In this document: in pieces, positions 1 through 39,977 of the stretch
Numbering within the stretch: the first letter of the stretch is position 1
Layout: each line of letters begins with the position of its first letter
Origin: Croceivirga sp.
GTDB taxonomy: Bacteria; Bacteroidota; Bacteroidia; Flavobacteriales; Flavobacteriaceae
Assembly (NCBI GenBank): GCA_028284665.1
Contig: JANQRG010000049.1
Location: forward strand, 1 to 39,977
Length of the DNA stretch: 39,977 nucleotides
Direction of reading: 5' to 3'
Position numbers and translations under genes: made by a program
Notes under the pieces: generated by a model
Told to the model about the DNA's origin: nothing
The model's database searches: none
The model's input: the letters and a program-made list of their open reading frames with translations, nothing else

Positions 1-894
1 ATTTCCTGATGAAAAGGTTTGATTATGTGTTAATGTCAGATTAAAATTGTCGTTGATATTGAGTCCCAATGTAGCACCAATCAGATGCACATTTTGTCCT
101 GCTTGTTCATTAACCAGCATGCCTGTTTCTTTGGAAAAGAACTCTGAACTACCACCATTCATATAACTGTAATCCAACGACAAATAACCGCTCTTGGTGA
201 TATCCTTGGTCAAATGACTTTCCAAAGTGAACAGCCCACTTTGTTCTACTTCCTGACCTTGGAAATCATTGTTCTTACCAATAATCGTATAGGCAGGAAA
301 AACTTCCAAAGTCATACTCTTTCCTGTTATCCAAGGGCCAATTCGTTGAATAAATGGCAATCCAATTTTTAGCTTAAACTGGTTACTTCCGATATTAACA
401 GGACTCTCGGAATCGTATTGACCTGTGGGGAAAGTAATACCAGTTTGCAGATATAATAAAGAAGGGCTTTCATGTCTTACAAAGTCCTTGATCATGAGCT
501 CCTCCGCTCCAATTAAGTTGATTGTATTCAACCAAGTCAAATCTCCAAAACCATGTTGGAAAACTGAGGAGGAAGTTGCCCCAGGGCCCAAGGGGTCAAC
601 GTTAAGAGTCGCTGTGATGTTACCAGCAGGAACGATAAGATTTGAGAAAAACGTTCTACCCAAAACAGGTTGACTTCTATTATAAGTGAGCATGTAAAGA
701 TTGTTATCAACTATTGTTCCTGGGGTAACAAAACTTAGGTTGTTGACCGAAGCATTGATCTTGGCATTGATAAAGTGTGCACTCAGAATATTCAGCTTCT
801 TCGGGGCCGCCAGGTATGTTCTTGGCCCATCAAGTTGTGCTTGGGCTGGCCCAAACATGAACAATGCTACTAAAGTGATATATAAATATTTCAT
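1..894 (-). CDS. MetA-pathway-type outer-membrane porin/transporter family protein (3' part outside window)
   Basis: The reverse strand opens at an ATG at 894 and stays open to the window edge, giving 298 codons with no stop, so the C-terminus is missing. The protein starts with a signal peptide (MKYLYITLVALFMFGPAQAQ). The rest is a run of alternating polar/hydrophobic beta strands with an internal TGITFPTGQYDSES segment, the style of the family annotated as putative MetA-pathway (phenol degradation) outer-membrane proteins. Such proteins are thought to be beta-barrels; the substrate is unknown. Only 25 bases separate it from the sulfatase upstream, so the two are probably co-transcribed. A second protein of the same general type lies at 2811-3617. 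The family assignment is by pattern recognition only. Confidence 0.7.
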   Translation of the reverse strand, partial: MKYLYITLVALFMFGPAQAQLDGPRTYLAAPKKLNILSAHFINAKINASVNNLSFVTPGTIVDNNLYMLTYNRSQPVLGRTFFSNLIVPAGNITATLNVDPLGPGATSSSVFQHGFGDLTWLNTINLIGAEELMIKDFVRHESPSLLYLQTGITFPTGQYDSESPVNIGSNQFKLKIGLPFIQRIGPWITGKSMTLEVFPAYTIIGKNNDFQGQEVEQSGLFTLESHLTKDITKSGYLSLDYSYMNGGSSEFFSKETGMLVNEQAGQNVHLIGATLGLNINDNFNLTLTHNQTFSSGN

Positions 895-919
895 GATTAC
901 TTTTTAAAATGTGGATGTA

Positions 920-2707
920 TTATTGTTTATCATCGATTTCAGGTACTGTCTCTGAACCTCTGGCAAAGTGTGGATCGTAGAATTCAGGCCTTGGTGGTAG
1001 TTTGTCCTCCAAACCATCATAAATTGAGTTGCTAGGTGCAATTACATTATTGATGGTCTTATATTCTTCCCAGTGTGCTATAAGCTCTTGGAGCTTTTCA
1101 GGATTGGATTCTGCCAAATTATGGCGCTCACCAGGGTCATCATCAAGATTGTAAAGTTCCCATGCTCCGTTTCCGTATGGAATAACCATGCTGACAAGCT
1201 TCCAAGGCCCTTTTCTAATGGCCTTACAGTTCCAAAGCTCCACTCCTATATAGTCAGAATCGGTTCTTGGGGACCTTTCCTGACCGTGGATTGTTGCAGC
1301 CCAGGATTTACCTTGCATTGGAAGCGTTGGTTTTCCCTTGAAGGTTGTAGGGGGAGTAACTCCAGCAAGTTCCAAGAAAGTGGGAGCAATATCTTTAACC
1401 TGCATTAGGGCCTCTTTATTTATTTGTCCCGCATTGGTTTTTTCAGGTGTTACCACAATCAATGGGGAACGAATCCCTCCTTCATAGGTAGTATATTTAG
1501 TTCCATTAAAAGGAGCTGCTGAGACTTGTGCCCATGAGGGTCCATAAGCGGTCCAAGAACCTTTTCTACCCCAATTTTCATGACCGTGATTGTAGGTTTT
1601 GGCCATCCAATTTGCCTTATTCGTAGCTGGATATTTCTTGTAGGTCTCAGCTTTTTGAGCAACATCTGGACCATTGTCCGAAAAGAAAACGATATAGGTA
1701 TTTTCTCTTAAATTGTTGTCCTCTAGGTATTCGATAAGCCTTCCAATTTCCATGTCCATATAATCCAGGACCGCAGCAAATACTTCCATTTTCCTTGCGG
1801 TAACTACTTGCGCCAAAGGTTTTAACTTATCAAATCCAGGTACGTACCATAGTCGTTCTCCCAATTCGGTTTTTTCTGATAGGATGCCCATCTCCACCAT
1901 ACGTTCTAGACGTTCATCTCGTAATACATCCCAACCTTTGTCAAAAACTCCTTGATATTTTCTTAACCATTTATTGGGTACCGCCAATGGGTCATGAGGG
2001 GCCTGGTGTGCCAAATACGCAAAGAAGGGTTTCCCATCACCTTTGTTGGAGTCGATATAACTAATTATCTTATCAGTGAAAGTGGTTGTTGCATAATAGT
2101 TTTTCGGTAATTCTTCAAGATATTCACCATCTTCAGAAAAATGATTTTTATCGATATGATCATCCATTGCCTTAAAGTCAAAATAGCTGCCTGCTCCAGA
2201 AAGCATTGAGAATGATCTTTCAAATCCACGTGCACGGGGAAGATACTCTTTCGCTTTGCCCAAGTGCCATTTTCCTGCCATATAGGTGTGATACCCATTT
2301 TCTTTAAGGATTTCAGATAATGCGGGAATATCGGTTCTGAGATGACCTTCATAGCCGACTACATCCATTTGGTTTTGAGCGGTTTTTTCATACATGTTTC
2401 CAAGCCCAGCTAAATGACTGTCCATTCCGGATAGTAGCATGGAACGTGTTGGTGAGCAGGTAGGTGCTACATAAAAGTTAGTGTAGCGGACACCCTCCTC
2501 AGCCAACTTGTCTATGTTAGGAGTGTTGATTTCACCTCCAAATGCTCCCACGTCCGAAAATCCCATATCGTCAGCGACGATGACGAGGAAATTTGGCTGG
2601 TCTTTTGTACTCTCCTGAGCATAAGTCCTGCCACATAATAGAAGCAGGGTCAATGCAAGCAGCGAAAGCATTTTCGATTTTAATTGATTTGTTTTCATAA
2701 TTTTCAA
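920..2707 (-). CDS. Secreted arylsulfatase (S1-type, formylglycine-dependent)
   Basis: A 595-residue sulfatase with a signal peptide ending near residue 30 (GRTYAQ). The formylglycine motif CSPTR is at residues 84-88, with Cys84 the residue to be oxidised. Metal-binding Asp46-Asp47 (VADDMG) and Asp344-Asn345 (SDNGPD), plus Lys146/His148 (GKWHLG) and His234/His238, complete the usual active-site set, so the enzyme looks intact. It should hydrolyse sulfate esters outside the cytoplasm, in marine Bacteroidota usually on algal polysaccharide; the actual substrate cannot be read from sequence. The Cys-type motif needs a formylglycine-generating enzyme, not present in this window. The start could be residue 1 or the Met at residue 4. 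It heads an operon with the porin-like gene ending at the left edge. Its promoter carries a putative LytTR-type site (2742-2811). Confidence 0.93.
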   Translation of the reverse strand: MKIMKTNQLKSKMLSLLALTLLLLCGRTYAQESTKDQPNFLVIVADDMGFSDVGAFGGEINTPNIDKLAEEGVRYTNFYVAPTCSPTRSMLLSGMDSHLAGLGNMYEKTAQNQMDVVGYEGHLRTDIPALSEILKENGYHTYMAGKWHLGKAKEYLPRARGFERSFSMLSGAGSYFDFKAMDDHIDKNHFSEDGEYLEELPKNYYATTTFTDKIISYIDSNKGDGKPFFAYLAHQAPHDPLAVPNKWLRKYQGVFDKGWDVLRDERLERMVEMGILSEKTELGERLWYVPGFDKLKPLAQVVTARKMEVFAAVLDYMDMEIGRLIEYLEDNNLRENTYIVFFSDNGPDVAQKAETYKKYPATNKANWMAKTYNHGHENWGRKGSWTAYGPSWAQVSAAPFNGTKYTTYEGGIRSPLIVVTPEKTNAGQINKEALMQVKDIAPTFLELAGVTPPTTFKGKPTLPMQGKSWAATIHGQERSPRTDSDYIGVELWNCKAIRKGPWKLVSMVIPYGNGAWELYNLDDDPGERHNLAESNPEKLQELIAHWEEYKTINNVIAPSNSIYDGLEDKLPPRPEFYDPHFARGSETVPEIDDKQ

Positions 2708-2741
2708 ATTATTAGGTTGTACTTTATTTTAAATTTTGATA

Positions 2742-2811
2742 CAATGTTATTGATGTGAATTCCACCCCGCCATCGCCATTTCCCGAATGGGGCTTTTCGT
2801 CTTCCCAACGT
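2742..2811 (-). promoter_or_regulatory. Putative LytTR-type activator site and -7 box of the sulfatase gene
   Basis: Read on the minus strand: distal half-site ACGTTGGGAA (2811-2802), proximal half-site CCATTCGGGA (2790-2781) starting 21 bp further on, then 31 bp, then TAACATTG (2749-2742), a 5/6 match to the Bacteroidota -7 box TAnnTTTG. No TTG is seen at the usual -33 spacing, as expected of an activator-dependent promoter. The proximal half-site is the weakest of the set (7/10 to ACGTTCGGAA). The distal site abuts the stop codon of the upstream gene. The same geometry recurs at 3644-3713 and 4785-4854. Confidence 0.55.
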
Positions 2812-3617
2812 TACTTGGTGCTACTTTTCTTTTGGAATATGGCTTTGGGAATCAGGGCAGTAAAGGAGGCTCTAAAGGTCCAGTCACCTCCAGTGAGTTC
2901 TGGGCTTTCAATTAGGTAATCGGCTCCAATCTGCACATTAAAAGGCAGGAATCCCTTTGGTTTCACAAGTTTTCCAAAACCGATTCCCATGGGTATGGTC
3001 CATCGATTATCAGAATCGGCTTCCCAGTTGGCCACCACTTTGGGAGAAGTGGATAGATAGTATCCGTTGGGCAGGTTGTAGTTGATAAATGGTTGGATGG
3101 TAAATGCCGAAGTATCACTCTCTAGCGACCAAACGTTGTTAACCAGCATCCCAATTACCCAATTGCTCGGTTTCATGACGCCAACTACGGATGGGCCAGC
3201 ACCCCATTCCTGAATCCCCAAATTATAACCTGCAGTAGGCAAATTGAATACGGGTCCTATACCCCAACTAACTTTGCCCTTCTTTGTGTAGAACACAGAA
3301 AGGTTTACATCACCTATGCCTTTAAAATTGCCCGACTCGGCAAAGACATTTGGCTGGTTAATAATGGGTAGAATTACTCTGGTAATAATCTTTCCATCCG
3401 CAAAAGGGATTACGGGCTGAATATTGACAACGTTCATTGTCCTATCAAAGGGGCCAACTCCAAAAGTGGTATTGTTTTGAAATGGGACGCTGATGATGTT
3501 GGCAATGGGATCTTGGGCAATTTTGGCCAATTCCTCTTCGGTCAGCTGACCATAAATTTTTAGGTTGCCCAGATACAGACATAGTATTATAAATACTATA
3601 GGTTTCAGATTTTTCAT
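2811..3617 (-). CDS. Porin-like outer-membrane protein (often annotated transporter or neuromedin U)
   Basis: A 268-residue protein with an N-terminal signal peptide (MKNLKPIVFIILCLYLGNLK..YGQ). A short helical stretch follows (LTEEELAKIAQDP), then strands with many aromatic and glycine residues such as WGIGPVFNLPTAGYN, consistent with a small outer-membrane barrel. Proteins with this beginning are common in Bacteroidota and are usually labelled transporter or, misleadingly, neuromedin U. Substrate and partners are unknown. It stands alone between the sulfatase and the channel operon and has its own promoter (3644-3713). It is of the same broad type as the protein at 1-894, so this corner of the genome encodes two such barrels under apparently common control. 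Confidence 0.75.
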   Translation of the reverse strand: MKNLKPIVFIILCLYLGNLKIYGQLTEEELAKIAQDPIANIISVPFQNNTTFGVGPFDRTMNVVNIQPVIPFADGKIITRVILPIINQPNVFAESGNFKGIGDVNLSVFYTKKGKVSWGIGPVFNLPTAGYNLGIQEWGAGPSVVGVMKPSNWVIGMLVNNVWSLESDTSAFTIQPFINYNLPNGYYLSTSPKVVANWEADSDNRWTIPMGIGFGKLVKPKGFLPFNVQIGADYLIESPELTGGDWTFRASFTALIPKAIFQKKSSTK

Positions 3618-3643
3618 GACTTCCAGATGTATTTGTTATTGCT

Positions 3644-3713
3644 CAAATCTAGAAGCGCTAATAACCATAAACACCCCGCAATTACCTATCGTTGCTGTAC
3701 TGCTTCCCAACGT
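3644..3713 (-). promoter_or_regulatory. Putative LytTR-type activator site and -7 box of the porin-like gene
   Basis: Minus-strand reading: distal half-site ACGTTGGGAA (3713-3704), proximal half-site ACGATAGGTA (3692-3683; 7/10 match), 21 bp apart start to start. After 31 bp comes TAGATTTG (3651-3644), a perfect TAnnTTTG -7 box, 26 bp upstream of the ATG at 3617. There is no TTG at -33. The geometry is identical to the sites upstream of the sulfatase and the channel operon. Confidence 0.65.
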
Positions 3714-3752
3714 GTTGGTTATTGCAAATGATGATAATAATTGTCGGTAAGG

Positions 3753-4451
3753 TTAAGGGTTTGAAGGATCTTGAATTAAATACTTACCGACCAACATAGC
3801 GACCAATATTGTGAGATAAAGTTGCCCCGTAATACCGATTAAAAGGGCGATTGATTGAGCTGGTGCCGTCAATGGCAGAACGTCTCCGAAGCCAAGGGAT
3901 GTAAGTGTAGTAAAAGAAAAGTAGGTAAGTTGATATAAATCGCTTCCCTGATTTAGATTGTACGAATTGGGAACTAACAAGTTTATGAACTGAAATAACT
4001 GACCTCCAAATAATCCAATTAAAAAGTAACCAGAAACGGCTGCCGAAATAATGTTCAAAGTAATTTTAGGACTGTTCCAAATGATATTAAAAAGACGATA
4101 ACTGAGAAAAGTGAGAAAGGCGCTGGTGAAAAAGGCCCTTAAAAACTTTACCACGGGAAGTAGTCCACTTTCAGCTCCAAGCCAGATAAAAATAATTGCT
4201 ACAATACCCATCGCAAAACCAACCAAAAAGTGCCGAATGGAATTGGAAATTAGTTGAATGCCAGTAAAAACAACGAATGACAATACTACCTGAAAAATTA
4301 ATGCCCTTAAATGTGGCATTAAATAAACGGGGATAGGCAGTAATAGTAAAAGAACGAGGCTTAATAAGAGCCAAGTAGAATTGTTTTTACCTCGGAAAAG
4401 AAACCGTTGCAGCTTAAGGTGATAACGATATGCCTTGCGAATTCTTCTCAA
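3753..4451 (-). CDS. Potassium-channel-family membrane protein
   Basis: A 232-residue membrane protein with about six hydrophobic segments. The C-terminal third is a clear two-helix pore unit: a transmembrane helix, the pore loop FTTLTSLGFGDVLPL, and a final helix (LLIGITGQLYLTILVAMLVG). The filter reads SLGFGD where classical K+ channels have TVGYGD. The GFGD variant is tolerated in K+-selective channels, but selectivity is not certain. No cytoplasmic RCK or cyclic-nucleotide domain is attached; the protein ends soon after the last helix. It follows the 103-residue gene by 6 bp, so the two are surely co-transcribed from the promoter at 4785-4854. Confidence 0.82.
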   Translation of the reverse strand: MRRIRKAYRYHLKLQRFLFRGKNNSTWLLLSLVLLLLLPIPVYLMPHLRALIFQVVLSFVVFTGIQLISNSIRHFLVGFAMGIVAIIFIWLGAESGLLPVVKFLRAFFTSAFLTFLSYRLFNIIWNSPKITLNIISAAVSGYFLIGLFGGQLFQFINLLVPNSYNLNQGSDLYQLTYFSFTTLTSLGFGDVLPLTAPAQSIALLIGITGQLYLTILVAMLVGKYLIQDPSNP

Positions 4452-4457
4452 AACGAT

Positions 4458-4769
4458 TCACTTTATGTTGTATCTAAGTTTGAGTAGTATTAGTTCTTCT
4501 TCCAGTTCATTCCGAAGCTCAGATAATCTATCGCTTCCCTTTCTTCCTTTTTGACCAGCTATCAAGCCGTTGATACACTTTTCCAAAAAAGGGACGTCTG
4601 CATTTTTGTTGCCGTTTATGAATGCCATGGTTCCTTTTAATGCGAATAAAAAGTATTGGGTCTCCGAAGTGTCCTGATAGAGGTTCATTACCCTTTCAGT
4701 CTTCTCCAAGTAATATTGTAATACCCTATGGCATTCATTGTGTAGTCTTTGCTTATCGTAAACGGTCAT
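4458..4769 (-). CDS. Small hypothetical protein co-transcribed with the ion channel
   Basis: A 103-residue, mostly helical, soluble protein (RLHNECHRVLQYYLEKTERV at the start, charged LSELRNELEEELILLKLRYN at the end) without a signal peptide. I do not recognise a family. It lies 6 bp upstream of the channel gene, so it may be a cytoplasmic partner of the channel. The frame stays open upstream with an ATG at 4784 and a TTG at 4787. I prefer the ATG at 4769, because the best -7 box (4792-4785) directly abuts 4784 and transcription starting a few bases downstream of it could not include that codon. If another promoter is used, 4784 is the start. Confidence 0.65.
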   Translation of the reverse strand: MTVYDKQRLHNECHRVLQYYLEKTERVMNLYQDTSETQYFLFALKGTMAFINGNKNADVPFLEKCINGLIAGQKGRKGSDRLSELRNELEEELILLKLRYNIK

Positions 4770-4784
4770 GGCAAGAAATTTCAT

Positions 4785-4854
4785 CAAAAGTATTCTATGA
4801 CTAATGGGATAGACATCGGTAATTTCCCAACGTTATTCCTTGACTTCCGAACGT
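4785..4854 (-). promoter_or_regulatory. Putative LytTR-type activator site and -7 box of the channel operon
   Basis: Minus-strand reading: distal half-site ACGTTCGGAA (4854-4845), proximal half-site ACGTTGGGAA (4833-4824; 9/10 identical), exactly 21 bp apart, then 31 bp, then TACTTTTG (4792-4785), a perfect TAnnTTTG box. This is the cleanest of three sites with the same geometry. It lies in the 138-bp divergent region shared with the giant sensor kinase gene that starts at 4908, so a bound regulator could also affect that gene. Confidence 0.7.
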
Positions 4855-4907
4855 ACTGCGATATTGCCCTATTATTAATATCTTGAAGTGGTCGTAATAT
4901 TAAGTCG

Positions 4908-7900
4908 ATGCCCTTCACTGCAAAGTTTTCCGATGTAGGAATCAATGTTCAAAACATTGATGGAAAGCCTATGCTCATTGAAAAAATTCATTCTGAAAGG
5001 AGGATTGAAAGTATTTCCTTGGATGTACCTCATATACTCAAACCATTGAGGTCTGAAGAAAACCGTATTTCTTACGATTTCATGGATATTGAAAGGTTTG
5101 ACCCACCAATTCCAAGAACTAAAAAGGATTTTATAGACCTTCTAAATAATTGCTTGCAGGTTGTCCATACCCTTAAGTCACTTCAGCAAAAGAATATGTC
5201 TATTGGGACTTTGTCATCTAGCAGGATTGCGCTAAATGAACAAAAACAAATAATGATTCTGGGTAATTCCTTATTTCGAGAAATACCCTTTACATCCTCA
5301 TCCGAGTTTTACGCTCTGGAAGATTTGTATTTCTTGGCTCCTGAAAACTATGAAAACACAGCGACAGTCGCTGATTATCGTTCAGATTTCTATTCTCTGG
5401 GGATTAATTTATATACATGGGTCACTGGAAGTCTGCCTTTTAAAGGGAATGATAGGTTAGAGCTAACCCACCAGCATCTCACCAAGACACCGATAGCTCC
5501 TTCAGATATTAACCCAAGAGTACACCCAAGCTTTGAAGAATTGATTTTGATTCTTTTGGCTAAAAATCCAAATAATAGATATGCCTCGGCATTTGGTCTG
5601 TTCCAAGATTTAAGTGAAATGATAGAAGTATACAAAAGAGATGAGGACAAAAAAATACAACTTCACAAGGATTACAATCCTGGTAAAATTGAATTTGCAT
5701 CTATACTTTTTGGCAGGGAAGACCAATTAGGAAAATTGGAAGAATGCTATAAGAAAGTAGGCTACCTGGATTCCCAAGTTGTTTTCGTAGAAGGTTACTC
5801 CGGAGTAGGGAAAACAAGCTTGATTAATACGTTCATTGAGGATTTATCTCCGAATAAAAACATAGTACTGGAGGGGAAGTTTGATCAGTTCAAGAATACA
5901 CCGTATTCCGCAATTCAGTCGGCATTTACCAGCCTGGAAAGACAACTTCTATTGAACGCAACACTTGATACAAAGAAACTTCAAAAGACTCTTAATGAAG
6001 TCCTTGGAAAGAATGCTGGAGTTCTCAAGGAAATTGTTCCAGGGATTTCTGCAATGGTACCTAAATTGGAAGCAGTTGAGACATTAAACCCGATTGAGAC
6101 CAGAAACCGCTTTGTTTATGTCTTTCAAAAGTTTTTTGAGGCGGTCGCAGACCTGGGATTGAAAATTATTCTGTTTTTGGATGATTGGCAATGGTGCGAC
6201 GTTCCATCTTTGGAACTCATTAACGCATTGGTCAGGATTGACAGTAAAAATATTTTTTTCTTGTTCGCCTATCGCGGTAATGAAGTTGGTAGCAATCATC
6301 ACTTTCATAGATTCAAAAAGGAAATAGAAAAGAGAGAAACTTACAATCACTTATTGGTATCTCCCTTAAACAGAAAATCGGCAAATGAAATGATAGCCAA
6401 CACTCTGGGGATGAACGAAAATGACACTTCTGAGTTTACAAAGCTTATTTTTCCAAAAACCGAAGGGAACCCGTTTTACATTAAACAATTCATAAACTCC
6501 CTACACCAAAATAGGACACTGAGTTATGATTATGACAAACATATCTGGAGGTGGAAAAAGTCGATGGTAAGTGCCGAAAATCTATCGGACAATGTGGTTG
6601 ACCTGATATCCAAAAAGATTGATAAGCTCTCTTACGAAGCCCAGATTATTTTTAAGGTTGCCTCCTGTATTTCGGGTCGATTCGATTTGGATTTGATATC
6701 AGAAATAAGTGGAATACAGAAAGTGTTAATGCCGATATTATTGGATATTTCTATTGGTAGTGGCTATATCATCAAGACCCAAAATGATGGTGTGACAAAG
6801 TATTCATTTGCCCATGACAGAGTACAACAAGCGGCATATCACCTTCGAGTACCGTCTTTTAATCTATCAACCGAGGAGCTGCATTATCAACTTGGAAAGA
6901 CTTTAATTGAAAAAAAAGATCAAACCCATTATTCCATCGGTGAAATCCTATTGCATTTTGTTAATGCTAAAGAACGTATAGAAATTGATATCGCCAAAGC
7001 GATAATCAAAGCGATACTGGGTCAGAATAGCGAATCGGGCCTCTCCATTACCCCTCAGGCGAGTAAACAATATTTTGAGCTGGGTCTTTTCCTCGTTGAC
7101 AAATTCGAAATATCAGAGTACCGCTTCCAGTGTTTGTATGGAATTTGCGAGTCCTTATTTCTGTTAAGTGATTTGGAAAGTGCTGAGATTTTTGCAAGTA
7201 GGGCTTTTTCGGCAACTACGGAAGTTTTGGAAAAAGTTCAGCTCCTAAGAATGAAAATGCTTTTTTACGAAAGCTATGCGATGTATGAAAGGAATATCCA
7301 AACGGGTTTGGAAGCTCTTGAATTGTTCAACATTGAGGGTCGAATTCAGTTTGAAAACAATGGCCTGGAGCAACTGATCCACAAGGAATATGAGCTATTC
7401 AACACTCTTTCTGCCAAAGACAACTTACTACAAGAATTGGCCCATCGAAAAATGACCGCTCCTGAGGATTTGGCCATTATGGATGTATTGGTTAACATGA
7501 ATGCCTCCGCATATTTTGTTGACCTTTATCTATTTGCCTGGAGCACCCTAAAAATGACCAACCAAACCTTGGAAAAAGGGTTGACGCATTCTACTCCTTT
7601 TGCATTGGTATTTATGGGGTCTTTACTGGTTGCTTTCTATAAGGAATTCGACTATGGCTATGAGTTTGGAAAAGTTGGAGTAGATTTACTCGCTCATATT
7701 GATAATGACCAATACAAAAGCAGGACATTATCTATTTTTCCAATTTTTATTCAGCATTTCAAAGAACCCATATTGGCAGGTACGTCCAATTTGGATGAAT
7801 CCATTTATAGTGGATTAGAGACGGGTGATCTGCCGTATGCAGGATACTCTTTTTATGCCAAAGTGCGGGATGCTTTTCTGGCAGGGGATGATTTGATTAA

Positions 7901-9971
7901 AACGTTGGAAATCTGTGATGAAAGCATAGTATTTATGGAAAAGGTCAATAATCAAGGTTTATTGGCCCTAATGAAACTACTTAAAGGAAGTCTTTTGAAA
8001 TTGCTGGGCAGGTTCGATTCAGAGTATCAGTCTGTTGAGAAGGAGGCCCTAAGGTTTTTACAGGAGGTAAAGTTTTTCACTGCAATATCCCACCATTATA
8101 TTTTCAGGAGTTGGGCGTGTTGTATGCTAAAGGAATTTAAAGAGGCAAGTATTCTTTTAAAGCAAAATGAGGAGATCGTAATCTATGCGGCCTCGCAACC
8201 ACATGTTCCAAAACATTACTTTCTGGATTCACTTTGTATACTCTATCTAAATGAATCACTTAATGCGAAACAGGAAGAAAGAATTAAAGAGAACCAAAGT
8301 GTCCTGAACCTTTGGAGCAATAGTATGCCCGATAATTTCAGTGCTGAATACTATCTAATAGAGACCCTTTTAAGAGGGCGCTCTGGTAAAATCGAAGAGG
8401 CGTTGGGCACTTTTAATCTGGCCCTTAAATGGGCAGAAAAAGGTGGTTTGAGGGGTATAAAGGCGTTTGCCTATGAAATTGCCTCAGACATGCTTAAATC
8501 AAGTGATTATTCCGTTTTGGCCGAGGGGTTTGAAAAAAATGTGAATGCCATCTATGAACAATGGAATGCGGTGGCAAAATCGAAGAAAGGCAAAGATGAA
8601 AAGACAACTTTGGATTACAGGTATTCAGACCTCACCACTGAAAGTTTGATTAGATCCATGCAGGTAATTTCATCGGAAGTTAACAAAGGTGAAGTGGTCG
8701 AAAAACTTCTAAATGTACTTATGGAAAAGGCAGGGGCGGACCGAAGCGTGTTAATACTAATTGAGAAAGGGCACCCCTACATAGAAGCTGAAATAAACTT
8801 GGACTCAGAGAAGAGGCTTTTGGTCAAGGAGCCCCTTGGAAAACAAAAGTCAATTCCTGTTAGCATAATTGAATATGTCATAAGTTCTAAAAAGGAATTC
8901 GTTTTTGACAGTAATGATCTGGCAATTTCGGTTGACAAAGACTATATAGAAAAAACCAAAATCCAATCATTGCTTGCCTTGCCTTTGATACGACAAAAAG
9001 AGCTAATAGGAGTCCTATATCTTGAAAATCGAAAACTCTCAGGTTTGTTCAAAGGGAATGATTTAGATACACTTAAAGTCATTGCGTCCCAGGCTGCAAT
9101 ATCAATTTACAATACGCTCCTCTTTGAGGAAGCTTCCGAACTCAATATAGCTTTACAATCTTCCAAGGACGAATTGAGTAAGATGAACTTATTGTTGGAG
9201 GATAAAATAAAGGATAGGACCAAAGTTCTAAGACAGGAAATTGAAACCCGTAAGGAAATTGAAGAAGAACTCAAAAAGGCTCAAAAAGAAGCGGAGAAAT
9301 TTCATCAACAGCAGATAAAGGAAGAACGACGGGAAAGCTTGCAATCAAAGATGATGATGCTATCCTCCCAAATGAACCCGCACTTTATCTTTAACTCTTT
9401 AGGCTCGGTACAGTCCTATATATTGAACAATGACACCAATAGAGCTGTAGATTTCATTTCTGAGTTCGCAGGTTTGATGCGAAAAAACTTGATAAACTCG
9501 ACCACCAAATACATTTCAATAGCTGAGGAGCTGGAGTTCTTGGACAAGTATCTTTTGTTGGAAAAAATACGATTCAACGACAGTTTTGAATACCATATAA
9601 GCGAGGAGATAGATAATCCTCATGACACGTTGATTCCACCGATGTTGTTACAACCCTTCATAGAGAATGCGGTAATTCATGGACTAAGCAAATTACAAGG
9701 AAGGAAAGGCAGCTTAAAAGTCCATTTGGACGAAACGGAGGATAGGATTATCTGTATCATAGAGGATAACGGAATTGGAAGAGAGAATGCTTTAAAACAC
9801 AAGAGCCAAGGTCATAAGTCAGTGGCCATAAGTAATCTCGAAACCCGATTGGAGCTTCTAAATGATTCCAGTGAGGATAAGGAGTATACTTACGAAATAG
9901 TTGATTTAAAAAACAAGAATGGTCCGTTAGGGACAAGGGTAAAAGTATGTTTTCCAAATGACTTACATTAG
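4908..9971 (+). CDS. Pseudokinase / AAA ATPase / GAF / LytS-type histidine kinase fusion
   Basis: A 1687-residue cytoplasmic sensor. Residues 1-245 resemble a Ser/Thr kinase C-lobe: LAPEN (143-147, APE motif), YRSDFYSLG (about 156) and NPNNR are present, but the HRD-type catalytic loop and DFG are absent and no VAIK lysine is evident, so it should be inactive. Next is an AAA_16-type ATPase with Walker A GYSGVGKTS (296-304) and Walker B ILFLDD (about 424). About 690-1230 is TPR-like helix. A GAF domain spans about 1244-1405, a coiled coil 1405-1480. The kinase core follows: QMNPHFIFN with His1492, N-box PFIENAVIHG (Asn1587) and IEDNGIG (about 1617). The layout recalls the trifunctional kinase/ATPase/sensor kinases, but the C-terminus is LytS type. 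Its likely partner is the convergent LytTR regulator at 9963-10730, whose end overlaps by 9 bp. Confidence 0.92.
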   Translation: MPFTAKFSDVGINVQNIDGKPMLIEKIHSERRIESISLDVPHILKPLRSEENRISYDFMDIERFDPPIPRTKKDFIDLLNNCLQVVHTLKSLQQKNMSIGTLSSSRIALNEQKQIMILGNSLFREIPFTSSSEFYALEDLYFLAPENYENTATVADYRSDFYSLGINLYTWVTGSLPFKGNDRLELTHQHLTKTPIAPSDINPRVHPSFEELILILLAKNPNNRYASAFGLFQDLSEMIEVYKRDEDKKIQLHKDYNPGKIEFASILFGREDQLGKLEECYKKVGYLDSQVVFVEGYSGVGKTSLINTFIEDLSPNKNIVLEGKFDQFKNTPYSAIQSAFTSLERQLLLNATLDTKKLQKTLNEVLGKNAGVLKEIVPGISAMVPKLEAVETLNPIETRNRFVYVFQKFFEAVADLGLKIILFLDDWQWCDVPSLELINALVRIDSKNIFFLFAYRGNEVGSNHHFHRFKKEIEKRETYNHLLVSPLNRKSANEMIANTLGMNENDTSEFTKLIFPKTEGNPFYIKQFINSLHQNRTLSYDYDKHIWRWKKSMVSAENLSDNVVDLISKKIDKLSYEAQIIFKVASCISGRFDLDLISEISGIQKVLMPILLDISIGSGYIIKTQNDGVTKYSFAHDRVQQAAYHLRVPSFNLSTEELHYQLGKTLIEKKDQTHYSIGEILLHFVNAKERIEIDIAKAIIKAILGQNSESGLSITPQASKQYFELGLFLVDKFEISEYRFQCLYGICESLFLLSDLESAEIFASRAFSATTEVLEKVQLLRMKMLFYESYAMYERNIQTGLEALELFNIEGRIQFENNGLEQLIHKEYELFNTLSAKDNLLQELAHRKMTAPEDLAIMDVLVNMNASAYFVDLYLFAWSTLKMTNQTLEKGLTHSTPFALVFMGSLLVAFYKEFDYGYEFGKVGVDLLAHIDNDQYKSRTLSIFPIFIQHFKEPILAGTSNLDESIYSGLETGDLPYAGYSFYAKVRDAFLAGDDLIKTLEICDESIVFMEKVNNQGLLALMKLLKGSLLKLLGRFDSEYQSVEKEALRFLQEVKFFTAISHHYIFRSWACCMLKEFKEASILLKQNEEIVIYAASQPHVPKHYFLDSLCILYLNESLNAKQEERIKENQSVLNLWSNSMPDNFSAEYYLIETLLRGRSGKIEEALGTFNLALKWAEKGGLRGIKAFAYEIASDMLKSSDYSVLAEGFEKNVNAIYEQWNAVAKSKKGKDEKTTLDYRYSDLTTESLIRSMQVISSEVNKGEVVEKLLNVLMEKAGADRSVLILIEKGHPYIEAEINLDSEKRLLVKEPLGKQKSIPVSIIEYVISSKKEFVFDSNDLAISVDKDYIEKTKIQSLLALPLIRQKELIGVLYLENRKLSGLFKGNDLDTLKVIASQAAISIYNTLLFEEASELNIALQSSKDELSKMNLLLEDKIKDRTKVLRQEIETRKEIEEELKKAQKEAEKFHQQQIKEERRESLQSKMMMLSSQMNPHFIFNSLGSVQSYILNNDTNRAVDFISEFAGLMRKNLINSTTKYISIAEELEFLDKYLLLEKIRFNDSFEYHISEEIDNPHDTLIPPMLLQPFIENAVIHGLSKLQGRKGSLKVHLDETEDRIICIIEDNGIGRENALKHKSQGHKSVAISNLETRLELLNDSSEDKEYTYEIVDLKNKNGPLGTRVKVCFPNDLH

Positions 9972-10730
9972 TCTATTAAGTAAGTCATCCTTTTTTCTTA
10001 CTGACACATCCACATGTGACCCATCTTTCATTATCACGTATCCACCCTTTCCTTTCACGTATTTTTCCAAGTGCGTCAGATTGATCATATGAGACTTATG
10101 TACCCTAAAGAAATTACACTGTTCCAATAGTGCTTCATACTCTTTCAAAGGCTTTGAGACCAGTATTTTTTTTCCACTCTGCAAATAGAAGTTTGAATAT
10201 GACCGTTCCGCTTCGGCTCTTATAATGGCCTCGGCCTCGATAAAATCTATTCCGTCCGAAGAAGGTAGGGCAATTTTGGTAAAACGTTGGTCTTCCAATT
10301 TCAAGTTGGATTTAAGGACATTGATCTTTTCGGCGCTTACGGTACTCCCTTTTTTATTAATGACTTTGACGGCCCTTGCCACTGAGTCCTGTAGCTCCCT
10401 AATATTTATGGGCTTCATGAGATAATCGAGAGCAGCATATTTTATTGCGTTGATGGCATAAAGGTCATGGGCTGTTGTAAATATTACTTCGAAAGGTGGT
10501 TCTTCGAAGTGGTCAAACAATGTGAAACCGTTACCACCAGGCATCTCTATGTCCAAAAAAATGATTTGAGGACTTTTATCCATTACCAAACTAACGGCTT
10601 CTTCAACATTATGGGCATTTCCCAATATTTCAATTTCAGGGCAAAAATTACCTAACATTTTTCCCAGGGTCTCATGATGCCGACCCTCGTCATCAACTAT
10701 TATAGCTTTAATAGTACCCTCCGTTTCCAT
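9963..10730 (-). CDS. LytTR-family response regulator
   Basis: A 255-residue response regulator. The receiver domain (about 8-125) has the acidic pair Asp13-Asp14, phospho-acceptor Asp60 (IIFLDIEMPGGNG), Thr85/Thr86 and Lys106 (YLMKP), so it looks fully functional. The C-terminal third (about 160-255) is a LytTR DNA-binding domain with the usual FFRVHKSHMINL and VSVRKK elements. LytTR domains bind direct repeats spaced about two helical turns apart. It is convergent with the giant LytS-type kinase (4908-9971), overlapping 9 bp tail to tail; proximity and matching families make them a probable pair. Predicted targets are the three promoters at 2742-2811, 3644-3713 and 4785-4854. Its own promoter region contains the AGTAA palindromes at 10741-10777. 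Confidence 0.93.
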   Translation of the reverse strand: METEGTIKAIIVDDEGRHHETLGKMLGNFCPEIEILGNAHNVEEAVSLVMDKSPQIIFLDIEMPGGNGFTLFDHFEEPPFEVIFTTAHDLYAINAIKYAALDYLMKPINIRELQDSVARAVKVINKKGSTVSAEKINVLKSNLKLEDQRFTKIALPSSDGIDFIEAEAIIRAEAERSYSNFYLQSGKKILVSKPLKEYEALLEQCNFFRVHKSHMINLTHLEKYVKGKGGYVIMKDGSHVDVSVRKKDDLLNRLM

Positions 10731-10740
10731 TATTTGTTTC

Positions 10741-10777
10741 TTACTAAGTAAATATACATTTATTACTCTTTTAGTAA
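10741..10777. promoter_or_regulatory. Two TTACT...AGTAA palindromes between response regulator and peroxiredoxin
   Basis: TTACT-A-AGTAA at 10741-10751 and TTACT-CTTTT-AGTAA at 10763-10777 have the same arms with 1-nt and 5-nt spacers and lie about 24 bp apart centre to centre, filling the short divergent promoter region between the genes starting at 10730 and 10809. They look like binding sites for a dimeric regulator; which one is unknown. The AT-rich arms make chance occurrence possible. Confidence 0.35.
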
Positions 10778-10808
10778 TTCTTTGTTATTTAATAATTTAG
10801 TCAAAGTC

Positions 10809-11438
10809 ATGTCCATTACTTTAGGTTCCATAGCACCAGATTTCAGCGCAAGCACTACAATGGGAGACTTGGGATTCCATCAATGGCTTGGCTCAAGTTG
10901 GGGGTTATTATTTTCACACCCTGAAGATTACACTCCAGTGTGTACTACGGAGCTGGGAGTAGTCGCTAATTTACATGATGAGTTCAAAAAACGAAATGTT
11001 AAGGCAATTGCACTTAGCGTTGACAACCTTGAATCCCATAAAGGTTGGATTTCGGATATTGAGCTATCTATGAACACCAAAGTTAACTTTCCGATAATTG
11101 CTGATGAACAAGCAGAAGTCGCCCAGCTTTACGGAATGATTCATGAGGGAAGTTCGGAAAAGCACACCATTCGGTCAGTCTTTGTAATCGGGCCAGAAAA
11201 GGATATTAAATTGATGCTTACCTATCCTATGGCGGTAGGACGAAACTTTGATGAAATTCTTCGCGTTCTAGATGCGTTGCAGCTTACTGCCAAGCACCCT
11301 GTTGTCACTCCCGCTAATTGGGAACAAAATGATGATGTGATTATTGATCCTTCCCTTTCAAGTGAAGAAGCTGGCAGAACATTTCCAAAGGGACACGAGG
11401 AAGTGACGCCATATTTACGTTATACTGAGCTACCCTAG
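10809..11438 (+). CDS. 1-Cys peroxiredoxin (Prx6 type)
   Basis: A 209-residue peroxiredoxin that reduces hydrogen peroxide and alkyl hydroperoxides in the cytoplasm. From the chosen ATG it reads MSITLGSIAPDFSAS. The active-site segment HPEDYTPVCTTELG carries the peroxidatic Cys45 with Thr42 three residues before it. No other cysteine is found in the protein, which defines the 1-Cys group. The C-terminal VVTPANWEQNDDVIIDP and KGHEEVTPYLRY match the Prx6 extension, and the length fits the family (about 210-220). An upstream TTG at 10782 extends the frame by nine residues, but the ATG at 10809 fits the family N-terminus. It is divergent from the LytTR regulator, with paired palindromes between them. 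Confidence 0.93.
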   Translation: MSITLGSIAPDFSASTTMGDLGFHQWLGSSWGLLFSHPEDYTPVCTTELGVVANLHDEFKKRNVKAIALSVDNLESHKGWISDIELSMNTKVNFPIIADEQAEVAQLYGMIHEGSSEKHTIRSVFVIGPEKDIKLMLTYPMAVGRNFDEILRVLDALQLTAKHPVVTPANWEQNDDVIIDPSLSSEEAGRTFPKGHEEVTPYLRYTELP

Positions 11439-11602
11439 TTCAATTAAAACCCATTTATCGCCAAATCGTTTGATTACCTATATTCTCACTTTGAACAGAG
11501 TTTTCATTTAGGATTCCCTAAAATCAGTTATAAAATAATCCGAGAATTTTATCTGAACTTACAATTCAAAGCAGTAAAACTATTTTCGATAAAAAATGAA
11601 TT

Positions 11603-12742
11603 ATGGACATAAAAACCTTCCCTGAACTTCTGGGTGTGTTAACGGGTTTTTTGAGTTTTTTCTTTGCTTTTTTTCTACTGACTTTAAAAACGAAGAAACA
11701 AACCAGCAACCTTTTGATTGCCATGTTTCTTATCATTTTTGCCATTGATACTGGGGGAAACGTATTGCTGAACAATTATGTATATCCCAAACATCCGGGA
11801 TTGGGATTGCTTCTTAGTTCCTCAATTTTTTTGGAGCTTCCTTTTTTGTATCTCTACATACGTTCTATTGTATATAACGATTTCAGATTGAGGATGGTTC
11901 ACTTGCTGCATGGCGTAACTTTTCTAATGGCCCTTCTCATCTTACTTCCAAACTTCTACCTGGCCAGTTTGGCGGAAAAACTTACCGTTCTTAAAGGACA
12001 AGACCCTGTTTTGTTCGAACTCAAATTGGTATATATTATTCTTCATTTACAAGTTTTATCCTACCTCGTTGCCAGCTTTGTTCTTGTAGCCCGCTATCGA
12101 AAGCTATATTTGGAAAACTACTCCGATACCAAATGGTTCAACCATAGATGGTTGTTTCAACTGGTGCTGTTTCTTAGCATTGATTTTTTGGTTTCCACTT
12201 TGAAGAATACCTCTCTGTTTCTTCACAGATCTGAACTTTATGAAAACATTGCTGTGGCCACCAATCTCATGGCGTTGGGATTGATTTGTTGGATAGTATT
12301 CAAGGCGTTACGTTACCCTGAACTGTTCAAAGGGGTGAATTCAGGAACACGGTTGGCCAAACAACTTGCCAAGAAGAATGATGCGAACAACCAATTGACA
12401 GAAAAGGAAAGTAACCTATTGGAAGCCCTTAAACATTATATGGAAAAAAACGAACCGTATACCAATCCTTCGTTATCCATATCCGATTTGGCTAAACACT
12501 TGCAAGTACCCTCCAAGGAACTTTCGATACTTATCAATCACAAAATTCACAAGCATTTTTTTGATTTCGTAAATGAATATAGGATTGAAAAGGCAAAATC
12601 AATCTTCAAAGAAAATCTCGATGAGAAGCTTACGGTGCTGGAAGTCTTATACGAAGTGGGCTTCAACACAAAATCTTCTTTCAACACTGCCTTCAAGAAA
12701 CATACGGGGTTGACCCCGACCCAATTTCGCCATCAACTTTAG
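11603..12742 (+). CDS. Membrane-bound AraC-family regulator (copy 1)
   Basis: A 379-residue protein with about seven hydrophobic helices in residues 1-235, a linker, then an AraC-type double helix-turn-helix from about 275 to 379 (LSISDLAKHLQVPSKELSIL; VLEVLYEVGFNTKSSFNTAF; HTGLTPTQFR). This 7TM-plus-HTH layout is common in Bacteroidota and suggests a signal perceived in or outside the membrane with DNA bound by the cytoplasmic tail. The ligand is unknown. It precedes a CPBP membrane protease by 118 bp, and the pattern repeats immediately downstream (13723-15875). Likely targets are the adjacent genes, by analogy and position only. Confidence 0.9.
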   Translation: MDIKTFPELLGVLTGFLSFFFAFFLLTLKTKKQTSNLLIAMFLIIFAIDTGGNVLLNNYVYPKHPGLGLLLSSSIFLELPFLYLYIRSIVYNDFRLRMVHLLHGVTFLMALLILLPNFYLASLAEKLTVLKGQDPVLFELKLVYIILHLQVLSYLVASFVLVARYRKLYLENYSDTKWFNHRWLFQLVLFLSIDFLVSTLKNTSLFLHRSELYENIAVATNLMALGLICWIVFKALRYPELFKGVNSGTRLAKQLAKKNDANNQLTEKESNLLEALKHYMEKNEPYTNPSLSISDLAKHLQVPSKELSILINHKIHKHFFDFVNEYRIEKAKSIFKENLDEKLTVLEVLYEVGFNTKSSFNTAFKKHTGLTPTQFRHQL

Positions 12743-12860
12743 TTTTAATGGAACGCACCAATTCGTTACATGAAAAAGCGTTTGACTTTTTTTAGTCGGT
12801 CGACTTGTATTCTTCTATTGGTCAATTTTGCTTCCAGATTACAAACAAAAATTCTGACAG

Positions 12861-13607
12861 ATGGAAATAGACAAAATTAAGCCGATACGACTGGGGACTT
12901 CAGTCATTATTTTTTTTGGAGCCGCACTGCTATTCCTGATTTTGGAACGTGTGGTGTTGCCTTTTCTTGACACACATGGAGTGTCCAAAATTTCAATGTT
13001 TTTGGTGATGGCCTCGCCACACGTCATTTTCTTCACCGGTGCACTAATGGGATTTAAACTTGAAGGACATCCTTTGAATTGGCAATCATTGATGACCCGT
13101 TTTCGATATAAAAAGATTAAGGGCAAAAAATGGTTATGGACCCTCCTATACATATTGGTCTTTGTTGGCCTTTATCTCATGGTATACACCCTCGCATGGC
13201 CATTGGTCAAAATTATCCATGCATGGCTTCCTACAACAGACCTTTTGACGGAAGTAATGAGTGATGGCGAAACCTTTGTCGGTCATCCGCTAAAGGGAAA
13301 TTGGTGGCTGCTCGGACTTTTTATGGTTATGTATTTCTTCAATATAGTAGGAGAAGAGTTTCTATGGAGGGGGTACTTATTCCCAAAACAGGAAAAAACC
13401 CATGGTAGATACACGTGGGTTGTCCATGGGCTGCTTTGGACCTCTTTCCATCTATTTGCTCCCTACAATGCCATTATGGTGCTTCCTGGGGCTATGTTCA
13501 TGTCGTATATCACACAGCGAATACAGAACAATACTCCTTTCTTAATCGCGCATGCAGCATTGAATAGTATTCCGGTGATTATGTTGGTTGGGGCAATCAT
13601 TGGCTGA
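12861..13607 (+). CDS. CPBP-family intramembrane metalloprotease (copy 1)
   Basis: A 248-residue polytopic membrane protein of the CPBP (CAAX protease / bacteriocin-processing) family. The catalytic motifs are complete: EEFLWRG (Glu165, Glu166, Arg170), SFHLF (His197) and HAALN (His231, Asn235). Family members are metal-dependent or glutamate-type intramembrane proteases; bacterial roles include bacteriocin self-immunity and peptide maturation. The substrate is unknown. It follows a membrane AraC regulator and precedes another, on the same strand. A second, degenerate CPBP protein is at 15003-15875. Confidence 0.87.
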   Translation: MEIDKIKPIRLGTSVIIFFGAALLFLILERVVLPFLDTHGVSKISMFLVMASPHVIFFTGALMGFKLEGHPLNWQSLMTRFRYKKIKGKKWLWTLLYILVFVGLYLMVYTLAWPLVKIIHAWLPTTDLLTEVMSDGETFVGHPLKGNWWLLGLFMVMYFFNIVGEEFLWRGYLFPKQEKTHGRYTWVVHGLLWTSFHLFAPYNAIMVLPGAMFMSYITQRIQNNTPFLIAHAALNSIPVIMLVGAIIG

Positions 13608-13638
13608 TAATACGAAGAATAAGTAACACGTCGCAAAA

Positions 13639-13656
13639 CCATTTTTCTGAAAATGG
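13639..13656 (+). terminator. Hairpin after the first CPBP gene, possible terminator
   Basis: CCATTTT (13639-13645), a 4-nt loop, and AAAATGG (13650-13656) form a perfect 7-bp stem 31 bp after the CPBP stop codon. There is no immediate T-run, though a T8 stretch starts about 22 bp later, so termination is only possible. Confidence 0.3.
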
Positions 13657-13722
13657 AACTAGTACTGGTAACATGATTTTTTTTAACTTTCATGTACTGC
13701 ACCTAAAGAGTTTCGCACAAAA

Positions 13723-14847
13723 ATGGATATGATTTTCACCATAGGGATTTTCACATCGCTATTTTTCTTTATCCTGTTGTTGGGCAAAAAAAATAAATCG
13801 TTATCTGATACGATACTGGCCTTTTGGATGCTTATAGTCGGTATTCATTTGGTCAGCACTTACATATATACCTTGGGTTATTGGGACATCTACCCTCATC
13901 TCATTGGAATAACAGCACCCTTCCCACTTCTCTACGGACCATTGCTCTACATATATGTGCTGTATTCCATTAGGGACGATAAAAGATTAAGAAGGAAGGA
14001 TTATTGGCACTTCGTGCCTGTGGTTATTTCCTATCTATACATGTTGCGGTTTTACTTTTTTTATTCTGCGGAGGAGAAGCGAATGGTGGATAAGGGCGAA
14101 ATAGATGATTTTGGGCTCTTTGGAAGTTTTTTGGTAATCTTCATAATAGTTTCTACGATAGTTTATGCCGTTTTCGCTTTTAAGTTGCTGAAGAGGCATA
14201 AGAGACTGATCGAGGATAACTTTTCGAATGATGAAAAAATAAACCTCAATTGGTTACGGAGTTTTATTTGGGGTGTGGGTGTAATTTTTGTAACCGTAGC
14301 CTTGGTTCTTATTTCCAGGGATATTTTGGGAGTTGAATATCCTTTCAACCCGGAGTTTATATTTTATTCTATGATCGTTTTTAGTGTTTTGTGCCTAGGC
14401 TATTTTGGGATTCGGCATCAAAATATTTTTGCGGACAACAAGATTCTGGAAATCAAGGAAGAGGATAAATCCTCATATAAAAACTCAGGTCTTAAAGAAG
14501 ACTTTGCCTCCCTTAAACACAAAGACCTTCTAAACCTAATGGCAGAACAGAAACCGTATTTGGAACCAAATCTGAATTTAAATACCATGGCTGGTAAACT
14601 AGATTTGCCACTCCATCATTTATCGCAAATCATCAATCAGTATGAAGGACAGAACTTTAATGATTTTGTAAATAAATATCGTGTAGAAGAATTTATTGAG
14701 CGGGCATCCAAAGACAAACAGTTTAGTTTTTTGGCATTGGCGCTCGATTCAGGTTTCAATTCAAAATCCACGTTTAATTCGGTCTTCAAAAAACATAAGG
14801 GAGTCACACCCTCAAAGTTTATGGCTGGTTATACACCCAAAGCCTAG
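13723..14847 (+). CDS. Membrane-bound AraC-family regulator (copy 2)
   Basis: A 374-residue protein of the same layout as copy 1: hydrophobic N-terminal half with about seven helices (MIFTIGIFTSLFFFILLLG first), a charged linker near 245-265, and a C-terminal AraC HTH (LNTMAGKLDLPLHHLSQIIN; LALDSGFNSKSTFNSVF; GVTPSKFM). It is nearer in appearance to the regulator at 23901-25037 than to copy 1, for example the shared opening pattern LGxxNxSLxxTIL. It lies between the two CPBP genes, 115 bp after the first and 155 bp before the second. The signal it senses and its target genes are not evident from sequence. Confidence 0.9.
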   Translation: MDMIFTIGIFTSLFFFILLLGKKNKSLSDTILAFWMLIVGIHLVSTYIYTLGYWDIYPHLIGITAPFPLLYGPLLYIYVLYSIRDDKRLRRKDYWHFVPVVISYLYMLRFYFFYSAEEKRMVDKGEIDDFGLFGSFLVIFIIVSTIVYAVFAFKLLKRHKRLIEDNFSNDEKINLNWLRSFIWGVGVIFVTVALVLISRDILGVEYPFNPEFIFYSMIVFSVLCLGYFGIRHQNIFADNKILEIKEEDKSSYKNSGLKEDFASLKHKDLLNLMAEQKPYLEPNLNLNTMAGKLDLPLHHLSQIINQYEGQNFNDFVNKYRVEEFIERASKDKQFSFLALALDSGFNSKSTFNSVFKKHKGVTPSKFMAGYTPKA

Positions 14848-14948
14848 AGGCCGATAATAGCATGAAATTTTACGTAACAACCCCACAATCAGGACTTAAA
14901 CGTCCAATCCTATAATCCTGCACCTGTAAATAGTACGACATCATAATG

Positions 14949-14967
14949 TTGGTCGATTGGTGACCAA
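14949..14967. promoter_or_regulatory. Inverted repeat upstream of the second CPBP gene
   Basis: TTGGTC (14949-14954) and GACCAA (14962-14967) flank a 7-nt spacer, 36 bp before the ATG at 15003. It is a candidate operator for the CPBP/DUF2807/TonB operon, perhaps for the AraC regulator just upstream. No direct evidence links them. Confidence 0.3.
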
Positions 14968-15002
14968 AAATCCCGTCCATTTGCTTCATAAAACTGAATA
15001 TC

Positions 15003-15875
15003 ATGATAAGCAAATTGGAAATCGGACAGTATCGCCACGCCAGGTTGTTTTATTTCTTATCCATATTAATCCCGTGGGTTGTGTGGTTTGTTGTGGCTTA
15101 TATAAGCCATACCTATCCCAATGAATTTGTCTTATGGACTAGCTTAGGTAGCCTACTGGGTCTATTGGCTCCCTTATTCATCGCCTTGGCTTTGATCCTT
15201 CCACAGGAATCCCTCAGAAAGGATTTGTTCGGAAGGTTCTTCAACTTCCAAAAAGTGGGACAGAAATATTTAGTAGCGGTATTTCTCCTTATGCCGTTCA
15301 GTATACTGGTGGCCCAATTGGTTTCCCTCTTTTTTGGATATAGTGTAGACCAATTTCAATTTCGAGGTGGTTTTACCTTCTCTTCCGGAATATTTCCGGT
15401 TTGGTTTATGCTGGTTGCTGCTCCCATTGTTGAGGAACTCGCCTGGCATTCTTATGGAACAGATGCATTAGTCAGAAAGCATAGCCTACTTAAATCTTCC
15501 TTGCTTTTTGCATTGTTCTGGGGTCTATGGCATTTGCCATTATCCTTTATCAAAGACTATTATCACAGCAACCTGGTTGAAGAAGGTGAAATCTATTCCA
15601 TCAATTTCTTCCTGAGCTTGTTCCCTTTTGTCTTAATAATGAACTGGCTCTATTACAAGTGTAACAGGAATATCATAATCACAATAATATTTCATATTTC
15701 GGCAGGATTTTTCAACGAAATCTTTGCCACCGAACCCATGAGCAAGGTCATTCAGACAGGCCTTCTTATTGCATTCTCCATTTTCTTAATAACAAATAAT
15801 AAGGAATACTTCCTGAGGACCAGGAAGAAGTGGAAATATCTAGAAAACAATAATCAATACATACAGAAATCATGA
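15003..15875 (+). CDS. CPBP-family membrane protein with altered catalytic motif (copy 2)
   Basis: A 290-residue polytopic membrane protein. The CPBP core is recognisable: EELAWHSYG at residues 144-152, WGLWHLPLSF with His177, and a late His231 (FHISAGFFN). However, the family motif EExxxR reads Glu144-Glu145-Leu-Ala-Trp-His149, so the conserved arginine is histidine, and motif 4 lacks the usual HxxxN spacing. It may be an active variant or a non-proteolytic homologue. Its stop overlaps the next gene's ATG (ATGA at 15872-15875), indicating translational coupling to the DUF2807 lipoprotein. The pairing with an upstream AraC regulator mirrors 11603-13607. Confidence 0.8.
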   Translation: MISKLEIGQYRHARLFYFLSILIPWVVWFVVAYISHTYPNEFVLWTSLGSLLGLLAPLFIALALILPQESLRKDLFGRFFNFQKVGQKYLVAVFLLMPFSILVAQLVSLFFGYSVDQFQFRGGFTFSSGIFPVWFMLVAAPIVEELAWHSYGTDALVRKHSLLKSSLLFALFWGLWHLPLSFIKDYYHSNLVEEGEIYSINFFLSLFPFVLIMNWLYYKCNRNIIITIIFHISAGFFNEIFATEPMSKVIQTGLLIAFSIFLITNNKEYFLRTRKKWKYLENNNQYIQKS

Positions 15876-16675
15876 AAACTAAAAAAACAGAAACATTAAC
15901 AACAAACTATGTGTTTGTTAAGGAAAATCAAGTCTTCCTATTGGACAAAGGATGTCTTGATAAAAAGACCTATGAACCCATAAGCTTTAATTGGATTCCA
16001 TTCAAGAATTACAATAAAATCAATATTTGGTTCTCCTTGGTTCTTTTATTTGGTCTTACCCTTTTTACATCATGTGATAAAGATGATGACACTTTGATAG
16101 GATCACAAAACCTGACGTCAGAAATGAGACAAGTCAGTGAATTTACGAAGTTAAAGAGCACTGGTGTCTTCGATGTGACCATTACCCAAGGAGTTGGACA
16201 ATCGGTTGAGGTCACTGCGGATGATAACATTATTGGACGTGTACGGACAAAGGTGGTCAATGGTGAACTAAGGCTTGAATTATCTGATGAAACCTATAGA
16301 AATATTACACTGAGCGCGAATATTACCGTGGGACAACTTAACGGTTTAGAGAATACCGGAGTTGGAACTATTGTTGCCAGTAATATTGATGCTAATGACT
16401 TCTCGATTTCCAATTCCGGTAATGCTGATATTATCATTTCCGGTATGGCTAAAAGTCTCGATTGTTTTAATGAGGGCTCAGGGGATGTTAAAGGCTTCAA
16501 CTTTTTGGTCAATGATGCGGATTTGGAGATTAGAGGTTCAGGCTCAATTGAACTTAGCTGTACAGATTCACTTGATGCTGAAATCAATGGAAGTGGAGAT
16601 GTCTTATATAAAGGCAATCCAACAGTAAACACATCAATTCAAGGATCAGGAGAAGTTAGGAGAGTTAACGATTAA
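15872..16675 (+). CDS. DUF2807 (GIN-head) lipoprotein with long N-terminal extension
   Basis: A 267-residue protein. Residues 90-265 form the DUF2807 right-handed beta-helix-like repeat (GVFDVTITQG; SGNADIIISG; GSGDVKGF; GSGSIELSC; GSGDVLYKG; GSGEVRRVN), found in many cell-surface Bacteroidota proteins of unknown function. A lipobox LTLFTSC with Cys68 follows a hydrophobic helix (53-66), so it should be a lipoprotein. Unusually, about 50 mostly polar residues precede that helix, and there is no internal Met to start later. The ATG overlaps the CPBP stop (ATGA), supporting the long start. The coupling suggests function with the CPBP protein or the TonB receptor 78 bp downstream. Confidence 0.82.
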   Translation: MKTKKTETLTTNYVFVKENQVFLLDKGCLDKKTYEPISFNWIPFKNYNKINIWFSLVLLFGLTLFTSCDKDDDTLIGSQNLTSEMRQVSEFTKLKSTGVFDVTITQGVGQSVEVTADDNIIGRVRTKVVNGELRLELSDETYRNITLSANITVGQLNGLENTGVGTIVASNIDANDFSISNSGNADIIISGMAKSLDCFNEGSGDVKGFNFLVNDADLEIRGSGSIELSCTDSLDAEINGSGDVLYKGNPTVNTSIQGSGEVRRVND

Positions 16676-16753
16676 CACTTCTTCCCGCTTCAGTTGCGCA
16701 AGGTGCTTGTGAACTTAAAAGGCATCAGTGATTAATTACCAAAACAAAAGAAA

Positions 16754-19096
16754 ATGAAAAATCTAATAATAGCATTGTTTTCCATTGGCGTATTCAATTG
16801 GTGCAATGCTCAGACGATAACACAGACCGTAAAGGGTATGGTTACAGATCAGAACACCCAGCAGGCATTGATAGGGGCAACAATAACACTGGTGGGATCG
16901 GATCCTATCCTAGGAACGATAACTGATTTTGATGGTGCCTTCGTTCTAGAACAAGTGCCTGTGGGGAGACAGGATTTTGAAATACGGATGATAGGATACG
17001 AGAGTTTCCTGGCTACAGAGATTCTTGTAGGGTCAGCAAAGGAAATCATGCTTGAAATTAAACTTACCCCGTTAACCACCAATCTTGACGAAGTGGTAGT
17101 GGCGTACCGAAGAGATAAGGAAAAAGCAATCAATACCTTGGCCACCTTAAGCAGTCGCCAATTTACCGTTGAGGAAACCCAGCGCTATGCAGGGGGGCTA
17201 AACGACCCGGGAAGATTGGTGTCCTCATTTGCAGGTGTTGCCGCTCCATCGGTAAGCAGTAATGGAATTTCCGTTCGCGGGAATAGTCCTTCCGGCTTAC
17301 TTTGGAGGATTGAAGGGGTTGAGGTGCCTAGCCCAAATCATTTCGCTGATTTGACCATTGCCGGTGCAGGTGCGCTTACCGTGTTGAGCAGTCAGATGAT
17401 GGGAAATAGTGATTTTTTTACAGGAGCATTTCCATCGGAGTATGGAAATGCGACCTCCGGGGTTTTCGACATCAATTTGAGGAAAGGCAATTCCACAAAT
17501 AAAGAGTATACCTTTCAAGCGGGAGTGCTTGGCCTTGATTTTGCTACGGAAGGTCCGTTTAGAAAAGATGGAGATGCTACGTATTTGTTTAACTATCGCT
17601 ACTCCACACTCGGCCTTGTTGGAGCATTTTTACCAAGCGATGCAGGGGTGTTAAAATATCAGGATGTGTCCTTTAAAATTGACTTGCCTACAAAAAGCGC
17701 TGGTTCCTTTTCACTTTGGGGGGTTGGGGCTTACGACGCAGTGGATACCGAAGCTGAAGATATGGAAGAGTGGGAGTCAAGGTCGGATCGTGAAAACTCC
17801 CAGACCTCTTTGTATATGTTTGCTTCCGGTCTGAACTACGAACAAATTATTAACTCCCGAGCGGTTATTAACTCCACCTTATCCTTATCTGGAAACGGTA
17901 CCACTTTCAAGGAACAATATGTGGATGACGACTTGAACGCTATTCCTCAATCTGATGCGCGTAAGAATAGTTACAAGCTCACCTTGCAGTCGGATTTAAC
18001 ATCCGTTTTAAGTGACAATCATACCAACCGGACAGGTTTTTATCTTAATAGTTTGGCCTATGATTTACAGGTAGGTGATGCAGAAACGGTTCAATCGCAA
18101 CCACAAACCATTGTTGATGAGGACGGACAATCATACCTTCTTCAGTGGTATACGCAATCCAAGTTTGATCTGTCACCAAAATGGACGTTGAATGCTGGAT
18201 TTCATTCGCAGTACTTTGGTTTGAACAAAGAATTCACATTGGAACCTCGTGTAGCTCTGGACTATAAACTGGGCGATAAAAGCAATTTGGCGTTGGGTTA
18301 TGGTTTGCACAGCAGAATTGAACCCTTGTCCATATACTTTGTCAGGGATGAGGACGGATTTCAACCAAACAAAGATTTGAACCTTATGAAATCCAATCAT
18401 TTTGTCCTGTCGTTTAACACGAAAATCAATGACAAGGTAAGATTGAGTGTAGAACCGTATTATCAGTCCTTGCATGATGTTCCGGTTGCACCCAATGGAT
18501 ACATTTCTACGCTAAACATTGAAGACAATCTGTTTTTTGATGAGGCACTTATCAGTGAGGGTACCGGAAGGAACATCGGCATAGATTTGACACTTGAGCG
18601 ATATTTCAGTAAGGGATTTTATTACCTGTTCACCACTTCAATATTCGATTCCAAATACACCGCGAATGATGGTATTGAACGCAATACCCGATATAACAAG
18701 AACTATGTTATAAATGCAGTTTTTGGTAAGGAATGGCAAGTTGGAAGAAACAAGAACAACACTTTTGGGGCCAATTTTCGACTCAACTACCTAGGGGGAA
18801 ATAGAAGAGAGGCCATTGATTCCCAAGCTTCAATACTGAATCAGGATGTGGTGTATGGTGAGACGGGAAACCAGATTTCTTTTTCGGAAAAGGATAAGGA
18901 TCTGCCGATAGGCTCATTTACCCTGACATACCGAAAGAACAAACCAAGACATGCTTCCGTTTGGAGCTTACAGGTATTGAATGCAGGAGCAACTGAAGAA
19001 TTTCAGGCTGATGTATTTAATACCAACACACAAAGTATTGAAAGCAAATTTTCAGGAATAATCATCCCCAACATCAGTTACAAAATCGAATTCTAA
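16754..19096 (+). CDS. TonB-dependent receptor with carboxypeptidase-regulatory N-terminus
   Basis: A 780-residue outer-membrane receptor. It has a signal peptide (residues 1-19, ending WCNAQ), a CarboxypepD_reg-like beta-sandwich at about 25-110 (VKGMVTDQNTQQALIGATIT), a plug domain at about 135-250 (GISVRGNSPSGLLWRIEGVEV) and a 22-strand-type barrel to the C-terminal Phe. It should import a ligand energised by TonB/ExbBD. No SusD partner follows, so it is not a classical glycan SusCD pair; the substrate is unknown. It probably belongs to the same transcript as the CPBP and DUF2807 genes upstream (78-bp gap) and perhaps the SYLF gene downstream (173 bp to the chosen start). Confidence 0.9.
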   Translation: MKNLIIALFSIGVFNWCNAQTITQTVKGMVTDQNTQQALIGATITLVGSDPILGTITDFDGAFVLEQVPVGRQDFEIRMIGYESFLATEILVGSAKEIMLEIKLTPLTTNLDEVVVAYRRDKEKAINTLATLSSRQFTVEETQRYAGGLNDPGRLVSSFAGVAAPSVSSNGISVRGNSPSGLLWRIEGVEVPSPNHFADLTIAGAGALTVLSSQMMGNSDFFTGAFPSEYGNATSGVFDINLRKGNSTNKEYTFQAGVLGLDFATEGPFRKDGDATYLFNYRYSTLGLVGAFLPSDAGVLKYQDVSFKIDLPTKSAGSFSLWGVGAYDAVDTEAEDMEEWESRSDRENSQTSLYMFASGLNYEQIINSRAVINSTLSLSGNGTTFKEQYVDDDLNAIPQSDARKNSYKLTLQSDLTSVLSDNHTNRTGFYLNSLAYDLQVGDAETVQSQPQTIVDEDGQSYLLQWYTQSKFDLSPKWTLNAGFHSQYFGLNKEFTLEPRVALDYKLGDKSNLALGYGLHSRIEPLSIYFVRDEDGFQPNKDLNLMKSNHFVLSFNTKINDKVRLSVEPYYQSLHDVPVAPNGYISTLNIEDNLFFDEALISEGTGRNIGIDLTLERYFSKGFYYLFTTSIFDSKYTANDGIERNTRYNKNYVINAVFGKEWQVGRNKNNTFGANFRLNYLGGNRREAIDSQASILNQDVVYGETGNQISFSEKDKDLPIGSFTLTYRKNKPRHASVWSLQVLNAGATEEFQADVFNTNTQSIESKFSGIIIPNISYKIEF

Positions 19097-19269
19097 TCAA
19101 TGTGATCATGGAATCCTTTGCGAATCCAGAGCATTTAAAAACGAAGTTTATTTATCAATTATAAAAAACAGAAATCATGAAAGCACAATACTGTAAAGTG
19201 GGAAATTTAAGGACATACCCACAAATTTCGAACACAGCGTACTATCAAAGGCATAAAAAACAAACAATT

Positions 19270-19818
19270 ATGAGAACAGGTAAATTTGGTGTCGGCAGCA
19301 TGTTAGCAAAGCTTGTGGTATTTCTATTCGCGATGACATTAACCGCCCAGTCCGGTAGTTGGGATCCGGAATTAGAAAGCAATGCCAAGAAGGCGATGGA
19401 TACCCTGGTCAAGAAAATGCCCAAGCTAGAATCCTACAAAGATGAAGCCCATGCCTATGTGGTATTCCCCCGAATTACAAAGGCAGCAGCGACGGTTGGT
19501 ATTGCGTTGGGAAATGGTATTGTCTATGAGGGCAAGGAGATCGTTGGAACCGCCCGACTCAAACAAGCCAATATAGGCTATCAATTAGGAGGTCAACAAT
19601 ATATGGAAGTTATCTTTTTCGAGGGTGAAGACATTTTTGAAAAATTTAAAAACGGGAAGTTGAAACTTGACGCACAAGCCTCTGTTGCTGCATTCAAGAA
19701 GGGGGCTTCTTTTGATGTTGCTTATCAGGATGGTGTTGCCGTATTTACTTCAACCAAAGGAGGCCTGATGTATGAGGCTTCCATAGGTGGGCAACGTTTT
19801 AAATACATCTCAAAATAA
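19270..19818 (+). CDS. Secreted SYLF/Ysc84-domain lipid-binding protein
   Basis: A 182-residue protein with a signal peptide (MRTGKFGVGSMLAKLVVFLF, cleaved after TLTAQ) and a SYLF domain covering most of the rest: AYVVFPRITKAAATVGIALG, GTARLKQANIGYQLGGQQ, and the ending GGLMYEASIGGQRFKY. SYLF proteins bind phosphoinositides in eukaryotes; bacterial members are periplasmic or envelope lipid-binding proteins of unclear role. The frame opens earlier, at an ATG at 19177, adding 31 residues of basic, non-signal sequence. I chose 19270 because the signal peptide then sits at the N-terminus. A strong terminator-like hairpin follows at 19840-19871. Confidence 0.88.
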   Translation: MRTGKFGVGSMLAKLVVFLFAMTLTAQSGSWDPELESNAKKAMDTLVKKMPKLESYKDEAHAYVVFPRITKAAATVGIALGNGIVYEGKEIVGTARLKQANIGYQLGGQQYMEVIFFEGEDIFEKFKNGKLKLDAQASVAAFKKGASFDVAYQDGVAVFTSTKGGLMYEASIGGQRFKYISK

Positions 19819-19839
19819 AGTGCAAGTCATAAAGCAATC

Positions 19840-19871
19840 AAACCTTGCAAATCATAGATTTTGCAAGGTTT
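19840..19871 (+). terminator. Strong hairpin terminator after the SYLF gene
   Basis: AAACCTTGCAAA (19840-19851), an 8-nt loop and TTTGCAAGGTTT (19860-19871) make a perfect 12-bp stem starting 22 bp after the stop codon. The stem's own T-rich 3' arm runs into TTAC. It probably ends the 15003-19818 transcript. Confidence 0.75.
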
Positions 19872-20090
19872 TACATTTACATTGGGTTTTCTCCCAGTTA
19901 CCCGCTATCCAAAGTTCCCGCCAAAGGCGGACAAGTGAAACTTCGCACCGTATTACTTTCCTTATAGCTACGAAGTGATATTTATCCGCTTCTGGTGGGT
20001 GCTTTGAACAACAGGAATTGAAAAAGTCCTGGGAAGCATTTTTTTAAGGTTCCTCTTAACTACTTCGGAATCAATTATTACATATTCTTA

Positions 20091-20119
20091 TTGCCGTATG
20101 TTTTAATTGTCTACTTTAG
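20091..20119 (+). promoter_or_regulatory. Probable housekeeping promoter of the LamG-like lipoprotein gene
   Basis: TTG at 20091-20093 and TACTTTAG at 20112-20119 (5/6 to TAnnTTTG) are 18 bp apart, close to the 19-21 bp of Bacteroidota sigma-A promoters, and end 28 bp before the ATG. Confidence 0.4.
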
Positions 20120-20147
20120 GTGTCGGACCCTTTAGAAACCTAAAACC

Positions 20148-21065
20148 ATGGCTAAAACATACATCGTAAAATACGTTGCACTGATCCTCCTATCCTGTAT
20201 TGTGGGATTGACCTCTTGTCAAAAAAAAAATAGTAAAAAAGAGGAGACCAAAACTGAGGAGATTAAGGAAGCTACTACAGCAGACCGTTTAAAGGAGGCA
20301 CTTACGTTTTATGCCTCGTTTGATACCGGGGTCAATGCCGATTTTTCGGTTGGAGATTCCCTAATGTATACCGTTGCCAACAGAAATGCGCTTGATTCTT
20401 CCAAAGTTGGCTTGCACAAACCTGATATTAGTCGCCAAGAGGAAAAGGGCAAATACGGTGATGGACTCCAATTTACCGAACGTAGCAAAGGATATATCTA
20501 TTATCCCAGTGCCGGGAACATAGCCTATAGCAACGAGAATTGGAACGGCGCCATTTCTTTTTGGCTAAGTCTTGACCCTGCCACCGATTTGGAACCAGGT
20601 TTCTGTGACCCCATTCAAATTACGGACGTTAGTTATAACGATGCCGCTATTTGGGTAGATTTTACGGAAAATAACCCTAGGGATTTCAGGTTAGGGGTTA
20701 TCGGAGATCGGAATATTTGGAATCCTGATGGATTGGAAGATGAGGATGCTCTTTTTCTGCCACAACTGGTGCCCGTTAGCACGCCTCCTTTTGCAAAAGG
20801 GGAATGGACCCATATATTGATCAATTTTTCCGGATTGAATACCGAAAAAGGGGAAGCTTCCCTTTACATCAATGGCGAATCAAAAGGATCACGACGGGAT
20901 ATAACCGATTCCTTTACCTGGGAATTAGAGCGATCTAACATATACATAGGATTGAGCTATATCGGGTTTATGGACGATGTATCTATTTACAATAGAGCGC
21001 TGCTCGAAAACGAGATTGAAGCATTGTATTCCCTGGAAAATGGAGTGCAAACGATCTTAGAATAA
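20148..21065 (+). CDS. LamG/concanavalin A-like domain lipoprotein
   Basis: A 305-residue lipoprotein: signal helix then lipobox GLTSC with Cys24, a short Lys/Glu-rich linker, and a LamG-like beta-sandwich over about 45-300. Telling segments are the early LTFYASFDTGVNADFSVG, NGAISFWLSLDPATDL in the middle, SLYINGESKGSR, and the ending IGFMDDVSIYNRALLENEIE, the usual close of LamG domains. It is probably a surface-exposed glycan-binding or structural protein. It stands alone between a terminator and a convergent operon, with its own promoter. Confidence 0.85.
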   Translation: MAKTYIVKYVALILLSCIVGLTSCQKKNSKKEETKTEEIKEATTADRLKEALTFYASFDTGVNADFSVGDSLMYTVANRNALDSSKVGLHKPDISRQEEKGKYGDGLQFTERSKGYIYYPSAGNIAYSNENWNGAISFWLSLDPATDLEPGFCDPIQITDVSYNDAAIWVDFTENNPRDFRLGVIGDRNIWNPDGLEDEDALFLPQLVPVSTPPFAKGEWTHILINFSGLNTEKGEASLYINGESKGSRRDITDSFTWELERSNIYIGLSYIGFMDDVSIYNRALLENEIEALYSLENGVQTILE

Positions 21066-21115
21066 GGAACGCTTCCGGAACCTTCGCTTACCGGGACTGT
21101 CATTCACTGGCAGGT

Positions 21116-22132
21116 TTATTGATCTGCCCCAACCACAATCCGCTCAACAATTTCCAGCGCAGTGGTAAGCGTTGAGCTGTCTTGATAAATTATGCCTGTT
21201 CTTGCCGAATGATGCCCATGTCCGGCTAACTTCATCAAATAATAGGTGTTGGAATCATGCATGTCAATAACACTCTGGAACACAATTGAGGGTTGACCCA
21301 ATTGTCCTGTTCCGTTATGGTAGATATCATCATCGGGAAAATCAAATTCAGAGTAGTATTCGTTATCATCGAAAGCCACGTTCAGTTCTACTTTGAGCCT
21401 GAAATTTTGATGGTATTGGGTGGATGTTCTCAGGTAAAAATTATCTGAGATCGTTTCACCACTTATGGCTTCGGGCAAGGGATTTTCCCGTGTTGGAACC
21501 AATTCTCCATCCTCATACAGCACCCCTCTTTTGTGCGACCATACCGGTAGGGCATTCACCCGTCGATACTCTTTTTGGGTAGAATTGTTTTCATCAAGCA
21601 TTTTAAAATTGTCCTTGGTCCGACCGCCAAAGAACAAGCCCTTAGCCGTTGCCTTTGATACGAACAGGGTTTCAAGATAGTTTCCTTCCATATCCTCTGT
21701 CCAGATGGCCATTTGCGGATGCCAATAGTGTTCCCCCTTTACCAGATCAATGGATAGCAAAATATCATTGCTCAAATCCATTTCAACAAAAACCTGGTTT
21801 GAAAGAGGTTCATGAATGGTGCTGTTAGCTTTGAGTTTTGCCCCAATGTCCATAAAGCTTTTAACAGGTGAGATTTGGCCGTAGGCACTAAAAAGGATAA
21901 GGATGCCTATCAAAAGAATACCCCATACGGCTGCCCCGGAGAAGTAACGTTTTAAGGGTTTAAGGTTGTTGATCACATGAAGCACGATTCCCAAGCCAAA
22001 TAAAAAACCAAAAACGGTGTGAATTGATGCCAGCGCTCGTGAATAGTCTATAAAATACGACAGTATACCCGTGATAAACAAAACGGCAAAGTTGAAGGCA
22101 ATAGATAGACTGACGATCTTTCTGAAGGTCAT
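21116..22132 (-). CDS. DUF4405-like membrane region fused to DUF2271-like domain
   Basis: A 338-residue protein. Residues 1-105 contain three hydrophobic helices with histidines in HTVFGFLFGLGIVLHVINN, resembling DUF4405, a small membrane domain seen next to redox proteins. From about 110 to 335 it resembles DUF2271: the segment PQMAIWTEDMEGNYLETLFV and the ending with GHGHHSARTG and STLTTALEIVERIVV are characteristic. DUF2271 proteins often occur beside FMN-transferring or flavin redox genes, hinting at periplasmic redox chemistry; function is unknown. It is the last gene of the minus-strand SigZ locus, 75 bp after the 153-residue Cys-containing protein. Confidence 0.7.
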   Translation of the reverse strand: MTFRKIVSLSIAFNFAVLFITGILSYFIDYSRALASIHTVFGFLFGLGIVLHVINNLKPLKRYFSGAAVWGILLIGILILFSAYGQISPVKSFMDIGAKLKANSTIHEPLSNQVFVEMDLSNDILLSIDLVKGEHYWHPQMAIWTEDMEGNYLETLFVSKATAKGLFFGGRTKDNFKMLDENNSTQKEYRRVNALPVWSHKRGVLYEDGELVPTRENPLPEAISGETISDNFYLRTSTQYHQNFRLKVELNVAFDDNEYYSEFDFPDDDIYHNGTGQLGQPSIVFQSVIDMHDSNTYYLMKLAGHGHHSARTGIIYQDSSTLTTALEIVERIVVGADQ

Positions 22133-22207
22133 ATAGTAAACATTAAAAATGATGAAAGGATGTTTGACAATTAAGGAACTCTTGTTTGAATCGATTGAAA
22201 AATGCGG

Positions 22208-22669
22208 TTAAAGCAATTTCTGAAGTCTCAGTAAGCGACCTTTCAAAAAGCTGACCTGTTTTGCCTTGTTTTCCGGTAATATAAATCTGGGAAAAGTAGT
22301 GTTGAACTTTGTACTAAAAAGGGCTTCCAAAGACTGAATCTCCCTGGCCATGAGCTCAAGACTTTCCGCATCGGATTCCCCAACAAGACCCGGTGTCTCG
22401 ATAGCACCATCGTGAAGTGTGGATTTCAAAGAAACCAAATCGTTTCTAAGGTCGGTCAGCACTTGGGCCTCGCTAAATTTAGTCTGTGCCCCGCGACAAC
22501 TTGATGGTTTACAGCCAACGGTTGATTCATCTTTTGTTTCCTGGCCGCTAGCACAGGTCTTCTCCTGCTTCACATCACCAGTACAGGCAGACTGACTATA
22601 CGTTTCACTGCCAACAAGCAGAAATAGCAACACTACAAGATGGCGTAAAATTTTTGAATTTAGTCTCAT
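22208..22669 (-). CDS. Secreted small protein with N-terminal cysteine cluster, predicted SigZ target
   Basis: A 153-residue protein with a signal peptide (residues 1-26, ending GSETYSQ). The mature N-terminus has four cysteines (29, 39, 53, 58) in a polar stretch, including VGCKPSSCRG; the rest (65-153) is helical with a basic end (LKGRLLRLQKLL). I do not recognise the family. The cysteines would suit metal binding or disulfides in the periplasm. It is 80 bp downstream of sigZ and has an ECF-type promoter of its own (22706-22731), matching that of the 57-residue Cys-rich gene. Confidence 0.7.
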   Translation of the reverse strand: MRLNSKILRHLVVLLFLLVGSETYSQSACTGDVKQEKTCASGQETKDESTVGCKPSSCRGAQTKFSEAQVLTDLRNDLVSLKSTLHDGAIETPGLVGESDAESLELMAREIQSLEALFSTKFNTTFPRFILPENKAKQVSFLKGRLLRLQKLL

Positions 22670-22705
22670 AACATTTTTGGGATTTTAAATCAATTTATAC
22701 TCCCA

Positions 22706-22731
22706 AAGACGAATAGCTTGAAAAATGATGC
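22706..22731 (-). promoter_or_regulatory. Putative SigZ-type promoter upstream of the secreted Cys-containing protein
   Basis: Minus strand: -35 element GCATCA (22731-22726), 14-bp spacer, -10 element CGTCTT (22711-22706), then 36 nt to the ATG at 22669. CGTC is a typical ECF -10 core. The same elements, spacer and leader length occur at 23602-23627. Confidence 0.65.
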
Positions 22732-22749
22732 ACCGAAAATTTAACAACC

Positions 22750-23274
22750 CTAACAGCAGTTCTTCTTACTTTGATAATCAATAATGCCTCCTTGTCTGCA
22801 TTGGGTAATTTGGCAGCAGTCTGCAATCAGGGTTTTTAATTTTTTTCTTCCCCTTTGCACCTTAGAGCGCACAGTAACATAGTTCATGTCCAATTGTTCT
22901 GCGATTTTTTTCTGTGGCACATCTTCCAACTCAGAAAGCTTTACTATGGTCCGATACTCCTCTGGTAGTTTTTCGACAAATGGAAGAATGCACGTGCTTA
23001 GCTCTTCAAAAGCACTCTTATCTTCCTTTGCATCTTCTACGATTACTTTTGCGAGGTCTTGAGCAGCTTTTTTGTTGGTCCTGTAATAGTCAGTAATCGT
23101 ATTCTTCGCAATGGTGTACAACCAACTTTTGGCATTTTGCACCTCAGTATTCCAGGACTTTGAGAATTTATAGAACACTTCTTGGGTCAGATCTTCGGCG
23201 TCCAAGGTATTGTTGACCCTTTTTCTGACATACAGAAAAAGAGGACCATAATATTGTGCTATTTCTTTTTCCAT
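22750..23274 (-). CDS. sigZ: ECF sigma factor SigZ
   Basis: A 174-residue ECF sigma factor. Region 2 covers about 8-70 (DAEDLTQEVFYKF; AKSWLYTIAKNTITDYYR) and region 4 about 98-150 (LPEEYRTIVKLSELEDVPQK, then an HTH to RGRKKLK). The tail is the SigZ hallmark: a short Cys-rich extension with Cys153, Cys154, Cys159, Cys173 and Cys174 (DCCQITQC ... KKNCC), which may act as a built-in metal or redox sensor. No anti-sigma gene is adjacent, which fits control by the tail. It lies between two Cys-rich genes, each preceded by the same ECF promoter, so it probably drives both and, through the upstream one, itself. Confidence 0.9.
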   Translation of the reverse strand: MEKEIAQYYGPLFLYVRKRVNNTLDAEDLTQEVFYKFSKSWNTEVQNAKSWLYTIAKNTITDYYRTNKKAAQDLAKVIVEDAKEDKSAFEELSTCILPFVEKLPEEYRTIVKLSELEDVPQKKIAEQLDMNYVTVRSKVQRGRKKLKTLIADCCQITQCRQGGIIDYQSKKNCC

Positions 23275-23391
23275 TTGGATTTATAAAATTAATGAATAAT
23301 CGCCCCGAAAGAGCCATGTCTCCAATTGACACCGAAGCCCGATGAAAAGTAGGGTGTTTAAAAAACGAGAAAGTAGTAAAGCTCATTTTTT

Positions 23392-23565
23392 CTAGTAACA
23401 ATCGGTCTCTTCTGAATTTACAGTTTCGGTCTTGTCACAACAGTAAGAGTCGTCGGACGGTAGCTCACAGCAAGGAGCGTTCTGCTTTGGTTCCATGGCT
23501 ACGGTGCTACAGCATCCGCCATCTAAAACGTCAGCTAGCGCTTTATACAATTTTCCTGTTTTCAT
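23392..23565 (-). CDS. 57-residue Cys-pair-rich protein upstream of sigZ
   Basis: A short gene easily missed by length cut-offs: ATG at 23565, stop TAG at 23394-23392. The 57-residue product begins MKTGKLYKALADVLDGG and has three Cys-Cys pairs (18-19 in GGCCST, 32-33 in APCCEL, 42-43 in SYCCDK) plus Cys56. It has no signal peptide, so it should be cytoplasmic. Seven cysteines in 57 residues suggest metal or metalloid binding. Support for a real gene: an ECF-type promoter exactly like that of the 153-residue gene lies 36 nt upstream, and the Cys-pair style echoes the tail of SigZ, encoded 117 bp downstream on the same strand. Confidence 0.65.
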   Translation of the reverse strand: MKTGKLYKALADVLDGGCCSTVAMEPKQNAPCCELPSDDSYCCDKTETVNSEETDCY

Positions 23566-23601
23566 GATATTTGTTTTACAAAGTTTACCTTTTCAATCTT
23601 T

Positions 23602-23627
23602 AAGACGAAAGTCCGGAAAATTGATGC
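23602..23627 (-). promoter_or_regulatory. Putative SigZ-type promoter upstream of the 57-residue gene
   Basis: Minus strand: GCATCA (23627-23622), 14-bp spacer, CGTCTT (23607-23602), then 36 nt to the ATG at 23565. Elements, spacer and leader length equal those of the site at 22706-22731. An ATTTAACAA block (plus-strand reading) lies a few bases further upstream in both. Confidence 0.65.
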
Positions 23628-23707
23628 GGATATTTAACAAGGCTTTGTAAAAAAGATGTTGGATTTTTTATAGACTTAGTCAGCATCTGATGCCACATGG
23701 GTAGGGG

Positions 23708-23730
23708 CCTGCCTGCATGCCAAAAGCCAT
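23708..23730 (-). repeat. Dispersed short repeat, copy C
   Basis: On the minus strand this reads ATGGCTTTTGGCATGCAGG followed by CAGG. It matches the copies at 37279-37300 and 39586-39602 apart from one inserted T and one or two substitutions. The core GCCTTTGGY can form a tiny hairpin. Confidence 0.45.
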
Positions 23731-23900
23731 ATAAACCGGCAGGTAGATTCGACTTCCTTCACCCGCACTAAAATAAACCGCTAAAGAGCAAAAGGTTTTA
23801 TTTTTTGGTATAACCTTTTAGCCGCTATTTTTTTCAAGGTCTTTACCGAGTGGGTGTCTGGGAGACTGAATTGAAAGACAGTGCTTCCTTGCTTCGTTTT

Positions 23901-25037
23901 TCAGTCGACTTCAAGCGACCTCCGGTATTCTGTTGGGGTTTGTCCGGTCACTTTTTTAAAGGCCCGGTTGAACGATGCTTTGGAATTGAAACCACTATCA
24001 AAAGCTATCCCCAGTAAAGTCAGTTTTTGACAACCACCCTTTCTTATTTTCTCTTTTGCGGTTTCCACACGATAGGTATTGACAAAATCGAAAAAATTCT
24101 TTCCTTCAAGGCTATTAATAACCTGGGACAGATGATTGGATTGGACTCCTAATTGTTCTGCCAGATTATACAGGGTAAGTTCTTTTTCCAAATACGGCCT
24201 TTCGGTTTTCATGTTATACAAGAGGTCTTTTTGGATGCTTTTTGAACCTTCGAGGTCTAAACCGGATTTTTTATATTTCGGAAATTCATTCTCGATGCCC
24301 TTTTTGCTAGGACTTCCGTGGGCATCTGAATCCGACAAAACATTAGGATGGGTATTAAAAACTGAGGGTTGATTGAGGCCAAAATAGCCCATCAGGAAAA
24401 TGAAAATACATGTGGAGATATGGGCGATAAACCCTCCATATTGCGGAATATGGATCGTTGTTAATCGATCTAGTAGCAGGCTGCCACCGGCAACAGCCCA
24501 AATGCCAAGAATTCCCCAGCCTAAGAAAGCGATCCAATTCAAATTCTTTTCCTCAATATTAGAAAAAATATGAGCTACCCGAATGCGATGGCCCCTTAGT
24601 TTGACAAGCACTAGTATAATATAGGTTCCCAAACTGATCATTTTTAAAATGGTAATAGTGTTTCTTAGGGGAGATGCCATCTCTATTCTGCTAAAAATAT
24701 ACACCAGAAACAATGAGAAGGCTATTGCAAATGGAATAAAGTGGTACGCCCATTTCCAGTGCATTGCAAAATCCTCTTCGGTTAACGATTTGGTGTATAA
24801 CCAGAATAAGGGGCCATGGGCAAAAATGGAGACTTCACTGAATTCGAGTAGCAAGTTTTGAGCTATGGAAAAAGGTCCGTTAGCTTCATATAGTATGAAA
24901 AGCGATACAAGATTGAGCACAAATACGGTTAACCAGACTACAAGAATTGTATTCGGCAAAGACCTATTCCTTCTTCCAAGGATCAGGACAATGATAAATA
25001 GCGTAAGGCTCCCGCTGGAAACAAACAGGTACTGCAT
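23901..25037 (-). CDS. Membrane-bound AraC-family regulator (copy 3)
   Basis: A 378-residue protein with about seven N-terminal membrane helices (LTLFIIVLILGRRNRSLPNT near the start), a linker at about 245-270, and a C-terminal AraC HTH (LYNLAEQLGVQSNHLSQVIN; LLGIAFDSGFNSKASFNRAF; TGQTPTEYRRSL). Its layout and loop motifs resemble the regulator at 13723-14847. It is transcribed divergently from the ABC transporter operon (25194), with 156 bp and one palindrome between them, so it is the obvious candidate regulator of that operon. The signal is unknown. Confidence 0.9.
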   Translation of the reverse strand: MQYLFVSSGSLTLFIIVLILGRRNRSLPNTILVVWLTVFVLNLVSLFILYEANGPFSIAQNLLLEFSEVSIFAHGPLFWLYTKSLTEEDFAMHWKWAYHFIPFAIAFSLFLVYIFSRIEMASPLRNTITILKMISLGTYIILVLVKLRGHRIRVAHIFSNIEEKNLNWIAFLGWGILGIWAVAGGSLLLDRLTTIHIPQYGGFIAHISTCIFIFLMGYFGLNQPSVFNTHPNVLSDSDAHGSPSKKGIENEFPKYKKSGLDLEGSKSIQKDLLYNMKTERPYLEKELTLYNLAEQLGVQSNHLSQVINSLEGKNFFDFVNTYRVETAKEKIRKGGCQKLTLLGIAFDSGFNSKASFNRAFKKVTGQTPTEYRRSLEVD

Positions 25038-25121
25038 TGTTTTTTATTAAAGGTATATAATTCTAAAAAGTGTTGCGTATCACTTTACAGGGTTTCGTCT
25101 CATATGTCAGGGAGATCGTAC

Positions 25122-25135
25122 CAACCTCTAGGTTG
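25122..25135. promoter_or_regulatory. Palindrome in the AraC/ABC divergent promoter region
   Basis: CAACCT-CT-AGGTTG, a near-continuous 14-bp palindrome, sits 58 bp before the ABC ATP-binding gene and 84 bp from the AraC start. It is a candidate operator; no half-site copy elsewhere was found to support it. Confidence 0.35.
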
Positions 25136-25193
25136 CAGCGCATAGCATTTTTATTTACTGATACTTTGCCTGAGAAATCAAAAACGAATTACT

Positions 25194-25949
25194 ATGGCGG
25201 CTATTCCAATTCTAAAGACCAAAGCACTGGGCAAATCTTTCGATGGGGGTTTAGAAACAAATACCGGGATCAATGATGTCCATATTGAGATCAATGAAGG
25301 GGAGTTTACTATTATTATGGGCAATTCGGGTTCAGGTAAGTCCACACTGTTGTATTTGTTAAGTGGACTGGATCAACCTACCTCGGGAGAGATCTTTTTG
25401 AACAATACGCCCATTCACAAGCTCGATGAAAAAGCTATTACACTTTTTAGAAGAAATCATATTGGTTTTGTTTTTCAGGAGCACAACCTGATTTCCGAAT
25501 TAACTCTAAGAGAGAATATTCTTATTGTGGGCTATTTAACAAAGCAGGACCGAAAAGTCGTGCAGACAAGAACTGCACTGCTAATGAAGGAGCTTGAAAT
25601 AGAAGCCATGGCCGATAGGTTGCCGTCTCAGGTTTCCGGCGGTGAACGGCAGCGGTGTGCCATTGCCAGGGCGTTGATCAACACCCCTAAAATACTGATG
25701 GCAGACGAACCCACAGGGAGTTTAAATTCCGCTTCCTCTAAAAAGGTGCTTTCCTGCTTTAAAAAGGTGAATGAGGAAGGGCAAACTATCCTTATGGTTA
25801 CCCATAATCCTCAATCCGCCTGTTATGGAAATAGGGTGTTGTTTATTCAGGACGGAAAAGTAATAGACAGATTGGTATTCGAATCCCAACAAGGAGCGGA
25901 GCAACGTCATGAAGTGCTTTTGCAATGGTTACGTTCCCTGGGTTGGTAA
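25194..25949 (+). CDS. ABC transporter ATP-binding protein (MacB/LolD-like)
   Basis: A 251-residue ATPase of the group that works with FtsX-type permeases. Walker A GNSGSGKST is at 43-51, the Q-loop Gln at 95 (FVFQEHN), the signature VSGGERQR at 147-154 and Walker B ILMADE at 167-172, with the H-loop in MVTHNP. All catalytic residues are present. It precedes its permease by 18 bp, so the two form one transporter. Such systems move lipoproteins, peptides or antibiotics, or do mechanical work in the envelope; the cargo is unknown here. Confidence 0.95.
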   Translation: MAAIPILKTKALGKSFDGGLETNTGINDVHIEINEGEFTIIMGNSGSGKSTLLYLLSGLDQPTSGEIFLNNTPIHKLDEKAITLFRRNHIGFVFQEHNLISELTLRENILIVGYLTKQDRKVVQTRTALLMKELEIEAMADRLPSQVSGGERQRCAIARALINTPKILMADEPTGSLNSASSKKVLSCFKKVNEEGQTILMVTHNPQSACYGNRVLFIQDGKVIDRLVFESQQGAEQRHEVLLQWLRSLGW

Positions 25950-25967
25950 TCACAAAAACGAAAGGAA

Positions 25968-28331
25968 ATGAAGAGTATTCTATTGCTTAATTCAAGATAT
26001 AGTAGCAAGCGCAAATGGGGACTTATCCTGGTAGGTCTAAGCCTGGTTTTAACTGTTGTTCTACTAAGTTTGGCCCTGAGTATGCTCACAATTATCGGAC
26101 AACCTTTTGATCGTGTATTCGATACTCAAAAGGCTTCGGAAATACTGTTGTTATTTGATAATCGGAGTGATGATCAAGATACATTGACCCATTGGTTTTC
26201 AGAACAGAATGAGGTTTTAAGGGTTTCGGGCCCCAGACCTTTTATCATGATAGATGCACCGGTAATCCACCAAGAAAAGGAAATTGATCGTAGCGTTCAA
26301 TTAACAGAGCACCCTGGCGGAGATCCCGAACAAGATCAGATACGGATTTTAAAGGGGACAGCCGCGGAACATCCAAATTTCGGGGAAATATGGCTACCCA
26401 CTCATTTTGAACGAAGTTCTGGTCTACAACTGGGGGATACCCTCGGGCTCAACATCAATGGAGAGTTGCGGGAACTTAAGATTTCTGCCTTCGTGGTAGA
26501 CCCTCACTATATCAGTGCGGTTTTTAACCCGACCCGGGCTTGGGTAGCTCCGGGAGCACTATCTTTCTTAGCTCCAATTTCCGAATTGCACCATACGATG
26601 ATTGGCGTTAGGCTAAAGGACAGGAGCAAACTTGATGTGTTTTGGAGACATTTTAATGCATCCTTCGATTATGCTGGCAAAAGCCTTCAATATCCACTTT
26701 TCAAAAGGGCATTTACCAGCTTCTATAGCTTGTTGAGTTCCGTACTGTTACTCTTTTCCGTTATGGGGCTCTTAATATCGTTGTTGTTTATTAAACATAC
26801 CCTATCCAGTCATATATTTTCAGACCATAAGAATATTGGGGTTTTAAAAGCCTTGGGATTTACGCCCGGGAATATGATGCTTTTATACCTTGTACAAATT
26901 GGTATTCTGGCACTAATAGCACTGCTATTGGGCTTGGTCGTCTCCTGGTTTGTTATTCGACAGGCGGTGAACTGGATAGTAGAACCGATTGGTATTCCCG
27001 ATTTTTCCTATGAGTTGAGCGGTCCGCTTTTACTGTCCTTTGGGATTACCTTTCTTATGATTTTCATTGTTTCCTTTTTTTCTATCAAAAAAGCGGCTCG
27101 TGTTACCCCTGTCGAAGCTATTCGTAATTCTTTTCAAAAAAGGGATGGTTCCGGGAAGAGAACCTCCAAAGCCTTTTCATCCTTATGGTTGCCGCTGTCT
27201 ATGCTATTAGGGGGACGGTTCCTGAGAAGCGAGAAGAAAAATCTTTTACTCACCGCAATAAATATGGCCGGAATTGTATTTGTAGTGGCTTTTTGTGTGA
27301 ATATCTCCAATTCTTTTGATAAGATTCACACAGATCGTACTTCCTGGGGCTTTGATAATGCCGATATAGTAGTTAATAGAAATAGGGAAGTTATTTTACC
27401 ACTTGCACATGATCAATTGATGGAAATGTTAGGGACGTACCGGAAGGAAATCCGGACGGTTACTCCTTTCAACTATACCAATCTCTTTATCCTATCTGAC
27501 GCGAACCGGGCGGTCAAAGAAATACAAGGAAAAGTGTACTCTGATTCCATTTCCAGGACCGGATTGGGAAATATTAGCGGGAAACATCCTGTTACCCCAA
27601 ATGAGATATCCCTTTGTGTAGGTACCGCTGAGGAATTTGAGAAACATCCGGGAGATACGATTGCTGTTTTTATTGAGGGGCAAAAAAAAGTGTTCGATAT
27701 AACCGGGATCTATCAGGATGTTGGGAGTTTCGGACAGGGCTTTAGGCTCCACAAAAAGGCACTGTTGGCGCTAAATCCCCTTTTTGAGCCCAGGTTTTAC
27801 GGCCTGGAACTGTACCAGAATGTAGACCGGAATGCCTTTCGATCAGAGCTGGAATATCAGTTTGGGGAGAGTATTCAAACGGAACTCAGTGTTGAGGAAA
27901 GGGGATCTATTACTGCTATGGTCATGAATATTCGAATATCGGTGCTAACCATTTCCGCTTTCTTTGTTTTGGTCCTTGTTTTGATCATCTACAATAATCA
28001 GCATATCTACATTCAACAGAACAAAATTTCTTTTATAAAGCTTAAATCCCTTGGGTTCACCTCAAGAAACCTGAAAATGGTGCTGCTATGGAAAACCTTC
28101 CTGAACCTATCCCTTGGAATAGCCGTAGGAATTCCCATTTCACTTTGGTTAGGCCCGAAAATTATGAACCTACTTACTGCGGATATCGGTTTGGTCCGAT
28201 TCCCATTTGTCCCACACCTTTTGGGCATGACTATAGCCATGTTTGTGCTATTTGTTTTTGGAGGAATATCCACTTGGTTTGCTGCTTCGATACTCCGAAA
28301 GATGGACTATAAAATGATTTCTAATATTTAA
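25968..28331 (+). CDS. ABC transporter permease with two FtsX domains
   Basis: A 787-residue membrane protein. An N-terminal helix (about 17-43) and an extracytoplasmic domain (about 45-245) lead into a first FtsX unit (about 250-380: IGVLKALGFTPGNMMLLYLV; then KKAARVTPVEAIRN). A second membrane helix and extracytoplasmic domain (about 410-655) are followed by a second FtsX unit (about 660-785: FIKLKSLGFTSRNLKMVLLW). Both halves of a transporter are therefore on one chain, a layout seen in long FtsX-type permeases. The partner ATPase is directly upstream and the serine hydrolase begins 7 bp downstream, so the three genes form an operon. Confidence 0.92.
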   Translation: MKSILLLNSRYSSKRKWGLILVGLSLVLTVVLLSLALSMLTIIGQPFDRVFDTQKASEILLLFDNRSDDQDTLTHWFSEQNEVLRVSGPRPFIMIDAPVIHQEKEIDRSVQLTEHPGGDPEQDQIRILKGTAAEHPNFGEIWLPTHFERSSGLQLGDTLGLNINGELRELKISAFVVDPHYISAVFNPTRAWVAPGALSFLAPISELHHTMIGVRLKDRSKLDVFWRHFNASFDYAGKSLQYPLFKRAFTSFYSLLSSVLLLFSVMGLLISLLFIKHTLSSHIFSDHKNIGVLKALGFTPGNMMLLYLVQIGILALIALLLGLVVSWFVIRQAVNWIVEPIGIPDFSYELSGPLLLSFGITFLMIFIVSFFSIKKAARVTPVEAIRNSFQKRDGSGKRTSKAFSSLWLPLSMLLGGRFLRSEKKNLLLTAINMAGIVFVVAFCVNISNSFDKIHTDRTSWGFDNADIVVNRNREVILPLAHDQLMEMLGTYRKEIRTVTPFNYTNLFILSDANRAVKEIQGKVYSDSISRTGLGNISGKHPVTPNEISLCVGTAEEFEKHPGDTIAVFIEGQKKVFDITGIYQDVGSFGQGFRLHKKALLALNPLFEPRFYGLELYQNVDRNAFRSELEYQFGESIQTELSVEERGSITAMVMNIRISVLTISAFFVLVLVLIIYNNQHIYIQQNKISFIKLKSLGFTSRNLKMVLLWKTFLNLSLGIAVGIPISLWLGPKIMNLLTADIGLVRFPFVPHLLGMTIAMFVLFVFGGISTWFAASILRKMDYKMISNI

Positions 28332-28338
28332 GCATGTA

Positions 28339-30285
28339 ATGATGATGTACAGCAGAAAAGTAACAAATGCACTATTGATAGGAATGCTGGTTTTTAACTA
28401 TACGGCTTTGCGCGCACAAAAACTGGAACAATTGGACCACTATTTAGAAGAAGTGTATGAGAACCATATTATCCCTGGATTTTCGGTGGTGGTGGTTGAT
28501 AAAAATGGACCGATCTACCAGAAAGGTTTTGGAAAGAAGCGACTTGATCTTTCGGCACCTTTTACCGAGAACACCGTTTGTGGGATTGGATCCCTTACAA
28601 AATCCATGACTGCTATGGCTATTATGCAATTGGTTGAGCAGGGAGATTTGGAATTGGATACCCCAGTTGTAGAGTATTTGCCCCAGTTTAGAACAGCAAA
28701 TCGCGAAAAAAGTGATAAGGTAACGGTGAGGATGCTAATCAATAACACCAGTGGCTTGCAGGGAAGTCCGCACCCTACCTATGACATTTCCGATAGCGCT
28801 CTAGAAAAGCTGGTACAGGACCTGAGCAGCACCTTTATTATCCATGAGCCCGGGACCGTGTATGAATATAGTAATCTGGCCTTTAGTGTTGCAGGCTATT
28901 TGATACGCCAGGTTTCAGGCCTGCCGTACAAAGAGTTTCTGGAACAGCGAATATTTGCTCCGTTGGGAATGAAAAACACCTCCACTGATCCTGAAAGGTT
29001 TGAAGAAATTGGTGCTTTGGAAGGGCACTATTATGGAATTCCCGAGGCCTATCCGGCAAATCGAGAGCAGCATTTTGAATCCGGGGAGTATATTCCTGCC
29101 GGCTCAATGACGCGTTCTACCGCCAAGGATCTTGGAAACTATTTAATGGCCCTGCTCAATCAGGGTAGGTTAGGAAACATTCAGGTGCTTTCCGGTGAAA
29201 GTATCACTCAAATGTGGACACCCAATAGTTCCTTCCCCGGATTGTCCAAAGAAGAAGGAGGGGATGACAAACCCATAGCTTACGGCTTAGGTTGGATGCT
29301 GTCTGAGATTGAAGGAAGAAAGATCGTTCATCACGGGGGAAGTACCGGAAAAATGTCCTCGATGACCATGATAGATCGTACCAATTCCATTGCAGTTACT
29401 GTATTGGCCAACATAGATCTAACCTTCATTGATCAATACAAGTACCCAACCATTTTTGCTTTGACCAATAATATATTGCATATAGTTACCGGAAATTCGA
29501 TATCGCAATTCGGGAAGCCCATCATTGCTGATCCTTCATTAAACGATTTTCATTTGGATAAGGCTATCATGAAAAAGTATACCGGAGAGTTTATCCAGGT
29601 TGGGGGTGGCGATTTCTGGGTCTATTATGGACTTACAATGAATATAGTACACCAGGAAAACAAACCTTTGGAAGCGATATTAACGAGAGGTGGGAATACC
29701 ATTAATCATTTTGAATTGGATTTTGTTACCCCTTCCCTGGCTATAGGTCGTAACATGGGAACACCTCATAGGCTACGGTTTAAACTAACTCCGGAAGGTG
29801 AGGTAAAAGGTCTCTTTAGTTATGGGGTAGAATATATTCGGACCAGCTTAAAACGCACTCAGGACTACGAAAGGGTACATCTGAAGGATGTTGCAAGCTT
29901 TTTGCTGCCAAAGCATTGGGAGCTACGGGAATTACCCAATGGACTTATGGGTACAGACCCGGATAATACCAATTCCCACATACGCCTATATGTAAATAAT
30001 GCCTCAATAAAGGGGGAACATGCCATCAGGAATGGTGATGATGTTCACGCTGCTTCTTACCAAAGCCATTGGTTTAGTGAGCGGGTAGGTCAGTATGTAT
30101 GGAAACACCGAAGTAGGGTGCTTTCCGGTAATGAAAAGGAAATTTGTACCACGTTTATAAGTGAAATGGATACTATGCCTTTCTATTTGGAAATTACCTC
30201 CGACAGCAAAAAACACACTTTGGTGCTGCAACAAGTGGCTTCTACCGTATTGCATTCCCTACAGCTTTACGGAAGTTATAAATGA
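28339..30285 (+). CDS. Secreted serine hydrolase (beta-lactamase/PBP4* family)
   Basis: A 648-residue exported protein. The signal peptide ends near residue 26 (ALRAQ). The class C beta-lactamase-like fold spans about 28-385, with the nucleophile motif SLTK (Ser85, Lys88), Tyr-Ser-Asn at 177-179 (YEYSN) and the third motif HHGGS at 331-335. The catalytic set is complete. The remaining 260 residues form a C-terminal beta-rich region of the kind common in Bacteroidota members. It may be a D-aminopeptidase, esterase or peptidase; a true beta-lactamase is unlikely. Tight coupling to the ABC transporter (7 bp) suggests it acts on the exported substrate or on envelope peptides. Three consecutive Met codons make the exact start uncertain by two residues. 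Confidence 0.88.
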   Translation: MMMYSRKVTNALLIGMLVFNYTALRAQKLEQLDHYLEEVYENHIIPGFSVVVVDKNGPIYQKGFGKKRLDLSAPFTENTVCGIGSLTKSMTAMAIMQLVEQGDLELDTPVVEYLPQFRTANREKSDKVTVRMLINNTSGLQGSPHPTYDISDSALEKLVQDLSSTFIIHEPGTVYEYSNLAFSVAGYLIRQVSGLPYKEFLEQRIFAPLGMKNTSTDPERFEEIGALEGHYYGIPEAYPANREQHFESGEYIPAGSMTRSTAKDLGNYLMALLNQGRLGNIQVLSGESITQMWTPNSSFPGLSKEEGGDDKPIAYGLGWMLSEIEGRKIVHHGGSTGKMSSMTMIDRTNSIAVTVLANIDLTFIDQYKYPTIFALTNNILHIVTGNSISQFGKPIIADPSLNDFHLDKAIMKKYTGEFIQVGGGDFWVYYGLTMNIVHQENKPLEAILTRGGNTINHFELDFVTPSLAIGRNMGTPHRLRFKLTPEGEVKGLFSYGVEYIRTSLKRTQDYERVHLKDVASFLLPKHWELRELPNGLMGTDPDNTNSHIRLYVNNASIKGEHAIRNGDDVHAASYQSHWFSERVGQYVWKHRSRVLSGNEKEICTTFISEMDTMPFYLEITSDSKKHTLVLQQVASTVLHSLQLYGSYK

Positions 30286-30332
30286 GTTGCAAGCACGGTT
30301 GACCGGTGTCCAAAAAGAGCTTCTTTGGTTCA

Positions 30333-30356
30333 CAGCATTTTTTATGCTGAATTTTT
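30333..30356 (+). terminator. Terminator of the ABC/hydrolase operon
   Basis: CAGCAT (30333-30338), a T5 loop, ATGCTG (30344-30349), then AATTTTT. The perfect 6-bp stem with T-tract lies 47 bp after the hydrolase stop, in the short convergent gap before the LytTR gene. Confidence 0.6.
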
Positions 30357-31059
30357 ACTCCAGAATGGCTTTCATAAAGTCTTCTTTGTATGCCCGGCCT
30401 ATGGGTAATTTCGCACCACCCGTAAGGGTGACCTGGTTTCCTATGATTTTCGCTATCATCCTGGTATTCACGATATGGGATTTATGGATACGGTAAAACT
30501 GATTAGAAGGAAGGGTATTGGACCAAAAATGCAAAGGTTCACTGGAAAGGTAGTTTTTATCGCTTGTAACAATTTCTGTATAATCGGAATTGGCAGAGAT
30601 ATTTTGTATGGTCGCTATACTGATCTTAATATGTTCGTAACCTGACTTGATGTAGATCTCCGTTTTTGGAGTATTTATGTTATGGTGTTCCACATGGGGT
30701 GCCGGTTGTTTTTTTAGTTCCGACACTTTGGTGACGGCTTTTAGAAACCGTTGGAATGAAAAGGGTTTCAACAAATAATCAATAACGTTAAATTCATAGC
30801 TTTCCAGGGCGTATTCAGAGAAGGCCGTGGTAAGGATAACACTTGGCGGGTTAGACATCGTCCTCAAAAAGTCGATTCCGGAAAGTTTGGGTAAGTGGAT
30901 GTCAAGAAAAAGCAGATCGATAGGGTGGGTCTTCAAAAATTCGATGGCCTTTATGGCATCAGAAAAAGTACCCTTGAGTTCCAAAGAACCCATTTCTTCA
31001 ATATATTTTTGAAGAATACGCTGCGCCGGCGGCTGGTCTTCAACGATGATGCATGTCAT
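30355..31059 (-). CDS. LytTR-family response regulator
   Basis: A 234-residue regulator. The receiver domain (1-115) has Glu7-Asp8, phospho-acceptor Asp53 (LLFLDIHLPKLSG), Thr78 and Lys98 (YLLKPF). The LytTR domain fills about 135-234, including FYRIHKSHIVNTRMI and the ending GGAKLPIGRAYKEDFMKAIL. Its ATG overlaps the stop of the upstream histidine kinase gene (ATGA at 31056-31059), giving a standard LytS/LytTR pair. The divergent promoter region upstream of the kinase carries two pairs of half-sites (32125-32215), which suggests autoregulation and control of the outer-membrane protein at 32272. Confidence 0.94.
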   Translation of the reverse strand: MTCIIVEDQPPAQRILQKYIEEMGSLELKGTFSDAIKAIEFLKTHPIDLLFLDIHLPKLSGIDFLRTMSNPPSVILTTAFSEYALESYEFNVIDYLLKPFSFQRFLKAVTKVSELKKQPAPHVEHHNINTPKTEIYIKSGYEHIKISIATIQNISANSDYTEIVTSDKNYLSSEPLHFWSNTLPSNQFYRIHKSHIVNTRMIAKIIGNQVTLTGGAKLPIGRAYKEDFMKAILE

Positions 31060-32066
31060 TTTTCTTGCATTTTACGTAACGCTAGTGAGAGGTCCACTTG
31101 GTATTTGTTCCTGTCTTCGTCGATTTTTAGAAGGTGTCTATTGGGATAAAGCAGTTGTAAACGCTTTTTTACATTCGTAAGCCCTATTCCAGAGTCCAAT
31201 GCATCAAGATGAGCAGCGGATTGATGGTTATTGCTGCATTTAAAATACAATGTTTCTTTCTTCATATACAGCTGAATATCAATGGTAATGTTTTCACTTT
31301 GTCCGGCCTGACTGTGTTTGAAGGCATTCTCGATAAAGACGATTAAAATTAAGGGCGCAATCTTGAATCCAGTTTCAATATCATGAACAACAAAACGGAC
31401 CGTCCCTCTATCCTCGATCTGTAGTTTGCTTAGTTTTATAAAGTTATGCAATTGCTCAATTTCTTTATGTAGGGGTACAAACTCCTCCTTGCATTCGTAA
31501 AGCATGTAGCGCAAAAGCCCGCTAAGCTCCAATATAATTTCAGGAGTTTTTGGTGATCCGTCGAGGGCGTAAGAATACAGATTGTTGAGATTATTGAACA
31601 AAAAATGTGGATTGATTTGGGATTTTAGAAACTGCAACTCACTTTCCTTAACCGTACTTTTTAAGGCTTCTATCTGTTCTTGCTTTTGGAGTGCATCCCA
31701 TCCAAATTTAAACCCTGCCAGGATGGCAATCACGGGTAATACCTCCAACAGCGAAAAAAAGACACCGGGAAATGACCTCGCTCTTTTGGTACCCGGAAAG
31801 AAAATCTGTTCCAGGACGAGTTCTTCTACTAGGATAACCAGGGCCACTACCAGGAGTACATAGGTAAAAAATTGCCAATACTTTCTGCGATATAGAAAAT
31901 AGGGCATCAACCAATAGCCGATAGTTAATGCTGCTATAATGTGCGTTGTAAAAAAAGCCACCTGGGACAAAAGAAATCCAGGGTCTTCGCTGTCGAATGA
32001 ATAGAAGAGAAATACCAGGACGATTAGCACCGCTTGAAAAATGATCTCTTTTTTTACAATTGTCAT
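31056..32066 (-). CDS. LytS-type membrane sensor histidine kinase
   Basis: A 336-residue kinase with four predicted membrane helices in residues 8-122 and no extracytoplasmic domain of size, then a short coiled region. The kinase core has LKSQINPHFLFNNLNNLYSY with His154, the N-box LIVFIENAFKHS (Asn247), and a degenerate G-box DSGIGLTNVKKRL. It should autophosphorylate and pass phosphate to the co-transcribed LytTR regulator, with which it overlaps by 4 bp. A perfect -7 box TAGTTTTG lies on the minus strand at 32103-32096, about 30 bp upstream of the ATG, with no TTG at -33. Confidence 0.93.
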   Translation of the reverse strand: MTIVKKEIIFQAVLIVLVFLFYSFDSEDPGFLLSQVAFFTTHIIAALTIGYWLMPYFLYRRKYWQFFTYVLLVVALVILVEELVLEQIFFPGTKRARSFPGVFFSLLEVLPVIAILAGFKFGWDALQKQEQIEALKSTVKESELQFLKSQINPHFLFNNLNNLYSYALDGSPKTPEIILELSGLLRYMLYECKEEFVPLHKEIEQLHNFIKLSKLQIEDRGTVRFVVHDIETGFKIAPLILIVFIENAFKHSQAGQSENITIDIQLYMKKETLYFKCSNNHQSAAHLDALDSGIGLTNVKKRLQLLYPNRHLLKIDEDRNKYQVDLSLALRKMQEK

Positions 32067-32095
32067 GACCGCGTTATAGTATGTTCAAAACTATT

Positions 32096-32215
32096 GGGTT
32101 TAAAATAGTAAAAGAAATGGTATACCCTGAACGACATTTTTTAAACCCTAAACTGCAAGACTTGGTTAAATACCGCAATCAATGTTGTTCAGGGTAAAAG
32201 GGTAGTCGTTCACGG
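32096..32215. promoter_or_regulatory. Divergent paired half-sites, putative LytTR operator
   Basis: Minus strand: CAGTTTAGGG (32155-32146) and TCGTTCAGGG (32134-32125), 21 bp apart, followed after 21 bp by the -7 box TAGTTTTG (32103-32096). Plus strand: TTGTTCAGGG (32185-32194) and TCGTTCACGG (32206-32215), again 21 bp apart, leading towards the outer-membrane gene. The core GTTCA is followed by GG in three of the four. TACCCTGAAC/GTTCAGGGTA also forms a perfect 10-bp inverted repeat. Paired direct repeats two helical turns apart are the classic LytTR-domain target. Confidence 0.65.
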
Positions 32216-32271
32216 GAAAAACTTTCCAACTATACCTCCTTTGACGAGGTTTACATCAGAATTTGTGATCA

Positions 32272-34656
32272 ATGAAAATGAGAAAAGTAATATTCCCTTT
32301 GATCTTTTTGTGTTTGCTTTTTTTTGTTACCCATCTCTCCGCACAACAAAAAAAGGTTACTTACTCGGGAACAGTGGTTGAAAAAAACTCCGGGCAACCC
32401 GTTGCCTATGCTACCGTGATGCTATCAGACAAGGTCACTGATCAACCAATAACGGGAAGCACCACGCTTGAAGATGGTAGCTTTTCGCTGGAGACGGACG
32501 CCACGGGCTATTACATAGCAATCAGTTTTATGGGCTTTAAGACGAAAATCCTCCAAGCCGATCTCACGAATGCACAGACTATTGATTTGGGCGTTATCCA
32601 GTTGGAAGAGGACGCCCAGCAGTTGAAAGAAGTGGTTGTTGAAGGAGAGGTGTCACAGACCGTCTTCCAACTGGACAAAAGGGTGTTCAATGTGGGCAAA
32701 GACTTGAGTAGTACCGGTGCAAGTGCGTTGGAAGTGCTGAATAACGTGCCTTCTGTTAACGTAAATATAGAAGGACAAATAAGTCTTAGAGGGAGCCAGG
32801 GGGTTCAGGTGCTTATCAACGGTAAACCCTCAATTATGACGAGCGATGAAAACAATGCCTTGGGGACCATTACTGCCGACATGATTGATAGGGTTGAAGT
32901 GATTACCAACCCTTCGGCAAAGTATGATGCAGAAGGTACTTCGGGAATTATCAATATTGTGATAAAAAAAGAAGAACGTGAGGGGCTCAACGGTTCCATT
33001 TCCCTGTTCACCGGTGTCCCGGATAACCAAAGTATTGGTATCAGTTTAAACAAGAGAACCGAAAAATTGAATTTGTTCGCCCAACTAGGTGCGGGTTACC
33101 GTGAACTGCCTAATGAGATCACGGTCCGTAACACAGACCTCACCACGGGCAATACCATTTTATCCAATGGGGAGGAATTCAGAAACGAAGCCTTTTACAA
33201 CTTTATTTTGGGTACGGACTATTACTTTAGCCCTACCAGTGTGCTCACGATTTCCGGGAATTTTGCGCTAGAAATAGAAGACCAACCTTCGACTACCAAT
33301 TTTGCGGCTTTAGATGCCTCGGGGAATATGACTTCAGAATGGGAACGTACAGAAGTGACCGATGCCCGAAATCCAAAGTTCCAATATGAACTCCAATACA
33401 AAAAGGATTTTGAGGATAACGAAGATCATGATCTGATCTTTAGTGCGCTGGGTAATTTCTTTGGAAAGGACCAAAGTTCTGATTTTTTAGATGCCACGCT
33501 TTCCGGGGAAGACCGCGATGCGGAGCAGAAAACGCGAACCAACTTTCAAGAATCTGTTTTCACGTTTAAAGTAGACTATGCCAAACCGTTTTCGGATACC
33601 TTCTCGGTGGAAACGGGAGCCCAATACATCCTAAATGCCGTGAGCAACGATTTTGAGGTTCAGGATCTGGTAGATGGGGAATTCGTTTCGGATCCCGGAC
33701 TGACAAATATCTTTGAGTTTGACCAAAATGTATTGGGGGTTTATGGAACAGCCGCCTTTGAAGGGGAGAAGTGGGGTATTAAAGCAGGGGTGCGATTAGA
33801 GAATACAGAAGTGGGTACCCTCTTGGTCAATACCAACGAAGCGAATGATCAAAACTATACCAATCTCTTCCCAAGTGTCCACTCCTCCTATAAGTTCTCA
33901 GAAAAAGTTTCCCTACAGGCCGGCTATTCCAGAAGGATCTATAGGCCCCGCCTTTGGGATTTGAACCCCTTCTTCAACATTCGAAATAACTTCAATATCC
34001 GGCAGGGAAATCCAAATTTGTTACCCGAGTTCACAGATTCCTATGAGGTCACCGGTATCTTCTTTATCGGGAAAACCCCCTTGAACCTTGGAGTATATCA
34101 TCGCTTTACCGATGACATTATTGAACGGATCTCATTTTTTGAGAACAATGTGAATATTACACGTCCCGAGAATATTGGTACCAACAGCGCATGGGGCTTG
34201 GAGTTCAATTCAAAGTATAGCCCGGCAAAGTGGCTTACCTTCAATATAGATTTCAATTACAATACATTCTCACGTGAAGGTAGCTTTGAAGGAACAGTCT
34301 TTGATTTTTCTGCCAATCAATGGTCCTCCAAGCTTTTGACCAAAATAAAAATGCCCTGGGACATTGATCTTGAGACCACCGGAAATTACCAGTCCGCTTT
34401 TCAAACCGTACAAGGTGAAATAAACGATATCGCCTTTCTGGACTTCGGGCTTAGAAAAAAGATCCTGAAAGGCAAAGCCGTTTTGAATTTCAGCGTCCGT
34501 GATGCCTTTGCATCTCGTATTCGGGAAAATCAAATTGTTCAAAATGATTTTGAGGTGTTCAACAGAAGTTTTAGGGCACGGTTCGTTTCCTTAGGGTTTA
34601 GTTACGGCTTTGGTAAGGGAGAGGCTATGCAATACGCCGGGAACAAAAGGAGATAA
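32272..34656 (+). CDS. Outer-membrane beta-barrel protein, TonB-receptor-like (OMP_b-brl_3 type)
   Basis: A 794-residue outer-membrane protein with a signal peptide (ending HLSAQQ, about residue 25), a CarboxypepD_reg-like domain (about 30-115: YSGTVVEKNSGQPVAYATVM), a plug-like region (about 130-235: LEVLNNVPSVNVNIEGQISL; GVQVLINGKPS; VEVITNPSAKYDAEGTSGII) and a long barrel. The NPSAKYDAEGTSGIIN string is typical of the outer-membrane beta-barrel family 3. Ligand unknown. It is divergent from the LytS/LytTR pair, with paired direct repeats on its side of the promoter region, so it is the most likely target of that system. A second in-frame Met two codons in may be the start. Confidence 0.9.
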   Translation: MKMRKVIFPLIFLCLLFFVTHLSAQQKKVTYSGTVVEKNSGQPVAYATVMLSDKVTDQPITGSTTLEDGSFSLETDATGYYIAISFMGFKTKILQADLTNAQTIDLGVIQLEEDAQQLKEVVVEGEVSQTVFQLDKRVFNVGKDLSSTGASALEVLNNVPSVNVNIEGQISLRGSQGVQVLINGKPSIMTSDENNALGTITADMIDRVEVITNPSAKYDAEGTSGIINIVIKKEEREGLNGSISLFTGVPDNQSIGISLNKRTEKLNLFAQLGAGYRELPNEITVRNTDLTTGNTILSNGEEFRNEAFYNFILGTDYYFSPTSVLTISGNFALEIEDQPSTTNFAALDASGNMTSEWERTEVTDARNPKFQYELQYKKDFEDNEDHDLIFSALGNFFGKDQSSDFLDATLSGEDRDAEQKTRTNFQESVFTFKVDYAKPFSDTFSVETGAQYILNAVSNDFEVQDLVDGEFVSDPGLTNIFEFDQNVLGVYGTAAFEGEKWGIKAGVRLENTEVGTLLVNTNEANDQNYTNLFPSVHSSYKFSEKVSLQAGYSRRIYRPRLWDLNPFFNIRNNFNIRQGNPNLLPEFTDSYEVTGIFFIGKTPLNLGVYHRFTDDIIERISFFENNVNITRPENIGTNSAWGLEFNSKYSPAKWLTFNIDFNYNTFSREGSFEGTVFDFSANQWSSKLLTKIKMPWDIDLETTGNYQSAFQTVQGEINDIAFLDFGLRKKILKGKAVLNFSVRDAFASRIRENQIVQNDFEVFNRSFRARFVSLGFSYGFGKGEAMQYAGNKRR

Positions 34657-34701
34657 ATTCTTATGAAATTATCATCGGCAGGGCGTTTGGAATGCCTCTG
34701 A

Positions 34702-35811
34702 TCAGTCATCCAATCGGGCTATAAATCCCCAATTGGTATGTTGATCGCGTCCCAGGTATCGAAAACCCTTTCCAAAAAAAGAAGCGTCCCCTTCGGCAAT
34801 TACGACGAGTTCATTGTCTCCTTTTTGTAGTGGCAATCCAACCGTAAAAGTGCCATCGAACATCCGCTCAAACCTGATCTTATGATAGTCAAATAGCACA
34901 ATGCCATTCAGCAGTAGTTGCACCCGACCCACAAAATCGAAATGCAGTTTTTTGGGAGTAGCGTTTTCACTGGGGATAATGGTTTTCGTAACTACCACGC
35001 CCTTAGGATATTCGAAGTAACGCGAGAGGTTTACATAGTTGTCCTCCGGAACATTGATCCTTTTCCATTGGTTAGCGGCGTTCGCCTGCTCCAGGATACT
35101 TTCAAAATCGGTGGCTGGGGCCGCTCTTGGGAACTCCCTGGAGATTTCCCAGGCAGTAAGAAACGTTTCATTCGGGGAGGTATTCGTATCACTACTTTCT
35201 TCTGATAAGCTGCGATAGGAGACATTGGCAAAATAGGAAGGTCCGAATAAACTCCGGAGCAAAAGTTTTCCTCCTTTCACCGGGTTTTCAAAAAGGGTGA
35301 TATCCATTTTGGGCTCCTTTTCATCATTTACAAAAACCTTTAAGTTATTCCCCCTTACCTCAAAAGCAGCATGGAACCACTCCAACGATTTTACCTCTGC
35401 AGTGGTCTCATAGGTAGGGTAGTTATAAAAAACCCAACTCAGGGCTCCATTGTATATCGGAATATATTGAATAGCTTCCCGGGTACCTCCCATACCGGGT
35501 CTGAAGTAAATAAATTGATAGTTAAGGCCATCCTTGGCATGGAAACCCAAACCGGACATGATCTCCCCGGCAATGTCCATTTCCACCCGAAAATTAGAAG
35601 TCTCAATTCCCTCTAAAAGGGCAAGGGAAGTACCTTTTCCATCCAGTTTCAAAGCTTGCTTCCCTTTGAATAGGGTGTCTTTGTAGGATACTCTTGCATT
35701 ATCTTCGGAATAGATGACGCACTGGTCAGGAGTAAATATAGGTTGTTGAGCGCTAAGGGTGACTACCCCAAATACGGTAATAAGCAGTAAATTAGTGTAA
35801 CTGATTTTCAT
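34702..35811 (-). CDS. Secreted concanavalin A-like/jelly-roll protein of unknown function
   Basis: A 369-residue secreted protein with a signal peptide (1-22, ending TLSAQQ). Residues about 45-205 look like a ConA-like sandwich of the type found in DUF1080/LamG proteins (KGKQALKLDGKG; FRVEMDIAGEIMSGLGFHAK; LEWFHAAFEVRGNNLKVFVN). After a Ser/Thr-rich linker, about 235-369 resembles the jelly-roll of glycoside hydrolases (LHFDFVGRVQLLLNGIVLFD; QKGDNELVVIAEGD). No catalytic residues are evident, so glycan binding is more likely than hydrolysis. It is divergent from a membrane regulator that also has a ConA-like C-terminus. A -7-like TACATTTA lies on the minus strand at 35850-35843. Confidence 0.65.
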   Translation of the reverse strand: MKISYTNLLLITVFGVVTLSAQQPIFTPDQCVIYSEDNARVSYKDTLFKGKQALKLDGKGTSLALLEGIETSNFRVEMDIAGEIMSGLGFHAKDGLNYQFIYFRPGMGGTREAIQYIPIYNGALSWVFYNYPTYETTAEVKSLEWFHAAFEVRGNNLKVFVNDEKEPKMDITLFENPVKGGKLLLRSLFGPSYFANVSYRSLSEESSDTNTSPNETFLTAWEISREFPRAAPATDFESILEQANAANQWKRINVPEDNYVNLSRYFEYPKGVVVTKTIIPSENATPKKLHFDFVGRVQLLLNGIVLFDYHKIRFERMFDGTFTVGLPLQKGDNELVVIAEGDASFFGKGFRYLGRDQHTNWGFIARLDD

Positions 35812-35877
35812 TTTGATTGTCTTTTTCTTGAATTGATGAACCTAAATGTAGAATAGCCTTGACAGGAACGAACAGCA

Positions 35878-35910
35878 TTTTTGGTTCATTTTTGATTCAC
35901 TTTTGATTCA
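35878..35910. promoter_or_regulatory. Three tandem 11-bp repeats, putative operator in divergent promoter region
   Basis: Units on the plus strand: TTTTTGGTTCA (35878-35888), TTTTTGATTCA (35889-35899), CTTTTGATTCA (35900-35910); neighbouring units differ by one base. The period is one helical turn, so the bound protein would line up on one face of the DNA. The repeat is 28 bp from the -7-like box of the minus-strand gene and 31 bp from the plus-strand ATG. Confidence 0.6.
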
Positions 35911-35941
35911 TGAACGTAAAGCACTGCTAATAAATTAGATA

Positions 35942-37231
35942 ATGAGTTCTGACTGGGAACTTTTAGAAGAAGTAAAACATCAGGTTGAGTTGAAATCCGG
36001 TTTGACCGACAGGCAGAGTTGGACCCAAAAAGACTATGATTTTCTTTCCTTTTACATAGAGAACGAAACGGGATGCAGATTAAGCGTATCCACTTTAAAA
36101 AGAATATGGATCAGGCAATACCATCGCCTACCGCATATCTCTACCCTGGATGCGCTAACCCAGGTAGCCTTTGCGACGAACTGGCAGCAACTTAAAGCAG
36201 AACGATTGTCCGGGAATGTCAGCACTATTGGATCTCCGAAAAGCCAAAGGAAATACAAACTAAAACCGAATACCAAAAAAATTGCAGTCGCGGTGCTACT
36301 ATTGCTCCCCCTGATTTTAGTGTTCTATAGCATGCAAGAGGTACTGAAAAAGGAAGATACGAACCACGAGGAGGTGGATTTCTCTTACCGAAAAACAGTA
36401 GACAACGCGCTTCCCAATACGGTGGTCTTTACGTATGATATTGAAGAGGTACAAGCGGAAGATTTCTTTTTACAGCAAAGTTGGGATAGATCGCGAAAAG
36501 TGGAGATCTTTAAAGGAACTACCGAGCGTACCGACATCTACTACATTCCCGGCTATTTTACCGCAAAGCTCATTGCTGACGATCGGATTATTGCGACAAC
36601 CCCGGTACACGTTACGTATGAGGATTGGTTCATTGCCATACGGCAACCGATGTCCAATATTATAACCTTTGGGAAGGAACATTGGTTAGCAGAGAACTAC
36701 CTGGCTCTGGATGACCAAAAAATAATCGCCAAGGGTATCGATATCAACCAAAAATTTCAGCAAGCCTTTTATCAGGTGAGGGATTTTGGATTGGATGGGG
36801 ACAACTTAACCCATAAAACTACCTTCCGGATGGCGCCCCTGGAGGCGGTAGATTGTCCTATGATCAGCATACATATCCAGGGGGTATATGGATATTATTG
36901 GGTGATGTTGGGGAATAAAGGTTGCGGTAGTGAACTTTTTGTGACCGTAGGGGACACCCAACACAATGGAAAAACCGAAGACCTTACGATGTTGGGAACC
37001 AATATGTATGCCTGGAACGATGTGGAGATCCGTACTCAGGACAAAAATGTCGTCTTGAAATTGAACAGCGAAAATGTTTTTTCTACCTCCTATAAAGAGT
37101 CTGTAGGACCTGTAATGGAAATCAGTTATTTCTTTGATGGCATAGGGATGATCGACAATGTGGAACTCCAGGACCAAAATAGAAATGTGGTCTATAGCGA
37201 TGATTTCACCGTAGGACCGGAACAAGAATAA
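35942..37231 (+). CDS. Predicted transmembrane one-component regulator with ConA-like sensor
   Basis: A 429-residue protein. Residues 1-90 match the N-terminal domain of a Bacteroidota-specific set of predicted DNA-binding proteins (ENETGCRLSVSTLKRIW at 40-56, then STLDALTQVAF), a basic linker (100-113) leads into one transmembrane helix (about 113-131), and the exported part has a PKD-like sandwich (about 148-230: LPNTVVFTYDIEEV; RTDIYYIPGYFTAKLIADD) and a ConA-like sandwich (about 270-425, ending FFDGIGMIDNVELQDQNRNV). Positive charges before the helix put the N-terminus in the cytoplasm. The layout resembles ToxR/CadC-type regulators, with a glycan-like sensor outside. It probably controls the divergent secreted protein through the 11-bp repeats; this is inference. 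Confidence 0.65.
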   Translation: MSSDWELLEEVKHQVELKSGLTDRQSWTQKDYDFLSFYIENETGCRLSVSTLKRIWIRQYHRLPHISTLDALTQVAFATNWQQLKAERLSGNVSTIGSPKSQRKYKLKPNTKKIAVAVLLLLPLILVFYSMQEVLKKEDTNHEEVDFSYRKTVDNALPNTVVFTYDIEEVQAEDFFLQQSWDRSRKVEIFKGTTERTDIYYIPGYFTAKLIADDRIIATTPVHVTYEDWFIAIRQPMSNIITFGKEHWLAENYLALDDQKIIAKGIDINQKFQQAFYQVRDFGLDGDNLTHKTTFRMAPLEAVDCPMISIHIQGVYGYYWVMLGNKGCGSELFVTVGDTQHNGKTEDLTMLGTNMYAWNDVEIRTQDKNVVLKLNSENVFSTSYKESVGPVMEISYFFDGIGMIDNVELQDQNRNVVYSDDFTVGPEQE

Positions 37232-37278
37232 AGCGTTTGATTTTACCTTCGAATCCTAAGCAAATGCTTTGAAACAGA

Positions 37279-37300
37279 ATGCCTTTGGTATGCAGACAGG
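37279..37300 (+). repeat. Dispersed short repeat, copy A
   Basis: ATGCCTTTGGTATGCAG (37279-37295) is identical to 39586-39602 and nearly so to the minus-strand copy at 23708-23730; the following ACAGG matches copy C better. Copies A and B bracket the sigma/FecR pair. Confidence 0.5.
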
Positions 37301-37729
37301 CCTAAAATTCATTACCGTGGAAACAAAAACAAAGCGATCGGGCAAAAGCAAAAAAGCAACCGCCACTTCAAAGAAGGAGGTGAAAGACAAATTGACCGCG
37401 ACAGCAAAATCCGCAGCTATCAATGGGGCAACGGTCAAAGCCATAGCGTAGGAACAAAAACCGGGGGCTGGCACAAAATCCGTATCTTCGTCTGTTACCA
37501 AAGAAGGATATTTTTTAAATAGACTACAATTTTTTTCTATACACTTCGATTGTTCCAATAGGGTTAACAGTAAAACTATTACATTTCAGGTTTCCTACCC
37601 TTACTTGTGTAGCAACACTTTCAAACGGTTTTCGTCGTTAGAAAATAAGAAAAGGGAGAAAATACTCTATATTTGTGTAATCGTGGGATTAACAATATCC
37701 TAATTCATACATTTTGAAATAATTATTTG

Positions 37730-37759
37730 TTGTCATTCATCGGATTTCCTTTAGATTTG
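37730..37759 (+). promoter_or_regulatory. Housekeeping promoter of the FecI-like sigma gene
   Basis: TTG at 37730-37732 and TAGATTTG at 37752-37759, a perfect TAnnTTTG, are 19 bp apart, exactly the Bacteroidota sigma-A spacing. The box ends 27 bp before the ATG at 37787. Confidence 0.6.
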
Positions 37760-37786
37760 GCTGAACAACAAGGTTAAGATCCCCCA

Positions 37787-38329
37787 ATGCATCCTGGCAA
37801 AGAGCATACGTTAACTTTAGTGCGGTATAAAAGCCTATTTGATACGCTTTATGCCCCGCTATGTGTTTTTGCCAACAAGTATCTGAATGATCTGGAGGTT
37901 TCCAAGGACATTGTTCAGGATGTTTTCATAAAGATCTGGGAAGACAAAATCTCGTATCCGAATGAAAACGCAGTAAAGTCATTTTTATACACCCTGGTCA
38001 GAAACAGATCCCTGGATTATCTAAAAAGCAGGCAGTATAAGGTTACGGATCACTATCCTGCAGCAGAGATTGAGAAATTGGAAACGGAAGCGTTCTTTTT
38101 ATCCGAGGTGCTTTTTATCGAAACCGCTACCATCGTGGAAAATGCCATCCGGACGCTTCCCGATAAATGTGCCCGGATTATCCGACTGGGTATCCGGGAA
38201 TATACCAATGCCGAAATTGCCAAGGAACTGGACATCTCCATCAATACGGTGAAGACGCAAAAAAAAATTGCGTACCAAAAATTGAGAAACAGTTTGAGTC
38301 ATTTGATCAGTTTCTTTATAGTTTTTTAA
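37787..38329 (+). CDS. FecI-like ECF sigma factor
   Basis: A 180-residue ECF sigma factor of the Bacteroidota expansion that is paired with FecR. Region 2 spans about 12-75 (VSKDIVQDVFIKIW; AVKSFLYTLVRNRSLDYLKS) and region 4 about 118-170 (LPDKCARIIRLGIREYTNAE; LDISINTVKTQKKIAYQKLR). It is 61 bp upstream of the FecR-type anti-sigma factor and, with the receptor that begins at the right edge, forms the usual cell-surface signalling set in which ligand binding at a SusC-type receptor releases the sigma factor. It has its own housekeeping promoter. Confidence 0.93.
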   Translation: MHPGKEHTLTLVRYKSLFDTLYAPLCVFANKYLNDLEVSKDIVQDVFIKIWEDKISYPNENAVKSFLYTLVRNRSLDYLKSRQYKVTDHYPAAEIEKLETEAFFLSEVLFIETATIVENAIRTLPDKCARIIRLGIREYTNAEIAKELDISINTVKTQKKIAYQKLRNSLSHLISFFIVF

Positions 38330-38390
38330 ACTTTTCTTCACCCCTTTTTCATTTTTTTTCGGTATAGCAGTAACTATCGTAAAGTATTCC

Positions 38391-39560
38391 ATGACGATTC
38401 TTGACAAAATCATTGCGCTTTCCAGGAAAACTGCTGCATCGTTTCTGAAGGGCGAACGGCCTGTGGATCTGGAAGGATCCAAACTCCTCGACAAAAAGGA
38501 CAAAGAGGAGTTCCTGACGAAGCTTGCGGATGAATCCAAAATGGATGAACATATCCACCGTATCAACAGCATCGATGTAGAGAACGATTGGAAGATGGTC
38601 AAAAGAAGGATACGGGAGGCTACAAGAACACCCCTGTATTGGACCTATGGGATAGCGGCGTCCATTGTTTCACTCGTCGCCATAACCTATTTCTTGTTTA
38701 TCCAAAAACCTCAGGGGAACGATGCAAGCTCGGTCGATTTGGCGGATACCGAAATAAAGATCGGTACGGATAAGGCTACATTGACTCTGGAAGACGGATC
38801 GGATATTACGCTGGAAAAAGGAAAGGCCTACCAATCCGAAAATGCCAGCAGCAATGGCGAAGAACTGGTGTACGATAAAAAAGTTGGCACAAATACCGAA
38901 ATGGCCTACAATTATCTCACGATCCCAAGGGGAGGACAATTCAACGTAAAACTACCGGATGGGACGGAGGTCTGGTTAAATTCCGAGTCCCGGTTAAAAT
39001 ATCCGGTAGCGTTTGCAGAGGGCAAATCACGAGAGGTGGAACTGGTGTATGGCGAAGCCTATTTTGATGTTGCCCCAAGTACGGATCATAAGGGCGCTAC
39101 ATTCAAAGTACGGATGCAAGCGCAGGAAGTAGAGGTGCTGGGTACGGAATTCAACATCAAGGCCTACAGCGATGAGGCCACTATTTATACTACCCTGGTA
39201 GAAGGCAAAGTGGCCGTAAGTACCGGGACTGCAAAACGGGATCTGGTTCCTAATCAACAGGTAAATCTAAATAGGAAAACCAACGAAATGACTATCGCCA
39301 CGGTAGATGTATACAATGAGACCTCCTGGAAAAAAGGACTTTTTAGCTTTAAGGAAAAGCCCCTGGTAGAGATTATGAAAGTGTTATCCAGATGGTATAA
39401 TATCGATAGCGTTACGTTTGAAAATGCAGCGCATGAAAGTGTGAAGTTCGATGGCGTATTGAGCAAAGATCAGAACATTGAAGATATCCTGGGGATCATA
39501 AAGGATATCGGCTACATCACCGATTATGAAATAAGAGCGAAAACAATTATCATACAATAA
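38391..39560 (+). CDS. FecR-family anti-sigma factor
   Basis: A 389-residue inner-membrane protein: cytoplasmic N-terminus (1-83) that should bind the sigma factor, one transmembrane helix (about 84-104), a periplasmic FecR domain (about 170-270: YLTIPRGGQFNVKLPDGTEV; WLNSESRLKYPVAF; VEVLGTEFNIKAY) and a C-terminal DUF4974/secretin-like domain (about 315-388: FKEKPLVEIMKVLSRWYNID; VKFDGVLSKDQNIEDILGII), which contacts the signalling domain of the receptor. All parts look intact. It follows the sigma gene and precedes a probable SusC-type receptor beginning at 39920. Confidence 0.94.
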   Translation: MTILDKIIALSRKTAASFLKGERPVDLEGSKLLDKKDKEEFLTKLADESKMDEHIHRINSIDVENDWKMVKRRIREATRTPLYWTYGIAASIVSLVAITYFLFIQKPQGNDASSVDLADTEIKIGTDKATLTLEDGSDITLEKGKAYQSENASSNGEELVYDKKVGTNTEMAYNYLTIPRGGQFNVKLPDGTEVWLNSESRLKYPVAFAEGKSREVELVYGEAYFDVAPSTDHKGATFKVRMQAQEVEVLGTEFNIKAYSDEATIYTTLVEGKVAVSTGTAKRDLVPNQQVNLNRKTNEMTIATVDVYNETSWKKGLFSFKEKPLVEIMKVLSRWYNIDSVTFENAAHESVKFDGVLSKDQNIEDILGIIKDIGYITDYEIRAKTIIIQ

Positions 39561-39585
39561 AATCCCCACTATGGAATTGAAGTCC

Positions 39586-39602
39586 ATGCCTTTGGTATGC
39601 AG
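39586..39602 (+). repeat. Dispersed short repeat, copy B
   Basis: ATGCCTTTGGTATGCAG, identical over 17 bp to 37279-37295. It lies 25 bp after the fecR-type stop codon and is followed by GAGGGGTCTTAAAA, similar to the CCTAAAA that follows copy A. Confidence 0.5.
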
Positions 39603-39645
39603 GAGGGGTCTTAAAACCGAAAAACGAAATTCATTTTAAGTCAGC

Positions 39646-39742
39646 TTGTCATTTCGACTGAGCGGTCCCGATGGCTATCGGGAGAGCGACGAGAAATCTT
39701 ACACTAATGGGATTCCGCTTCGTGCCTTATTCGCAATGACAA
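39646..39742. mobile_element. Small MITE/REP-like palindromic element
   Basis: A 97-bp element bounded by inverted ends TTGTCATTTCG (39646-39656) and CGCAATGACAA (39732-39742), 10 of 11 bp paired. Inside is a perfect CCCGAT-GGCT-ATCGGG hairpin (39667-39682). It encodes nothing. The style resembles short intergenic repeats that I recognise from flavobacterial genomes (ATTTCGACTGAGCG ... GACGAGAAATCT), but only one copy lies in this window. Confidence 0.55.
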
Positions 39743-39823
39743 AATGTTCTTAAAAGTTAATAGCAACGCTAATCCTAACTACCGCCAATGAGATAACGAA
39801 AACCAGAAAATACCAACAATAAG

Positions 39824-39872
39824 AAAGGGAACTAAGCATGCACCTTGGACAGTACCTCGCTTCATTCCCTTT
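39824..39872 (+). promoter_or_regulatory. Inverted repeat in the leader of the receptor gene
   Basis: AAAGGGAA (39824-39831) and TTCCCTTT (39865-39872) could pair around a 33-nt loop, ending 47 bp before the ATG at 39920. It may be a leader structure or an operator. Confidence 0.3.
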
Positions 39873-39919
39873 AGTACCATTAATCAGTTAAAGTCTAACT
39901 AACTAACACGCACAAATTT

Positions 39920-39977
39920 ATGGAAATTAAGTTTATAAACGGTCCTTTCTTCCGGAGGAAAGAAATCCTACTGTTTA
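39920..39977 (+). CDS. Start of probable SusC/RagA-type TonB-dependent receptor (cut by window)
   Basis: An ATG at 39920 opens a frame that stays open to the right edge, 19 codons: MEIKFINGPFFRRKEILLF. A basic stretch leading into a hydrophobic run fits the beginning of a long signal peptide. Position directly after a FecI-like sigma/FecR pair, on the same strand, makes a SusC/RagA-family receptor the expected product. That identity is inferred from context; the visible residues alone do not prove it. Confidence 0.5.
   Translation, partial: MEIKFINGPFFRRKEILLF

Follow-up and report, generated by a model that had tools for sequence, protein, structure and literature searches.

The product of the 9963-10730 gene, a LytTR response regulator, probably binds paired direct repeats upstream of neighboring genes and activates the locus, in a promoter geometry of the kind published for LytTR systems; from the sequence evidence assembled here, we put this reading at roughly 0.86. 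The window, a 39,977-nucleotide stretch of a Croceivirga contig, holds three such promoters (Table 1). The regulon is a single locus of about 17 kb that is spread over two contigs in this genome and reaches beyond what the initial annotation had seen, and at least five promoters of this locus appear to share a common switch.

Table 1. Features of the locus; positions are those of the window
Feature	Position	Strand	Details
PF13557-type outer membrane protein	1-894	-	cut by contig end; orthologues longer
Cys-type sulfatase	920-2707	-	CSPTR at residue 84
-7 box, sulfatase promoter	2742-2749	-	TAACATTG; 31 bp past operator 1
Operator 1 (sulfatase promoter)	2781-2811	-	ACGTTGGGAA-N11-CCATTCGGGA
Operator 1 half-sites	distal 2802-2811, proximal 2781-2790	-	starts 21 bp apart
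Protein with signal-like N terminus, beta-rich, possibly outer membrane	2811-3617	-	low-confidence model, pLDDT 54
-7 box, promoter of gene 2811-3617	3644-3651	-	TAGATTTG; 31 bp past operator 2
Operator 2 (gene 2811-3617)	3683-3713	-	ACGTTGGGAA-N11-ACGATAGGTA
Operator 2 half-sites	distal 3704-3713, proximal 3683-3692	-	starts 21 bp apart
Ion_trans_2 channel	3753-4451	-	SLGFG filter-like motif
Small target protein	4458-4787	-	predicted four-helix bundle, pLDDT 89.9
-7 box, small gene and channel promoter	4785-4792	-	TACTTTTG; 31 bp past operator 3
Operator 3 (4458-4787 and channel operon; divergent from kinase gene)	4824-4854	-	ACGTTCGGAA-N11-ACGTTGGGAA
Operator 3 half-sites	distal 4845-4854, proximal 4824-4833	-	starts 21 bp apart
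TAnnTTGA box of kinase promoter	4879-4886	+	24 bp from operator 3
Soluble sensor kinase	4908-9971	+	Pkinase-like domain, AAA_16, GAF, LytS-type His_kinase 3.5e-21
REC-LytTR response regulator, proposed activator	9963-10730	-	Response_reg 4.4e-18, LytTR 2.9e-14
1-Cys peroxiredoxin-type gene	10782-11438	+	frequent regulator neighbor
Site-bearing promoter 1			four-helix protein and channel
Site-bearing promoter 2			outer-membrane-type protein
Site-bearing promoter 3			sulfatase and PF13557 protein
Site-bearing promoter 4			DUF4136 and DUF3300
Site-bearing promoter 5			DUF6268 and formylglycine-generating-type enzyme
Sixth site, weaker			upstream of an unassigned gene on contig C45

The initial annotation had proposed an arrangement of half-site-N11-half-site-N31-box at three minus-strand promoters, and every coordinate and both spacings (21 bp and 31 bp) proved exact. 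Operator 3 was the top match to the pattern within the window; the proximal half-sites of operators 1 and 2 were weak, and the sulfatase -7 box was one base off TAnnTTTG. The proposal that such spacing is not due to chance also held, as 0 of 100 window shuffles gave a half-site pair at ≤3 mismatches, compared with three real pairs. When half-site pair and -7 box were scored together, the real sites reached 20, 22, and 24 of 24, and 3 of 300 first-order Markov shuffles reached 20/24, none higher.

A scan of the 4.59-Mb genome with the 70-bp pattern (≤3 mismatches) returned four places, two of them window promoters and two on the second contig (C45), and none for the reversed control pattern. 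The sulfatase promoter copy falls outside this cutoff and was picked up in separate scans; a third C45 match (50788-50818), within an ORF and with 3 mismatches, was taken as chance. All 26 whole-genome matches in nine relatives fell within the locus, and the 298 other Flavobacteriaceae (≤2 mismatches) contained the pattern at one place altogether, compared with two places for the reversed control in 299 genomes. One of the two outcomes that the initial annotation had named as refuting was a pattern equally frequent upstream of random genes; the scans of the genome itself, relatives, genus, and family instead showed it to be uncommon elsewhere. On the strength of shuffles, genome scan, and family scan, we rejected chance or common sequence as its source. 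A genome-wide regulon is unsupported, the accepted sites being confined to one locus on contigs C17 and C45.

In relatives, the genes behind the C45 sites adjoin the sulfatase gene, and among them is a formylglycine-generating-type (sulfatase-activating) enzyme. The C45 gene encodes a PF03781 domain (8.5e-67) and a GGS-x-LCD-x-x-VC motif, also present in the orthologues of 5/5 loci having one; we take its two cysteines to be the catalytic pair, and by domain and cysteine pair the product is predicted to be a formylglycine-generating enzyme. The window sulfatase carries a CxPxR motif, presumably the mark of a substrate of this enzyme. The proposed regulon of a sulfatase, two barrels, and a K+ channel is supported but larger, extending to the formylglycine-generating-type enzyme, and one of the "barrels" lacks a Pfam match. 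This is the 2811-3617 product, called "porin-like" at first, for which Pfam returned nothing and the beta-rich model is of low confidence, too poor to serve for a fold search. The 4458-4787 protein likewise had no Pfam family and no Foldseek match in the PDB at E≤0.001; the ATG at 4769 (103 amino acids) is its more likely start. The label "CotH-like" for the C45 gene 53591-54682 was a guess by eye and was dropped, as Pfam finds nothing.

Ten genomes contained 38 sites of this type, with repeat finds of identical sequence within one genome scored once; 35 were assigned by script and three by hand (the contig-edge sites of G301 and G303 to the sulfatase, and a G300 site counted with the outer-membrane type by its sequence). 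None lies wholly within a called ORF. None has a TTG at -33 (±1 bp), in line with the lack of TTG first remarked on for the window promoters, and TGT occupies this position in 19/38. The sulfatase-type site was present in 8/10 genomes, counting the hand-assigned G301 and G303, with an identical box (TAACATTG) in 8/8; it was absent from the other two (G304 and G306), where the sulfatase gene starts 20 to 42 bp past the upstream gene. A site preceded the outer-membrane-type gene in 9/9 genomes where this gene was found, and 9/9 genomes having the small gene had an operator-3-type site. G300 has the outer-membrane-type site sequence, but no such gene was found between its channel and sulfatase genes, and in the G304 outer-membrane-type promoter, 5/10 letters of the proximal half-site and 5/8 of the box are kept.

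Across the 38 sites, half-sites and box were mostly kept while the linkers drifted. The other refuting outcome named by the initial annotation, a lack of half-site conservation in orthologous promoters, therefore did not occur either. These data bear on the idea that the promoters are alike through recent copying of upstream regions within the locus, free of regulatory constraint. The DUF4136 and DUF6268 sites do have linker letters in common, but at the 4458-4787 promoter, our genome and Aestuariivivens are identical at 2/11 and 9/31 linker positions versus 17/20 half-site positions, and the spacing is kept throughout. Because linkers diverged while half-sites were kept, copying is already contradicted, and we regard it as exceedingly remote.

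The spacing itself stood out in 317,455 bp taken from the ten locus-bearing genomes, where 41 half-site pairs lay 21 bp apart and no other distance from 12 to 60 bp exceeded 10 (at 42 bp); the gap to the -7 box was 31 in 36 cases, with at most 7 at any other gap (at 48). A motif-free test, which compared near-identical intergenic 10-mers, assumed only GTT, and counted overlapping windows apart, again peaked at 21 bp in six group A loci (13 versus ≤3 elsewhere) and in eight group B loci (35 versus ≤5). The 21 loci of group C, more distant LytTR relatives, had no 21-bp peak (three pairs, two overlapping). Homologues of the target genes at 15 loci lacking the regulator had no site, a weak control because homologues of 32 to 44% identity are too distant to be orthologues.

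The initial annotation had placed a LytS-type kinase and a LytTR regulator next door (4908-10730), and the expected domains were found in both. The regulator has REC and LytTR domains with an FLDIE phosphoacceptor region, and Flagellimonas flava DSM 22638 encodes a protein 97% identical to it. The kinase contains QMNPHF, its Pkinase-like domain is without HRD/DFG motifs, and no transmembrane-like window was found in it. The peroxiredoxin-type gene accompanies the regulator in 7/9 group A relatives (not L047 or L053) and in 9/9 group B genomes.

Could the operator be genuine and yet be read by another regulator, an unlinked LytTR protein or some other factor, with the neighbor incidental? The genome has 29 matches to the regulator at E≤0.001 (its own gene included), of which 24 extend into the LytTR domain, so one of the 23 others could in principle bind. 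The nearest are 41% and 38% identical, however, with none above 41%, and regulator and pattern occur in the same 4/11 genus genomes and are both absent from the other seven, a comparison that overlaps with the one among relatives because three of the four have contig coordinates of relatives. Elsewhere in the family, regulator matches at E≤1e-60 were found in 13 of 298 other members, all 41 to 48% identical, with one pattern match there. A genome whose contig ends within the regulator gene (G308, locus L064; a 93% fragment) had no site.

Group B also argues against another reader. Here, regulator orthologues of 66 to 72% identity have other neighboring genes, and the 21-bp array is built from an altered half-site, ACGTTAAGAA (9/9 genomes); regulator, kinase, peroxiredoxin, and array stay together while the other neighbors change. 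The changed array had one place with 0 to 1 mismatch in each of the nine genomes, only such matches being scored, since with 3 mismatches allowed the reversed control itself returned as many as 5 per genome and strand; at ≤3 mismatches it had no place in 3/3 group A genomes. The strong group B pairs have no -7 box at 31 bp, and in 8/9 the 21/31 promoter uses a second, poor pair. Fixed differences between groups A and B fall at regulator residues 175 to 177, two to four residues before the residue aligned with AgrA H169. We therefore consider a different regulator very improbable. Three observations favor control by the neighboring LytTR protein, as first suggested: regulator and pattern co-occur in the genus, the array also surrounds orthologues in another gene context, and the spacing matches that published for LytTR.

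In the mechanism we propose for activation by this regulator, the soluble LytS-type kinase would sense a cytoplasmic cue and phosphorylate the REC domain of the regulator. A regulator dimer would then occupy both direct half-sites, which are separated by two helical turns, share one DNA face, and have their center near -60, and would recruit sigma-A polymerase to a -7 box with a poor -33 element. Operator 3 lies beside the kinase's own promoter, making feedback on the kinase likely. The distance from kinase box to operator was 24 bp (15 regions) or 25 bp (3 regions) in 18/18 orthologous kinase/target intergenic regions; this box was first noted by eye and counted afterwards, and matches 7/8 letters in two of the 18.

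That distance is near enough for the operator to overlap the -33 region of the kinase promoter, which would suit a regulator that binds but represses, or a switch with opposite signs on kinase and targets. The target operators, on the other hand, precede the -33 region and sit near -60, which is the activation position reported for AgrA (PMC4227749), and they are directly above the core promoter, as in the LytTR autoactivation described in PMC6193735. No operator overlaps its -7 box either, although this follows from the construction of the pattern. Repression or a two-way switch thus seems very improbable, and activation remains our preferred reading. A bolder and rather unlikely extension is that one operator drives opposite promoters of two classes, sigma-A TAnnTTTG (targets) and SM5-like TAnnTTG (kinase), and that the regulator acquired a new target set in the sister lineage, half-site and DNA-contact loop changing together. 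In F. psychrophilum, the shorter SM5 motif has been tentatively attributed to an alternative sigma factor. If true, the sister lineages would be a natural record of a LytTR recognition code being rewritten.

The proposed regulon itself is new; its type of control is already known. Our literature search found no mapped operator for any flavobacterial LytTR regulator, no title linking LytTR with sulfatase in this sense, and nothing on DUF3300 together with sulfatase. Operator, exact geometry, and target list were obtained from sequence for a genome with 24 LytTR-reaching regulator matches. The sulfatase, the formylglycine-generating-type enzyme, the channel, and several surface proteins are tied into a single proposed regulated unit, and their common regulation would narrow the range of possible functions of the locus. 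The two half-site versions and the few fixed protein differences form a testable pair for LytTR specificity.

With a sulfatase in a regulated flavobacterial surface-protein locus, the system resembles polysaccharide utilization loci. These are defined by a SusC/SusD pair, whereas the scanned locus genes (window scanned up to 11438) include no SusC/SusD, TonB family, lyase, or glycosidase gene, and the regulator type differs. The half-site AACGTTSGG would fit the broad LytTR consensus that Nikolskaya and Galperin reportedly gave in 2002. According to PMC6193735, the LytTR Regulatory Systems (LRS) of S. mutans have paired repeats, in most cases 9 bp long and separated by 12 bp, that often end 10 bp above -35. 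Read in a 9-bp frame, our repeats are likewise separated by 12 bp and stand 33 bp from the box, a distance equal to 10+6+17. They agree with the spacing in that text, direct repeats of about 9 bp, 11 to 13 bp apart and just above a core promoter. The same paper gives 11 bp-N11-11 bp, 11 bp, TGTA-N19-TATCTTTG for LRS-like operons of Bacteroides, where the function of the repeats is only presumed. In an LRS, as described there, the partner of the regulator is a membrane inhibitor. The present regulator, which has a REC domain, instead forms a two-component pair with a kinase; its neighbors are the soluble kinase and the peroxiredoxin-type gene rather than a membrane inhibitor, and five or more target-gene promoters carry the sites. 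The likeness to AgrA P2/P3 of S. aureus lies in a REC-LytTR regulator and in direct repeats that precede a weak core promoter and have their center at about -60 (PMC4227749). The operator center here falls at about -60.5 if the -7 box begins at -12 as in F. psychrophilum. Unlike the AgrA system with its membrane sensor AgrC, this locus has a soluble AAA/GAF kinase, a Bacteroidota-type sigma-A box, and no quorum-sensing gene among those scanned. The LytTR domain of the regulator can be aligned to AgrA chains of known structure (3bs1, E 2.6e-5), with S and K at the positions of AgrA H169 and N201 and R at that of AgrA R233.

The initial annotation had proposed that three minus-strand promoters share paired half-sites with identical spacing, and the geometry proved exact at all three: a half-site, 11 bp, a second half-site, 31 bp and a −7 box, located 5′ of the sulfatase gene, the gene for an outer-membrane-type protein, and the operon encoding a small protein and a channel. 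Compared with the best copy, at the small-protein operon (see table), the remaining two scored 22 and 20 of 24 against the same consensus. Among 300 first-order shuffles of the window, a score of 20 was reached in three and exceeded in none, and the half-site pair at three or fewer mismatches occurred in 0 of 100 shuffles versus three real pairs. The sulfatase −7 box is unchanged in all eight genomes where the sulfatase site was found.

Features of the locus and its relatives (window coordinates unless a locus is named)
Feature	Location	Strand	Remarks
Sulfatase gene	920-2707		CSPTR motif present
Sulfatase −7 box	2742-2749	-	TAACATTG; deviates from TAnnTTTG
Outer-membrane-type protein gene	2811-3617	-	
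Channel gene	3753-4451	-	
Small-protein gene	4458-4787	-	
Best operator copy (small protein/channel operon)	4785-4854	-	24/24 positions against RCGTTNGGAA twice plus TAnnTTTG
Kinase promoter box TAnnTTGA	4879-4886		full match in 16/18 orthologues, 7/8 letters in two
LytS-type kinase gene	4908-9971	+	
REC-LytTR regulator gene	9963-10730	-	
1-Cys peroxiredoxin-type gene	10782-11438	+	
Second REC/LytTR-like regulator	30355-31059		26% identical to the 9963-10730 regulator
PF03781 enzyme gene (C45)	L007 9669-10553		
Weaker 21/31 site (C45)	L007 14690-14759		20/24; extra gene without assignment
Site in G300	L047 17029-17098		between channel and sulfatase
Genes with similar N-terminus	L155 12733-13851; L053 19913-20752		guanylate/adenylate cyclase domain in L155
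Split kinase (group B)	L055 10739-17570		

We then searched the whole genome (4.59 Mb in 51 contigs, of which the window is the entire contig C17). The half-site pair alone, at three or fewer mismatches, gave six matches versus one for the reversed control, three in the window and three on a second contig, C45; the third C45 pair lies within an open reading frame (ORF) and was treated as chance. As for whether the pattern is equally frequent at random genes, which the initial annotation had regarded as decisive, the full 70-bp pattern (at most three mismatches over 22 fixed letters, a cut-off that excludes the sulfatase copy) occurred at four places and its reversed control at none. Two places on C45 share the 31-bp gap and carry the −7 boxes TAAGTTTG and TAACTTTG, and a weaker third copy precedes the next gene upstream. 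This extra gene is absent from the corresponding place in the five relatives read (G299, G301, G302, G304 and G305) and, with its own site, is possibly a new gene recruited into the regulon.

To follow the operator across relatives, genome contigs were scanned once with the regulator, yielding 79 loci. Group A comprised the window and nine relatives at 76 to 97% identity (L046 to L053 and L062); a further nine, at 66 to 72% (L054 to L061 and L063), formed group B. In the genomes of the nine group A relatives, the pattern at three or fewer mismatches gave 26 hits, all within the locus, versus one for the reversed control. L064, a group-A-like locus (93% over 137 residues, the contig ending within the gene), had no site anywhere in its genome and was counted as a miss. 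At a score of at least 19/24, the ten genomes of group A together contained 38 sites (six in the window's own), none wholly within a called ORF of at least 70 amino acids. They preceded the genes for the small protein (9), the outer-membrane-type protein (9), the sulfatase (8, two at contig edges and assigned by hand), DUF4136 (6), DUF6268 (3), the channel (1, weak, in G306) and the extra C45 gene (1). The remaining site, in G300, resembles the outer-membrane-type promoter; that gene was not found between the G300 channel and sulfatase genes, and either gene loss or an assembly gap would account for this. The weakest site was the outer-membrane-type promoter of G304 (half-sites 9/10 and 5/10, box 5/8). 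The reported absence of TTG at −33 held throughout (0/38), and TGT stood there in 19 of the 38. The half-sites, whose conservation in orthologous promoters the initial annotation had also made a point of, were kept at 17 of 20 positions between the small-protein promoters of the window and of Aestuariivivens (G305), and the box at 7 of 8, while the linkers matched at 2 of 11 and 9 of 31; selection by the scan partly inflates the half-site and box columns, and the linker columns are free of this bias.

Over 317,455 bp of group A loci, 41 half-site pairs lay 21 bp apart versus at most 10 (at 42 bp) for every other distance from 12 to 60, and a box followed the pair after 31 bp in 36 cases versus at most 7 at other gaps. 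A motif-free test of intergenic 10-mers repeated at 9 or more of 10 letters, with the letters GTT as sole assumption and overlapping windows counted separately, gave a peak at 21 bp in both groups: 13 in six loci of group A, with ≤3 at any other distance, and 35 in eight of the nine loci of group B, with ≤5 elsewhere. The 21 loci from more distant relatives showed no 21-bp peak.

Where all genes are present, the order in relatives is peroxiredoxin, regulator, kinase (divergent), [site] small protein, channel, [site] outer-membrane-type protein, [site] sulfatase, PF13557 protein, [site] DUF4136 (DUF3300 [site]), DUF6268, PF03781 formylglycine-generating-type enzyme and DUF983, spanning about 17 kb in A. 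ochracea. C45 carries the DUF4136, DUF3300, DUF6268 and PF03781 genes, the last with the motif GGSYLCDPMVC. Because a single contig of G301 (C27) bears both the sulfatase and the PF03781 gene, the left end of C17 and the right end of C45 would, by synteny, most simply be two halves of one locus. The three genomes with a DUF6268 site are those in which DUF3300 precedes DUF6268, and the sulfatase lacks its own site in G304 and G306, where it lies 20 to 42 bp behind the upstream gene. Genes with a similar N-terminus occupy differing locus positions in A. ochracea and Pelagihabitans (L155 and L053). The PF03781 gene is present at the locus in the window's genome, G299 and G301 to G304, and was not found in the locus stretches of G305 and G306; those of G300 and G307 stop short of its place. 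In G299, G301 and G302 it follows a further gene of about 343 amino acids, a trypsin/PDZ protease in the one scanned. Since the window's genome holds 13 sulfatase and 8 PF03781 matches, the link between the sulfatase and this enzyme is suggestive, not exclusive. The enzyme has, by eye, a signal-peptide-like start and keeps both cysteines; an exported active formylglycine-generating enzyme would be unusual.

On the kinase side of the small-protein operator, a TAnnTTGA box reads in the kinase direction in 18/18 orthologues, nine from each group, at a distance of 24 bp in 15 of them and 25 bp in the other 3; it had been spotted by eye in a few before counting. L053 has a further 7/8 match at 24 bp. 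The TA-to-TTG distance of the kinase box is one base less than in the sigma-A box. For Flavobacterium psychrophilum, PMC9723704 places the sigma-A box, TAnnTTTG, at −12 to −5 and describes SM5 (TAnnTTGY) as a motif apart from it; the kinase box agrees with SM5 save for the last letter.

Within the genus, the operator and the regulator occurred together. Of 11 genomes of the genus, four contained the regulator (E ≤ 1e-60) and the same four the pattern (at most three mismatches), although three share contig coordinates with G301, G303 and G307 and thus overlap the group A scan rather than being independent. Among 299 family genomes drawn, 13 others matched the regulator at E ≤ 1e-60 (41 to 48% identical), and the pattern at two or fewer mismatches occurred once outside the window's genome. 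The window also holds a second REC/LytTR-like regulator.

Group B retains the peroxiredoxin, the regulator and a related kinase; in the flanks seen, the only gene of the sulfatase locus was a DUF983 relative (L058 and L059), and the gene divergent from the kinase, scanned in L055, encodes an AraC-type regulator there. At the kinase gene, all nine group B loci still carry a repeat pair with 21-bp spacing, its half-site now ACGTTAAGAA. At 0 to 1 mismatches this pair marks the kinase-gene place alone in each of the nine genomes, and at three or fewer it was found nowhere in three group A genomes; conversely, the group A pattern gave two group B hits, both at three mismatches and on contigs other than those of the array. 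In eight of nine loci (not in L054), a separate 21/31 promoter with the box TAGTTTTG or TACTTTTG precedes the divergent gene, and its pair, a poor one, lies 94 bp below the strong pair; boxes were required first and pairs read afterwards, and the poor pairs are weak evidence. From regulator residue 150 to the end, ten alignment columns differ without overlap between the groups. Among them, residues 175 to 177, ERS in group A versus N-Q/H-V in group B, would align two to four residues ahead of H169 of Staphylococcus aureus AgrA (numbering fixed from C199), which with R233 contacts major grooves according to PMC12482169.

The kinase combines Pkinase-like, AAA_16 and GAF domains with a LytS-type kinase end; it has no membrane-like segment, and a motif search found neither HRD nor DFG in the Pkinase-like domain. 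We infer that it detects a cytoplasmic cue and then passes a phosphate to the regulator's REC domain; the regulator would occupy two DNA turns centred near −60 and, once bound, could make up for the poor −33 element. L055 encodes the kinase as two proteins, one REC-LytS and the other a 1930-amino-acid AAA-GAF-HisKA-REC hybrid, possibly a phosphorelay version of the fused kinase.

The LytS/LytTR-type pair and direct-repeat promoters are already known in kind; the novelty lies in the operator sequence, in the targets listed for a member from the flavobacteria, and in a half-site that differs from one sister lineage to the other. A literature search, with subscription journals mostly outside its coverage, found no such operator for Flavobacteriia. 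AgrA repeats are likewise centred near −60 (PMC4227749), and the 10+6+17 layout reported for LytTR systems equals the present 33 bp to the box, with a 12-bp gap when taken in a 9-bp frame. LytTR Regulatory System (LRS)-like promoters of Bacteroides have nearly the same layout, with TGTA at −33.
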